Shown here in pieces: positions 1-64,000 of a stretch of DNA of 64,000 bases. A program made the translations under genes and the position numbers. The stretch spans positions 38,633 to 102,632 of the forward strand of contig JABYQR010000151.1 in the NCBI GenBank assembly GCA_022592445.1, in the 5' to 3' direction. The first letter of the stretch is position 1, and each line of letters starts with the position of its first letter. The notes beneath the pieces were generated by a model. That model was not told where the DNA came from. It did no database searches and was given only the letters and a program-made list of their open reading frames with translations. Origin of the DNA: Cytidiella melzeri (lineage: Eukaryota > Basidiomycota > Agaricomycetes > Polyporales > Irpicaceae).

Positions 1-101
1 TTGTGTAGAGAAGGTTGCAACTGAGCTGCAGCCCGGAGTTTTATAGATAAAAACAAGAGGTAAATTGTGAAAATTAAGGGCTAGTCAGGCCATCCATGAC
101 A
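1..101 (-). repeat. Partial 3' LTR of element A
   Basis: The segment matches the terminal part of the 5' LTR at 7051-7152. On the minus strand it begins TGTCATGGATGG at 101 and runs off the left window edge. Confidence 0.9.
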
Positions 102-112
102 TTATCCCTCCT
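102..112 (-). other. Polypurine tract of element A
   Basis: On the minus strand the purine-rich stretch AGGAGGGATAA directly precedes the TGTC start of the 3' LTR, the expected place for plus-strand priming. Confidence 0.65.
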
Positions 113-264
113 AAAATCGAGCGTCCTTGCGAAGCATCACTGTGCTGTGGTGATAGAGGTCTTCTACCCGTCTACAGGGATTCAGCAGAATTGCCCCGAT
201 TGTCTAGTCAGAAGAATGCTAGGAAGTTTCTCCCCTTCTGGTGTCGTTGACTCGACGTTACCTG

Positions 265-3200
265 TCAGTGTGATGTTCTTGAGATATCCAGACCGATGTG
301 TTTGCCTTCATCCCAGCTAAGATCGTATGTAGATAGATAGATCGTGCGAAGGAAAGCGGGGTCGGTCTGGGTATTGAATTCCCGAAAGTGCGAGCGGATA
401 TCCGCAAAGAGTGAAGCTTTGATGACCCGGGGCGCTCCGGGGTTTGCTTTGTAGAAGTCGTCAATCGCTTCTTGACTATTCTCGAGATTTTCTACTGGTT
501 CCCAGCTATTGTGTCTGTCTGAATACCCTTCCCATTTGACTAGGAATTGTAGCTTCTTCCATCGTCCGTGTAGTCTGCTGTCTAGCACCTTCTCGACGAC
601 GTACTGCTCTTCTCCTTCTATGACAATAGGATCAGAAGGTGGAGGTACATCTTTGCCGTTGTCGTGCCAGGGACTTAGACGGTTGATATGGAAGACGGGG
701 TGGATTCGGAGATAGCTGGGTAGATCGAGTTTGTAATCGAGATTGCCAATGCGTTCGATGACCTTATACGGGCCGAGTTGTCGAGGACCGAGTTTAGGGG
801 TAGCCTGGTGAATCTGGACGTTCTTAGCGTTAAGCCAGACCATGTCCCCTACTTGGAAGACGCGTGGAGAACGTTTCTCAGACTCGTAGAGTTGCTTCAT
901 CTTTTCTTTGCTTAGACAAAGAGCTGCTTCGGTCTCCTTGCGTACTCGAGCCATGTTATCAAGGCGCTCATCGAGTGAAGGGATATTGCTTCGCTTGCCA
1001 ACTGGTATAGTAAAGTCGGGGCAATATCCGTAGATGACTTCAAACGGTGTTTGGGAGTTACCCGCGTGTACTCGCGAGTTGAGTGCAAACTCAGCCGCCG
1101 GTAGATGATTGACCCAGTCGTCTTGTTGTTGCTGACAGAATAGACGCAGATACTGTTCGATATCCTGGTTTTTGCATTCGACTTTGCCATTTCCTTGCGG
1201 ATGATAGGCGGTCGTAAAACCAGTCTCTATGCCTAGGCGGTGATAGAGCACACGCATGAAGCGCGCTGCAAACTGGGGTCCTCGGTCAGAGAACACCTTC
1301 TTGGGAATGCCGTGAAGTCGGAATACTTCTTTGTAGTGTAGATCGGCAATCCCCTCAGCGTTAACCTTAGTAGTAGTAGGGATGATGTGCGTTTGATTGG
1401 AGTAATGGTCGACGTAGACCGCGATTGAATCAAATCCCTTAGAGGGTGGCAGCTGAGTGATGAGATCTACTCCGACGTGTTCCCAAGGTCCGGCCGGAGT
1501 TTCCTGAGGCTGTAGTACTGCTTTAGGGTGTGGAGCTGACTTGTAGCATTGACAGCGATCACAACCTAGTACGTAAGTCTCAACGAAGGCATTCATCTTT
1601 GGCCACCAATAGTGTCGTGAGACTAGCTCTATGGTGCCGTGTTTGCCCGGATGACCAGCCGCGGGTGTGTCATGGCAAGATTTGACAATTTTGTGACGGA
1701 GCTCTTTGTTGTTAGGGATGTAGAGTTTTCCCTTGTAGTAGATGAGTCCGTCACTTTCTTCCCATTCGAGTAAACCGCCGACAAGTTTTTCGAAGGGTAG
1801 CTAGAGCTTGTGCGACTTCTGCTTCTTGCTCCGTGCATTCTCAGATCTTTGATTCGAGCGGAGAGGTAGTAGCAAGTGCACTGGTAGCGAGGATCCGGAA
1901 GTGTTCTGGTTGCAGTACCACCTGATCCTTGTTGTCTTCTTCATCCGTGACAGCATGTGAGTGAAGACGAGAGAGAGGATCAGCGTGTATCATGGTACTG
2001 CCAGGCTTGTGAACCAACACGAAGTCGAAGTCGGCCAAAAGTAGTGACCAACGTGCTTGACGTTGAGTGAGGTGTTGCGCAGTTTTCCAGTACTGCAGGT
2101 TCGCGTGATCTGTCCAGATCTCAAACGGTTCCTTGAGCCCCTCAAGGTAGTGGCGCCAATCTTTGAGAGCCTCGGTGATGGCTAACATCTCCCGATCAAA
2201 GATTTCGTAGTTACGCTCAGCTTCAGTCATAGATGCAGATCGGTAGGCGATAGGGTGGTAGAATCCATCTTCCTTTGATTTCTGGGAGATGATTCCCCCG
2301 GTCGCATAGCCCGAAGCATCGACTTCTAGACGTGTAGGGAGTTCAGGGTCCCAGACTGCCAAGATAGGCTTAGTGGTAAAGGCCTTCTTTAGCAACGTGA
2401 AGGCAGTCTCTTGTGCTGGACCCCAGACGAACGGTACGTCCTTCTTAGTAAGGTCGTGTAGAGGCCGTGCGTGCTTTGAGAAGTCTTGAATGAAGCGACG
2501 GTAGAAGTTGGCAAACCCTATGAACCCTCTAACTTCTTTGAGGTTCTTGGGTGTGGGCCATGTAGAAACTGCTTGGACTTTGACAGGGTCCATAGCTACT
2601 TCACCAGCGCGAATGATCAATCCGAGGTACTCGATCTCAGATTTCTCAAACTCGCACTTTTCCGGACGAAGATACAGATTGTGTTGTTGAAGTCGCTCGA
2701 GGACTTCATGTACAACCTTGCGGTGCTCCGTCAGGTTGTTGCTCCAGATCAAGATATCATCTAGATAGACAGCCACCTTGCCCTCGGCCACGAGGTCGGC
2801 AAAGATGTTGTCCATCAGAGCTTGGAAGGTAGCGGGTGAGTTCGTGAGACCGAAGAACATGACTTTAGGTTCGAAGAGTCCTTGGTTGGTAACAAAAGCC
2901 GCTTTGTATTCATCTCCTTCTTTGATGCGGACATTGAGATATCCCCAACGAACATCGAACTTGGTGAAGATCTTTGCACCCTTGAGCTTGTTGATAATGT
3001 CGGTAGCAAGCGGTAGTGGGTAATGATTCTTTACCGTGATGTCGTTGAGTTTGCGGTAGTCCTGAATAAGTCGGAGTTTGTTGTCCTTCTTTTTGATGAA
3101 AAAGACTGGAGAAGCCATCGGAGATTTAGAAGGCGTGATGTAACCTTTTGATAGGTTCTCCTGAATGAACTTGTCAAGCTCGGCTTGTTTGTTCAGGGGC

Positions 3201-4051
3201 ATAGGATAAACTTTCGATTTGATGGTCTCAGGAGCATCTGGTTTGAGATCAATCGAATGGTCACAGGGCTGATGCTGGGGTAGCCGATTAGACTCTTCCT
3301 CAGAGAAGACTTTAGCGTGTCTGTGGTACTCTGATGAAATGATGTCTTCGAAGGAGCGCTGAGCTTTAGCTTTGTTTGCTTCGGCAGCAAGCTTAGTAGA
3401 GTAGGTGAAGCCGGCCATACACCAGACTTCGTCAGTGGTGTCTTGGATAATACCGGCTTTTACCCACTGTCTACGTTCTTTGCGGTTACCGTCAACCTTC
3501 TGGAAAGGTTCATCAGGAGATTCTTCCGAGCCGCTCGGAATCGTCATTTCTCCTTTTTCCCAGTTGACGGTAGGGTTTACGCGTTTGAGCCATGGTAGCC
3601 CAAGTATGATGTCTTCTGGACCCAAGTCCGTGACAAGAAACTCTGCTTTTTCTGTGTGGTCTCCAACAGTGAGTGTAAGGCGAACGAAGTGCGTTAATCC
3701 GCCAGCTTTATTCTTAGTTCCGTCGATATTGTGCAATGAGATAACCCTTTCGAGCGGATGCTGAATAATCTTATGCTTTTTGACAAACTGATGACTGATA
3801 AATAAAGCTGTAGCTCCTGAATCGATCATGGCAGGAATGCGAATGCTTCTATTCAGACCTTTGACTAGTACATGTATTCGGAAATGGGACGATAACCGGT
3901 CTAGAGACGATATAGTACATGCAGAGACAGTAGACAATGTGCACGGAGTTGCTATGGTACACGAGGCAGAAGACGAGGAAGACGACGAAGGAGACAAGGA
4001 CAGGGTGTCAGGGGGACTCGCAGCTGCGGCTGTGTCACGAGTCCGTTTCAA
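265..4051 (-). pseudogene. pol of element A: protease-RT-RNase H-integrase-chromodomain, broken
   Basis: One polyprotein of about 1260 residues is split into two reading frames. The first (1841-4051) holds the aspartic protease motif IDSGAT near residue 77, a reverse transcriptase with the YLDD catalytic box, and RNase H. It ends at a TGA (1841-1843) where related copies read an arginine codon, so a CGA to TGA change is likely. The same frame continues for a short stretch and is then lost to a 1-nt frameshift near 1797-1803. The second frame (265-1596 and upstream) carries the integrase HHCC zinc finger, the catalytic D and E residues (SDRGPQF, GKVECKNQ) and a C-terminal chromodomain (YVVEKVLDSR to WEPVENL). 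Pol sits in the -1 frame relative to gag. All catalytic motifs are visible, so the element decayed recently. Confidence 0.88.
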
Positions 4052-4058
4052 AAAACCG
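4048..4058 (-). promoter_or_regulatory. Putative gag-pol -1 frameshift site (T run at gag stop)
   Basis: On the minus strand gag ends GCG GTT TTT TGA and pol is open in the -1 frame through the same six T. Element C has the identical junction at 62501-62512. Element B has GGT TTT TGA with pol again in the -1 frame. Programmed slippage is inferred, not shown. Confidence 0.5.
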
Positions 4059-5298
4059 CATTAATTTTTGCTGCCATCTCATCCATTTGCTTCTTCTGGA
4101 TGTCAAGCATGTCCTTGAGTGCAGCAATCTTAGCATCCTTGTCATTGGATGCGTCTTGCTTCGGCGTAGTAGTGGTCGACGAGGTCGACGAGGTAGCAGC
4201 GACTTGTTGTCCCTTAGGGACGCCTTGAAGTCGTTTCAGGCAAACGGCCCCCCAGTGACTGGTACCACCGCAGTGGTTGCAGACCGGGTCATCAGGGTGC
4301 TTTGAATCCCTCTTCATGTGATTCTTCGAACCACAAACCGAGCAGCGCTTGCTCATCTCTTTCTTCCATTTCTGGAAGATCTCCTGCTTTCCTAGTCCAG
4401 CAAAGAGGGCGTCAAACGAGGCGGAGAAACGAGAGGCGTCAATCTCCATAGCGTTGGGATTGCGGAACGCTTGTTGGTGGGACTTGCCGTGTCCCGACGA
4501 GCTGTCCACCATAACCTTGCCCGTGCTGTTGCGGAGGTCGGCAAGCTGGGCATCGACCGCCTTGCACTGATCTTTGAGTGCGTCATACGTGGCTGCACGA
4601 GTTTGGAAGTACGAGACACGCTGCAAGTACTCGGTGCTCAAGCTTGACTTGAGGCGATCAAAGAGGTCCTGCTGGCTCCAGCCAGTGCGAGGGGCCCAGG
4701 TCTCAAACTCGGAGATATGAGCGGCGAAGGTCTTATTACCCTGCTTCATGTTGGCAATCTTTGTCTTTGCCTCCATGACAGCGTCAATGGGTTCGAATTT
4801 GGCTTTAAAAGCCTCGATAAATGTGTCCCAGTCATTTCCAAATGCTGGTTTGCTATTGGCTAACTCCTCAATGTGAGGGCGAGCCCAATCAGCGGCGTCC
4901 TCCTGCATGAAGGACAGGGCGCTGGTGATCAGTTTGTGAGGATCGAAGATCCTCGCGCCATTATTGTCCAACCGGACCTGGCCTTGTGCGTCTTGCTGGA
5001 AGAACACTTTTCCTTGATTTTGCGCCCAGACTATGAACGCGTGGCGGAAGAGCCTAGCTTCTGACAATGTTTTCCCCTTGAAGGAGACCGGTTTTTCAAC
5101 GATGCTTCTCTCCCGAGAAGTGTGCGTTGCAGCGACAACAGCTGGTGCCTGAACAGCTGCCAAGGCAGCCACCTGATTGGTGAGATCCACCATCCTTTGT
5201 GTCAGGACCCCGAACATGTTGAGGATGTCCTGAGCACTCAGGTTGGCAGCGGCAGCTGGGGCGGCGTCGGGAGCAGCGTTCTGCTGGTTTTGGTCCAT
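4048..5298 (-). CDS. gag of element A (nucleocapsid polyprotein)
   Basis: This 416-aa structural protein should assemble the particle that packages element RNA. An alanine-rich N-terminus is followed by a Ty3-type capsid region and a zinc knuckle pair near the C-terminus (CSVCG..H and CNHCGGTSHWGAVC). The C-terminal tail is a short helix rich in K, M and D. I chose the ATG at 5298 because it matches the start of the homologous gag in element C (61257). The frame is open further upstream to 5541, where it overlaps the end of ORF0 in the -1 frame, so an N-terminally extended form with the CNNC..ECDDQPCPN cysteine cluster is possible. Element C lacks most of that extension. Confidence 0.88.
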   Translation of the reverse strand: MDQNQQNAAPDAAPAAAANLSAQDILNMFGVLTQRMVDLTNQVAALAAVQAPAVVAATHTSRERSIVEKPVSFKGKTLSEARLFRHAFIVWAQNQGKVFFQQDAQGQVRLDNNGARIFDPHKLITSALSFMQEDAADWARPHIEELANSKPAFGNDWDTFIEAFKAKFEPIDAVMEAKTKIANMKQGNKTFAAHISEFETWAPRTGWSQQDLFDRLKSSLSTEYLQRVSYFQTRAATYDALKDQCKAVDAQLADLRNSTGKVMVDSSSGHGKSHQQAFRNPNAMEIDASRFSASFDALFAGLGKQEIFQKWKKEMSKRCSVCGSKNHMKRDSKHPDDPVCNHCGGTSHWGAVCLKRLQGVPKGQQVAATSSTSSTTTTPKQDASNDKDAKIAALKDMLDIQKKQMDEMAAKINAVF

Positions 5299-5531
5299 GT
5301 CTGGTGCTGTGATTAGGAGTAGATTTTCTTTGTTTGGTGTCTGATAATGCTCAGAGTAGTACTCGTTGTTGACGGCTTCAGTGGAGTCTGCCTGAGTGTA
5401 TCGATTTGGACAGGGTTGGTCGTCACACTCGTAGAATTGTCCTTTGTAGAAGTGGTCGTCGGTGACTAGATTGGAGTTGAAGAAATGTATACAATTATTG
5501 CAAGACGTGGTGGGCAAAAACTGTGGACTGT

Positions 5532-6260
5532 CTAGATCCACTCGAAGTAGCTATCACTATTGACTACATTAAGTTGCGCAAGAACTCTATCGTAGTTTTT
5601 ACGAAGCTGCTTGAAAGAAACTTTCCCGATTGCTTTGCAACCCCAATCTAGGAGCTGCCACTCGCGGTCTGCTGTAACGGGTGCAAGGTCGTCAAGTTGG
5701 TTTAGAAATCGATTAACCTTGTTGACAAGGTGGAGCAGGGCGCGACGGTGGTCGGGGTTGGCGTGGTTCAGGAGCTCTTCAAGCTCAGTGAGAGCTTGTA
5801 GACGAGTGCGGACAGCGGCAAGCTTGGGCCTGAAGATGCTGACAAGATCCACCGGGGACAACTTCTTGAAGTCAATCAACACCGGTTTAGGTGCAGCGGG
5901 GGCGGGAGTTGGCGCAGGGAGTTTTGCTAGTCGCTCTGCGAGAGTGAGCTTGTGGATGTGTTGCTCGGCTAAGGTGCGGTCACGCTCCTCAGCAGCTCGT
6001 TCTCCGTATGCTCGTGCAGAGGCGCAAAGTTGTTGATTTTCCTCGTAAGAGGGGACAGTGAGGGTGATGCCTTTGACAGACGGCTTCTTGGACACGTACT
6101 TTGTGACGGTGACCAGGTCTTTGTCAGACCAGCGATGAGGTTAACCACTCTTGCGCTTTTCAGCGAGAGTGTCAAGGAAAGATGGTGGAAGAGACCTCTT
6201 GAGCTGAGGCTCAGTTGCAGGGAGGTTCTTAGAGAAACGGGGGCGTGTGTCTTTAGGCAC
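5532..6260 (-). pseudogene. ORF0 of element A, conserved extra ORF upstream of gag (nonsense mutation)
   Basis: A reading frame of about 240 residues lies between the 5' LTR and gag. It matches the intact copy in element C (60477-61205) almost throughout and is clearly homologous to the ORF in element B (15749-16468). Shared blocks include VPKD near the start, the DFKKL..VDLV..F.PKL run and WQLLDWGCKAIGKVSFKQLRK near the end. A TAA at 6141-6143 replaces the CAA of element C and truncates it. The frame is open upstream to 6497 without a clear ATG, so the true start may lie in a spliced leader. I recognise no known domain. The residues look helical and charged. Confidence 0.8.
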
Positions 6261-6518
6261 TAGATAACGCGTAGGGGGTGAAAACGGATGACGTAAGCGT
6301 AGCTCAACGGTATGAGAAGACCGGAGACGTACTCGACAAACAGGAATAAACTTTTTTAAACGGTGGGAATGGGGACCCAGGGTTTCACGACAATCTCGAC
6401 CTAATGACACGGAGACAAGGGTTCGACGTGGCAGACAGGGACACGAAATGGATGACGACGAAGTGGTGGTGGTAGGCGTGAAGCACAATACTCTCACCAG
6501 CTATAAATCTTATACAGA

Positions 6519-7152
6519 TGTCTAGCCCAGTAAAGACCAAGTTAGCATTGAATACTACTAGCTATGTAGTACAGGAAGGAGTGGCTTACCTAGCCCAGTA
6601 AAGACCAAGAGGTCGAGATGGGGGCTAGGAGCGTACATGCAGCTGCTTATATAGACTTCAGGGACCTGCACACAGACCATGTTGAGGGCAGGCTTTGCAG
6701 GAAGCCGTGTGAACAAAGAACTACCTAAAGGAGAACAATAGCTATTGTCTACACCTTGCCAAGAACTCTACCCGTGAGAGAATCTATCTAAAAGGAGACC
6801 AACTATTGTATTCCATTCCCACACCTGTGAGAACATCCTTCCATAAAGAGAACAATAAGGAAAGAACAAAAGGAGTCCATGTGGACGTCATTTATGACAT
6901 CAAACCCTCGCTATGGGCTGAGCCATGTGGTTGTAGCCATGTGGTCTTACTTAAGCTAAGTCACATGCCAGTGTGACGTAGTAGCAAGTAATGTGACCGT
7001 GTGGAGCGTCTAAGCCACGTGATACGGGCGCTTAATAGACGTGCAAAGGAGTTTGTGTAGAGAAGGTTGCAACTGAGCTGCAGCCCGGAGTTTTATAGAT
7101 AAAAACAAGAGGTAAATTGCGAAAATTAAGGGCTAGTCAGGCCATCCATGAC
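6519..7152 (-). repeat. 5' LTR of element A
   Basis: About 634 bp, bounded by TGTC at 7152 and GACA at 6519 on the minus strand. It aligns with the LTR of element C (59574-60217). It contains the hairpin-intron-repeat module described separately at 6522-6609. Confidence 0.85.
6522..6589 (-). other. Putative intron inside LTR A, flanked by an exact 20-nt repeat
   Basis: On the minus strand CTTGGTCTTTACTGGGCTAG (6590-6609) is followed by GTAAGC. The same 20 nt recurs at 6522-6541, ending in AG, with TGCTAAC as a branch-site candidate about 20 nt before that AG. The 68-nt interval therefore has every splice signal. Confidence 0.6.
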
Positions 7153-7437
7153 AGGCAACGGTATTATTGGGAATATATAAGTGCTTATCCTGACACAGAG
7201 ACAGGGCTCAACGTGACAATCAGGGACACGAAGTGGAAAACAACAAGGAGGTGGTGGCAGGCGTAGAGCACAATGCTTTCACCAGCTATCGGACTTTGTT
7301 CAAGTTGCTAGCCCAGTAAAGACCAAGTTAGTATTGGTACTACCCGCTATGTAGTACAAGAGGGGGTTGCTTACCTAGCCCAGTAAAGACCAAGAGGTCG
7401 AGATGGGGGGCTAGGAGTGTACATGCAGCTGTATATA
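7153..7437 (-). repeat. Remnant of another element-A-type LTR and leader
   Basis: This segment matches element A at 6430-6650 with many substitutions. It includes the duplicated CTAGCCCAGTAAAGACCAAG motif (7308-7327 and 7375-7394) and a TACTAAC branch motif. It is cut at 7437 by element B and at 7153 by element A. Confidence 0.75.
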
Positions 7438-7932
7438 TGTCAAAAACACAACCAAACTCTATGAAGAGCGAGGAAGTGACAACGGGGGAGGAACGACGAG
7501 CGAACTCGCGTGAACAATGACGACAGGGGTGATGATGATGAGGAAAGAGAGAGAAACGACAACGAGGGAGTAGCTGACAATGAGCTAAAGACCAGGATAT
7601 ATTAGTACAGTGATAGACCTAGTACAAGGTAGACGTCACCTAAAGACCAGGAGGTAGAATCTGAGGTCTTTAGGGAGCTACAAGGTGGGTTTATATACAT
7701 CTCAGACAAGGACCCCTGGTACCGGGTATGTACTCCTAACACTGCCGTGGGAACATATGGTGTGCTATGGTGCAATGTTCTACAATGTTCCACAATGTTC
7801 CAGCACCTTCTATGATCATGTGACCAGTCTGTCACATGTACTTGATCACATCAGGAGCCATGTGCCATCGATAAGATAAGATAAGGAAAAATAAAAGGAA
7901 AAGAAAAGTAAAAAGTGTGCCTGTTCGTGACA
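7438..7932 (-). repeat. 3' LTR of element B
   Basis: 495 bp with TGTC and GACA ends, matching 16573-16830 plus 19811-20037 at nearly every position. A TATA box (tttatata on the plus strand, 7690-7697) is followed about 16 nt later in transcription by a perfect 10-bp stem (CCTAAAGACC/GGTCTTTAGG, arms 7665-7674 and 7639-7648). A putative 55-nt intron at 7585-7639 has donor GTGACG and branch TACTAAT. The stem sequence is repeated at the acceptor. Confidence 0.88.
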
Positions 7933-7945
7933 TTACCCCCCTCCT
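7933..7945 (-). other. Polypurine tract of element B
   Basis: On the minus strand AGGAGGGGGGTAA directly abuts the 3' LTR. Confidence 0.7.
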
Positions 7946-8597
7946 AAAGGCCTTTTCTCCGGAAGGCTGGAGTTGAGTCTTTTCCGTCTTCCCACAAGGA
8001 TACGCGTCGTAGAGTTTCTGAAGGTAGTTTCTCAAAATTTTTGTTGATTGGTCAGAAATTCATTGCCAAGAATAGAGATGCTGTGATTGGTTGTGGAGCT
8101 ACTGGGTGTTGTCTGTGGAAATCTTTGACAGCTTCATTGGCATGAGTGACGTTGGTTGCTGGTTCCCAGGAATTTTCTGATTCTGGGTATCCTTTCCACT
8201 TCACATGGTACTGAAACTCCTTCTTTTGCCCGAAGATTCTTGAACCAAGAATCTGTTCTACCTTGTACTCCTCTTCTTCGTCAACCACAATCGGCTCGGG
8301 TTCAGGAAATTCCCGATTAGGGACCAAACTTGCCGTCTTGGCTGGTTGCAACCTATCCACATGGAACACCGGGTGACGCTTGTCTTGAATGGTGAGTTTA
8401 ACCCGGTAATTCAAATCCCCAATCTTTTCTAAAATCTCATAGGGACCATCTCGTTTTGGTGCTAGCTTTGCCACCGGCTGTTCCTTTGGATGTTTTTCGC
8501 GTTCCACGTAAACTTTGTCTCCAACCTTAAACTGTGGAGCTTTTGCAACTCCGTGATCATAGAACCGTTTCATGCGTTCTGCTGTAAGTTGTAACGC

Positions 8598-10430
8598 TGA
8601 GACACTGAGTCACGCTTCAAACTAAGAACAACCTTAAAGACAACACAACCAACCACGAAGTGGCAATAGAAGTGTAAAGGTGTGGAAGCGCGGAAGTGTT
8701 AAAGTGTGCAAGGTGGTCTTAGAGTCCTAGTTTTACCTGTGCTAAAAAGAGCGACAAGGTTTGTGATAAAGTTTGTGTGAAAAGAGCTAGACAGGCAGCT
8801 ACCACTCGTATCGCGGTTAAAAAGGGCAAGGCGGCGCGGTGAAAGCGAAAGAGTTTTAGCACGGCTCAAACAGAACGCGCAGGAGATGTCGCGACTTGTA
8901 GGAAAACGGTGCGCGGAGAGATGCAGATGATAAACGCAGGCGCAATATGAATCTCGAACACAAAACGCGGTTGCTGGTGAAGATGAAGAAGTCGCTGTAG
9001 AACGCGGGCGCAGTGAAAGTGAACGCAGTAAGCTCGACACAGTGAAGGTGAAATGCAACGCAGTAATGCAGTAAAATAACGCAGTTAAGAAGCAAACACA
9101 GTATAACACAGCCGAAAGGAACCGTAAGAGACAGACAAACTAATGGAGCGCGAGTTGCAGAACAAGGCTATGTGAGATCACAGTCAATTTGACTCGACAG
9201 ACTGCGCGCGGGGGCGGTAGTGTAGAACAACACTTCCCGAGCGGCGATGCGTATTGCAGGCGAATGCGTGGCCAAGAACAACGTTGGTAGAGCTGGTAAG
9301 ATTGAACTGTACTAGTTCGCACTGGTGGTCCTCGCCTTCAAAGTCTGGGGACAGCCAACAATCTGGGTGCAGCGCGCGCGGGCGATCGCAGTCGAGCGGG
9401 ACGAAAGGTCCTGAACGTAGGGGAATTGTGTGATTGCTCTGAGTGTCGCAGTAAGAGCAGTTATCAAGCAAGTCCGCGACGGAGGCGACGGACGATGCTG
9501 GCGAGGGTGATTTAGGAGTTGATCTCTTAGGGGAGACCGTAGGCGCTGCTGAGGGTGCTGGCGGCGGCGTGGGCGCGGGGATGATGGGGTAACGGCGTAG
9601 AACCTCGCGCGGGCGCGGGCAGTAAGGGCAGCAACCGTCGGGCAGGTGGGGAACGGTGGGACAGTAACGGCAGACTCGAGGCGGGTTGTCGTTGGTAGAC
9701 ACAGTGGACATAAACGTGGAAGAAGTCGCAGTGAGACAACGCAGAAGAAGCTACAGCTATGGGCACGAAGAGACTCCCTCGATGCGAGCGCAAAGCGTAA
9801 AGTGAACTCTGGAAATGGGGGTGGGGATTGATTATTTTCTACGCAGTACAGGCAACACCTTTTTATATACCCTAAACCTTTCCTTCTATGTCCTAAACCC
9901 ATACGCGAGAGCAAGGAAACATGGTGGCAGAATACTTCCGTCTGTGGAGGCAAAATGTCCAGTGAGTCGGCGCCTGGCAGGACACAGCGTTGGTCGACGC
10001 GGAGTAGCGGCGCGTGCCCTTGCGCTGAAGAGGCGCCAACCGTTGCGAGCAGGTGATGAGGCGCCGTCCAGGAGTTGCACAGCGTGGCGTGATAGGAGTC
10101 TTCCTGAAATGGGGTTTGCGCGTCAAGTTTCTTCTACCGTTGGTCCGACCCGCGTCCGAAACACTTGGTGGCTGGCCGGCCCATGCTCCAATGCAACAGG
10201 GGTGTGTCTGTGTGTCAGAGTTCGGTGCGATTCCTCGGCCTTGGACGTCTCCGGCGCGTTGCTCCTTGCCAAGTCCTCGGATCCTCGGCAGACTCCTTGT
10301 GACCTCGGTGAACTCCTCGTGACCTCGTGACACTGGGAAAGTGGAGGGACTTGCCGCTCAGGATGACGCGGGCCGCGCAAATGGTGAGCTGCTGCCGGGT
10401 CTCCGCGCCTAGCCAATTTCCGGGCGTATC
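8598..10430. mobile_element. Unclassified 1833-bp insertion X in pol of element B
   Basis: The segment is bounded by a perfect 5-bp duplication AACGC (8593-8597 and 10431-10435). Taking it out with one copy restores the integrase-chromodomain frame of element B. Its ends (TGAGACACTG and GGGCGTATC) are neither inverted repeats of each other nor obvious LTRs, and I see no reverse transcriptase or transposase. It carries one plausible gene on the minus strand (9184-9711). Its base composition, rich in CG and long pyrimidine runs, differs from the host element. It may be a non-autonomous element or captured gene DNA. Confidence 0.7.
9184..9711 (-). CDS. Cysteine- and proline-rich hypothetical protein in insertion X
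   Basis: A 175-aa frame with an ATG start. The N-terminus has close cysteine pairs (CRYCP, CCPYCP) that could bind metal. A long Pro/Ser/Thr/Ala stretch follows, then a second region with Cys and His (CSYCDTQSNH, HPDCW, HQCEL). A TATA-like motif lies upstream on the same strand (ggtatataaaaagg, near 9857-9870). I recognise no family. It could be a zinc-binding protein encoded by the insertion, or a fortuitous frame in GC-rich DNA; other frames are also open here, which lowers confidence. Confidence 0.4.
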   Translation of the reverse strand: MSTVSTNDNPPRVCRYCPTVPHLPDGCCPYCPRPREVLRRYPIIPAPTPPPAPSAAPTVSPKRSTPKSPSPASSVASVADLLDNCSYCDTQSNHTIPLRSGPFVPLDCDRPRALHPDCWLSPDFEGEDHQCELVQFNLTSSTNVVLGHAFACNTHRRSGSVVLHYRPRAQSVESN

Positions 10431-13400
10431 AACGCAGCTTTAGCATCTTCTTGGGCTTCTCGAAGTGCTCGAAGATGTTTGTCTGCTGCAGGAACATTTG
10501 ACACTGGGTTCAAAGGCACCTGGAACTCTGGTAGATACCCATAGATCAGCTTGAAGGGAGCCTTCCCGGTAGATGAGTGTACTTGGCTATTAAGCACAAA
10601 CTCCGCAATTGGTAACCAATCCACCCAGTCATCCTGTCTGAAGGAGCAGAACACTCGGACATACTGTTCTATCTCTTGGTTCATACGTTCGGTTTTACCA
10701 TCTGTCTGAGGATGGTATGCAGTGGACATGGACAACTTTACTCCGAGTGCATCGTAGATCGCACAAAGAAACTTAGATGCAAATACTGATCCGCGGTCTG
10801 AGATCATCTGACGAGGTACACCGTGGAGTCGAAACATGTTTGCAATATAATCTTGTACGTGCTCAGGAGTCTTCATGCTTTCCCGTGATGGGTAGCAATG
10901 CACCTGTGCTGTTGTTCGATCAACCACAACCGTGATGGAATCATATCTTTTACATGGCGGTAGTTTGACAATGAAGTCCGTGGTGACACTTTCCCATGGG
11001 GCATTGGGTGGTTCTAGCGGATTGAGCGGACTGCGTGGTGGAGCAGGGTACGTCTTTGTTCTTTGACAGGTGTCACATGTGTCTACGTAATCATTGACAA
11101 ACCGTGTCATGCTGGGCCACTTGTAGTTCCGGGATAGTAATTCCAGTGTTTTATACCTGCCCGGATGTCCGGCAGCAAATAAATCATGGTGTCTCCGAAC
11201 TAGTTCCTTTCGGACCTCGTCATCTTTAGGGACGTAAACTTTTCCCCGGAACAACAACAGTCCATTCTCCACGTTCCATTCTTCGAGTCCACGACTAAGA
11301 AGACGAGGTCCGAGTTTCTTGACTTTGGCAAGTGCTTCTGCCACCTCGGTTTCTCGAAGAGAACATTCACGGATACGTTTCAACAGGTCTCTGTCTGGCT
11401 GTACACTAGCTTGCCCACGTTGAGAAGCAGCAGCTCGGAAAACCTCAGGCGCTAAGACTACTTGTGACAGATTGTCTTCTTTGTCTTTGACCTTGTGTTG
11501 ACCCAATCGTGACATGGAATCCGACTTTCCCATAGATTTCCCGGGCTTTGGAATGATCTCAAAGTTGAAACGTGAGAGAAATAGCGACCAACATGCTTGA
11601 CGACATGTCAAGTTACAGGCTGTCTTCCAGTACTCAAGATTCTTGTGATCGGAGAAAATAGGGAATTTCTCTGGTAGCCCTTTCAGGTAGTGACGCCAGT
11701 CCTCAAGGGCTCGTACAATTGCCATGAGTTCTCAATTGTAAATCTCATAGTTTCGTTCGGTCTCAGTCATGCCCTCTGACCGATAGGCTACTGGATGCCA
11801 CGTGCCGTTTTCAGCTTGTTGTTCCAATACTCCTCCCATTGCATATCCGGATGTGTCTGTTTCCAAACAAGTGGGTCTATCAAAACTCCACATTGCCAAC
11901 ACCGGTGCTTCCACAAATTATCGGTGGAGTTCATCAAACGCCGACTGCTCTTCAGGGCCCCACTTCCAAGGTACCTTACCCGTGAGATGATCCAAGGGCT
12001 TACATATCTTCCCAAAGTCCCTGATGAATCTTTGGTTTGCAAACCCGCGGAATCGGCGGATATTGGAGACGTTCTGCGGTACAGGCCATTCAGCCACTGC
12101 CTTTAATTTGACAGGATCCATGCGTAACTGATTGTGGCCAATGATGACGCCAAGGTACTCTGTCTCTGACCTCTCAAACTCACATTTCTCCGGCTTCAAA
12201 AACAGGTCATGTTGCCTGAGCCGTTTTAGAACTTCATGTACCACTTGTCGATGTTCAGATATATCCTTGGAGTAGATAAAGATGTCGTCCAAGTAAACTG
12301 TGACTTTGCCCTCGGCAATGAGGTCGGCAAAAATATCATTCATCATATTCTGGAATGTAGCCGGAGAGTTTGTGAGTCCAAAGAACATGACAGTTGGTTC
12401 GAAGAGTCCACGGTTGGTAACAAACGCTGCCTTGTGTTCATCACCTTCTTTGATACGGACATTAAACTTATCAAGCTCTTCTTGCTCAGGGTGTGAAAGC
12501 GGGTAAACTTATGTGTGGAATCCTTTTGCTTCCGGAATCAATTCAATCGCATGGTCGTACGACTTGTGTTCTGGAAGTCGTTGAGATTCCGTCTCAGAGA
12601 AGATGTGAGCATGTTGACGATATTGTTCAGGTACCATCTCCTCAAACGTTTTGACTGGTTTAACCCGGTTCTCGACTTCAGCTAGTTTACTAGAGTATGT
12701 GTATCCTGCTAGAGTGAACAAGCGTTCACCTTCTTGTACCATAGGTGTCGGACGTGTGCGTACAATGCGTCGGGGAGTTCCTTTTCCACCGAGCTGAGTA
12801 GTGGCCTGTGCCTGTAACTTCGGCAATTTGGCCCCGTCCAAACTTCCTGAACCTTCCGTGGTCTCCTCGAGGTCTTCTTCGGCCTCCTCCGTATCCACCG
12901 GCAAGTACAGAAGTTGGTCCACAACTTTCTGTAATCCCGGGGTCCTCTTCTTCCGTTTAGGCTCAGCTGTTCTCTTAGCTGCAACCTCCTTCGCTTCCTC
13001 AACCCGTTCTCTAGGTTTACACGCATCAGGACATCCATCCATCCTGATGATGCCTTCGTACCAATCAATGATGGGGTTGTGGTACCTCAACCAATCAATT
13101 CCTATGATTACATCTTCCGGCCCAATGTCGGTCACCGTGAAGATAGTCCTTTCCTCGTGGTTTCCTATCCTCATTTTGAGAATGGCGACTTCATCAATAG
13201 CCCCGTCTCAATTTGGGGTTCCATCTATGTTGTACACCGGAATTGGTCTTTTCAACTTCCGGGTCCTGATACGATGCTCTCAAACAAACTGTTTATGAAT
13301 GAATAGTGTCGAGGCTCCACTATCAATCATTGCTGCGACTTCTTTAGATCTCCCCACTCCTGAAACTGTGATGGGTACGTGAACATGTTCCGATTCAGAA

Positions 13401-13494
13401 CCAGTCTCTAATACATCAGACGCGAGTACAGAGAATCTATTGTTACATGGTATACGCGGGGCGCGTGCTTGCGCAGCTCGAATCACGGCCCGAA

Positions 13495-13503
13495 TCAAAA
13501 ACC
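13495..13503 (-). promoter_or_regulatory. Putative gag-pol -1 frameshift site of element B
   Basis: Gag ends GAG GGT TTT TGA on the minus strand and pol is open in the -1 frame. The heptamer G GGT TTT fits the X XXY YYZ slippery pattern. Confidence 0.5.
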
Positions 13504-14307
13504 CTCCTCAAGTCTCTTCTTGAGGTCGGCATTCTCCGCCCTCAACTTCTCCAGTTCCCCTAGCACGGCATTGAGTGTCACTTCCAACACTGCCGACAAG
13601 CTCGACGCTTCTTCCCTCTCAGGCTTCTTTTCTTCGGCCCGAGAAGAAGATACCTCTCCAGTGGTAGCAGCCACACGAGTCCCTCGAGGTGGTGGGTGTG
13701 GAACTGCCGGTTTGGTGCATGTACGTGCAATGTGACTAGGGTTGGTGGTAAGTTCTTGGCAGTTGTAACACCGCCGACCTTGTTGCATCTTGGAGGCGTC
13801 GACCTCCATGGGAACCGGAGCGTTGGAAGGACGGGGGGCCGGAGTAAACCTGGGCTGAGACTGGGTAGGCCTCAACGTAGTTGACGGGGGAACAGATGGA
13901 GTTTTCTTTTCCATTGTCTCCCTGATGCGGGCGTATGCAGCTACCATTTTTAGTGACCTATCAATCCAGCCTTGGTAATTGGCTGGAGGTGCTTCGGCCG
14001 TTGCCAGTCGCCCATAGATGTATTCAGGGAGACCTTTGATGAACTGGATCTCCTTGTCCATGTCGCTTAACCCATTGATGCGTCCCACGTAGGATTGGAA
14101 ATCGGTGACGTAAGTACCTACGTCACACGCATTCTTCTCCTTTTTCTCTGCTCCACAGAGCTTTTCCAACTCACGGATAGCAGTATCTTCGGGCGTTGCA
14201 TTGCCGAAGTATTTCTTGAGCTCTGTTTTAAACTTGGCCCATGTATCAAGGTTGGCCGGCAAATCACCGTTGTGGTCAGCCATATGGTCCGTGACCGGTA
14301 TTGCCCA

Positions 14308-15095
14308 TGTCGCGGAGCGACTGCTGTTATGCTGCTAAACCCTAAATAAGGGCGAGGAAGAAGGGGAGTGGAAGTGGAAGTGGATCTCCAACGACAATAA
14401 CGAGGTCAAAGTCAATGATGAGCAGGCAAGCAGGCTCAGAGGCCGGATACTGGCAGTGCAAATGACAAAGTTAATATCAAGCTTAAACTAGGTTACATTG
14501 AGTAACTCACCTGGCAGTGCAAATGACGAAGAGGTCAAGATGCAGAACCAGGGAGGGTAAGGGGTACTATATATACTGTGTCTGGGTGGTCTGTGCACTA
14601 GTTCCCACACTAGGGACTGGAGTAACTGTGGGGCTGGAGTAACAATAGAACAATAAGAGACCAGGGTAACTGTTAAGGACCTGAGTAACTGTCAAGGACC
14701 AGGGTACATAGAACAATAGAACTAGAACAATAGACAATAGAACAATAGAATCAGGAACAATAGAACAATAGGAACTGGGGGAATCCCTAACAATAGACAA
14801 AAGACAATAGACGGAAGACAATAGAACAATAGGACTGGGGGAATCCCTGGGGAATCCCTATCAATGGAAGTGGAACAATAGAACAGTAACCTAGGTTGAT
14901 CTGGAACCGCTCCAGATTGAGTCTAGGGTTTGGGTCTGGACTATTGATAAATAAGGCAGGATTTCACGTGACCCGGGTTAGGGTTAGGTCCGGTAACACT
15001 TCTAGCCGGAAAGTAAGCGCTCTAGATAGGCGCCTAAGGCTGTAAACTTGTGACATTGTTGGAAAAATCCGGTCTCTGTTGGACTATCCATGTCA
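14308..15095 (-). repeat. Solo LTR, family E (copy 1)
   Basis: 788 bp with TG...CA ends on the minus strand, flanked by a perfect 5-bp duplication (GCCCA at 14303-14307 and 15096-15100). It aligns with copy 2 at 58273-58992. The middle is built of ATTGTTCT-like short repeats. A putative 61-nt intron lies at 14450-14510 (donor GTGAGT, branch ATATTAAC) with the exon end duplicated (14450-14470 and 14511-14531, one mismatch). Confidence 0.88.
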
Positions 15096-15748
15096 GCCCA
15101 TTGGGCAGCCTTCTCTGACAACCGGTAGATTGCTGTCAGGACCTTGGTTTTTTCATCGGCAATACTAGCGGTCACCCAGTAAGCCTCGCATTGTGACAGG
15201 AATCGCTCTAAGTCACGGCCATGTTTGCCCTTGTATCTATCGGGCTTGGAGTCGTTATTGTTGACCGTGACTTGCGGTCTCGGCATTGCTTGCGCAACTG
15301 CAGCTACAATGGCTGCAATCAAGGCAGGATCAACCGCGGGTGTTGTCATTGTGATGGGAGTGGGGGAAACAGTTTGAATTGGTAGAGTTTCTGGTATAAC
15401 CTCGGGGGTGACAGGAGCAGTGATGGGGTCGGGAATAATGGGGGTAACAAATGTGACGTCTGGTGAAACCGGTGGGATTTCCGGTACAGCTAAACTGGTA
15501 TCAACTTCGATTTCTTCCGGAACTCCGACCGTCAGCGGAATTTGACTGTTATCACAGGGTACGTAACCGGAGTATTGTTGTCCTTGTCTGAAATGACGAG
15601 AGACTACAAACTTTTCACTTTGATTTGGACATGGCTGCTGTTCGCAGACTTCGATGTACGCGTGATCCTCCTCGTTATCGTGACAGTCCAGACGATTGTT
15701 GGGATCAAAGACGTGGAAAAGATTATTGCACTCAATGATTGCTATCTA

Positions 15749-16468
15749 CTACAAAGGGAGTTTCTCAAAATATCCTCCGTCTGCTACAAATGCAACTCGA
15801 CTCGTGACCTCTGTCAACCTCTTGCGCAGTTGTGTGAAGTTGATTTGTCCTACTGACTGCAGGCCCCAATTCAGTGCTTTGAGCTGGGCAGGCGTGCAAG
15901 TGGAGAGTACTTCCTCCGTATGCTCTATGAGGTACAGAAGTTTGTCGTTGAGTAGCAGGACTGATTTGACCTGTGAGTCGTTGCGGTCACAGGTAAGTTC
16001 GATCAGAATCTTGAGGCGTCTGGTGGTGGCCTCAATCTTCGGCTTGAGAATGCCGACTTGGTCCTTGATGGAGAACTTATGGAAGTTGAGTGTCACCGGT
16101 TTCTGCACGTCCGGTCGAGGTGGTGCGGGTGCCCGAGAGATGCAATCCTTGAGAGACGGTTTCTCAATACGGTTGGCGAGAGTTTGCATACGTTTGGTGC
16201 GTGTACGTTCCTTGATATACTTGTTGTCACGAGCAAACTTTTTGTGGTCGAAGTGTGGGAGTCTAGTACCGAGAGGGTGGTAGTGAGGACGGCGTGAGAC
16301 GTACGAAACAATGGCTTCAAGGTCCTTTTCTGTGTAGAGATGGGGACAACCTTGTTTGCGCAGTTCTTGTCGAGCCTCGAAAAAAGACTCAGGTACGTTA
16401 CGACGGATGTGTACGTCTTTCGGCACTACAACCACGACGTAAGAAGGAAGATCAAGGGTCCGGGCCAA
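15749..16468 (-). CDS. ORF0 of element B, conserved extra ORF upstream of gag
   Basis: A frame of about 225-240 residues between the 5' LTR and gag, homologous to ORF0 of elements A and C over its whole length. Shared features are VPKD near the N-terminus, a basic helical middle, the NFHKFSIKDQVGILKPKIEA block and LNWGLQSVGQINFTQLRKR near the end. No ATG opens the conserved part, and the frame simply starts upstream, so the real start may be supplied by splicing from the leader. It ends in two successive TAG codons (15749-15751 and 15746-15748), after which the same frame is open through 133 codons into gag. I recognise no domain. Conservation between two Ty3 families argues that it is a working element protein. 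Confidence 0.75.
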   Translation of the reverse strand: MARTLDLPSYVVVVVPKDVHIRRNVPESFFEARQELRKQGCPHLYTEKDLEAIVSYVSRRPHYHPLGTRLPHFDHKKFARDNKYIKERTRTKRMQTLANRIEKPSLKDCISRAPAPPRPDVQKPVTLNFHKFSIKDQVGILKPKIEATTRRLKILIELTCDRNDSQVKSVLLLNDKLLYLIEHTEEVLSTCTPAQLKALNWGLQSVGQINFTQLRKRLTEVTSRVAFVADGGYFEKLPL

Positions 16469-16830
16469 TACAACGTACTGGTAAACCGGGGGGACTAAAC
16501 TTTTAAAAACTTTGGGGCAAGGGAATATGCGGTTGTGCGACGTCCAGGCGAGTGTACGGAGATTCTACCTAATGTCAAAAACACAACTAAACTCTATGAA
16601 GAGCGAGGAAGTGACAACGGGGGAGGAACGACGAGCAAACTCGCGTGGACAATGACGACAGGGGTGATGATGATGAGGAAAGAGAAAGAAACGACGACGA
16701 GGGAGTAGCTGACAATGAGCTAAAGACCAGGATATATTAGTACAGTGATAGACCTAGTACAAGGTGGACGTCACCTAAAGACCAGGAGGTAGAATCTGAG
16801 GTCTTTAGGGAGCTACAAGGTGGGTTTATA

Positions 16831-16857
16831 AGATAGACCCAGGTCATTTTCGACTAC
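16831..16857 (+). repeat. Left 27-bp terminal inverted repeat
   Basis: Identical to the reverse complement of 19782-19808. Confidence 0.93.
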
Positions 16858-16995
16858 TATCGTCACACTGTGACGTGTCATGTGATTATCACGTGCGCCG
16901 TTCCGATAAGCCTCTGCGCGTCGTACTTGCGCTTGAACATACTCAGTAGTCATATATTCATTGTAGTGTACGTTGAAAAAATATCAGACAAGATT

Positions 16996-19626
16996 TTAAA
17001 CCATGTTTTCGGCTGTGAGACGTTCGAAAACATCATTATGAATCACTCTATGGCCGGAATATTTCTTACTAGCCCAAGCAGCCTGCTTTCCATTAAGGCC
17101 CTTGTGGTATGCATCCGAAAAGCGCAGGGCTCGGGTATAGAAACTGGATCGAGATGGTCAGAACAGCCGTGGTATGCATGAATAGAATAGTTACTTACCA
17201 GCGAATACATTTCAGGGGCACCGAGTCCAGAGCCGCAACGAGATTTGCTTGAAGATCTGCCTCCTTCTTTGAGGCCGGATTCTTGCGGTAAATCCGCTTC
17301 GAGTAGCCCCAGCACTGCTCAATGGGATTGAGCTCACAATGGAATTTTGGGAGGAACAGGCAGCCAACACCTTCCTTCTCGCACTGAAGCTCAAGAAGGG
17401 ACTTTGCATCTGTAAAGTCCGGCTGGTGAAAGAGAAGGCGACGGCAGCAACATGGGTTGGCCGAGTAGAATTCCAAAGGTGCGAGACCATTCACAGGCGG
17501 TGGGCATTGAAATTTTGGGCATTGCGCACGAAGCTGATGTGCGTTCTCGTAGCCCCGCTCGGTGAGAATTGTTGCCATACCTTTGAATGCGCCACGACGT
17601 GCAGGGTCAGGGTCATCCAATGGGAAATAAAGCGGTTGAACAACGCTGTTTGATAGAAGTCCATCTGTCATTGGACGGCGCTCCTTGAGAAGCTTTCCAT
17701 CAGGGCCGTATACAGGCTTCCCATCCGCCAATACGGTACTGTCAACCCCAAAATTCTTCTCCGGGTTTGAGGAATTCTTCGGCATGCTGCGCGCAGAGAG
17801 AGCATCATCGGCTCGTTTCAGGTGAGTGGGAGCATTGTCAAAAACAAAGCAATGGTCGTCGTTGGGCCACTCTTGACGAACCAGTTTGATGGCAGCTTCA
17901 ACTTGTTCCAAAATATCCGCATTTGTGTAGTATCCGTCTCTGCTCTTTCCGGGACGGAACAATCGACAAGCTGACTCCTTTCCATCCGCAGATTGCAGCC
18001 AGCCGTAGTCCGCAGAGACAAAGTCCGAAACCATTAGCGATGCACCTTCGCCTTTTGCTCGAGGTACAGCCTTTTCGCCTTCATGTACCCATCGTACCTT
18101 ACGGCGATCGTTTGCGTAGAAGGTTGATTCATCATGCCACCAGATGACAGTTCGCCGGGATGGATCAATGCCGTGATTTCCCTCAGGATCGGTACGTGCA
18201 ATTTCATCCCCATTAGCATCGAACTGTCGTAACAATGGCCGCAGCTTCTCCAACGCTGGCAGGAACACCTCTTGGCGATATTTAACGACGTCTTCGCGCT
18301 CATGACCATCAACGTACTGCCCGCTCGGAATCTGAGCCCATCTATACCGTAAACTGTGCATCCAACCCTGGGCAGTCGAAAGTCCGATGGTCTTCTTTAG
18401 CCCGAAGCGTGTTTGATTGTCCGGCTCCGCGAGAAACTCGACAATATCAAGAGCGCGAACGTGCTGTCCGACAGATTGCAGATGTTCGCTAAGTGCCACC
18501 TCTAGGTCCTCATTTTCCAGCGCTGACATATTCCACATGCCATGGCGGTTGACAGGTAGATCATGACGATCACTAAGGAATCTTCGGGTCCATTCCCGGA
18601 GACGACGTGCGAGAGCTATTCCACCCTCATTAGCAACAGCCGTGCGCATTGAAGCATCAATCCAGCCCGGTGAGTCTCCTGTGATGTACAGCCAAAGGAA
18701 CATCCTCATCATCTCCATACGTCTCTGCAGGACGTCACCACCTTCGAAAGGCTTTTTCCCCTTTCCCGAAGGTTTGCGAGGGTGAAGCAATGCCTTCAGA
18801 TCTTCCCAGGCACGGCGAGCTTCATCTACTTCGGGGGGTGGAGTATAGGCCGAAGTTGTACATTGCGCGGGTATGTTGCTCCTTTCTGTGCTAGCCATTG
18901 ACTCTAGCTCAGCCTCTCTTTCCTTCGCAGCGCCTTCATTGTCTGATTCCCGCTCAATAGCATCAATTTCGACAATGACAGGTTCTGAGACTCCCGGCTC
19001 CGAGCTCTCCGAGATGGCATCGCTCGCGAAGCTGATCAAGCTGCCTCGGCTCGACGACCAGTTGGACGAAGTGTTGGATAGAGTATATGGACTGGGAGAA
19101 GTTGTTCTAGAAGGCAGGTTGACGACAGATGATCCAGGAGAGGCCGTGAAACGGTATGACCAGGTGGGTGTAGCGATTTCCTCAAAAGTGGACTGAAGCC
19201 GAATTCTGAGCTGACTTGTATTCAAAAAGCGACCAAACGACGAGGTGCTAGACACACGAGACAGTGTTGGATTATCTTCAGAAGGTGCTGAAGCGGTAGA
19301 GTGGATTTCTTCAGAATTTGTAGACATTGGCTGATTTCCGACTACAGTGCTAATATTGAGCACATCAGAGCTCACGGACTCGGAGACCTCGCCTCGAGTA
19401 CCCTGCTGCGCGTCCACTGAGGGCCGTGCTCCTCTCTAGAAAAGACAAGTAAGTTCACCCTCCGAGCCTGCTTTCTATGCTGCAGTGATAAACTCACTTT
19501 GTCGCCTATAGGCTGTTCATTCGAGGGCCAGCGGCTCAAAAGCCCTGAGACCTTCCGTTTTGCCTGCCCACCCCACTCAGTGATAGACTGAGAGATTCCT
19601 CGCTTCCGTTTCGCTGGCTCACTCAT
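16996..19626 (-). CDS. DDE transposase (IS630/Tc1/mariner superfamily), three exons
   Basis: Proposed exons are 19626-19498, 19435-17199 and 17143-16996, separated by introns of 62 nt (GTGAGT...CTAG) and 55 nt (GTAAGT...CCAG). All phases agree and give 837 aa. Catalytic residues are visible: first D in WWHDEST, second D in VFDNAPTH, third E in LNPIEQCWG, the arrangement of Tc1/IS630 enzymes that cut and paste at TA. The last exon adds a basic tail ending near GLNGKQAAWASKKY. The N-terminal 170 residues are Ser/Thr-rich and disordered-looking, starting with a basic KRKR motif that may be a nuclear signal. No stop or frameshift is seen, so the protein may be active. Using only the longest ORF would lose the final exon and add a wrong end. 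Confidence 0.88.
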
Positions 19627-19781
19627 GCTGAATTGCAGCTGTGAGGTTTGCGGCCCTTGGCTTGGTCAGAATAATTTTTGTTTCATCGCACTTATGTCTA
19701 CATTGAGCTTATAACCAAGTTATCATTTTATTCAAGACTTATTTGACGTGACAACGAGTGACAGCTTTTGAGACACGTGAT

Positions 19782-19808
19782 GTAGTCGAAAATGACCTGG
19801 GTCTATCT
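19782..19808 (-). repeat. Right 27-bp terminal inverted repeat
   Basis: Perfect inverted copy of 16831-16857, followed by the TA duplication. Confidence 0.93.
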
Positions 19809-20037
19809 TATACATCTCAGACAAGGACCCCTGGTACCGGGTCTGTACTCCTAACACTGCCGTGGGAACATATGGTGTGCTATGGTGCAATGTTCTACAA
19901 TGTTCCACAATGTTCCAGCACCTTCTATGATCATGTGACCAGTCTGTCACATGTACTTGATCACATCAGGAGCCATGTGCCATCGATAAGATAAGATAAG
20001 GAAAAATAAAAGTAAAAGAAAAGTAAAAAGTGTGCCT

Positions 20038-20219
20038 TGTAAGGATAGCAAGCCCGGACCGTCTGGGACCGAGACTAATTCCGCGCCATCATTGTCCGAA
20101 ATCAGCCTACGTACAAAATTACTATATTTGGCAGGAGCTCCAGCGACTGCCTAAGGGAGCTCCACGACTGTCTCTGCCTTTGTCTCCCTGTCTCCCTGAC
20201 GTCTGGAACCGAGACTATC
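20038..20219. other. Unassigned flank between LTR B and solo LTR D'
   Basis: No coding signal or match to other parts of the window was seen. Confidence 0.4.
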
Positions 20220-20303
20220 TGTCAATCAGACGGGTCTGGCATAGGGTAAGCAACGGATCATGTTATTGAGTACAACGGCGGGCACGTCCTGGCACAGGGT
20301 AAG

Positions 20304-20528
20304 TGTTGTAAATGCAGGGTTTTGATGCGTGCACGGGAGGGGGCTTGAAATAAGGGAACACAATGTTATTTGATAGCTACACAGATACAAGGGTTTTATA
20401 TTATTTTAGTAAAACGGATAGGACAAAAAGGGAATAACAAAACGAGTAATCCGCGCGGAATGACAAAGGCGGGCGGCGGGAACAAACGGAAACAAACAAG
20501 AATCAGGCGGAAACCTAAAATAACAACA
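20304..20528 (-). repeat. 3' LTR of the gag-only element
   Basis: 225 bp. It differs from the other LTR at five sites only, at 20330, 20346, 20371, 20439 and 20465. Each is a CpG changed to TpG or CpA here. Confidence 0.92.
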
Positions 20529-20570
20529 CTCCCCCTCAACAAGCAGAGCGTGAGAACAAGCGCGAGTTGC

Positions 20571-21419
20571 CTAAAAGCTATACTCCGGCGCGTCGGTGTG
20601 AGTGTGCAAACCAATCGTAGCGAGGGGTCCCGTAGCGACCATTGAAAGAGCTGCCGGCGGAGTCGCCAAATTGGACTGAGCGGCGGGCTTGTCCTGTTCC
20701 TCACATTCGGGTCTGATGTGACCCTCCTTGCCACACTTGTGACAAGTAACTCCAGTATAAAAACGCCGTTTCTTCGGCATAACACAAGTGGCTGCAAAAG
20801 CCTGGGTAGTACCGCGGGACTTGCACCGAGATTCCTCCTGCACAATACGACCAATAAGGCTGGCAGAGGTGAGATCGCCATCAGCGGTGGTGACGGAAAC
20901 GAATGCGTCCCAAGATTCCGGTAACGCCGAAAGAATGCACATCGCGAGATCATTATCGCCCAATGCGGTATTGGTTCCCCGAACCATATTATATTCAATC
21001 CACAGACATTTAATGTCTCGGATTTTCACTGTGAGATCCTCCGTCTCGTCGATGTGGTAACCAAAAAGTTTGCGTCGGATAATGACGCGGGCAACACTGC
21101 CCTGAGTGGCAAAAACATTGGCCAAGGCATCAAAAGCCTCCTTCGAAGTTTCGGCGGCCATCACATGCATCATCATATCATTGTTGATGCGGAGACGGAT
21201 CGTGGTAAGCGCCTTCTGATCTTTGGCTTCCCATTCGCTTGTATCTCCTCGCCTCAGCTTTTCCACAGTACCGCTGACATGCCCCCAGAGATCCAATTCT
21301 CGGAGGATGTCGCTTAGCTGGATTCGCCACGTGAGATAATTTTCTGGTCCGGCGAGAGGGGTGATCCGATACGCAGATGATGTCGAAGTAGGGACAGGGG
21401 TGGCAACTTCTTCAGCCAT
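20571..21419 (-). CDS. Copia-type Gag protein (UBN2/Retrotran_gag family)
   Basis: This 282-aa protein should form the virus-like particle of the gag-only element. It starts at the first ATG behind the leader. The N-terminal half has the copia gag fold signature (GPENYLTWRIQLSDIL, then helical repeats with the conserved W and L). A CCHC zinc knuckle CHKCGKEGHIRPEC follows near residue 230, then a short tail. No pol frame exists behind it. The frame is intact, so selection or recency keeps it open. It probably acts with enzymes from a related copia element such as D. Confidence 0.88.
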   Translation of the reverse strand: MAEEVATPVPTSTSSAYRITPLAGPENYLTWRIQLSDILRELDLWGHVSGTVEKLRRGDTSEWEAKDQKALTTIRLRINNDMMMHVMAAETSKEAFDALANVFATQGSVARVIIRRKLFGYHIDETEDLTVKIRDIKCLWIEYNMVRGTNTALGDNDLAMCILSALPESWDAFVSVTTADGDLTSASLIGRIVQEESRCKSRGTTQAFAATCVMPKKRRFYTGVTCHKCGKEGHIRPECEEQDKPAAQSNLATPPAALSMVATGPLATIGLHTHTDAPEYSF

Positions 21420-21567
21420 AATGAAAAAGATTTGATATCGATATGGTGGCCTAAGAGCGTATTGCTGATGTAATGCTGCCCGAATAAGAGATGGTTCGGC
21501 CTAAGGGCACAATGCCGAGCTACTGTCGCCGCGAGATGAAAATCGAGAGGGTGTGCGCCTAGAGCGC

Positions 21568-21580
21568 GGGGCTCATAACC
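21568..21580 (-). other. Primer-binding site (initiator tRNA-Met anticodon loop)
   Basis: On the minus strand GGTTATGAGCCCC directly follows the 5' LTR. GGGCTCATAACC is the anticodon stem-loop sequence of eukaryotic initiator tRNA-Met, so priming would use a half-tRNA as in Drosophila copia and yeast Ty5. Confidence 0.75.
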
Positions 21581-21805
21581 TGTTGTAAATGCAGGGTTTT
21601 GATGCGCGCACGGGAGGGGGCTCGAAATAAGGGAACACAATGTTATTCGATAGCTACACAGATACAAGGGTTTTATATTATTTTAGTAAAACGGATAGGA
21701 CAAAAAGGGAATAACGAAACGAGTAATCCGCGCGGAATGACGAAGGCGGGCGGCGGGAACAAACGGAAACAAACAAGAATCAGGCGGAAACCTAAAATAA
21801 CAACA
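21581..21805 (-). repeat. 5' LTR of the gag-only element
   Basis: 225 bp. It retains CpG at all five positions where the other LTR has lost it. Confidence 0.92.
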
Positions 21806-21963
21806 GTAAGCAACGGATGGGTTGCTCTTGTGCCAGTTCTGTCTATATATACAGTTGCGTCGATCACCGGATATTCCTTGTTTAGTATCGTACTGATCGC
21901 GCACTCGCCGACTTCCCGCCTCTCCTTCCTATTCCGTCTGTTGAGGCGGGTCACTCTCTGACA

Positions 21964-22301
21964 CTATCTAAATACACTGTTGGACATGTTTTCATTGCGC
22001 CGCAGGCCATAGAAAGTTTCGCCTGTCACAAGTGGATGAGTCGCTGGTGACAGGTGACACGAATGACTTAGCGGAGGGGATGGGCCTATGTGACAGGTGA
22101 CACATCCGCTATGCGCTGACGCAAACAGTATGTAAACCCCCCGGCCGAATTCCGTCTTTCCATATTCAAAGGTGGTCTGAGAGGACGGGAAATGCAATAC
22201 CACGTACATTACTACTCTTCGCATGAATGCCCAAGAAGTTAGGACTGGCACGTCAAGGAAAAAAACCTAATCATCTTTGTCTGCACTCCGCATCACTAAC
22301 T
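21964..22301. other. Intergenic segment with short direct repeats
   Basis: GTGACAGGTGACAC occurs twice (near 22050 and 22090). No gene was recognised. Confidence 0.4.
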
Positions 22302-23900
22302 CTACAACAATGCACTACAAAACCCGTTGTGCCTTAAGCTTCTGGCTAAGAAACAAAAAGTCCCTGAATTCACCCTCAAGCTCGTCCCAGTAAAGGGCAT
22401 CCGTATCATGATACCTCGCTGAACGCATCCTCGAATAGCATCGCAGATCCCCACGCATGAATTGAATTCCTTCAGTGACTCTGCCTGCTCCCATGCCCGG
22501 GTGTACGTCGTCCGCTGCTTTCCAGAGGCAATCGGAGCGGCCCCACACACACTGGCATTGCCATTTCTCGCCTCGTCATGTCGGAAGAGACAGCGGAGGG
22601 TCATGTAGCAGAGAAGCGTGAGATCATGACTGCTCTGCAAGGCAACCCCTTTAAGATCCTTCCCAGTAACTCGAGGGTCTGGAAAACCCAAATCGTACAA
22701 TGCACGAATGTTGTCGATGAACCCTCCGTGTACTAGAGATCGAGCTGCGAAATGGTTCTCGTAGGCGAGGTACAACGCAAACCAAAGGAAGGGTGAGGCG
22801 GGGTGACGGCACCGGTAATCCGCTGGCGTGTAACGTTGCGACTCTCTAGCCGGCTCGTTTCCGTCCATGAGCCGCTGAAGCTCGAGGAGCTCCGAGTCCG
22901 TCGGGTCAAACTGGGCGTTTGGCCTGGTTGCGCGTAAGATATGCTCGACGAGTGTAGCCGTAACTGGAGAATCTCGCTTTGGTAGAACGCGGGCAATGTG
23001 AGTGACGGGCCATTTCGGAGGGGGCCACAGGAAATGATTTTCCTCTAAAAATGCCAGTGATGGCCATTCAACATATGGGGTAGCGAGGTAGGTGAAGATG
23101 TGATGTATGTGTTGAGCGGGCTTGCGTTTGTCCTGGTCTGGTAAAGGAAACAAGAGCTTGAGCACTGAGGGCCCGACTCTAAGGCTATTACATACGCTCT
23201 GCGTGCCGTTGAAATCGAGGGTATGCCAACGGCGACGCAAGAGGTGTGTGAGGAAATCTTGGCGAGACTCCGACGTCCATCTTTTGTCCTGCCACGACCT
23301 CGCACGGCTACAAACCCAAATTAGAACAGCGCACACTTGAGACGTGAAGTCTTACAAGGGCGTCGATGTACTTACTCGGGGAGTGCAGATTCAAACTCGG
23401 CCAGCCGTTGCAGAACCGTGAGAAGCTCTACGTCGGGTAATATAGCCATTGCATTCAGAACGCTCTTTCTGCTGCTTGATTCGTCCTGAGTGAATGTAAA
23501 CATAGCTACCAATGCACCACTTCGCACTTTGTGTAGGTCACAAGCGAATATCATCCTGCCCACCCAATCGCTAAGCTGACAACTCTTCAAAGCTTCAAAT
23601 AAGTTGGCACACAGATACTCACCGTACCAGTTTTGAGATTTTCATTCCTGATCTCCCAGTCCGCCTGGGGCGCAACAGTCGATAGGTAGGGTGATCGTGC
23701 TCAAGTTCAAGCGCATTTGAGCCTGAAGTTCTATGCCAGGGGAGGTCGTTCGAGTCAGAACGTACACCAGCTTGGGGATCGTCCGTTTGGACTGTGAGAG
23801 TGCTCGATGTCTGCAGCGATGTAAGCTTGTTCGTCGCTGAGATGCATTCCAGATTGTTATGGGACACGGTGTCGCTGCCAGAGTGTTTTGAAGAGGACAT
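22302..23900 (-). CDS. Uncharacterised three-exon protein, possibly frameshifted near its end
   Basis: Proposed exons are 23900-23623, 23570-23376 and 23307-22302, with introns GTGAGT...TTAG (52 nt) and GTAAGT...GTAG (68 nt). The phases agree and give 492 aa. The N-terminus is polar (MSSSKHSGSD). The middle and C-terminal parts are helical with aromatic-rich segments such as FLWPPPKWPVTHI and SPFLWFALYLAYENH. I recognise no family. Around 22450-22470 a different frame (22315-22548) reads ARYHDTDALYWDELEGEF and looks more protein-like than the annotated end, so a 1-nt frameshift or missed splice is likely there. A decayed LTR lies directly upstream of the start codon. Confidence 0.6.
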
Positions 23901-23910
23901 GGTGAAACTT

Positions 23911-24061
23911 GTAACGTGACCATGTAGAGCATCTAAGCCACGTGATATGGGCACTTATTAGATGTGCAAGGGGTTTGCAAAGGGGTGGCAAAGGGGTGGC
24001 AATGAGGTGGCAAAGGGTAAAACTAGAGGTAAGATGCAAAAATTAAGGGCTATTTGGGCCT
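23911..24061 (-). repeat. Decayed fragment of an element-A-type LTR
   Basis: It matches 6990-7140 (GTGACCGTGTGGAGCGTCTAAGCCACGTG region and the AAATTAAGGGCTA end). Several differences are CpG to TpG or CpA. An internal GGGGTGGCAAA tandem repeat (23969-24010) is unique to this copy. Confidence 0.75.
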
Positions 24062-25115
24062 TCCACCACAGCGCCCATGTGCACTTAAGATGGTCACATC
24101 AAGATCCCATCAATACTGTTGCCTGTTAAGGCAAGTCTTGTAGATACATTGAAAATCTGTAACAGAAGGCAGAGTAGGAGGAGGAGTAGGAGTAGGAGTA
24201 AAGACGGGGGTTTTCTGGTAAGTGGTTATCTTTCAACAAGGTTGAGATGGGGTACCTCGGTAGAAGTAGGTTTGGTGAACTTCACGCGTAAAACGACGAG
24301 TCTTGGCTTTATCAGTGAAATCAGTGCTCATCAACTGAGAAGAGGGAGTGTAGTAGTGAAGTTGAGTGAGGAAATGAGCTTAATTGGGGCTCATAACCTA
24401 TTTGGATAGTATGAGAGTGAGTACAAGTTTTGAGAGCAGAGACTGAGGTTCTTTGTTTGCTAGTAGCTTAAATTCGAGCAACTGAGGCAGTCACAAGTCA
24501 TACCCAGTCCCTCTGGAGTTGTATCTTTACGGACTGGCTCCAACCTTCATAATATCTTTGTGTGAATAGCATAGATTCAACGATCTCTCAGCTGCGCTGC
24601 TACCCGACTGTGCATGTTTTGTTTTCGGCGTTGGGACTAAAGATATAGATTGTAAGGAGCGCGCTTCATTGTGTCTTTTTCAAACTCCGCGGTCCAAAAA
24701 AGGAGCATTAGCAACATCCGCGTTCTCCTCGACCTTTGGTTCGAGACTAAAAACATCCGAGACTCCGATTTATCTTGCAGAACGCTGTAAAGGGCCAAGG
24801 CAGTGAAGACATGTGTATCTGCAACTTTGATGGTAGCAGGCACCGGACACTTGTAACATCTTCAACTGCCGGACTCAGTTGGTAACGTGCGCCGCAATCT
24901 CATGAACACAGGATTGACCCATTTGAGTTTGATAGGAGAGTTCCCCTATGTGAGCACAAAATCCATAAAGCCCTGGCCAACCAGCTACTACTAAAAGTAC
25001 CAAACCCTCATTTTCTCACTTCCAGCGCTGGCCGGCAAGTACTTGCTGTTCACACCTTAAAACATTGCACTAAAAGTTGTCTTACAGCTAACTTTCGAAG
25101 ATCCTTTCGCTTCCC
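24062..25115. other. Intergenic region without recognised gene
   Basis: It holds a short GGAGTA microsatellite (about 24173-24200) and AT-rich sequence. Open frames are short and show no family. Confidence 0.4.
24173..24200 (+). repeat. GGA/GGAGTA microsatellite
   Basis: Short purine-rich tandem repeat gtaggaggaggagtaggagt and following bases. Confidence 0.7.
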
Positions 25116-25472
25116 ATGCATTTCTCGACCCCTCTCGTGCTGTTTGCCACCATCGTCACCGGCGCATTCCATTCGGTGACGGTGTCTGCCATCCCGCACG
25201 GCCCCTATACCCCTGGGAAACGTGCTGAACCTGAACTTCCCCGATTGTTGGCGCTGGGTGACGGTCGGCCTTTCATCATCGTCCCAGCCTCCCCCCGCGC
25301 TCTGGGTCCCCAAATACGCACGATGATCTTGAATTCGGCTACCGCCCGCCGACGCCTCTATATATTACAAACTAATAGTATTACTATTACGATCGCCGCC
25401 AGTGGCGGCAATTTTTCGTCCCTTTATGGTAACACGCGGCTTTCAAACATTCTTCCACATTTCATGAATTAA
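25116..25472 (+). CDS. Small secreted protein, paralogue 1 of a three-member family
   Basis: The 118-aa frame starts with a clear signal peptide (MHFSTPLVLFATIVTGAF, cleavage likely after VSA near residue 25). The mature part begins IPHGPYTPGKRA, where KR could be a Kex2-type processing site. The signal segment is nearly identical to those of the genes at 38841-38254 and 57337-57970, while the mature regions differ. After about residue 75 the sequence becomes low in coding character, so this copy may be truncated or may have an unrecognised intron. Function unknown; a secreted effector-like role is only a guess. Confidence 0.55.
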   Translation: MHFSTPLVLFATIVTGAFHSVTVSAIPHGPYTPGKRAEPELPRLLALGDGRPFIIVPASPRALGPQIRTMILNSATARRRLYILQTNSITITIAASGGNFSSLYGNTRLSNILPHFMN

Positions 25473-25531
25473 CTCAAATATCTAACATCATCGGTCCCTG
25501 GCCATCGTGCTCCCGCCATCGCGCTCACCAT

Positions 25532-25761
25532 CATCTCCCATCAATCACGCGCGGATTATCTCCGGCAACGTCCCCGCTCCCGCGCTCGCTGTCTACAACG
25601 ATGAGCGCTGTATAGTATAATTCCATGGCTTCCCCTTCGATTCACTTAGTTCTTTTTGGCTAAATATGGTAATAGAGTGTGTAGAATACGATTATGAAGT
25701 CCGATTTAATAATTACTTGATAGATCTCTCACTGTAGCCAGATCTGTAGTGGCCACAGGGG
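25532..25761 (+). repeat. Left arm of a perfect 230-bp inverted repeat
   Basis: Identical base for base to the reverse complement of 26361-26590. The arms enclose 599 bp. Confidence 0.93.
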
Positions 25762-26360
25762 AGGGCTTCAATCCCCTTCAAATAAAATATTGTACATACT
25801 GAATCATGTATGTTAAACATTATTCTGAATGAATTATACATTCCCCCAGCCTGTAGGGACCTCCACAGGCAGATATGTGCTTGGGAGCATGTCAATTTCG
25901 CCTTTTCTCACCTTTGTAGCATCTTAGAAGCGTCAGAATTAGTGGCGGGGGGATTTAATACCTTGTACTATTGCTTTTTAGGGTGCTCCAAACGACTGAA
26001 TAGGTGCGCCAAGCCCGCGCTCAATGGTTACACAGTGGGAGGGCGCTTTGTACCTTTTGGGAGGCAGGAGGGGAGCAGGTGCACTACAATCGGCCCAGCC
26101 GCTATTCCGCCAATCGGGCACATTATTTTACGTCTATATACATGGGAAAACACTTTCAATTATGTGTGCAATTTATTGTACAAGATGATCCCATGTGTGG
26201 CCACCCATCTCTACTCTCCACCATGTTCAATGCAAACCACCTTCTCCTTTGTCTGAAATAACATGGTTTCTTCACCAATTCTTCGAATATGTATCCAAAA
26301 TTAATTTAACAAAGCCACTAGACGTTAGGAACAGTACATGTATATACAGAGGGCCAGACA
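25762..26360. other. 599-bp AT-rich spacer between the inverted repeat arms
   Basis: Open frames exist (for example 25810-26256) but have no recognisable product. This may be the core of a non-autonomous foldback element. Confidence 0.45.
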
Positions 26361-26590
26361 CCCCTGTGGCCACTACAGATCTGGCTACAGTGAGAGATCT
26401 ATCAAGTAATTATTAAATCGGACTTCATAATCGTATTCTACACACTCTATTACCATATTTAGCCAAAAAGAACTAAGTGAATCGAAGGGGAAGCCATGGA
26501 ATTATACTATACAGCGCTCATCGTTGTAGACAGCGAGCGCGGGAGCGGGGACGTTGCCGGAGATAATCCGCGCGTGATTGATGGGAGATG
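26361..26590 (-). repeat. Right arm of the perfect 230-bp inverted repeat
   Basis: Perfect inverted copy of 25532-25761. No target duplication was found outside the arms. Confidence 0.93.
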
Positions 26591-26796
26591 CACGTCGTAG
26601 ATGGTAGATGACATCGGGGTCAGGCTGACGTCATTCGCCTCGCCTTTTCGCTTTCATCACTCCTGTCTCACTATCATTGTTCGCCGTCCTTGCCGCTTCC
26701 TCTTGAAATGTTTCGTTCGCAGGTAATTCCCTTTTATATACAAAACATTACTACCACCTACCGCTAACGCAATAGTATTACCTTTCGTTTGCTAGT

Positions 26797-27081
26797 AGCT
26801 CGACGCCTAGCCCAGAAACGCCTCGCTTGAGCGGGCCAGACGAACCTAAGCATCTCACTCCCCCATCCACACCGCCTAGACTGCCACAATCCGTCTACGT
26901 CCCCGATGGGAAAGGTGGGTATGAGACCCTCCAAGTCCCTCCTCGCACAGATACGCTGCATGCTCAGCCACCACACGCTCAGACGCAACCTCAGACGCAG
27001 GCTTCCCCAGAGCCGGCTCGCTCAGTCACCCCGGGACGCAGGGCCGTGGAAATTGATCACGCCCTCGTTGAGCCAGCGTAG
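26797..27081 (+). CDS. Proline-rich hypothetical protein (exon, 5' end uncertain)
   Basis: An open frame rich in Pro, Thr and Gln (SGPDEPKHLTPPSTPPRLPQ, then HAQTQPQTQ) ends at 27079-27081. An upstream ATG (26708) followed by a GTAATT donor suggests a preceding exon, but no acceptor gives a consistent phase. It may be a gene fragment. Confidence 0.3.
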   Translation, partial: SSTPSPETPRLSGPDEPKHLTPPSTPPRLPQSVYVPDGKGGYETLQVPPRTDTLHAQPPHAQTQPQTQASPEPARSVTPGRRAVEIDHALVEPA

Positions 27082-27491
27082 ATTTATGCCACATTGTGTG
27101 GGTCGAATGTTCTCTCACATGCCGACACGGAAAGTCCGGTTCCCGCGAGGACTGTCCCCAACCCTTTCCACCACCGTCTCCCTGCTAGATACAAAAGCCC
27201 TATGATTAGACGTTGCGAGCTGCCTCGTGCTTGTGGTATTAGTTTACGTTTGCCATCATGTTGCATCCTCTCTCGCTCAATCTAATCGTCTATGGTACAC
27301 TTTGCTCATCACTTTTTGTGCGATACTGTCGACGTGACCTTTCTGCAACATACGCGGGCAACCAAGTTAGCCACACATCTGCTCTCATCAGCCCGAGCAG
27401 TAGCGCTCTAAAGTTGATCCAAGTTCTGAGCGGTAGCAGCGCCAGCGAGCTGATCTACTTTACCGCAGACACGACGAGCAATTCTGCTTGA

Positions 27492-29960
27492 TTGTGACGC
27501 CAGCCATGAGAGATTGACATCACATTACATAGGCGAGTGCTTTAAATAGGTATGTGAAGAAAACGAATACACATGCATAGAAGAAAGTAAGTGCGACATT
27601 GATATGTTGAACAACAGTTCCACGGATCCACGACACGCCAAGCTATAGCAAAGATACTCCAGGCGTCGTGAGCAATAGCAGCAGCTTCGGATGAAAGAGT
27701 CTGTGGTCCACGACGAGCTCGTTGACTCTCTTGAATACGAACTCCAATAAACCTACAAAGGTAAGCAGCCAGTCAGTACACAAAGCTTTTCACAGCGTAG
27801 TGGCGAGACACGGTAAACGCACCGATCTGATACTACTACTCTGCTTCTTGTCACGCTTCGTCCACCGGCACAACACCGTCTGACCCTCTCCGCCTTGAGA
27901 AAAAGGTGCCGACGGTGGTCGGCACCTTTCTAGGCCGTGTCAGAGGGTGCAGCGGCCAGGCCGATTGGCCTTGATAGCTTCACGTTCAGGGGCAAGGATG
28001 GGTTGTATGCTTCAGCATCGGAGTATGTGAAGGTCGGAAACATCAGGAAACAGCAACTTATCTACCTGTGCTACCAGTTGCCATGGAGCTCTACTGAGCT
28101 GTGCATAGCCTTAGGTAGCCTGGGTAGATAAGTATGTCTCCTGATGAAGGAGAGACTTGCCTGAGCAGCTCGACGACTCGAGGTTCTTGTACACTATCGG
28201 CTCGCCTGGATCAGGTTGGATTCACCAGATACGCCGACAAGCACCGTATTTTGGTTTACAGCATTTCGATCTTAGTCGCCTTGGAGGATTTTCCTTTCAT
28301 AGAAGCACTGGTCGGAGACATAGTGCATGACCGTATTTCACCCCTTAGATAAAAACGGCATACCCTCACCTTTGCAACTTCACCGAACGGCTTACTCTCA
28401 TCTGTGTCCTACCCGCATACTGTCGACTGCACACACGCCCTCACAAAAACCGGCCAGGTACGACGCCAGCTGCACTTGGAAAATTGTGATTGTACGGTCA
28501 GCGTCAATGACACGAGAGCGAACTGTGTTCGACGACAACTCCGATTGCCGTGGTAGCGCTATCAAAACATCGTGCACGAACGGTGTCGCTGGGAGCTGCA
28601 GGAGCTGTATTGGTGGTGCACCGTGTCGGGGAACGAAGCCCGATGTCATCGTGTTTGAATACGACGTGCAAGTTCTTGCGCGATTTGTCTGGTATGAGAG
28701 ATATCAGTCTGCGAGATCAAGTGGCGTCGTTGTTTTGATGTCGGGCCTGTAAGGCTTTGCCATCAGGCAACGCTTGGGATGTGCTTTTTCTGTGAGTGAG
28801 CCAAGGTGGGAGAAAAATGAGCAGTAGCAGCAGCATCTGTGTTACGAGCAAATCACAGCAGTTCACAACCGAAAGATGTACGATGAACTGTAGCATGGCA
28901 GCGTTGGTGGTATTATAATGCAGCGATGGCACTGAAATCCGGATTTGCTTGATATGAGAGTACGCGCTGATCTGGCGGTGATGTTGAGTTTCGTTCAGAG
29001 AAGATCACCTTTCTCGAAACCAAATGTTTGTGAACGTTGCGTCTGAGATATATTATTTTGAAGCGAGCTGTGACTTGAATGGTTATTGTCAGCAAACTTG
29101 TCGAGTCAGAAAAGGCACTAACACCTGAGCATTGCGGTCTTGGTATCGACTACCAACCTGCAGCTGCGTGTTATGGCTGGGCTAGCGCGTGGTCCACAAT
29201 TGCAAGATCTGCACGCACGTATTCCGCCCCAAAAATTTTTCATAGCGACCAAGCTTCTTGTATCGCACTGAAGCACAATGCTATAAGAAGTTTGTTGTCA
29301 GCGTACGTGTGGAACTTTCACTTCAAGTCTCGAGCGGTGGGCGTCCGAAGTGCAGATATAATTAGGTTTGATGTGTTCATGTAAAAGGACCAGTCATAGA
29401 GCACATCGCTCGCCCTGGTTGATTGTTGACTCTAGGTCTTCATTAGCAGTACTACGTTGACGGCCAAGACGAATTCGCACGTACCGTGGCTGATCAAGTG
29501 GTTAGGATGTTCAACAGAAGGGGCCATATCTTTGGCTTGCTGCTTGAATTGTCGTGGAATGAGTAGACCTATAAGCGTACGAAGCAAACATTCTCTGACG
29601 AGGTGACAAACTCTCGTAGCTCCAAGGCCCAGAGATGGCTCCTATGGACAGGCAAACGTTCGTTGGTGTATCAAAGCATAAGTAGCCTATAGTCTGAGAG
29701 TTGTGATGGAGCTACGTCACAAGTCTGGCAATGGCGCACAGCTCGGGCTGCGCAAAACATGTCTGTCACCTCTGTATCGGCTTCAGAAAATAATCAGTCC
29801 TCTCTGGTCTGTGATACAAAGAGCCTCGACTCGACGGAAAGGAGGAGGAGATTATTCCAGTTTAGCGGAGCTTGAAAAAACTGATCCCTGATCTGGATTG
29901 CGCGTCTGTCGATTTTCTGGCCGTCTCTCGCGAGCCGCGACGAACGTGCGCACCTCTCCT
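27492..29960. other. 2.5-kb region without a recognised gene
   Basis: Several short open frames occur on both strands, none with a recognisable product. A perfect 12-bp stem hairpin lies at 27902-27929. A block near 29325-29355 (TCGAGCGGTGGGCGTCCGAAGTG) recurs at 42016-42040. Confidence 0.4.
27902..27929. repeat. Perfect hairpin, 12-bp stem
   Basis: AAAGGTGCCGAC, loop GGTG, then its exact reverse complement. Confidence 0.75.
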
Positions 29961-29968
29961 GCTCATCC

Positions 29969-29976
29969 TATATATA
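29969..29976 (+). promoter_or_regulatory. TATA box of the phosphate transporter gene
   Basis: The motif tatatata lies about 110 bp before the ATG at 30081, with a pyrimidine-rich leader (tctctctttctctccaac) between. Confidence 0.5.
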
Positions 29977-30080
29977 CCGCCCCCGGCCATGGCAAAACAC
30001 AATCCACCCACAGAATTTGTGCGCATTCTCTCTTTCTCTCCAACTTCTACCCTGGTTTCCTCCCGTTCTGCAGCAGAAAC

Positions 30081-32265
30081 ATGGCAGACCAATCTACCTC
30101 TTTCGATTTATCACCCTCTCGCAGTACGGTAGCTAATCCAAACCAGCCAGTGCACGAACACACAGAAAATAACCACCATTCAAGGCTGGAAGACTATGAA
30201 CTCGATGGAGGAACAAGGCAGCCGTTCATCCTGAGCGTTGCAGAGCTCAAGCTGCTCGGCATCGCCGGTGTGAGTGTTTCACTACCGGACATTCTGGTCG
30301 TGTGACCATAAAAACCCGCCTCTGAAGATTCCAGGACTGATCAGGTTTGCTCTTACAGGTTGGATTTTTTCTTGACGGTATGTCTCCAGTCATATGTGGT
30401 GTTCCGAGAGCTTGTTATGCTCCGTGCCTGTACGCCGAATGCATGCGTCGACGGATCACTACCTCTCACCGTTGTTCAAGACTCAAATGCTAACTTCTGT
30501 CTTCCGCATGCAGCATATGACCTTTTCATCATCAACGCAAGTCGCTGATCTTCCTGTGACATGCTCTTGAATTTACCGATCACAAACAGCCTGTTGCAAC
30601 AATGCTGCAATACCGTCTCTATGGCGGTCATTCCCTGCCCGCAGGTCTTCAAGGATTCATGAAAGCAGGAGCCAACATCGGCAGTGTCATCGGTCAATTC
30701 GGTTTCGGCTTCGCTGCAGACTATTTTGGCCGTAAAGCAGTCTGTACGTCTCACTTCCCACACCTGTTCCTAACCCGTTGCTAAACTCGGGATGCGCAGA
30801 CGGAAAAGAACTCATGTTGATCATATTTGCCACCATAATGTCTATTTCGGATCCTACAGGCGACATCTCTCCCAACAGCGCTCTCATCTGGCTCGCAGTA
30901 TGGCGCATCATTCTCGGTATCGGTGTGGGCGGTGACTACCCCATGTCGGCCTCCGTCATGACCGATCGTGCACACCTCAAGCGTCGCGGTACGCTTCTCG
31001 CGTACGTCTTTGCCAACCAAGGCTGGGGTTCTCTTGTCGGAGCTCTAGTCGTCATGATCGTGCTGTTGTGCTACAGACACACCATGGACGTAGAAGGCCA
31101 TACCTCCAAGGTGGACGGTGTATGGCGTATCTGCATTGGCTTATCTCTCGTTCCCGCGTTCGCCACCCTGTACCAGCGTCTTACGCTCCCCGAGTCCAAA
31201 AAATTCCAGGCGTCGAGAAAGATGCACTCGCCCGAGGATGGTTTGGACGAGTCCAAGGCGATAAAAAAGGACAATGTTCAGGCAGAGGTGATTGAGAGGG
31301 AGGGCAGTCGCGAGTCCGATGGGGATGTCGACAAAGTAGCCAACAAAAAGGAGCTTGCTTTGGTCAAAAAGCAGCACTGGCATGGTACGTCTTGTACCGC
31401 AGGCTAGGCAACGGTATGTTAACCGATGACGATCAGAATTTTTCCACTACTTCTCCGAGTGGCGTCACCTCCGTATCCTGCTTGGCACATGCTCGTGCTG
31501 GTTCCTCCTCGACATTGCGTACGTCTGTCAATTCCCGAGTGCTTTCTACTTTGCGGACCTGCTGATGTCTCTTCTTCTGTTCTGTTTTCTACAGCTTTTA
31601 CGGCATCAACCTCAACCAAAACGTCGTTCTTCAGCAGATCGGCTTCGACGGTTCTTCCGGCACAGCTTGGACCAGGCTATTCAAAATCGCAACTGGCAAC
31701 CTCATCATCACCGCCCTCGGTTTCGTCCCAGGCTACTACGTCACCGTCCTCACCATCGAAAAGCTCGGCCGCAAATGGATCCAAACCCAAGGATTCTTGC
31801 TCGCCGCCTTGTTCCTCGCCATCCTCGCAGGCTTGTTCCACAAGCTGAGCACACCGGCGTTCATCGTCTGTTTCGCGCTGCTCCAGTTCTTTTTCAACTT
31901 TGGCGCGAACGCGACGACGTACATCTACCCTGCGGAAGTGTTCCCGACAAAGTTTAGGGCTACGGCGCATGGGATGTCGGCTGCGTGTGGCAAGGCGGGT
32001 GCGATCATTTCGGCGTTGGCGTTCAACCAGTTGAGCCAGACCTTGGGGACGCCTGCTGTGTTGTGGAGTGCGTGTCCATTGTCTTTCCTTTGATTTTTTT
32101 TCTGATTTTGTGCTGGGGTGTGATTACTGACGGATGGGTGGGTTAGTCTTTTTTGGATGCTGCATCGCGGGTGCGGTATGTACTCAGCTTTTGCCCGAGT
32201 CGAAGGGATATGATCCGGATGTTGTGTATGCGAGGGAGATTGCTGAGGAGAGGGAGAGGCGATAA
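30081..32265 (+). CDS. Pho84-type high-affinity phosphate/H+ symporter (MFS)
   Basis: Eight exons with consistent phases give 547 aa: 30081-30269, 30359-30377, 30514-30536, 30590-30743, 30800-31384, 31437-31518, 31595-32067 and 32147-32265. The product is a 12-helix major facilitator for inorganic phosphate uptake at the plasma membrane. Family signatures seen include GFFLDAYDLFIIN in helix 1, the GxxxDxxGRK-type loop (ADYFGRK), GIGVGGDYPMSA in helix 4 and YIYPAEVFPTKFRATAHG in the C-terminal half. A charged central loop follows helix 6. Exons 2 and 3 are only 19 and 23 nt. Intron 3 starts GCAAGT, a GC-AG intron. No lesion is visible. The length fits the family. Confidence 0.92.
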
Positions 32266-32475
32266 AGGGACATTTGTGTGGGTGTGGGAGAGAGAGAGAG
32301 GGTGAAAAAAGAGCATCAAGATGGATTATCAATGGTAATAGGATTGGCCGCTGTGTATTCCTTGCTAAATGTACACTCACCAAGTCAAATAGAATGTAAA
32401 ATCTTTAATGTCCAGTTTTGGCGTTGATGTTTTTCGTCACAATTTCGTAGACGCAATGGTATGTTTGGAGGGAGC

Positions 32476-32685
32476 TCAAAACAGTCCCTGGTGCATAATT
32501 GAAGTAGAGACACAACGGTGCATCCGGTACTTGCAGCAAGTTCTGGAGCCAGGAATGTGTTCCACAGTGAAGTTGAATTTGAAGATACACTCAAGGCACC
32601 GGGCTTGGCGAGCAGACAAGTTCTGCAGCTTCAGAAAGTGAAACAACCCCTTGTAGCCCAGTGGAAGATTGTAGTGTAGATGCAT
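32476..32685 (-). pseudogene. Relic of a Ty3/gypsy RNase H region
   Basis: The minus-strand frame reads LQNLSARQARCLECIFKFNFTVEHIPGS, a degenerate form of the RNase H C-terminal motif of Ty3 pol (LSARQARW...YIPG). No further gypsy domains are intact around it. Element D later inserted 15 bp away. Confidence 0.65.
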
Positions 32686-32699
32686 AAACTCAACTCCTG

Positions 32700-32933
32700 T
32701 GTCAGAGAGTGACCCGCCTCGACAGACGGAATAGGAAGGAGAGGCGGGAAGTCAGAGAATGCGCGATCAGCGTGATACTAAACACGGAACATCCGCGATC
32801 ACGTACCTATTGTATATATAGCCAGTACTGGCACAGGAGCAACTCATCTGTTGCTTATCCTGTGCCAGGTACGTGCCGTCCACCGCACCCAATCAATCTG
32901 TTGCTTATCCTGTGCCAGACCGTCTGATTGACA
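32700..32933 (+). repeat. 5' LTR of element D
   Basis: TGTC...GACA ends. TATA box at 32813-32820. A stem (CTGGCACAGGAGCAAC at 32828-32843 against 32846-32868) lies just downstream. The 23-nt stem half ending CTGTGCCAG is repeated exactly at 32896-32918. Confidence 0.95.
32869..32918 (+). other. Putative 50-nt intron inside LTR D, with duplicated exon end
   Basis: Donor GTACGT directly follows the first 23-nt repeat, and the second repeat ends in CAG at 32918. The branch site is weak (around CAATCAATC). The same structure is in the 3' LTR. Confidence 0.45.
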
Positions 32934-32946
32934 GGTTATGAGCCCC
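32934..32946 (+). other. Primer-binding site of element D (initiator tRNA-Met anticodon loop)
   Basis: GGTTATGAGCCCC directly follows the LTR and is identical to the site in the gag-only element (21568-21580). It is complementary to the anticodon stem-loop GGGCTCATAACC of initiator tRNA-Met. Confidence 0.75.
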
Positions 32947-33029
32947 GGCTAGCGTAAATAGCATCAGATTTTCGACCTACCTCACATCGCCGCTGTATTC
33001 GCCGTATCCCCTATCTACAATTCATCGCC

Positions 33030-34742
33030 ATGTCAGACCTCTCCAAATCGGATTCTACAAAGAACAAACTGCCGAGACTCGAAGATGACGGAGATACCAA
33101 TTCATACGGTACCTGGGTGATGCAAGTCGAAGCGAAATTGCGATCAATGCATTTGTGGAAGTACTTCGAAGGACCAAATTCTATTCCTCCTAACGTCCCG
33201 AAACTCAGAAAGACTTACGAGGACGAAGTGGAGGATCCCGAGACGGGAGAAGTGACTAAGGGGATAAAGAGGGGCAACGAGGACGAGGTGGAACAGGCAG
33301 TTAAGGAAGCCGAACCGTGGTACGACGCTAACATCACCGCGATAGCGCTACTTCTTGAGGCTGTTCCGCGCGCGAAAATCCATTTGATTGGCCGTACCAG
33401 AAGGGCCAAGGAAGCTTGGACGATCTTGCAGTCCGAGTATCGTCCCACCAACAATCTTCGCGCGGCATCTTTACACCAAAAATTGATGAGCTTTACCTGC
33501 ACCGAGGAAATGGTCGTGAACAAATGGGTTGATAGAATGCGCTCTATCTACGCGGATCTATGCGATCAAGATCCCAATAGACTTACGGACGCCAACTTCG
33601 CGACGACCCTTGCCGACCTTATTCCCACCAATAACAGCTGGCGAATGTTCTCACGCACCCTTCACCACGAAATGAGCAATGCATACGCTACTGGCAGACC
33701 TATGTCGTCCTCGAGGGTTATCGAACTGATTAAAGAGGAAGACTGGGCGCAGACTAGAAATGACCCGGAGGTGATCGCCCAAATCTATGAAACCGACACC
33801 ATCTACAAGAAGCGCCCTGCTATTGCCGCAAGTGCGAGCCAAGCTGGTGTTCCCACAGCGAAGCGAATCACCGAGTGGTGCGATAACCCGCACTGCGAAA
33901 GACCACGCGGACATCTGTCAATTAATTGCATCACGTTCGGAGGAGGGAAGTGCGGACAATATCCTGATTGGTGGAAGTGGAAGCGAGATATCCATCTCCC
34001 GCCGGCGCAACGCGCGCAACAACGTCTGAAGTACAAGAACGTCTCAAAGAACTTCAATTCGAAGAAGACGCAAAAGGCGGCCACGGCGAATAACATCACC
34101 GAAGACGTAACCGCCGTTGATGCCAACACAGCAGCCGTTCTGAACCAAGATGAAATTTTCCTCTTGAGCACCACCATCAATGCTGACCCTGAGAATTCAA
34201 TTGCATGTCACGGTGCCGCTGTCTACGGCGATCAAGCCAAACTCGCCGCTGTATTCCACGACTCTGGAGCTAGTCGACACATCTTCTATGACTACAATGC
34301 TTTTGTCAATTATCGCACAATCGAGCCTCTGAAGGTCCGAGGCTTCGGATCCACTCTCACAACTTCTGCGGTCGGCGTCGGCGATGTGTATCTGCGCGCA
34401 AAGGTCAAAGGAAAGGAACACACGGTAAAATTATCCGACGTTCTACACGTACCGTCCGCACGAATGAATCTTGTATCGCAAGGCTGCTTGGCGCGTAGAG
34501 GGGTGGGTTCCATGACAAGTAAAGGAAATCTTGTACTGGAGTTGAACGGAAGCGTTATCCTTACCGGGAAGCTGGACGACAACAACTTGTACCGATTCAA
34601 CGCGCAGATCCAATCAAAGACCCTGAAGGAACGTATCTCCGACCCCATGGGGCAAGGGTCTCTCCTTGAACGGATCTCTGATCCTATCGCGGCCACCACT
34701 AACATCCGGTCACTCACTCCGGATTTTTACACCGCCTACTAG
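33030..34742 (+). CDS. Gag-protease ORF of element D
   Basis: 570 aa from the first ATG after the leader. The N-terminal 250 residues have the copia gag layout (YGTWVMQVEAKLRSMHLW, then helical repeats). A cysteine cluster (WCDNPHCERPRGHLSINC) stands where a zinc knuckle is expected. The aspartic protease motif DSGASRHI is near residue 411, and the fold continues to about residue 530. The frame ends TAG at 34740-34742, just where the pre-integrase histidine motif should start. That motif (HRLLGHIG) is read in the -1 frame from the overlapping GGATTTTTACACCGC. It may be a frameshift mutation, a base-call error or programmed slippage at the T5 run. Confidence 0.9.
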   Translation: MSDLSKSDSTKNKLPRLEDDGDTNSYGTWVMQVEAKLRSMHLWKYFEGPNSIPPNVPKLRKTYEDEVEDPETGEVTKGIKRGNEDEVEQAVKEAEPWYDANITAIALLLEAVPRAKIHLIGRTRRAKEAWTILQSEYRPTNNLRAASLHQKLMSFTCTEEMVVNKWVDRMRSIYADLCDQDPNRLTDANFATTLADLIPTNNSWRMFSRTLHHEMSNAYATGRPMSSSRVIELIKEEDWAQTRNDPEVIAQIYETDTIYKKRPAIAASASQAGVPTAKRITEWCDNPHCERPRGHLSINCITFGGGKCGQYPDWWKWKRDIHLPPAQRAQQRLKYKNVSKNFNSKKTQKAATANNITEDVTAVDANTAAVLNQDEIFLLSTTINADPENSIACHGAAVYGDQAKLAAVFHDSGASRHIFYDYNAFVNYRTIEPLKVRGFGSTLTTSAVGVGDVYLRAKVKGKEHTVKLSDVLHVPSARMNLVSQGCLARRGVGSMTSKGNLVLELNGSVILTGKLDDNNLYRFNAQIQSKTLKERISDPMGQGSLLERISDPIAATTNIRSLTPDFYTAY

Positions 34743-37642
34743 GCCACATAGGCGTAAAAGGGCTTTCACGAACGACCACGGGAATCCATATCATTCCCGA
34801 CTACTCAGCCCAACACTCGTGCGAAACATGTGCGCGCGCAAACATAAAACGCCTTCCTTTCCCAAAATCTTCAAATCTCAGGGCTGATCGCCCTCTCTTC
34901 CGTATTCATCTCGATATCTGCGGTCCATTACCCATCGGCTACGGCGGCGTCAAATACTTCATGCCATGCGTTGATTGCCATGCCAGATGGAAGACTCCTC
35001 TGTTCCTGAAAACTCGTGCTGACGCTCTCCCTGAATTCATCAAATACAAAACCGCCGTTGAACGCTACACGGGATACAAGATTGCGGTTATCCGCGTAGA
35101 TAATGCACCTGAACTCATTCACGGCGATTTCAAGGCGTTCTGCGAGAAGGAGGGGATAACGGTAGAGAGGATCGTGCCTGATGCATCACCACAGAACGGC
35201 GTTGCCGAACGGACCAATTGGATGTTCGCGTCAATGGCACGGGCAATGCTAATTGACAGCAACCTCCCCGACTACTTCTGGCCACTGGCTGTCCAATGCG
35301 CGGCTCACATTCTCAACCGCGTCACCACAAGCGCTCTGCCTCCACACACAACTCCTTACCATGTCTGGAACAAACGCGACCCCGATATCTCACACTTCCG
35401 CATCTTCGGCACACGTGTCATCGCGAGGAAAACCGAAGCTGACGCATTGAACAAGATGCAAGCTCGAGGCGAAGAGGGTCGTTTTGTGGGCTATGCTCAA
35501 GACACCAAGGGTTACCTCATCTGGTTCCCTCACTCGCGAGTGGTGCGTGCCAGACGCGACGTCGTTTTTCTCGACGATGAACACAGCACAGCCACGCCTT
35601 CCAACCACTCGCCAAATACATCCCTATGGGATGACGTCCTCATGGACAACGACAGTCGCTTTCGCGATAAAGAAACGAACACTGACGCCATACCGCATCA
35701 GTACGTATACTCTGGCATACCACCAGAGACGGGATCTGACAAAATCTCCAGCAGAGACGTCACTCGAGCGACCTTAACGGGTGCCGAGGATCCCAGTGCC
35801 CCGGTGGGGTCCATACCAGAGGAACACACAGCGCACACGCGTGAGCCAACACGACGACCGCGTACGCTTCCATCCAGGTATAGGGAGAACAATGACGAGT
35901 ATTCGATCGAGGGGGGGTTGCCAATCGAACGAAACCTGGTTCTCAACGCTCAAACACACGCCATTGAACTTCAAGACCCAACATCATCCCTCATCATCGA
36001 CACCTTCGCCTCCCTCGCCTCGCCCATCAATGATCCAAACGCCAAAGACCCAAAGTCACTCGGAGAAGCCGAACGTAGTGAGTACTGGGAGCAATGGCTA
36101 GCAGCGATTCATGAAGAACTCGAGGCGTTACGCGCAAAGGGAGTGTACGAGGACATCGAGAGCGTTCCCCACGGCCGAAAACCCGTCGAGTCAAAGTGGG
36201 TCCTCCACCTGAAACGCAACTCGGACGGACACATCTCGAGGTTCAAGGCGCGACTGGTCGCCAAGGGATTCACGCAAATCCCTGGCCAAGACTTCACCTT
36301 CACCTTCGCTCCGGTCGCACGCTGGGATTCTATACGCACGATACTAGCGCTAGCTGCTCACGAAGACCTCTACTTACGCCATGTCGACATCAAAACTGCC
36401 TTCCTCAATGGACCACTATCAGAAGAGATATACATGACAAAGCCGGCGATCCTCGGAAAGGGCTACTGGCGTCTCCGGAAGGGCTTGTACGGTCTCAAGC
36501 AAGCCGGACGATCCTGGTACCTCGAGTTCAACGAGAAGTACCAAACGTTGGGTTTCCGCAGGTGCGAATCGGACTGGAGCGTTCATGTGCGGGAAAGGAA
36601 CGGTATCAAGTCGATGTCGGCCACAAGCGTCGACGATATACTGTTGGCCACACCTTCGGAGACTGAGTCCAACTTGGTCACAGACGGGTTGAAAGGGATT
36701 TTCGACATCACCGACAACGGCGAAGTCAAATGGTTGTTAGGCTGCAAGGTGACAAGAAATCGAGCACGCAGAACGATCCAACTGTCTCAAGAAGCATACA
36801 CTCTGTCAATACTTCGCCTCTTCAACATGGAGTTCTGCAACGCTGCGACAACACCGCTACCACCCAAGACGACGCTGACACGCGAAGACGAGTCAAAGAC
36901 CGAGGTTGAACGCGCCGAAATCAAAGCCCTACCTTACTGCACGCTCGTCGGAAAGGTGATGTACTTAGCCACCACCACCAGACCGGACATCGCCTACGCC
37001 GTTCGCGAGCTCGCGAAGTACATGTCTTGCTACGGATCCGCACACTGGGCAGCCGCAAAGCACCTACTACGATACCTACAAGGCACTCGATCTCTGGGAC
37101 TCATTCTGGGGAATCTAGACCCGGCGTACCCACTATTCTATGGCTTCACCGACTCTGACTGGGGATCCGGTGAAGGACGAAAGTCGATATCGGGATATGT
37201 CATGGTAGTGCACCAGTCACCGGTGGCATGGAGTTCGAAACAACAGTCAGTCGTCGCCCTGTCCTCGTGTGAGGCTGAATACCTCGCATGCACGCACGCA
37301 GCATGTCAAATCCTCTGGCTCCGACAACTCCTCGAGGAACTCGGCATCCCACAATCGAACCCCACACCACTATTCTGTGACAACAATGGGACTATCGCGA
37401 GTACGCACGACCCGCACGGTCACACGAGGATGAAACACATCGACATTCGCGCGCACTTCATAAGGAATTGCGTCAACGAAGGGAAGATTGATGTCACTCG
37501 CGTATCTGGGAAGGAGAACATGGCCGATATATTCACCAAATCGCTACCACGGATACTACATACAAAAGGAGTGGAGATGTTGGGATTACTCGCGGGTCAA
37601 GGGGGGGTGTCAGAGAGTGACCCGCCTCGACAGACGGAATAG
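34721..37642 (+). CDS. Integrase-reverse transcriptase-RNase H ORF of element D
   Basis: About 973 codons open from the HRLLGHIG pre-integrase motif. The first ATG-led frame starts at 34961. The zinc-binding H-H-C-C set is followed by the integrase core (DICGP, VDNAPE, and the catalytic E in NGVAERTN). The reverse transcriptase has KARLVAKGFTQ, HVDIKTAFLNG and a catalytic SVDDIL box, where most copia elements read YVDD. RNase H shows DSDWG, SSCEAEY and KHIDIRAHFIR. The stop lies 35 bp inside the 3' LTR. All catalytic acids are present, so the enzyme set may be functional if the -1 junction is crossed. Confidence 0.92.
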   Translation, partial: GFLHRLLGHIGVKGLSRTTTGIHIIPDYSAQHSCETCARANIKRLPFPKSSNLRADRPLFRIHLDICGPLPIGYGGVKYFMPCVDCHARWKTPLFLKTRADALPEFIKYKTAVERYTGYKIAVIRVDNAPELIHGDFKAFCEKEGITVERIVPDASPQNGVAERTNWMFASMARAMLIDSNLPDYFWPLAVQCAAHILNRVTTSALPPHTTPYHVWNKRDPDISHFRIFGTRVIARKTEADALNKMQARGEEGRFVGYAQDTKGYLIWFPHSRVVRARRDVVFLDDEHSTATPSNHSPNTSLWDDVLMDNDSRFRDKETNTDAIPHQYVYSGIPPETGSDKISSRDVTRATLTGAEDPSAPVGSIPEEHTAHTREPTRRPRTLPSRYRENNDEYSIEGGLPIERNLVLNAQTHAIELQDPTSSLIIDTFASLASPINDPNAKDPKSLGEAERSEYWEQWLAAIHEELEALRAKGVYEDIESVPHGRKPVESKWVLHLKRNSDGHISRFKARLVAKGFTQIPGQDFTFTFAPVARWDSIRTILALAAHEDLYLRHVDIKTAFLNGPLSEEIYMTKPAILGKGYWRLRKGLYGLKQAGRSWYLEFNEKYQTLGFRRCESDWSVHVRERNGIKSMSATSVDDILLATPSETESNLVTDGLKGIFDITDNGEVKWLLGCKVTRNRARRTIQLSQEAYTLSILRLFNMEFCNAATTPLPPKTTLTREDESKTEVERAEIKALPYCTLVGKVMYLATTTRPDIAYAVRELAKYMSCYGSAHWAAAKHLLRYLQGTRSLGLILGNLDPAYPLFYGFTDSDWGSGEGRKSISGYVMVVHQSPVAWSSKQQSVVALSSCEAEYLACTHAACQILWLRQLLEELGIPQSNPTPLFCDNNGTIASTHDPHGHTRMKHIDIRAHFIRNCVNEGKIDVTRVSGKENMADIFTKSLPRILHTKGVEMLGLLAGQGGVSESDPPRQTE
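37595..37607 (+). other. Polypurine tract of element D
   Basis: GGTCAAGGGGGGG directly precedes the 3' LTR. Confidence 0.7.
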
Positions 37643-37841
37643 GAAGGAGAGGCGGGAAGTCAGAGAATGCGCGATCAGCGTGATACTAAACACGGAACAT
37701 CCGCGATCACGTACCTATTGTATATATAGCCAGTACTGGCACAGGAGCAACTCATCTGTTGCTTATCCTGTGCCAGGTACGTGCCGTCCACCGCACCCAA
37801 TCAATCTGTTGCTTATCCTGTGCCAGACCGTCTGATTGACA
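37608..37841 (+). repeat. 3' LTR of element D
   Basis: Identical to 32700-32933 at all 234 positions. Confidence 0.95.
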
Positions 37842-37907
37842 TCCTGCCAGCATCTCAATTTGTATTATGAGATAGTTGGCCTGAGCCGACAACAGCTTTT
37901 CCAGAAC

Positions 37908-37930
37908 AAAAAAAAAAAAAAAAAAAAAAA
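37908..37930 (+). repeat. A23 homopolymer
   Basis: A run of 23 A in the flank of element D. It could be an old poly(A) tail of a retroposed sequence, but no such body is recognisable. Confidence 0.8.
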
Positions 37931-38253
37931 GGCAGCAATGCTAGCAGTACGCCGGTGGTTCCCTTGGGAGATGTCACCTGCAATATTACTTCCCGCAAGT
38001 CATTCTTCAGGAATTGTAACGGGGAGTAGATACTCATAACCTAAGAGCTGTTACAGCATGGTAAAGGATGACATTCACAGAGTGATACAAAAATAACACA
38101 GGTATGTACGTGGTACAGCGTGATACAGGATAAGGTACACTTCGCCAGGTAATCAACTGTGTAAGTCCGCAAACATTTTGTCCATTTATAGGCATCTGCC
38201 CCGCCCTCTCTCCTATTCAAACCACTCAGGCAGGTCACTATTCTTCAATCCTG

Positions 38254-38841
38254 TCAATAACCTGGCACGGTAGGATGGTTCATGATCCAGAGGCCGACTA
38301 CCTTATGCAGAGGCTTCTCATGCGATTGCTGGCCTGGAGTAGCCGGTGGCTGGCTGGATGGCGGAGGGTGACTCAGAGCATACGAAGTGTAATGTGACGG
38401 CCAGTGTGACTGGGAACTAAGACCTATCAGGTGAGGTTCCCGTCCTGGCCAATACTCGAAATGCATATATGCGGCGGGTTCTTGGTTTTCTTTGCCCGGG
38501 GGAGGATAATCCACCCATACATAAGGGTTCTGTGCATCCGGCTTGCCACCTGAGCGAAACGGCCATAACGGCGGATGAGGGAGCACGACTCCGGAAATGG
38601 GGCCCGTAGATGACGTATACGTAGACGGCGCACTATACGGGTTCGGGGGCTGTTCCGGATTGGGTGTTGCACGCCGGGAGAGGTCTGCGTCAGCATGACC
38701 CATGACAGGGCTTCTGCTACGTATATCCCTTGCATAGACGGGAGAATGGGAGCCGTGTGGGATGGCAGAGACGGTCCCTGGCGTATGGAACGAGCCGGGA
38801 ACAATGGTGGCAAATAGCACGAGAGGTGTTAAAAAACGCAT
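38254..38841 (-). CDS. Proline-rich secreted protein, paralogue 2 of the three-member family
   Basis: 195 aa from the ATG at 38841, chosen because it starts the signal peptide shared with paralogue 1 (MRFLTPLVLFATIVPGSF, then VSAIPHG). The mature protein begins near residue 27, has a possible dibasic site (RDIRSR), and is rich in Pro, Ser, Tyr and Trp (YVWVDYPPPGKE, HFEYWPGREPH). No known domain and no intron are seen. A longer frame extends upstream to 38946 but would bury the signal peptide. The conserved signal with divergent mature part suggests fast-evolving secreted proteins. Confidence 0.65.
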   Translation of the reverse strand: MRFLTPLVLFATIVPGSFHTPGTVSAIPHGSHSPVYARDIRSRSPVMGHADADLSRRATPNPEQPPNPYSAPSTYTSSTGPISGVVLPHPPLWPFRSGGKPDAQNPYVWVDYPPPGKENQEPAAYMHFEYWPGREPHLIGLSSQSHWPSHYTSYALSHPPPSSQPPATPGQQSHEKPLHKVVGLWIMNHPTVPGY

Positions 38842-39217
38842 GACGAGTGGACTTGTTTTGACTGGTGTCCGGAAAGAGAGAGAGAGAGTAGTATGATTAG
38901 CTGTAAGAAGATTTTCAGCACGATGACTCAAGGTGAAAAAGAACATGTACTTGCCGACCAGCGCGATGAAGAGACCTGGGGCATAGTAGCTGGTGGCAAG
39001 AGGCTTTATACCCCTTGCGCTCCGAGTCCGCTAAGACTATGACCGTCTAATGAGGCTCTCATCGCGGGATCCTGTGTTCTGCCTTGTCCATGATTCGACA
39101 CGGCTCACGCTGCGGGAATACAAATGGGCAGCGATGATAAATTGTGGTGATGAAGCGCTCCAACGTTGGAAAAATTACACAAAGTCCGCTCACAACTCAA
39201 GGCGAAGCTGTGACTGC

Positions 39218-39450
39218 TCTCTGCTACCGTCAAAGTCGCAGATACATATATCTTCACCGCGTCTGCAAGGCTGTAACGGGGATGATAGATTGCGGCTCGA
39301 CACTTGTATCGTCATCCATCGATGGTTTCCATCTCGAATATCTTGGTAACTTTACTCACTCACAAGCGGGTTAAAGTGGTTAAACCTGCGCGGCCGCTCT
39401 CTGCCACCATCAAACTGTCGCAGACGCACATATCTTCACCGCACTGCCTC
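39218..39450 (+). repeat. Imperfect duplicated block, about 50 bp
   Basis: CTCTGCTACCGTCAAAGTCG with the following CAGATACATATATCTTCACCG (39218-39260) recurs with changes at about 39398-39440. It may mark decayed duplicated DNA. Confidence 0.45.
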
Positions 39451-39538
39451 TGGGCGCGTCAGCGAGTACGCAAGAGTCTACTGAGTACTCAACGCATGTC
39501 TGGGTAAGTAGCTTCATGTCTTGCCAAACACAGCTCGG

Positions 39539-39964
39539 CTATTCACAGATCACGGCGCCAGTAGACTGATACGTTACTAGTTTACCACTGGACCTTTCGG
39601 AACTGTCTAGCACAGCCTCTCCTACCTCATACCTAACCTCGTCGACGGTGTCCTGCTCGACAAAGACTGGCCGACGCCGACAACGCGATCTTTGGTAATG
39701 GTAACGATAACTGCCTCTCATCGCGATCGCTTCTAGCTCGGATACTAGTAGGCCTTCGAAGTCTTCGGTGCCAGCGGCCAAGCCAGCGCTTGTAGCTGGC
39801 TTGCTGCTATCCCCAGGATAAACCCGAAGCATCGCTTCCAAAAGCTCGAGCAATTCAGGGGTATACACGCCATATACCTCTAGAATTTGTCGAAGAGACT
39901 CGCGGTACTCAGCCCCGATGGCCAAAAAGAGGTGTTGGTAGTCTCCCCGAGGCAGAGTAGACGG
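39539..39964 (-). CDS. Hypothetical protein fragment
   Basis: The frame reads LPRGDYQHLFLAIGAEYRES and EVYGVYTPELLELLEAMLRV, which look like genuine helical protein, then an acidic/basic tail. No ATG precedes the LPRGDY part and a stop lies just upstream, so this is probably one exon or a remnant. No family recognised. Confidence 0.35.
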   Translation of the reverse strand, partial: PSTLPRGDYQHLFLAIGAEYRESLRQILEVYGVYTPELLELLEAMLRVYPGDSSKPATSAGLAAGTEDFEGLLVSELEAIAMRGSYRYHYQRSRCRRRPVFVEQDTVDEVRYEVGEAVLDSSERSSGKLVTYQSTGAVICE

Positions 39965-40254
39965 CGTTCAACCTTCGTGCCTCAGGATCTCTCGTCTGAA
40001 GTCTTGGCTGAATTCAGCGCGGAACAGGATGTGGCGATGATAGGGTTACGTAGCTCCTTTTTCGTTAAAGAAATCATGTCCCGTAGTCACGACCGGTCTT
40101 GGAAACATCCCTCGGAGTCGCTCCTCGTCGGCATCGTTCGCCAATGTCCTATTAATACAAGAAAAACGTCAGCTCAGTCCCCTGCAGCTGTTATATGGCT
40201 AGCTATGTAGAGTTTAATGATCAAGTCAATGCTCACAGCTTGAATCAAAATGGC

Positions 40255-41894
40255 TTACCGCCCGCAGCGCTCCATAAAGCGCCAATGACGCTGTCGACAC
40301 CCTCGGGAATCTAAGCCCACCCGGGGGCGTTCATATCGAGCGCTCCACACAAGACCGATGTGCACCGCTTCCACGACGTTGCTTTCTACCGTTGCGTTCG
40401 CGACGTGAGGGTTCTCTTGGGAGGCGCTCGAGACGAACATGATGAATCGTTCGAGGGAGTTTTCGAAGGTGGGGCATCGAACGTTGTGGTTGCGGGCTCG
40501 CTTTTTTGGGTTGTCAGAGGGGTCGGGAGCTGTGCCCTGAGTGAGCGACATGTCTACCAGTCCTTGGCCGATGCAGAATGTGAGGGCGGTTGATGAGATG
40601 GATAAGCCGAGTGCCAAGATGCCGCCGAAGCTCAACACCCACTTGAGCTCTAGTAGAGGTCAAGTATCGAAGGACTGGGGTAAAAGCTGAAGAGCACTTA
40701 CCGAAAGTCGAGAGGTCGAAGGACATGAACAAGAGATTCGGAGAGTGTAGCTCGAAGAGGTCCCTCTTCTGGCTGACAGCTCTGGAGGATTTCAGTTGCA
40801 AAACTCCAGTTCGCAGCTGGGTACATAGCCTGGTAGGTCAGGACGTCCAACCCGAACACACGCAGCTGGGAGTGAGTCGTAGTTTCACTGCTATACCAAT
40901 GTAAGCCGGTGTGACATATACTGCGCTTGAACCACTCTCTCGATTGAGAGTCACTCACGATGTCATGAAGATCCAAACCATATGGCGATGATCCTTCACA
41001 GCCGTATTGCTTCCAACACGTCCAGGGGAAGAAGTCGTACTCTCTCATCACATGAGATACAAACGATTTGAGCGACGTACACGCTTCCACGCCCCATCTC
41101 TTCTTCCCATACTCGACTTTCGACGCAAATCCATACGCAGCTTACGTCCCAGAACCACTTTTGCGACTCACTCGTTGTCGCAACAACTGTCGCAGTCAGC
41201 GAAAGATACAAGTCCGCATGTGTCGCCAAAGCACGTGCAACCAGTGTGGTCGCGCTTTTCATCGTTCGTTGGCGGACACAAGGAGAAGCTGGCGTCAGAG
41301 TGGGACATTCCTCTTGCGGAAAATTGAACCAGCCTGCCACAACTCATACAGCGCGCCTATGAAACCGCAATTGATAGCCTACTCTGCAGCAACTCGGCTC
41401 TCCCAAAGCAGCCGAGCTGGCAAGAATGAGGAACATGAGGGCAGGATGGACGAGTTCGCCAAAGGACAGAGAGGGGCGGTCGATGAATACAGTGTCGAAC
41501 TCGCGTGGAAATGACCTCGGACAGCCGAGCGTGACTATAGTGCTGGCGAGGTGAGCGGCAGCTTCCATCCTGATTCGCGGGTATGAATAGCACGAGACAC
41601 TTCGATTCGAGCGCCAGATATAGAGGTCGTGTGGATATGTTATAAGCTCGAGGACTCTTGCAAAGTCGAGAGAGCACGAGCGCACGTAGTAGAGGCTGTT
41701 GTAACGTGTTTCGGCCAAAGGAGATGAAAATGTGTGTAGTCGAACGCTGCGTGAAGTATGCGCGGCGGCTCGATGAGTTGAGCATAGATGAGCCTGTAAG
41801 ATCTTTCAGTCGTGCGCAGGTAGTAGATCCAACGCTTGTGACTTGTAGCAGGGTACGTGGGCACCTCATAGTGCGATGTGAAAAGGGACGTCAT
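40255..41894 (-). pseudogene. Degraded copy of the uncharacterised gene at 47735-50271
   Basis: Successive minus-strand pieces align in order with the intact gene: YLRTTERSYRLIYAQLIEPP (41780 region) with YLRATEGFHKLIRAVLIESP; the TYPHDLY..FIDRPSLSFGELVHPALMFLI part with its counterpart; TTLVARALATHADLYLSL with TTLVIGALATHQDLYPQL; LRVFGLDVL..CQPEEGPLRATLSE with LRTFALDVL..CQPEEQAALQAALSE; and FENSLERFIMFVSSASQ with NPLDRFVMFVSNASR. Frames change repeatedly and stops interrupt it, and the first exon is missing. It is therefore a decayed paralogue about 6 kb from the intact copy. Confidence 0.8.
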
Positions 41895-42039
41895 TCACGT
41901 CTATAAAGACGGATCAGTGTCCTTGGCATATGGAGGGAGAGATCAAAAGCATACCATGACAAGGTATGCGACATGGCCAGTTGTCACATGATGATGTACT
42001 TCAAGTCTCGACTCTCGAGCGGTGGGCGTCCGAAGTGTT

Positions 42040-42330
42040 GTGAGGGTTGCCAGCAGTGTGGCAAGATTGAAAGAAATCTCAGCTAACACGTACAAAGTGC
42101 TGTCAGTAAACTCTTGAGTTCCGATGGGACTGTTTGATGCAAGGACTGCTGGGTCGGAGAGCCAATCAACGAGTAGTAACAACTCGGACAGCGAATGAGA
42201 ATGGCGCTACGTGATCCCAAAAAGGCAACGTTACTATTTAACGTGGATGGACAGCTCTCCGCTCACCAAGAACCTTCTCATAGAAGAATTGTGTATCCGA
42301 ACTACGAAGAGGGATAGGATATTATGAAGA
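42040..42330 (+). repeat. Duplicated non-coding block, copy 1
   Basis: Matches 47215-47510 over most of its length (for example TTCCGATGGGACTGT, GACAGCGAATGA, CCCAAAAAGGCAACGTTACT). It abuts the upstream side of the degraded paralogue. Confidence 0.75.
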
Positions 42331-42753
42331 CCTTCTCATGTGTCAAGTGATTGGTGGTGGATACATGCTGCAGACAGAGACTGTCAGTATGGATCATAAA
42401 TGAATCAGCCATGGAGTCGAAACCGCTCTGATGACCTTGTTCTTGCTGCTTCTAGCTTGCAGAATGCATGCCACTCGTCACTTGGTAGTCTCGGCCCCAG
42501 ACCCCCGGCACGCTTTCGCGGGTCTGGTGTCTTTGGTCCTTTCGGGTGTGTGAATGAATCCTCGACGCTTCGTTGGCGCGATGGTTCATCTACCAAGGAC
42601 ACCACAAGTTCAGGCATCTTCTTTTCGGCACCGTCGAGACTAAACATTTGGTGATGACGTAAATGGGGCACAGTCAGATGAGTACATAATGCTCACCTCC
42701 GAGTCCAAGCTCACTTTCACAACACATCTCCTCTCCAACCCTGAAAGACGATC

Positions 42754-43301
42754 ATGGCCACCACCTCGGATGCCACTCCCGCTCCGACAGACAACCTCGA
42801 ACAGACTGACGGACAAATCACAGGCGACCCGCGGGCTTACGCTCAGTGGGTCATTGTCGTCCTTGTCAACATCGGCAACACAGACATGAAGCTCGATAAC
42901 TTGAGGGTCGAATGGGGCAAGCTGCACGAGAACGGTACTGTACCTGCTTCGTATATAGTCCACTGTACTGGCTAAGCTCTTCTCGATAAATAGGTAACAA
43001 GGACGTTGAAGAAAATCCCGACAAATATAACGGGAGTGTCATCAAGCCCGGCAGCAGCCTCCAGTTCAGCGCGTGCGGCCGAGCAAATTCTCCGTCTGGT
43101 ACCACGGGGAGATTCTCCCTCTTCGACACCAGAGATAATTCCGAGATCCGTAGCTTCTACTGGGATTGTCCATGGGGAAGCAGTACGAATACTTGGCAAG
43201 TGCAGGGAAGCAACACTCGATGGATGGTCGAGTCGCACGGCGCAAACCTCGTCAGCGGTGCCCTTGGAACGATCACCGTCCAAGTTTTGAACAGGGCTTG
43301 A
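42754..43301 (+). CDS. Aegerolysin family protein (intact, two exons)
   Basis: Exons 42754-42934 and 42994-43301 with a 59-nt GT-AG intron give 162 aa with no stop or frameshift. The product belongs to the aegerolysins, small acidic beta-structured proteins of fungi and bacteria that bind membrane lipids. Some act with a larger MACPF-domain partner to form pores. Family hallmarks seen are the AYAQWV start of the domain near residue 28, the conserved WGKLH, the ACGR motif, and FYWDCPWGS with the following NTW. A polar extension of about 27 residues precedes the domain, and there is no signal peptide, as is usual for the family. No MACPF partner gene is in this window. Ecological role unknown. 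Confidence 0.92.
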
Positions 43302-44527
43302 GCGTGCAGGTGAGTGATGTGTCTTCACAGCCGCAATCTGCATACTGAATTTAGGTCAAGATGGTTGACTCGATGGTGGGCCAAATAGTCTGCGATCCAT
43401 ACAGCTGTACAACGGAGCGCTGCTTACCTTGTGTATTGTCAACTCCATGGACATTTGCTTTTGTCAATCGAAGTGTCGTATTGCCTTTCGGCTTGATGTA
43501 TACACTGAAAATGGTGGTAGATAATGCGTACTAGAAGCACAGAGTTTGAGTACCATGATGAATCATGACATGCTGCTTTAAGAGAGAGTTTGACTCGGGC
43601 CGGACGAAGCTCAAGGTACCGGTCCGGCGTCATTGCCATATTCAATCACTTATGGGTGAGCTCACGACTCGGAACTGCGCGTGCTCTCACACCTTGCGGT
43701 GATGAACATCTTGTCAAAATGACATTGCGGTGCAGAGAGGGAACGGGGTGATGTTTGAAAGGCCGGCTCACATGTATGAGGAGCGAGGAGTGAGTAGTTG
43801 TCTGGCCAGTCTAAGACGTGTAACAGTATCGAGGTGTTTCCTAGACTTTAGTCAGAAAGAGTCGGTAACTTCAGACCAAACTTGACATTCTTTGATTTCG
43901 AGCAGCGGTATGACTATCTATCATGACATGCGCATCTTGGAACGAGTTATTCAATCTTTAAGGAACAAAACCACTAGAATCTGATGTTGCTGATATTGGC
44001 CTGAAGGAGCAGACATTCATTAAGCATGAGCGACTGGGAACAAGAGGAAATGACGCAACTGAGACGCTAGCCTGGACCTGATTGATGATCGCCGTGCGGT
44101 TGTTCTCTCTAATGGCTCTGGGAACTAAACAACATGGTCAGGTCAGCCAAGTCATTTGCTGCCGCTGTTAAGATGACTCACGAGTCAGTACCGTCGTGGC
44201 TGTAAAATGAATGGACATCGGTACTTTGTTAGGATTGCATGACAAAAAAAGGCTTACCGTAGAAATAGTTGAAACCTCCTCGCGGGTACCGGTGGCCCAT
44301 CAGATCCGACACGTTGCCTCCATGCTCTGTATCATAGACTGTGAGTATTCTTCAAAACACTTGCGAACTAAGGACGTACGAAAGTAATAGCAGTGGAGTC
44401 CTACCGCCGAATTAGTAACCGTCGCAGTCACGAAGGTGAAGATACTATAGCATACTCATCGAGATCTAATAAAATTCGCGAACGTCTCCGATTCAGTCGT
44501 ACACATCAGAACTAAGAAAGAAAAAGG
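43302..44527. other. Intergenic region without recognised gene
   Basis: AT-rich sequence with only short frames. The 3' end of the uncharacterised gene to the right may extend into 44200-44527. Confidence 0.35.
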
Positions 44528-46792
44528 TCACTTACGTTGCCATTGGTATCTGACCATGCTGCTACCGCCTAAGTAGAAACGATTTTTCTTGATGAAAAAT
44601 ACCCTCACAAGTTGAATCTTACTCACTTGATACGTCGGTACTCTGTGTCCCGCGCTTGCATTTAAAATTTGACGGCTGCGAGCGTTATTCGGCCGCGATT
44701 CCAAGGCAGCAAGAGAACGTTGGAGTGCAGCTAAAGCATTGCGCTGATCGTCGCTCAGAAACGTCGTCAACACGAAACAAAACCACAAGATGAAACTCAC
44801 CCCAAGTGAACTTCCCAGAGTGTTGAGGATTGTCTGAAGGCGCGGCTCAATCCATCGCTGCATGATTCCAAGATGCGCGACGACAACTCACCTCGCGCAC
44901 AGAATTTCCTCTCAATGGGCCATTGATACTGTGCAAGACCACCCGTTTGGCTAATCATGATGTGACTGAATGGTGTTCAACAGTGCGCCAAACATGAGAC
45001 TTACCACCCATCCAAGGCTCGTTAGGATCCGCCTGTATGATAGAGCAAGTCATAGTTGAAATTCAAGATTGATGGCGTGGATCGCAAACTACACTCACAA
45101 GCTTTCGTCGTACCTTGAAATATATCAGCCTTCTGGCGGATTGAATACAAATTAAGCTACTTACCATCTCCTGGGGTTAGAAGACGATGTGCCAACTGCC
45201 GCCCGAGTGCTCATTTGAGCGAGTAGCTTCCAGTATAACACGTCATTCTGGAAAAGGTATATCATTTGAGCCATCCGACGTCGAGCACATGATAGGCGAT
45301 ACTCACTTCTTGCTGGGGTGTCAATCCTAGCTGTCGTGATGAGTCAATTGTGGTAGTCAAGAAAAGCAAGACGTGGTCAAGAGTCTAGAGTACCATCAAG
45401 TGAATTGCCTGCCCATTGACGTGCGCGGAGTGTCCTGTGTTGAATCTTGTTGCTGGATTAACCGAGAAATCCAAAGACTGGCTGTGTTCGGCCTCATCCT
45501 CTGATTCAATGGGCTCCTCCGGAAGGTCGGGAGGAACCACGTTACTACCCTGGTGTGATACATCGGCAAGCTCTGCCGCATCCGGAACAGGAACTTCGCC
45601 TTCGAATGAATCATCTGGGGTCGATGCAGGGTCGTACGCAGCTCGTGGAAGGTCCAGACGGTCGATGTATGCCGCGACAGCGTCGAGGATTGCCTGTGGA
45701 AATGGGGCTGGCGGATTGTTCACGGATGAGCTGTGTCCAGGTGTAGACCATACAGGCTGTTGTACAGATGGTGGTCTATATGGAGAAAATAACACCACTT
45801 GAAGACGTCGGCAATGAAGAGAGTTAAACCCGTTACCTTGCGTCCGAGAGGGATGCTCGGCCGGAGGAAGTAAGCTCCCACTCGATCCCGTCCTTGTCAC
45901 CCGTCTTGATAATAGCATCCTCATGTACGGCCGCAAAGATTGGACCTCCATGTCCGTTGATGGAATAGCCGTCGAGAAAATCGCCAAATCTAAACATCTC
46001 CGCTTTACCTGCTGCTTGTAGATCTCCACTTGGGCTGACGCTGATGGAGCGGCGACCAGGGAGCGTGATGTAGATATTGTCGCTGTTGATCATGACCGCT
46101 TTTGGCGACAACGATGGATCGACGGTGCGGATGAGAAATCGAGTGCTTTTGGTACGAGAGGCGAGGATACGTCCGTCTGGCGTGCAGTACCAATAAGTGG
46201 AGTCATCTCCCTTCGTACGAATGTAGAACCTGCAGCATAGAGAACCCCGTCAGCTGCATAGTTTACCTCACACGTGAAGCTCACTAAGAGCGACACCTAC
46301 CAGTTGCCACTGATATGATCTGTAACGTTCTGCACCGGTATCACACTCCACACGAGTACGTCGCGATTTCCAAGCAATGAAAATATTACGCTCCCAAGGA
46401 ATCGTCCGGCTACAGATGCGTCGGTGATGGTATTGAAAATGATTGCCTTGGTGGGATCGTGCGTGTAGAATTGGGGAGTAACGCGTGTTATAGTGGTGGC
46501 ATATGCAGCGTTGGTGGATGTGGACACGGCACGCCACCACTCGTCAGCGATGGCACGACTGGCAAATACAATGAGATAGCGGTGTGTCAAGTCATCGTTG
46601 ACCTGTATGCGTGAACATGATGAGTGCGCTAGTGCATGGTGAGCTGGAAGATTGCAGGATAGAACATACATTCTTTGCGTATGCGTAGAATAGGCCCATA
46701 TTGCGAGATGCTACAACGGCGCACAAGTAGAGAACGTTGGTTGGGCGGTCTACTGCGCTATTCCTAACGTTTATATTTCTCGCGCAGGACAC
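44528..46792 (-). CDS. Uncharacterised multi-exon gene (partial model)
   Basis: Exons that join in phase on the minus strand are: one ending GLFYAYAKN (about 46672), one at about 46605-46301, 46229-45837, 45775-45394, and a short LGLTPQQE exon near 45330. Introns are 50-75 nt GT-AG. Further small exons follow (NDVLYWKLLAQMS near 45220, RWIEPRLQTILNTLG near 44840, DQRNALAALQRSLAALE near 44750). The phases of the last ones could not be settled, and neither the start codon nor the stop is certain. The protein has a beta-rich middle (WFYIRTKGDDSTYWYCTPDG) and an acidic Pro-rich stretch. No family recognised. A hydrophobic run read near 44800 is probably an intron. Confidence 0.5.
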
Positions 46793-47214
46793 TCCTGCTT
46801 CTTGTTTCCGGGCCGCAATCGATACAATGACAGCATCTGTTGCCAGATTCTCATACGTGCTTTGCAGATATGAGGTCTGGAAGGAAATATAACACCCGAG
46901 TGGCCCTGTGACAGCACTGGGTGCTTTCCTTAGTCCGTTTTGTTGAAGGAAGTAAGGATCTTCGCTGCTGGAACGTCAGGGACGGACAGTAAGCAGATCA
47001 TTGACGGTAGGCTTGACCAGGTCGGTATCCAGCATCTGTATTAGAGGAAGATGCTAGATAACGGAAATGAGCTCGCCCGAAGGCAGACCCTTGTAAGGTG
47101 CGTTGAAGGCGTGGGCCAGCTTGCACTAGGTGCTTATTGCCTCCGGAGTATCTGAGCAGCTGGTTACCAGCGAATACCTTTGATGAGCCACAATAAGATC
47201 AACTCACTATTCCA

Positions 47215-47510
47215 GTGCCGTTAGAGTTGCCAGCATGTTGACAGTAGTAACCTTAGTGTCAAGATTGCTGTCAGTAACCTCTCACGTTCCGATGGGACTG
47301 TATGATGCAAAGACTGCTGGGAGAGCCAACTTCGAGTCAACGACTCCTCGGACAGCGAATGAAAATGGCGCTACGTAATCCCAAAAAGGCAACGTTACTT
47401 CAAGCGCTTTCGCAATACGGTACATAACGTAGATGGGCAGCTCTTTGCTTACCGAGAATCATTCTCATAGACGGACTGTGTTTCAAGGGTACGAGGATAT
47501 CATGAGCTGG
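47215..47510 (+). repeat. Duplicated non-coding block, copy 2
   Basis: Homologous to 42040-42330. Here it lies on the downstream side of the intact paralogue. Confidence 0.75.
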
Positions 47511-47734
47511 CTCGCTTGCATAACAGTTTTTTGCCGAACTAAGATTTTGTTGAAGCGACTGGTGAAATACTGTACAGATACGCAATTCCGTCCTCTCTGC
47601 AATCCAGAGTAATAAAATGAACACTACACAGTCGAGTCCTTACCGATATACAAGTCCACCCTGTTGTAATCAAGCCTTATACGGCCAACCAGACCCTATC
47701 CACAGTCTCTATGACAATCAGGCGACACGACTAC

Positions 47735-50271
47735 TTAGACGTCAGCATCGAGTGACGCCCAGATACGTTTCTGCGCGAGTATCTCAGCACAAGTCCTCCG
47801 TCTCCAATCCTTCGACGATCGGTCAAGACCGCGCGTATCAAATCGTCCAGCCAGAAGGAGCCGCACGAACTCCAAGACGTTGCTTTCTGCCAAGGCGTGT
47901 GCGACGTAAACATTCCGTCGGGAGGCGTTGGAGACGAACATCACGAAGCGGTCTAACGGGTTTGACATGAATGCGGGTTGGTCTTGAGACGAGTCTGGAG
48001 CGGGTGACTCATTTGCGCCTTGCTGGTACGGGTTCAAGGCGTACGCTAGGCTGGTTGACGTGCTGCGCAGAGTTGGGGAAGCAAGTGCGTAGCGTTTAGG
48101 CCTAGACCAGAATCATCAGAGGTGGAGTATGTGGTTACAGTAGGAGAGAAGTGCTTACTCTAGCTCAACCGCTCGCAAAAAATGTTCGATGAACTCGGAA
48201 AGCGCAGCTTGAAGCGCTGCCTGCTCTTCTGGTTGACAATTCATGAGGATGGATACTGGTACATGCCAGCTGTAAGCGGGCGCCATCATACGCGAAATGA
48301 GTACATCCAGCGCAAAGGTCCGCAGTCGGGAATCTACCGACGGGTTGCCACTGTGTCCAAACACTGTATCAACGGTTGTTCCGCAGATAGAGTGAAGGTC
48401 TACTCACGACGCTTGCAAGATCCAGACCATGTTTGAATCCTCCGTTACAGCCGCCTCGCGATCGACATCCCCAGGGAACAAGTTGTGGTCGCTCATTATG
48501 CAGAATGCGAGAGGCTTGATCGCTGCACATGCCTCCGTGCACCATTTTTCCTTAATGAACTGTGCTCTCAACGCAAGTAAGAACGCAACCGCGTCCCAGA
48601 ACCACTGCTGAGTTGATTTCGTCGCGGTGATTCTCCGACAAAGTTGGGGATACAAGTCTTGATGAGTAGCCAGAGCCCCGATGACCAAGGTTGTCGCGAT
48701 CCGCATCGCTCTTTTGCGTTTATCTTGATTGACAAACACTCCAGTGTACCGACCCTTGATCAACGGGAAATCGGAACACCATAGCCCACAAAGGGACTCT
48801 ACGATGTCATGCTCGATGGCTTTTTCTGCAACAACGCGGCTCTCCCGCAAAAGTCGAGCGCCGAACATGAAGAATGGGAGGACAGCATGCGCAAGTTTGC
48901 CGGTATTGAGAGTGGGGTGGTCTCTGTATACAGCGTTGATGCTGTCCCAAGGTGAATCTGCGCGGCCTAGTACGGCAATGCTGTCCGCGATGTAAGCGGC
49001 AAGTTGCGTCGCAAAATTCCCATCCTGTGTTGTCGACATGAAGAGTGCGAGACAATCCAGTTCGAGTGGTAATTCCGGTCGTAGACGCTTCGGGTATTCC
49101 AAGAGCGTTGAAATAAGATTGTCTACTGCCCACGTGTATTTGAGCGTTTTTGCATCCTCGCCGGCTCTTGGGGTCGAGAGATATTTCAGCCAGAGAAGAT
49201 GAAGATGTGCGTCGTCAAACGCTGCGTGGACTAAGGATGGTGATTCGATCAGCACAGCTCGAATGAGCTTGTGAAACCCTTCAGTTGCGCGCAGATACCC
49301 GTCATACGTGTCCCGAGAGAAAGAAATTTTGCGGGCTGCTTGCCGTGCATCGGCTTCCGATTGAATTGCGCGGTGTGCTATAGCCACGGATGACCTTGAA
49401 GTCCTCCGCATCAGTGTATTCATTCGGCACTTCAGTGAGGTCAGAGGAACGCACCACGCCAGAATATGAGACGTAGCAAGATGTCGCAGAATAAGGTACA
49501 CATCCCCTGCGTCGCACTCGACGAGCGCGCTCGCAATCGATCTTGCACCGCCCTCCAGCCGAAGCTCAAGTGAGAACACATCGCATACCCGGTGAAAGAG
49601 AGGTTTGGGGTATTCGTCTGTGCAAACAAGACTAGAACGGCAACGTCAGTACTTGTTATTGCGACGGCTAATGTTATGAGCATACGAAAGCTTACCTCAG
49701 AAGCTCAACAAGATCTTTGTATACCAACGGCTCCACGGGTTGCGGTTTCGATGCCAAGTACGTCGATAAACATGTTAGCCTCGTTTCCGAGACTTTCACT
49801 TTCGTCGCCATCGAGTACCTGCCTTTCAAAGTTGCGCTGAAATTTACAGTATAAATACCGACGTCACAGAAAATAAGCAACGACTGATGCTCGCCTATGC
49901 AACTTCAACAGCTCCTCCCGCGCATCACCCACATACCGCCCTCCACAACCATCACCCTTCGCGAAGCGGTTCAAGACCAGTTTCACCTGGTACTCAGTAG
50001 CTGCACGATCAACGTAGCTGACCAGGGCACGAATGACACCAGATGTGGCCCCCACCAGTCCGCTGAGGCTACGCCCAACAGCTGTGTTGTTTAGCATCTC
50101 GATGGAGCTACCTATGGGACGAGGTTCAGAGCGTAGCGCATAGTGATACTCTTTGGACTCGAGGGATATTTTCCACTCCTTGTCTTGGATGAGAGACTCC
50201 CAGTCTTCAGGGTCTAGTAATGTCGCCGCTGCCGCTGCTTTGAGGTCAATCTTGTGGGTGGTATTAGACAT
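47735..50271 (-). CDS. Uncharacterised 769-aa protein, intact paralogue, five exons
   Basis: Exons are 50271-49868, 49818-49696, 49631-48408, 48350-48159 and 48101-47735, with introns of 49-64 nt that all have GT and AG ends. All phases agree and the total is 770 codons including the stop. The first intron (GTGACG...GGCAG) is the least certain. The protein is almost entirely helical and looks like an alpha-solenoid or a fungal-specific helical protein. There is no signal peptide, catalytic motif or known domain that I can see. Segments such as HAAFDDAHLHLLWLKY, DRFVMFVSNASRRN and VAHALAESNVLEFVRLLL are shared with the degraded copy at 40255-41894. The duplication suggests an expanded lineage-specific family. 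Function unknown. Confidence 0.75.
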
Positions 50272-50594
50272 GTCGGACTGCGATGCCCGTGGCGCTGCTT
50301 GAAACCACTATTTTACGGTTGTAAAGGGCATAGGTGGGAAGAGAACACGACCAGTAGAGACGGGGTTGATACCTGCGAAGTTCGCAGCTCGACTGGCAAC
50401 TCGCTGCGGTCACTCAGCACTGCCTGGTGACCGGCGGCGCCAATCTTTATGGCTATTGATAAGATTGCATTCTTGATCATAAACGCATCGCGTCACGCGT
50501 CACAGAGGGCTACACCAGCTACCACTGGCAGTCGTCTCCTAGGTACACCGTCAGGCTATGCCAGCACACTATACAGTTCGTTTTATGCTGCTGA

Positions 50595-51892
50595 ATGCTG
50601 GGGTTGGCTGATCAATCTCCAATGCAACAGGCCGTGTCAGGGTTCTTCCTGCAAGATAACCCATCCTCCATCGCAGCTGAAATCGGTGCTGTAAGCCATC
50701 ACTGTAAACGAATATTCTGCATACGAACTGACGCAAAGAATCGTTTTGCGTCAACGAAATGTCGTGTAAATAGCTTCCAGCTCGTTTTGGACTCATAGAC
50801 CCCTCGACAGAACGATGGGATAGATTCAAGATCAAGATCGAACAATTGAATGCAAAGGGTAAGGAGCAAGGCGAGATACATAAGGTGTTCTTCCTCGGAA
50901 GGCACGGGCAGGGGTGGCGTACGTATATTCTTTACCCTCACACTACGTACATCGTTGACATGCTATTCAATTGACTCTCACTAGACAATGTCGGGGAGGC
51001 AAAGTACGGCACGCAAGTAAGTCGTCGAGTTGTGGTCAGTTCTTCGTCACTGTACGTGCATCGGATTTAATAGTCGGATAGGCGTGGGACGCGTAAGTGA
51101 ACCGTCTACGATATCTCACTCCATATTTCCTCCCGCCATGTGCTGACTTGAACTTTCTTACTCTAGTCATTGGTCGAAGCTAAACGGAGATGACGAGATA
51201 ACATGGGGTCCCGACCCTCTGCTCACACCCGCAGGTGTCGAACAAGCTCGCGACGCACGTAGAGCATGGAAGAAAGAAGTTCCGTTCGGGATACCTGTGC
51301 CTGTAAGGCACTACGCCAGCCCGCTGAAGCGGGCATTGGATACTTGGAAGACTGTGTTTGCAGAGGATGGACTGTGGGTTACAATACTAGAGGTCTGTGT
51401 GTCCTTCAATCATTGTTTGACTGTTCATCCATCCCTCTTTCTAGAACTGTCGCGAAGAGTATGGCGAACATACATGCGACCAGCGATCCTCGCTATCTCA
51501 CCTGCAGGGGCTGTATTCTCCCCCAACGTACGCTTTTGAAGAAGGGTTTGCAGAAGATGACCCGCTTTGGACAGCTGATCAAAGAGAGTCAAAGGCGCAT
51601 ATTTCTAGTCGAGCACAGAGCGTGCTAGATGTGTGTTTCGGTGAGGACGTCGAGGACAGATGTGAGTACCTCTGTGACAGATCTCATTCGATTTGCTGAT
51701 TTCGAATGGCGACGCGTAGATATATCCATCGTTGCCCACGGAGGCATCATCAACGGCTTCTTGGCCGCAATAGGTCGGCCCAGTTACCCTCTGCCTACCG
51801 GAGGTACGTAACTGTGCTGAACATGAGCACGCATACACTCATGAAGTTATCAAGGCATCTTACCTGTCGTTGTCAAACGCACAGAGTCGTAG
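50595..51892 (+). CDS. Phosphoglycerate mutase-like histidine phosphatase, eight exons
   Basis: Exons are 50595-50690, 50774-50918, 50985-51016, 51082-51092, 51167-51392, 51445-51661, 51720-51803 and 51855-51892. All phases agree, giving 282 aa. A second in-frame ATG at 50622 would give 273 aa. The catalytic RHG motif is in FFLGRHGQGWHNV, with the nucleophilic histidine expected to be phosphorylated in the reaction. Further family signatures are LTPAGVEQARDARRAW, HYASPLKRALDTW and VAHGGIINGF with the second catalytic His. It belongs to branch 1 of the histidine phosphatase superfamily. Substrate cannot be read from sequence, and fungal members are often annotated as phosphoglycerate mutase without test. 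Exon 4 is only 11 nt. No signal peptide. Confidence 0.88.
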
Positions 51893-53301
51893 CTTGCATA
51901 GGTGTAGAAAAGTTATTGTTGCCTGAACCTTACGGTCCCTTAACTCTGCGACGGCGTCTGTGTATATTGCATTGGCCATAGTCACTCATCGTACTTGCGA
52001 AATGTTCGGAGGGACTTCTTTTAACGTGATTCGCATCCCTGGAAGGTGCAAAAGCTAACACGCTGATGACTGTCCAATGCATCTGACGCGCATCCGTCAA
52101 CTGTGTGAATATGGGATTTGGCTAAACTCCGAGACCCTCGGTGCTTCGTGGCGTCAGCTTGGTGTGAATGACCAAAGCAAGTACGGCAAGACCGCACTGC
52201 TGGCGCTCGCTGACAGACATCTCAATTGTTGGTGATTGTTGGCAGCCGAACAGCTCTAGTGAAAGTCTGTATCTAGCTGATTGAAGGTCAGTCGTCAACG
52301 ACCAGCGGTAGACATTGCATATCACTTGCAGTTGTGACTCGAACCTTACAGCAGACGAGGGCTATCTGTGACTTACGGGATCCGTGGGATACACTCGATT
52401 GAGCTGAGCATTGAAGCAATCACGTAAGTAGCAAAGCTGAACAAGAAGCATTGCACGATTTTGTGACTTGCAGTTGAGGGCCAGGGTAAAGATGCGGATT
52501 TTGTGATCATGAGCTGGCGGTTGGATGTATGTAGCGTTGCTGACGCGTCAATGGTAGTGATCGGATCCGAAGTTCACGGCCATAGCTCGGTAGCAACAGG
52601 TGCCTGACGTATAGCCAATTCAAGGTAGCAAGTAAGGATACTTTGTTTGCGGCGAAGTCGCAGGTAACCTTGCCAGAGCCAGAATGCGGTCGGTCGTTCG
52701 TTCTTGAAGACTTTCCACATATGGGTGGTGCGGGCTCAGCTCACATTCGCCGGGACGGCACGGGCTGTACTGGCCGTGCGGAACAACGCCAAGTCCGAGG
52801 GAATTTAGGGTATGTTTGCGGAACTCGTTCGTGAAGCTTGAAATCTGAGCATGGTGGTGGTTGAGTAAAGAGGGAGAGACGACTTGCGAGATACGATAGA
52901 GTCCCGGGGAGTTTTGTTTTGGCATATTTGCGGGGAAATTGGGCCCGATGGGAGATCTCGGTAAGCGATTGGCGTCTTCCTGGGCGTCTTAGCGCAGGCT
53001 GTGAATAGAGCAGTCGTGTGGGAAGACAAGTTTGGTACAGTCGAGAGGCAGGACCTTCCGCCGCGGTCAGTCGCGTCCTCTACTTACTACCATCTACACC
53101 CTCATTTACATTCTACCTGTGCAATGATATAACAACCCATATCCTATAACACGCTCCTTCCTACTCTACCACCACTTTCCTCATAAGTCCAAGACCGCAT
53201 ACAACATCACCCCCATCTCGTTACCGAACACTCGATTTCCATCCATCTCTCCCGGGCCAATCTCGCACATCCCAGGAGTACACCTCGCTTCTTCCGACGG
53301 G
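51893..53301. other. Intergenic region without recognised gene
   Basis: Short frames on both strands (for example 52620-52925 minus) have no recognisable product. It should contain the promoter of the aspartic protease gene. Pyrimidine-rich stretches near 53085-53200 fit a fungal leader. Confidence 0.4.
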
Positions 53302-56137
53302 ATGAGCCCTTGTCAACACGCAGGATGTGCTCGTGCATGGAAAGGAAAAGGTCGCGCAGTAGAACCTGCAGCGGCCTCCGTCCGCGAGGAAGTTGGAGGC
53401 GCAGGCGGCGTCGTGTTGCCGTTGACTATGATTCAGACGTCCTCGTATGAGACGTGAGTGCTCCTTATCTCCCTTGGCCGTTGCCATGTTCCTGCCATTT
53501 CTTGCGAGGCATCCGGTTCTCAAGCCTTCAACGCTGCCCTTTCCAGCGTGTCTCCGTTAGCCGTTCATATCTAATGACTTGACAGGGTCTACACGCTTCC
53601 TATCTCAGTTGGCACTTCAGGCCAAGTGTTGTCCGTGCAAGTGGACTCTGGCTCCTCCGACCTCGTGAGCATCCACCAGCCACTCGCAGCAGTCCACAAA
53701 GTTGACATTATTCTTCCTAGTGGATAGCATCAAATTCCTGCGGCACTCAAGCTTGCAAACAAGCTGGCGGTAATCTCTACAATCCATCCAGCTCAACACC
53801 TACAGGGCAGACTTTCGCGATCACATATGTCGAAGGCGACGCAGGCGGTCCTATCGTGTGGGATCAAGTTGACATAGGAGGTTACACCGTAGATGCACAA
53901 GCGTTAGGTATGCCTCAGTCCGAATTCAATCGCAGTTGACTCACATGCACGACACAACCTATAGCCGCTGTAACTACCGTAGACGACGAACCCCTTTCCT
54001 CCGAATTCAGCGGCGTGTTTGGAATCGCGCTCCCTGCCAATTCTGTCATTGCCAGCAAAGTGGCTCCCACAACAGGCAATGCACCCGACGGGGCAGTCTT
54101 CGCCTCCAACCTCTTCACCATGACACCAACTTCATCGGCACCCTCCGCACGCTTTATGTCACTCACGCTCGCCCGGCCAGAAAGCAACGGAGGAGGGATA
54201 GCGTCTCAACTTGGCCTAGGTAAACACCCACCAGAGATAGTCAAAGATCCAAGCCAAGTGCAGTACGATACTCTCACTACCCCCTCAGGTACGGGTTCGT
54301 ATTTTTGGCAGGCACAGCTGAGCGCGATCAACGTGTGGGTGGACGGCGTACAAAAGCCTGTCGATATCGGTACGAACGCCAACTATCCAGGTATCGCACC
54401 CACCGCAGTCATCGACTCTGGTATGCCTATCATTCTTACCAGTCGAGCCATTGCGAACGCGATATACGGTGCGATTGGGATTGGTCCCGGAAGCGACGGA
54501 CAATGTAAGTGCGCGTCAACTTCGAGTCATTTTGCTGTGCCTCATGATTATCCGTAGATTACATGTCTTGTACGACACCGGTCAACATGAGTATCGTCCT
54601 CGACAGTCGAACAGCCATACCTTTGCACCCGTTGGACCTCACAGTTGGCGCGTCAAGTGGCTGCATGGGCACGATTCAGGCTTATCCTGCGGGATCTAAC
54701 GTTGCGGACGTTGCGGACATCATTCTGGGTGTGCCATTCATGCGCAGCACGTACACGGTCATGGCATACGACGCCCCAGATGCACAAGGTGTTTTCCCCA
54801 ACGCCACGCAAGCAGGGTCAATCATTCATCCCCGTCTCGGCCTTATGGGAGTGACAAACATTACAACGGCTCTGGACGAATTCAATACTGTCCGTGTGCT
54901 CAATCAGCCTCTCTCAAGCGGCGTGAACCAAGCTAACAATGGCGGGTCGGGGAGCGGCAGTGGGAGTGGAGGACCATCTGGAAGTACGAGCACCACATCT
55001 GAAAAGAAGCTGAGTGTCGGCGTCGAAGTTCTGATTGGCCTTCTTGGGTTTTTCTTCCTCTGTTTCGCGCTATTTGCCGCGCGGTGGGCGGTGCACCGAC
55101 GGAAACTGGTCAAGTTGAAGAAGCAGGCGATACATGGTCGGTCGGGTAGCTGGGACTCGGAGGATGGGGAGCCAAAACCGGGTGCGCCGGAGGACGAGCT
55201 GATTCAGCAGCAGGTGGCTTTGAGACTCGTGAGGCGGTCGACGCTGAATAGCAGGTATGGGCCGAGTGAGGATACACTGAGGGGGTCCAAGTACGGGGAG
55301 TTCAAGAGGAGGGACAGTTCTCCCACTGTGCCGAGGAGTGAGGTTGGGAGTAGCTATTTTGATGAGACGACAAGGACGAAGGTTGGGGATGCAGATGTGG
55401 AGGATAAAGAACTTGGGCTGGCAGGGGATCGTCATAGCCGATTGAGTGATGGGGAATTAGGGTATCGGCCACGTCAGAGGTCGTCTCATTCGTCTTCTGC
55501 TCCTTCCAAATTCGACGCCAGAGATGGCGACATGGGTACTTGGGCGATGGGTCAGGCAACGCTTGTGGACGCAGACGGGTCTCACACACATTTGTCACTC
55601 TATACTCCGGACGACGAACACCGCGGGTCGTCATACTTCAATCCCAGCGTCCGCGATGAATACCCTAGCTCACCCGGTCATGCACATACACAGAGCTCGG
55701 AGACCACTAGCGTCGCTGTCCCTCTGCTCGCACACACCAGGGATGAATCCCGAGACGATCACGGTGCGATTCGCCGGGCACCGCTTGGGCTCGGACGACC
55801 ACCTAGCCGCGCGAGGGTAGGCAGCTTCGGATCGGACAGTACACCGAATCGGCGGCTGTCTTCCTCAGACTTTGCCTTGCCCGATTTCGACCCAAGTTTT
55901 GTTGAAGGCGAGAATGTACGGACGTCGATGGCTGGCATAGGCCGTTCTAGGATCGTGAGTATGGGCGAACCTCTCGTTCGACCGTTGCATGTTTCTCGGT
56001 TATCGGGTGCTTCTGTCGTTCCGCTGTTGTCACCCCCTGCGCTCATCCAAATGTCTCCGCAAGAAGAGCACGTGCAAGTTGAGTTGTCTGCTGAGACAGC
56101 TGAAGGCCGACGTTCTGGTGCGTTTGAAAACTCGTGA
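53302..56137 (+). CDS. Membrane-anchored pepsin-type aspartic protease (A1 family)
   Basis: Exons are 53302-53453, 53586-53664, 53721-53907, 53965-54504 and 54558-56137, all in phase, 845 aa from the ATG used. The two catalytic aspartates are in VDSGSSDLW (N-terminal lobe) and AVIDSGMP (C-terminal lobe), typical of pepsin-like endopeptidases. After the protease fold comes a Gly/Ser linker (about residues 445-465), one transmembrane helix (VLIGLLGFFFLCFALFAARW) and a basic stop-transfer stretch. A long, polar, probably cytosolic tail of about 320 residues follows. No signal peptide precedes the first lobe, so an upstream exon is probably missing from this model. Fungal yapsin-like and CtsD-like proteins are membrane bound, but usually by a GPI anchor. 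Confidence 0.85.
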
Positions 56138-57336
56138 GCCAAGGAACCAGGATCATTTCATTCTAGCTTGTACGAATACGACTTGTTTTTGTGTCTTACT
56201 TTCTAATTCCTCACCAATTTTTACGGACTCGGCTCACCATGCGGACTCGTTGACTACTACACCACTCGGACTCACCACCTTCTTTTTCTTACTTTGTCGG
56301 TTTTGGTTCAAGCTCCAGGGCTGGGGTTGTTGCATGGAACACTCCTTTCTGTTCGAAAAGTTTTCCTTTACAAAACAAAGGGTTAATCTCGATCGATGTA
56401 TATATCGCCGCCGTCACATTTCTACGTCGTGTAATCTAGCTGCCAGGTTCAAGTACCTTGGGTCTACGTATGCTTTTCCCTGCGTGATTTTATTACCTGA
56501 TTACCTGAGGACGAGAACACTAGGTGTTACATTCGTCTAAGATGTGTCCCGGCAATGGATGAGAATGCTGGGTGTAGACGCGAGGCTCTCAACTTGAATG
56601 TCCGATTCGAGCGAGACCAAAGGGCACTAGCGACATTGTCGCAGTTGTTGCACAGCAAGGCATGCGTAACATACCCTATATACATCACTGCATTTTCACT
56701 CTAGATCTCGTGAGTCAATGTGTACCAGGATGCACCTCCTCCTTCCGTAAATCTACCTTCGTGCGTAAGGTGTGTATCGCACGCACTGATGTACATACAG
56801 TCCTCGCGAGTTGCGGTATCATGATGTATAATTTCAGGTGAGTAACAGGAAGGGAGAGAAGTAACAACATGTCTCTGATCTCGTCACCGACGCGCAGCCC
56901 AATCCACAACCGGTTGAGCTGCTGTGCCACGACGATAAATTCAAACACGCAGAAACGCAGTACGTCGTTATAGGATACCCGCCGAAACGCAAAGCGTCTT
57001 GATAGGAGCCTACACGAAACATAATTTTGGCTGGAGGCTGTTCCGAACCTGGTTACGTTTCGTCACCATCAATCATAACTCACAGTAATTTTACTGAGGG
57101 GCCATAATGCCAAGGTCACTGTGTCTCCGGGTGCTGTTATGCGTAAGCTATATTTACCCCCTTGCCATCCTCGTAACTCGGCCCTCACAACTCCAGGTCT
57201 TTCCAGCGCAGGACGGTGAGTACATCGTTCCAAAGTCGTTCACGGCTCACTCACCTTGGTCCATCGAACTGAAATGGCTCTTCCAGCTGTTTCACTTTCT
57301 TTTCCAAATCGCCTTTCAACCTTCCACTGGCAGGTC
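56138..57336. other. Intergenic region without recognised gene
   Basis: 3' flank of the protease gene and promoter side of the secreted-protein gene. No clear product in the short open frames. Confidence 0.4.
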
Positions 57337-57970
57337 ATGCGTCTCTCAGAACCTCTGGTGTTGTTTGCCGCTATGGCCGTTACCGGCGCGTTCCATACGC
57401 TGACCGTGTGTGCCCTCCCGCACAGCAGTGAAGGATCCGGCTATGCACCTTCCAATATCGACTCCAACAACTCAGTGGAGGAGCCAAGCGCGTACACAAT
57501 CCTCCATCGCTCTGTTCCCGCCGAAACCTTGGAAGGTGATTCCCAGATGCCACAGTGAGTACTCGAGTGCTCACAGTATTGTATTGCAAATGAAAGATGT
57601 CTCTGACAATTTTTTTCTTCTTCTCTGTCTTTATGGTCAATCTCATAGCCAGGTCGACAAGCTTGGAGGGCCGGGACACCAAGCACCTGGAGAGGCCATC
57701 CATCATGTCAGCACCGAAGTCCAACAATCACAACCTCCCGGATCACTAGCAGGAATGGATTTGGAGTCACGTCGCAAGCTAATTGGTGATGTTCGAAAAA
57801 ATATATACGTATCGAGGGCAGAAGCCACCGGCTTGAGTCCAGTGGAGAATGAAGTGTGGACTAACTCGAGGCTAAGACGGAAATTGGCCCACTTGGGAGG
57901 GTGCCTCATAGTACGATGGATCTTAAGCAATTACAAGTGGTGGTTAGGGATAGAGGCTGACAAGCTTTGA
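57337..57970 (+). CDS. Small secreted protein, paralogue 3 of the three-member family
   Basis: Exons 57337-57554 and 57649-57970 with a 94-nt intron (GTGAGT...CATAG) give 179 aa. The signal peptide MRLSEPLVLFAAMAVTGAF ends near CALPHS and matches paralogues 1 and 2 (PLVLFA, GAFH, then PH at the start of the mature part). The mature region is different: acidic N-terminal half, then a basic helical C-terminal half with RRKLIGDVRKNIYVSRAEA and a Trp-rich end (YKWWLGIEADKL). No cysteine pattern or known domain. The start was chosen at the signal peptide. Confidence 0.65.
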
Positions 57971-58272
57971 AGATGAGTTTTTTTCAGCAGCTCAGCTTAT
58001 ATACATGCCAGTGTCTACTGATGTAAGCAACTACCATTCATGTCTACTTCAGCTATTCTACTGTATCACTAAGTGTATTACTCAGCATATGACTAGGCTC
58101 AGCACTTGTACCAGAGGCGTACATATTGAGTCCATGACTCATGCCAGGACTTGGCCTCAGATGTATGCTTTAGGCGTCCTCTGGAGTTGTACTGCATGCT
58201 TTCCATGTCATTTCCTATGCTACTAGTACATAGGCGTACATATATGTGTAGTCCTCCTATAGTGCTATGTGC

Positions 58273-58992
58273 TGACATGGATAGTCCAACAGAGACCGGA
58301 TTTTTCCAATATTGTCACAATTTTATAGCCTTAGGCGCCTATCTAGAGCGCTTATTTTCCGGCTAGGAGTGTTACCGGACCTAACCCTAACCTGGGTCAC
58401 GTGACATCCTGCCTTATTTATCAATAGTCCAGACCCAAACCCTAGACTCAGTCTGGAGCGGTTCCAGATCAACCTAGGCTATTGTTCTATTGTTCCTCTT
58501 CCATTGATGGGGATTCCCCAGGGATTCCCCCAGGTCTTATTGTTCTATTGTTCTTATCCTATTGTTCTATTGTTGTGTTGTTCTAGCTCTATTGTTCTAC
58601 GTACCCTGGTCCTTGACAGTTACTCCGGTTCTTGACAGTTACCCGGGTTCATTATTGTTTTATTGTTACTCCAGTCCCTCAGTTACTCCAGTCCCTAGTG
58701 TGGGAACTGGTGCACAGACCATCTAGACACAGTATATATAGTACCCCTTACCCTCCCTGGTTCTGCATCTTGACCTCTTCGTCATTTGCACTGCCAGGTG
58801 AGTTACTCAATGTAACCTAGTATAAATATGATATTAACTTCGTCATTTGCACTGCCAGTATCCGGCCCCAGTGCCTGCTTGCCTGCTCATCATCGACTTT
58901 GACCTCGTTGTCGTCGTTGGAGATCCACCCCCTTCCTCTCTACTTCACCCCCTCTTTAGGGTTACCAGCATAGCAGCAGTCGCTCCGCGACA
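58273..58992 (+). repeat. Solo LTR, family E (copy 2)
   Basis: 720 bp, TGACATGG...GCGACA, with a perfect TGTGC duplication (58268-58272 and 58993-58997). TATA box at 58733-58740. Short TATTGTTCT repeats fill 58480-58600. A copy of 21 nt lies at 58777-58797 and again at 58838-58858 around a putative intron. An open frame reading through 58273-58366 is LTR sequence, not gag. Confidence 0.9.
58798..58858 (+). other. Putative 61-nt intron inside LTR E, with duplicated exon end
   Basis: Donor GTGAGT, branch ATATTAAC at 58831-58838, acceptor CTGCCAG. The 21 nt before the donor are repeated exactly at the acceptor. Confidence 0.6.
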
Positions 58993-58997
58993 TGTGC

Positions 58998-59573
58998 TAC
59001 TTAGTCTACACAACCCATATCTTTACGACTCAGCTAATGTGATGGTTAATACTATACTCACCATATACGACTGCATAATTCCCTTTTCAAGACTGTGGGA
59101 ATTCTGCTTCCTTGAAACTTCCTTGAAACAAGGTGTGGGAAACTATATAGTTTTAACAGATTTACCCCACCTAGTCTCATTCCCAGACATTTAGAGGGAG
59201 ACACAGTCGCGGTGCTCCTGTCATAAAAGGAGATGTTTGGTGAGAAATGTCCGAATTGAGATGATGGCACAGATTGTCAGTTTTAGTGTCACCTAAACGT
59301 CTGGTCTTTCTCATCTGAGTAGGTGTAGATCATTCACCCTGTGGCTCTGTGTCCCGAGCACATGCAGAAAAAAGTACCATAATTAGAGTCTCAGTCCATG
59401 CTCATAGTCACGGGGTTTTTGGCTCATGGGGGAAACACTAGAGAGGTAGGAAAACAGCCAACGGTTGGCGGGCGGGAGGGTCTCGACGTGGGCAATCATG
59501 GTCAGGTGCCCGTGGAATATTTGCTTCTTGGTGGAAAGATCTACACCCACAAGGGCAAAAAAGACCAGATGTC
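58998..59573. other. Unassigned sequence between solo LTR E and element C
   Basis: No gene or repeat recognised. Confidence 0.4.
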
Positions 59574-60217
59574 TGTCATGGATGGCCTGACTAGCCCTTA
59601 ATTTTCGCAATTTACCTCTTGTTTTTATCTGTAAAACTCCAGGCTACAACCTAGTTTCAATTCTCTTTGCATAAACTCCTTTGCACGTCTATTAAGCGCC
59701 CGTATCACGTGGCTTAGACGCTCCACACGGTCACATTACTTGCTACTACGTCACACTGGCATGTGACTTAGCTTAAGTAAGACCACATGGCTACAAGCAC
59801 ATGGCTCAGCCCATAGCTAGGGTTTGACGTCATAGATACTGTCCACATGGGCTCCTTATTGTTCTTTCCTTATTGTTCTCTTTATGGAAGGATGTTCTCA
59901 CAGGTGTGGGAATGGAATACAATAGTTGGTCTCCTTTTAGATAGATTCTCTCACGGGTAGAGTTCTTGGCAAGGTCTAGACAATAGCTATTGTTCTCCTT
60001 TAGGTAGTCCTTTTGTCCTTCGTTCACATGGCTTCTTGCAAAGCCTGCCCTCAACATGGTCTGTGCGCAGGTCCCTGAAGTCTATATAAGCAGCTACATG
60101 TACGCTCCTAGCCCCCATCTCGACCTCTTGGTCTTTACTGGGCTAGGTAAGCAAACCCCTCCTGTACTACATAGCTAGTAGTACCCAATACTAACTTGGT
60201 CTTTACTGGGCTAGACA
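59574..60217 (+). repeat. 5' LTR of element C
   Basis: About 644 bp from TGTCATGG to CTAGACA. TATA box at 60083-60089. An 8-bp stem CCTAGCCC/GGGCTAGG has arms at 60107-60114 and 60140-60147, and its 3' arm spans the splice donor. Confidence 0.88.
60147..60214 (+). other. Putative 68-nt intron inside LTR C, with duplicated exon end
   Basis: CTTGGTCTTTACTGGGCTAG at 60127-60146 is followed by GTAAGC. A perfect TACTAAC branch motif is at 60189-60195, and the same 20 nt recur at 60195-60214, ending in AG. Confidence 0.65.
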
Positions 60218-60476
60218 TCTGCATAAGGTTTATAGCTGTTGAGAGTATTGAGCTTCACGCCTACCACCACCACTTCGTCGTCATCCACTTCGTGTCCCTG
60301 TTTGTCATGTCGAGCCTTGTCTCCGTGTCATTAGGTCGAGATCGTTGTGAAACCCTGGGTTCCCCCATTCCCACCGTTTAAAAAAGTTTATTCCTGTTTG
60401 ACGAGTACGTCTCCGGTCTTCTCATACCGTTGAGCTACACTTACGTTGTCCGTTTCTACCCCCTGCGCGTTGTCTA

Positions 60477-61205
60477 GTGCCTAAGGACACACGCCCCCGT
60501 TTTTCTAAGAACCTCCCTGCCACTGAGCCTCAGCTCAAGAGGTCTCTTCCACCATCTTTCCTCGACGCTCTCGCTGAAAAGCGCAAGAGTGGTCAACCTC
60601 ATCGTTGGTCTGACAAGGACCTGGTCACTGTCGCGAAGTACGTGTCCAAGAAGCTGCCTGTTAAAGGCATCACCCTCACCGTCCCCTCATACGAGGAAAA
60701 TCGCCAACTCCGCGCCTCTGCACGAGCATACGGAGAACGAGCTGCTGAGGAGTGTGACCGCACCTTAGCTGAGCAACAGACCCACAAGCTCACCTTTGCA
60801 GAGCGACTAGCAAAGCTCCCTGCACCAACTTCCGCCCCCGCTGCACCAAAGCCGGTGTTGATTGACTTTAAAAAGTTGACGCCGGTAGATCTCGTCGGCA
60901 TCTTCAAGCCAAAACTCACCGCCGTCCGCACTCGCTTGCAAGCTCTCACGGAGCTTGAAGAACTCCTAAACCGCGCCAACCCCGACCACCGTCGCGCGCT
61001 GCTTCACCTCGTCAACAAGGTCAATCGTTTCCTCAACCGAGTCAACGATCTCGCTCCCGTCACAGCAGACCGCGAGTGGCAGCTCTTGGACTGGGGTTGT
61101 AAAGCAATCGGGAAAGTTTCCTTCAAGCAGCTTCGTAAAAATTACGATAGAGTTTTAGCACAACTTAACGTAATCAATAGTGATAGCTACTTTGAGTGGA
61201 TCTAG
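60477..61205 (+). CDS. ORF0 of element C, conserved extra ORF upstream of gag (intact)
   Basis: A 242-residue frame from the VPKD motif (GTG codon) to TAG at 61203-61205. The frame is open further upstream but no ATG was found, so the start may come from a spliced leader. Basic N-terminus (RPRFSKNLP, LKRSLPPSF), an alanine-rich helical middle with ERAAEECDRTLAEQ, a proline-alanine linker (APTSAPAAPK), then a conserved C-terminal domain (DFKKLTPVDLVGIFKPKL to QLLDWGCKAIGKVSFKQLRK). Gag starts 51 nt downstream. Homologues are in elements A and B. No known enzyme or virus-protein motif is recognised. Confidence 0.78.
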   Translation: MPKDTRPRFSKNLPATEPQLKRSLPPSFLDALAEKRKSGQPHRWSDKDLVTVAKYVSKKLPVKGITLTVPSYEENRQLRASARAYGERAAEECDRTLAEQQTHKLTFAERLAKLPAPTSAPAAPKPVLIDFKKLTPVDLVGIFKPKLTAVRTRLQALTELEELLNRANPDHRRALLHLVNKVNRFLNRVNDLAPVTADREWQLLDWGCKAIGKVSFKQLRKNYDRVLAQLNVINSDSYFEWI

Positions 61206-61256
61206 ACACGTCACAATTACATACACTTCTTCGATTCGAGCACGGTCACAGACGAC

Positions 61257-62512
61257 ATGGACCCCAACCAGCCCGCCGCCCCTGCTGCCCCAGCTGCCCC
61301 AGCTGCCCCAGTTGCCAACCTGAGCCAGCAAGACGTCCTGAATATGTTGGGCGTCTTGACACAAAGGATGGTAGACCTGACCAATCAGGTGGCTGCACTT
61401 GCAGCTGCACAGACACCAGCGGTTGCCGCTGCTACCCACGCTTCTTGGGAAAGAAGCATCGTTGAGAAACCAGTCTCCTTCAAGGGGAAAACATCGTCGG
61501 AAGCCCGGCTCTTCTGCCACGCGTTCATAGTATGGGCGCAAAATCAAGGAAAAGCGTTCTTCCAGCAAGACGCGCAAGGCCAGGTCCGGGTGGACAATAA
61601 TGGCGCGAGGATCTTCGATCCTCACAAACTGATCACCAGCGCCCTGTCCTTCATGCAGGAGGACGCCGCTGATTGGGCTCGCCCTCACATTGAGGAGTTA
61701 GCCAATAGCAAACCAGCATTTGGAAATGACTGGGACACATTTATCGAGGCTTTTAAAGCCAAATTCGAGCCTATAGATGCTGTCATGGAGGCCAAAACGA
61801 AAGTCGCCAACATGAAGCAAGGCAACAAGACCTTTGCCGCCCACATCTCCGAGTTTGAGACATGGGCCCCTCGCACTGGCTGGAGCCAGCAGGACCTCTT
61901 TGACCGCCTCAAGTCGAGCTTGAGCACCGAGTACTTGCAACGTGTCTCGTACTTTCAAACCCGTGCCGCCACCTATGACGCACTCAAAGACCAATGCAAA
62001 GCGGTCGATGCTCAACTTGCCGATCTTCGCAACAGCACCGGCAAGGTCATGGTGGACAGCTCGTCAGGGCACGGCAAGTCCCATCAGCAGGCGTTCCGCG
62101 ATCCCAACGCTATGGAGATTGATGCCTCCCGTTTCTCCGCCTCGTTTGATTCGCTCTTTGCGGGTCTGGGCAAACAGGAGATCTTCCAGAAATGGAAGAA
62201 GGAGATGAGCAAGCGCTGCTCGGTTTGCGGATCTGAGAGTCACAAGAAGAGGGACTCGAAGCACCCAGACGACCCAGTCTGCAACCACTGCGGTGGCACC
62301 GGTCACTGGGGGGCAGTTTGCCTAAAACGGCTCCAAGGCGTCCCTAAGGGACAAAAGGTGCCGCTACCTCGTCGACATCGTCAACTACTACTGCAGCCAA
62401 GCAAGACACGTCCAACGACAAGGATGCTAAGATTGCTGCACTCAAGGACATGCTTGACATCCAGAAGAAGCAAATGGATGAGATGGCAGCAAAAATCAAT
62501 GCGGTTTTTTGA
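61257..62512 (+). pseudogene. gag of element C, frameshifted near the end
   Basis: The ATG at 61257 opens a frame nearly identical to gag of element A through the capsid and both zinc knuckles (CSVCGSESH and CNHCGGTGHWGAVC). At about 62358 one base is missing (AAGGTGCCGCT against CAAGTCGCTGCT in A), so the last 50 residues are read in the wrong frame. In the original frame gag would end at TGA 62510-62512 after the same T6 run as in A. Confidence 0.88.
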
Positions 62513-64000
62513 AGCGGACTCGTGACACAGCCGCAGCTGCGAGTCCCCCCGATACCCGTCCTTGCCTCCTTCGTCGTCCTCGTCTTCTGCCTCGTGTACA
62601 ACGTCTACTCCATGCCCGTCGTCTACTATCTCCTCGTGTACTATATCGTCGCTAGATCGGTTATCGTCTCATTTCCGTGTACATGTACTAGTTAAAGGTC
62701 TGAGTAGAAGCATTCGCGTTCCTGCTATGATCGATTCAGGAGCTACAGCTTTATTCATCAGTCACCAGTTCGTCAAGAAGCATAAAATTATTCAGCACCC
62801 GCTCGAAAGGGTTATCTCATTGCATAACATTGACGGAACTAAGAATAAAGCTGGCAGATTAACGCACTTCGTTCGCCTTACACTCACAGTTGGAGATCAC
62901 ACTGAAAAGGCAGAGTTTCTTGTCACGGACTTAGGTCCAGAAGACGTCATCCTTGGGCTACCATGGCTCAAGCGCGTAAACCCTACCGTCAACTGGGAAA
63001 AAGGAGAAATGACAATTCCGAGCGGCTCGGAAGAATCTCCTGACAACCTTTCCAGAAGGTTGGCGGTAATCGCAAAGAACGTAGGCAGTGGGTCAAAGCC
63101 GGGATTATCCAAGACACCACTGACGAAGTCTGGTGTATGGCCGGCTTCACCTACTCTACCAAGCTTGCTGCCGAAGCAAATGAAGCTAAAGCTCAGCGCT
63201 CCTTCGAAGACATTGTTCCCTCAGAGTACCATAGACATGCTAAAGTCTTCTCTGAGGAAGAGTCTAATCGGCTACCCCAGCATCAGCCCTGGGACCATTC
63301 GATTGATCTCAAACCAGACGCTCCTGAGACCATCAAATCGAAAGTTTACCCTATGCCCCTGAATGAACAAGCCAAGCTTGACAAGTTCATCCAGGAGAAC
63401 CTATCCAAAGGTTACATCACGCCTTCTAAGTCTCCGATGGCTTCTCCAGTCTTCTTCATCAAAAAGAAGGATAACAAACTCCGACTTATTCAGGACTATC
63501 AAAAACTCAACGACATCACTGTGAAGAACCGCTACCCTCTACCGCTTGCCACCGACATCATCAACAAGCTCAAGGGTGCAAAATCTTCACCAAATTCGAT
63601 GTTCGTTGGGGATATCACAATGTCCGCATCAAAGAAGGAGATGAGTACAAAGCGGCATTCGTTACCAACCGAGGACTCTTCGAACCTAAAGTCATGTTCT
63701 TCGGTCTCACGAACTCACCCGCTACCTTCCAAGCTCTGATGGACAACATCTTCGCTGACCTCGTCGCCGAGGGCAAGGTGGCTGTCTATCTAGATGATAT
63801 CTTGATCTGGAGCAACAACCTGACAGAGCACCGCAAGGTTGTACATGAAGTCCTCGAGCGACTTCAACAACACGACCTTTACCTTCGGCCGGGAAAGTGC
63901 GAGTTTGAGAAATCTGAGATCGAATACCTCGGACTGATCATTCGCGCCGGCGAAGTAGCTATGGACCCTGTCAAAGTCCAAGCAGTTTCTACGTGGCCTA
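62509..64000 (+). pseudogene. pol of element C (protease and RT part), several 1-nt frameshifts
   Basis: Protease (IDSGAT, 62733-62747 region) and reverse transcriptase are recognisable and align with pol of A. Frame is lost by base loss near 62550, near 63043 (CCTGACAACC against CCTGATGAACC) and near 63583 (GCAAAATCTTC against GCAAAGATCTTC). The last frame carries the YLDDILIWS catalytic box near 63790 and runs off the window. The clustering of single-base deletions could reflect decay or uncorrected sequencing errors. Confidence 0.85.

What the first reader, a model, noticed from the sequence alone, without database searches (positions are those of the whole stretch)
60107..60214. Hairpin-intron-repeat module shared by four unrelated LTR families
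In LTR C the order after the TATA box is: inverted 8-mer (60107-60114), the 20-nt CTTGGTCTTTACTGGGCTAG (60127-60146), donor GTAAGC, branch TACTAAC, and the same 20 nt again ending in AG (60195-60214). LTR B has a perfect 10-bp stem (7665-7674/7639-7648), donor GTGACG, branch TACTAAT and a repeated 13-mer at the acceptor. LTR E has a 21-nt repeat around GTGAGT...TTAAC...CAG. Copia LTR D has a 16-nt stem and a 23-nt repeat around GTACGT...CAG. Chance repetition of the exon end exactly at the acceptor in four families, two of them from different superfamilies, is unlikely. Inference: the leader is spliced, and the duplicated exon end may let minus-strand strong-stop cDNA made from spliced RNA anneal to the second copy in the 3' LTR, so the intron survives reverse transcription. 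Alternative: it is only a structural R-region signal.
Basis: partly seen in the sequence, partly recalled or inferred. Interest (0 to 1): 0.92.

Follow-up and report, generated by a model that had tools for sequence, protein, structure and literature searches.

The report
Intron that survives reverse transcription
Several families of jumping genes in a mushroom-type fungus seem to carry a small intron in their end repeats together with a duplicated scrap of the preceding exon, placed where it could let the intron be copied back in each time the element passes through spliced RNA, a step that should normally erase introns.

Summary
Gypsy families B, C and E and copia families D and D2 (D2: one copy seen) of a 49.7-Mb fungal genome carry in the LTR, behind the TATA box, a hairpin whose 3' arm ends at an intron-like donor, an intron of host-like size, and a second copy of the exon end that finishes at the acceptor.

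(1) B, C and E look like Tf1-type self-primers: the PBS is complementary to the first 10-11 nt of the inferred RNA, and the repeat starts at nt 11, where strong-stop cDNA would end. In copia D, with another PBS, it starts at the inferred nt 1 (1-3 nt further upstream in 8 of 18 modules). (2) In D the two copies change together (17 of 19 variant sites, 23 modules); C is too uniform to tell. (3) 6.5-8% of C, D and E LTRs have lost exactly the intron, seven inspected C elements in both LTRs; no tandem expansions were found in C or D. (4) Splice motifs and length resemble host introns.

Best reading: cDNA from spliced 5' RNA is extended on copy 2 of the unspliced 3' LTR, restoring the intron and rewriting copy 2. 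Splicing, RNA start and poly(A) site are inferred; no RNA data were available.

The parts
59574..60330 (+). LTR C (gypsy, 757 bp, TGTCAT...GTGTCA), 5' LTR of an element running off the window
   Evidence: Boundaries from the sequence and LTR pairs in other loci
60083..60089 (+). TATA box (TATATAA); inferred RNA start 34 nt from its first T
   Evidence: Sequence; the distance is 34 at 13 of 17 self-primed places with a TATA match (35 at three, 32 at one)
60107..60114 (+). Arm a of the hairpin, CCTAGCCC, just upstream of the inferred RNA start; pairs with 60140-60147, which includes the first base of the donor
   Evidence: Sequence; fold z = -3.0 against single-base shuffles
60117..60126 (+). 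Inferred first 10 nt of the RNA (ATCTCGACCT), the self-primer
   Evidence: Reverse complement of the PBS at 60333-60342
60127..60146 (+). Copy 1 of the 20-nt repeat, end of exon 1 (nt 11-30)
60147..60214 (+). Putative 68-nt intron: donor GTAAGC, branch TACTAAC at 60189-60195, acceptor CTAG
   Evidence: exact loss of this segment elsewhere
60195..60214 (+). Copy 2 of the 20-nt repeat, the 3' end of the intron
60333..60342 (+). Primer-binding site AGGTCGAGAT, two bases after the LTR end
   Evidence: Complement of 60117-60126; same layout in other loci
6522..6629 (-). Second C module: arm and primer 6610-6629, copy 1 6590-6609, intron 6522-6589 with copy 2 6522-6541; PBS 6393-6402
7308..7415 (-). 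Third C module in an LTR whose U3 is interrupted by LTR B: arm and primer 7395-7415, copies 7375-7394 and 7308-7327
7585..7674 (-). B module: stem 7665-7674/7639-7648, inferred RNA start AGATTCTACC, copy 1 7640-7652, copy 2 7585-7597, donor GTGACG, branch TACTAAT
16560..16808 (-). Second B copy: arm and primer 16788-16808, copies 16775-16787 and 16720-16732, PBS AGGTAGAATCT 16560-16570 matching the leader start AGATTCTACCT
58756..58858 (+). E module: arm 58756-58760, primer ATCTTGACCT 58767-58776, copy 1 58777-58797, donor GTGAGT, TTAAC, copy 2 58838-58858
14450..14552 (-). Second E module: primer 14532-14541, copies 14511-14531 and 14450-14470 (one mismatch)
32828..32918 (+). D (copia) module in the 5' LTR (32699-32933): arm from 32828, inferred RNA start and copy 1 32846-32868, donor GTACGT, copy 2 32896-32918
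32934..32945 (+). D primer-binding site GGTTATGAGCCC, read as half-initiator-tRNA type (recalled identification)
   Evidence: no tRNA was compared
37736..37826 (+). D module in the 3' LTR (37607-37841), identical to the 5' one

Best explanation
The module is an intron-keeping device built into the R region of LTR retrotransposons. Transcription from the 5' LTR starts about 33-34 nt after TATA, just downstream of arm a, so the 5' end of the RNA lacks arm a; exon 1 (23-31 nt) is spliced to exon 2. Reverse transcription starts at the PBS, with the cut-off first 10-11 nt of the RNA as primer in gypsy B, C and E and probably a half-tRNA in copia D. The strong-stop cDNA copies exon 2 and then the rest of exon 1, ending at nt 11 (self-primed) or nt 1 (tRNA-primed). 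In the 3' LTR the RNA is unspliced and holds copy 1, intron, copy 2 and exon 2. Because copy 2 has the same sequence as the exon end, the cDNA can pair with copy 2 plus exon 2 and be extended into the intron, copy 1 and U3. The intron is thus restored, and copy 2 is overwritten by copy 1 in every cycle. Pairing with copy 1 instead gives an intron-less LTR, the side product seen at 6.5-8%. The hairpin, whose arm a is transcribed only in the 3' LTR, most likely hides the donor there, as RNA structure is proposed to do in foamy viruses, so that the 3' copy is neither spliced nor bound by U1. Selection for the intron itself may come from the dependence of gene expression on introns in several basidiomycetes. 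Shown by sequence: anatomy, repeat boundaries, primer/PBS complementarity, concerted change in D, exact losses. Inferred: transcription start, splicing, strand transfer at copy 2, role of the hairpin, reason for selection.
For: (1) Right edge: the repeat ends at AG|GT and AG| in B, C, D, D2 and E. (2) Left edge: in C, E and B the PBS is the complement of the leader start (ATCTCGACCT, ATCTTGACCT, AGATTCTACCT) and the repeat starts at nt 11 (the start typed for B was one base too far, so its 'nt 10' reads nt 11); the E PBS was predicted and then found at 252 places. In D, with another PBS type, the matched repeat starts at the ATC 33 nt after TATA in 10 of 18 modules and 1-3 nt further upstream in 8. 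(3) Concerted change in D: 21 of 23 unique modules have identical copies although 10 distinct copy-1 sequences occur; 17 variant sites changed in both copies (9 kinds of change), 2 in one. In E the two variants in view differ at 3 sites in both copies. (4) Exact intron loss: C 48 places against 533 with the donor (561 less 28 that by my count meet both patterns), D 3 against 43, E 40 against 576; seven C elements lack it in both LTRs, six with matching 5-bp target duplications. No tandem expansions in C or D (exact patterns). (5) Six actin-family intron candidates here are 50-67 nt with GTRNG donors, CTNAY-type branches and YAG (whose filter asked for these motifs; reading frames agree on both sides by eye); LTR introns are 49-68 nt and C, E, D and D2 donors mostly fit GTRNGY. 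(6) Hairpins z -2.8 to -6.9 in 6 of 6 modules, with compensatory changes between the two E variants and between D and D2. (7) One intron haplotype occurs with four exon-2 types. (8) Precedents: Tf1 self-priming with cleavage after base 11 (PMC7175516, passages); structure blocking U1 at the 3' LTR donor of foamy virus (PMC3694450, abstract); intron need in basidiomycetes (PMC4935854, passages).
Against: No RNA evidence; splicing, TSS and poly(A) site are inferred. Concerted change rests on D: in C, 23 of 26 modules have identical copies, but all 23 carry the same sequence, and the 4 variant sites in the other 3 are in one copy only; one E module also differs in one copy. 19 of the D modules were picked, mostly because both copies matched the pattern, which favours alike copies; the 5 unique D/D2 modules met without that choice (window, L036, L043, L044, L047) all have identical copies. 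By kinds of change the D count is 9 against 2. The linkage test is only suggestive: r(intron,U3) .35 (p .004) against r(intron,U5) .10 (p .20) with 22 LTRs, but another window gave .27 (p .016) against .19 (p .010), bootstrap intervals of the difference all include 0, and with all 24 LTRs (two with foreign U3) the order was reversed, -.13 (p .82) against .18 (p .05). Folding: donor pairing rises in the 3'-LTR context in only 4 of 6 modules, and copy 2 is less paired than copy 1 in only 4 of 6. One element (C5:8796) has a PBS with one mismatch to its leader start. Intron-less LTRs could also arise by deletion between direct repeats; D element C240 has one intact and one intron-less LTR. The B donor GTGACG departs from GTRNGY. 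In gypsy the branch site abuts copy 2, so the left edge might reflect the branch rather than the cDNA end.
Confidence: 0.64

Rival explanations
1. The R region has a spliced leader intron, but the repeat only supplies an acceptor-side sequence or structure; the intron persists because enough genomic RNA is packaged unspliced, and intron-less copies are occasional spliced templates.
For: Intron-less LTRs are a minority (C 48 against about 533; E 40 against 576), as expected if most packaged RNA were unspliced. Donor, branch and length look functional. C gives no sign of concerted change.
Against: Does not explain why copy 1 and copy 2 change together in D (17 of 19 sites), nor why the repeat begins at or near the strong-stop end in two priming modes.
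Confidence: 0.18
2. A structural R-region signal without splicing: hairpin plus repeat guides first-strand transfer or packaging; AG/GT and branch-like motifs are coincidental or relics.
For: Hairpins beat shuffled sequence in 6 of 6 modules, and R is where strand transfer happens.
Against: Five families have AG|GT at one repeat edge and AG at the other, 9 of 93 words against 0 of 93 in the control; motifs and lengths resemble host introns; without splicing no copying from copy 1 to copy 2 is expected, and unspliced cDNA slipping to copy 2 would give expansions, of which none were found in C or D.
Confidence: 0.1
3. Direct-repeat slippage or gene conversion in DNA (or template jumping by the reverse transcriptase) both deletes the spacer and homogenises the copies; no programmed mechanism.
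For: Exact loss between perfect direct repeats is what slippage gives; D element C240 has one intact and one intron-less LTR.
Against: Loss in both LTRs of seven C elements means inheritance through reverse transcription; slippage should also make triple copies, 0 found in C and D; it does not explain the repeat edges or the splice signals.
Confidence: 0.08

Closest known systems
Tf1/sushi self-priming retrotransposons (S. pombe Tf1)
   Same: First 10-11 nt of the inferred RNA complementary to a PBS just after the LTR; gypsy pol with chromodomain integrase. Tf1 facts from PMC7175516 passages.
   Different: The passages seen describe no exon-end repeat or donor hairpin in the LTR (they mention a cryptic intron in Tf2); here the repeat begins exactly behind the primer.
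Drosophila copia / yeast Ty5 half-tRNA priming (recalled)
   Same: Copia D has GGTTATGAGCCC directly after the LTR.
   Different: Intron with duplicated exon end in the LTR; the tRNA match was not tested here.
Foamy viruses, major splice donor in the LTR upstream of the poly(A) signal
   Same: Splice donor in the LTR; RNA structure said to block U1 at the 3' LTR (PMC3694450, abstract).
   Different: Here the acceptor also lies in the LTR and a second copy of the exon end is present; restoring an intron is not part of that abstract.
Intron-dependent gene expression in basidiomycetes
   Same: Offers a reason why an LTR element would need to keep a 5' intron (PMC4935854, passages).
   Different: Concerns reporter genes in those passages, not retroelements.

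Membership tests
Tf1-like self-priming gypsy elements | RNA 5' end complementary to a PBS next to the 5' LTR | tested here: met
   C, B and E: complementarity of 10-11 nt at the fixed place; one copy with a mismatch (C5:8796). The RNA start itself is inferred
Tf1-like self-priming gypsy elements | Gypsy pol with chromodomain integrase | tested here: met
   RVT_1, RNase H, rve and Chromo domains in two ORFs of the minus-strand C element in the window; not tested for B and E
Tf1-like self-priming gypsy elements | RNase H cut behind the primer region | not testable with these tools
   Needs biochemistry; consistent with the repeat starting at nt 11
Copia with half-tRNA priming | PBS complementary to the initiator tRNA anticodon arm | not tested
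   GGTTATGAGCCC after LTR D; tRNA identity recalled
Spliceosomal intron of this host | GTRNGY donor, CTNAY-like branch, YAG acceptor, about 50-67 nt | tested here: met
   Six actin-family candidates (motif-filtered) against C, E, D and D2; B donor deviates, and two of the fetched D copies have other donors (L049 ATACGC, L053 GTACAC)
Spliceosomal intron of this host | Removed from RNA | not testable with these tools
   No RNA data; exact intron-less genomic copies are indirect
Foamy-virus-like donor in the LTR with structural control | Donor upstream of the poly(A) site, hidden in the 3' LTR | tested here: inconclusive
   Arm a is upstream of the inferred start and the stem includes the donor G in B, C and E; poly(A) site not mapped; long-context folding mixed

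The most novel reading that the evidence does not exclude
A self-perpetuating spliceosomal intron: LTR elements of two superfamilies keep an R-region intron through spliced-RNA intermediates by ending the intron with a copy of exon 1 that is rewritten by strong-stop cDNA in every cycle, the repeat edges being set by each element's own priming chemistry, and with a U3-encoded hairpin arm that confines splicing to the 5' end.
Probability: 0.55. Interest if true: 0.95.

Novelty: new variant of a known kind. Interest (0 to 1): 0.86.

Why it matters
Reverse transcription of spliced RNA should delete introns, so retroelements are expected to lack introns inside LTRs. A built-in way to regenerate one would be a new use of strand transfer, could explain how retrotransposons thrive in fungi where expression depends on introns, and gives a simple genomic signature (exon end repeated at the acceptor, left edge at the strong-stop end) that can be looked for in other genomes.

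Tried and rejected
Hairpin as a TAR-like structure at the RNA 5' end: rejected, because PBS complementarity puts the RNA start behind arm a in B, C and E. Repeat = whole exon 1 in all families: held for copia D, rejected for gypsy, where the first 10 nt are not repeated; this led to the self-priming finding. First linkage run with all 24 C LTRs gave the opposite order; two LTRs with foreign U3 were dropped afterwards, and both results are given. Conservation profile of 24 C LTRs (arm .99, primer .99, copy 1 1.00, donor .99, TATA .90, mid-intron .90, U3 .91-.92, branch plus copy 2 .97, exon 2 .88 and .85, last segment .54 and partly outside the LTR): not used as evidence, because the script admitted only modules with near-exact primer, copies and donor. 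Identity of C copies (22 of 24): likewise forced by that filter; the looser count (23 of 26) replaces it. Search for relatives in viral contigs with the C and D pol proteins: none. Literature: no description of an intron kept in an LTR by a repeat turned up in the listings of searches of the open-licence library (two were on side topics); a 2001 survey of Cryptococcus retrotransposons that might bear on it is not held, so priority is not established. The host is taken for an Agaricomycete because the 5 organism names visible among the 120 hits listed for the C pol ORF are, to my knowledge, all of that class; the species was not identified.

Full report
Setting. The window lies in contig C59 of a 49.7-Mb, 731-contig genome. 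The C element's pol ORF has 3471 hits at E <= 1e-60; of the 120 listed, five show organism names (Ganoderma, Lentinula, Moniliophthora, Phanerochaete, Psilocybe), which I know as Agaricomycetes. The species was not identified. Pfam shows RT, RNase H, integrase and a chromodomain for the minus-strand C element and copia domains for the D element.

Observation. In 258 kb, 9 of 93 distinct direct-repeat words of 12-40 nt at 35-130 nt spacing end in AG followed by GT; in the reversed sequence 0 of 93 do. The nine belong to families C, B, E, D and a second copia family D2, of which one copy was seen. Copia family F in the window has no such repeat. The C 20-mer occurs 2025 times in the genome.

Anatomy. 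In these families the order is TATA, arm a, inferred RNA start, loop, arm a' = exon end, donor, intron, copy of the exon end, exon 2. The inferred start lies 31-35 nt from the TATA motif. All six hairpins tested fold better than 300 single-base shuffles, z -2.8 to -6.9. In B, C and E the stem includes the first base of the donor. Stem partners change together between the two E variants (CTGG/CCAG and CTAG/CTAG) and between D and D2 (GGCACAGG/CCTGTGCC and GGTACAGG/CCTGTACC), as read.

Priming and the left edge. Behind the C LTR stands TTAGGTCGAGAT, whose last ten bases are the reverse complement of ATCTCGACCT, the sequence at the inferred RNA start. B has AGGTAGAATCT against AGATTCTACCT. From E's leader I predicted TTAGGTCAAGAT behind its LTR end; the search found 252 places with at most 3 mismatches, the 100 listed ones exact, control 0. 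One C copy (C5:8796) has a one-base mismatch. Tf1 works this way: its first 11 bases pair with the PBS and RNase H cuts between bases 11 and 12 (PMC7175516, passages). After such a cut the strong-stop cDNA ends at the base behind the primer, and that is where the repeat starts in B, C and E. Copia D has GGTTATGAGCCC behind its LTR, which I recall as the half-initiator-tRNA type; there nothing would be cut from the RNA, and the repeat starts at the ATC 33 nt after TATA, the inferred nt 1, in 10 of the 18 modules; in the other 8 the match runs 1-3 nt further upstream (about a quarter would do so by chance). Two priming modes thus give two left edges, matching the expected cDNA end exactly in gypsy and within 0-3 nt in D.

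Concerted change. The 26 D/D2 modules in hand reduce to 23 unique ones; 21 have identical copies although 10 different copy-1 sequences exist. Against the commonest sequence, 17 variant sites (9 kinds of change) are changed in both copies and 2 in one (sign test on 17:2 p 0.0007, which treats related modules as independent). The mean difference is 0.4% within modules and 6.0% between modules. Nineteen of the 26 come from a list of pattern matches and were mostly picked because both copies matched; the other seven (5 unique: window, L036, L043, L044, L047) were not, and their copies are all identical. Of the 20 regions fetched the twentieth, L068, holds a D-type leader without intron and second copy. 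In C, 23 of 26 modules found with up to 5 mismatches have identical copies, but these 23 all carry one and the same sequence, and the 4 variant sites in the other three lie in one copy each. C therefore shows uniformity, not concerted change. In E the two variants in view differ at three sites in both copies, and one module has a one-copy change. The model predicts concerted change, because cDNA of copy 1 becomes copy 2; changes after insertion would be single.

Intron loss. Exon 1 joined directly to exon 2 is found at 48 places in C. One search, for exon 1 followed by the donor, counts 561, but its 3 mismatches also admit 28 of the 48 by my count of the listed strings, leaving about 533; that makes 8%. 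D gives 3 against 43 and E 40 against 576, 6.5% each. All depend on the patterns. Of the 48 C places, the 20 with fetched sequence are all intron-less; at least three others (C56, C225, C419) could instead be mutated donors. Seven inspected C elements lack the intron in both LTRs, six with matching 5-bp target duplications, so the loss was passed through reverse transcription; six of the seven were fetched because one search listed both LTRs. D element C240 has one intact and one intron-less LTR, which points to DNA-level deletion in that case. Tandem expansions (donor-donor spacing of one unit, exact patterns) number 0 in C and 0 in D, and were not sought in E; symmetrical slippage would make both.

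Host introns. Six intron candidates in actin-family gene pieces are 50-67 nt, with GTRNG donors, CTNAY-like branches and YAG acceptors. The script asked for these motifs, so they show that such introns fit the reading frames, not how common they are. LTR introns are 66-68 nt with one of 61 (26 C modules), 60-61 (E), 55 (B) and 49-55 (D) nt. C, E, D and D2 donors mostly fit GTRNGY; B (GTGACG) and a few single copies do not.

Mosaics. One intron haplotype is joined to four exon-2 types (five LTRs), so exchange happens at or near copy 2. If the intron comes from the 3' LTR template it should travel with U3. After dropping two LTRs with foreign U3 (C9:104532, C59 minus 46036), the intron correlates with U3 (r .35, p .004) and less with exon 2/U5 (r .10, p .20), U3 and U5 being unlinked (-.06). 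Other windows gave .27 (p .016)/.19 (p .010).39/.12 and .36/.05; 20 LTRs gave .31/.11 and .20/.10, the last pair not significant on either side. All six bootstrap intervals of the difference include 0, and the undropped set gave -.13/.18. I count this as a lean, not a proof.

Mechanism. RNA from the 5' LTR lacks arm a, can be spliced, and gives a strong-stop cDNA that ends in the complement of the exon end. In the unspliced 3' LTR that cDNA matches copy 2 plus exon 2 (as far as the poly(A) site) but copy 1 over the repeat only; extension from copy 2 restores the intron, extension from copy 1 loses it. The hairpin can form only where arm a is transcribed, that is in the 3' LTR. [quoted passage not shown] I propose a like role here. 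Folding of longer stretches raised exon-end pairing in 6 of 6 modules (marginally in one) but donor pairing in only 4 of 6, and copy 2 was less paired than copy 1 in 4 of 6. Why keep an intron: introns are needed for expression in several basidiomycetes (PMC4935854, passages).

Novelty. Ten library searches listed no paper that, by title, abstract start or the passages opened, describes such a module; most subscription papers are not in that library, and a 2001 Cryptococcus retrotransposon survey that might bear on it could not be read. I file the elements as members of known kinds (self-priming gypsy, copia) carrying an apparently new device.

Noticed in passing
window 20304-21805 (-): Short copia-type element (225-bp LTRs, gag ORF 20571-21419 as its only ORF of at least 250 aa, GGTTATGAGCCC behind the 5' LTR) inserted into copy 1 of a D-type LTR; it lacks the repeat module
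   Followed up: partly
window 16831-19808: About 3 kb insertion with a DDE_3 transposase ORF (17195-19417) splits a B-type LTR whose halves are 16572-16830 and 19809-20037
   Followed up: no
window 7191-7922 (-): A B-type LTR abuts the TATA region of a C-type LTR whose module stays intact, so its U3 is foreign
   Followed up: partly
window 25532-25761 and 26361-26590: Perfect 230-bp inverted repeat about 600 bp apart, unexplained
   Followed up: no
L049 (G000:C5:86500-86900): D-type LTR with the donor changed from GT to AT while both repeat copies stay identical
   Followed up: no
G000:C5:8796 (L043, L044): C-type element whose PBS is of the E type (AGGTCAAGAT) while its leader start is ATCTCGACCT, a possible recombinant
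   Followed up: no
L068 (G000:C134:28950-29350): D-type leader without intron and with a diverged upstream arm; a second single-copy match lies 4.96 kb away, so both LTRs of this element may be intron-less (second one not read)
   Followed up: no
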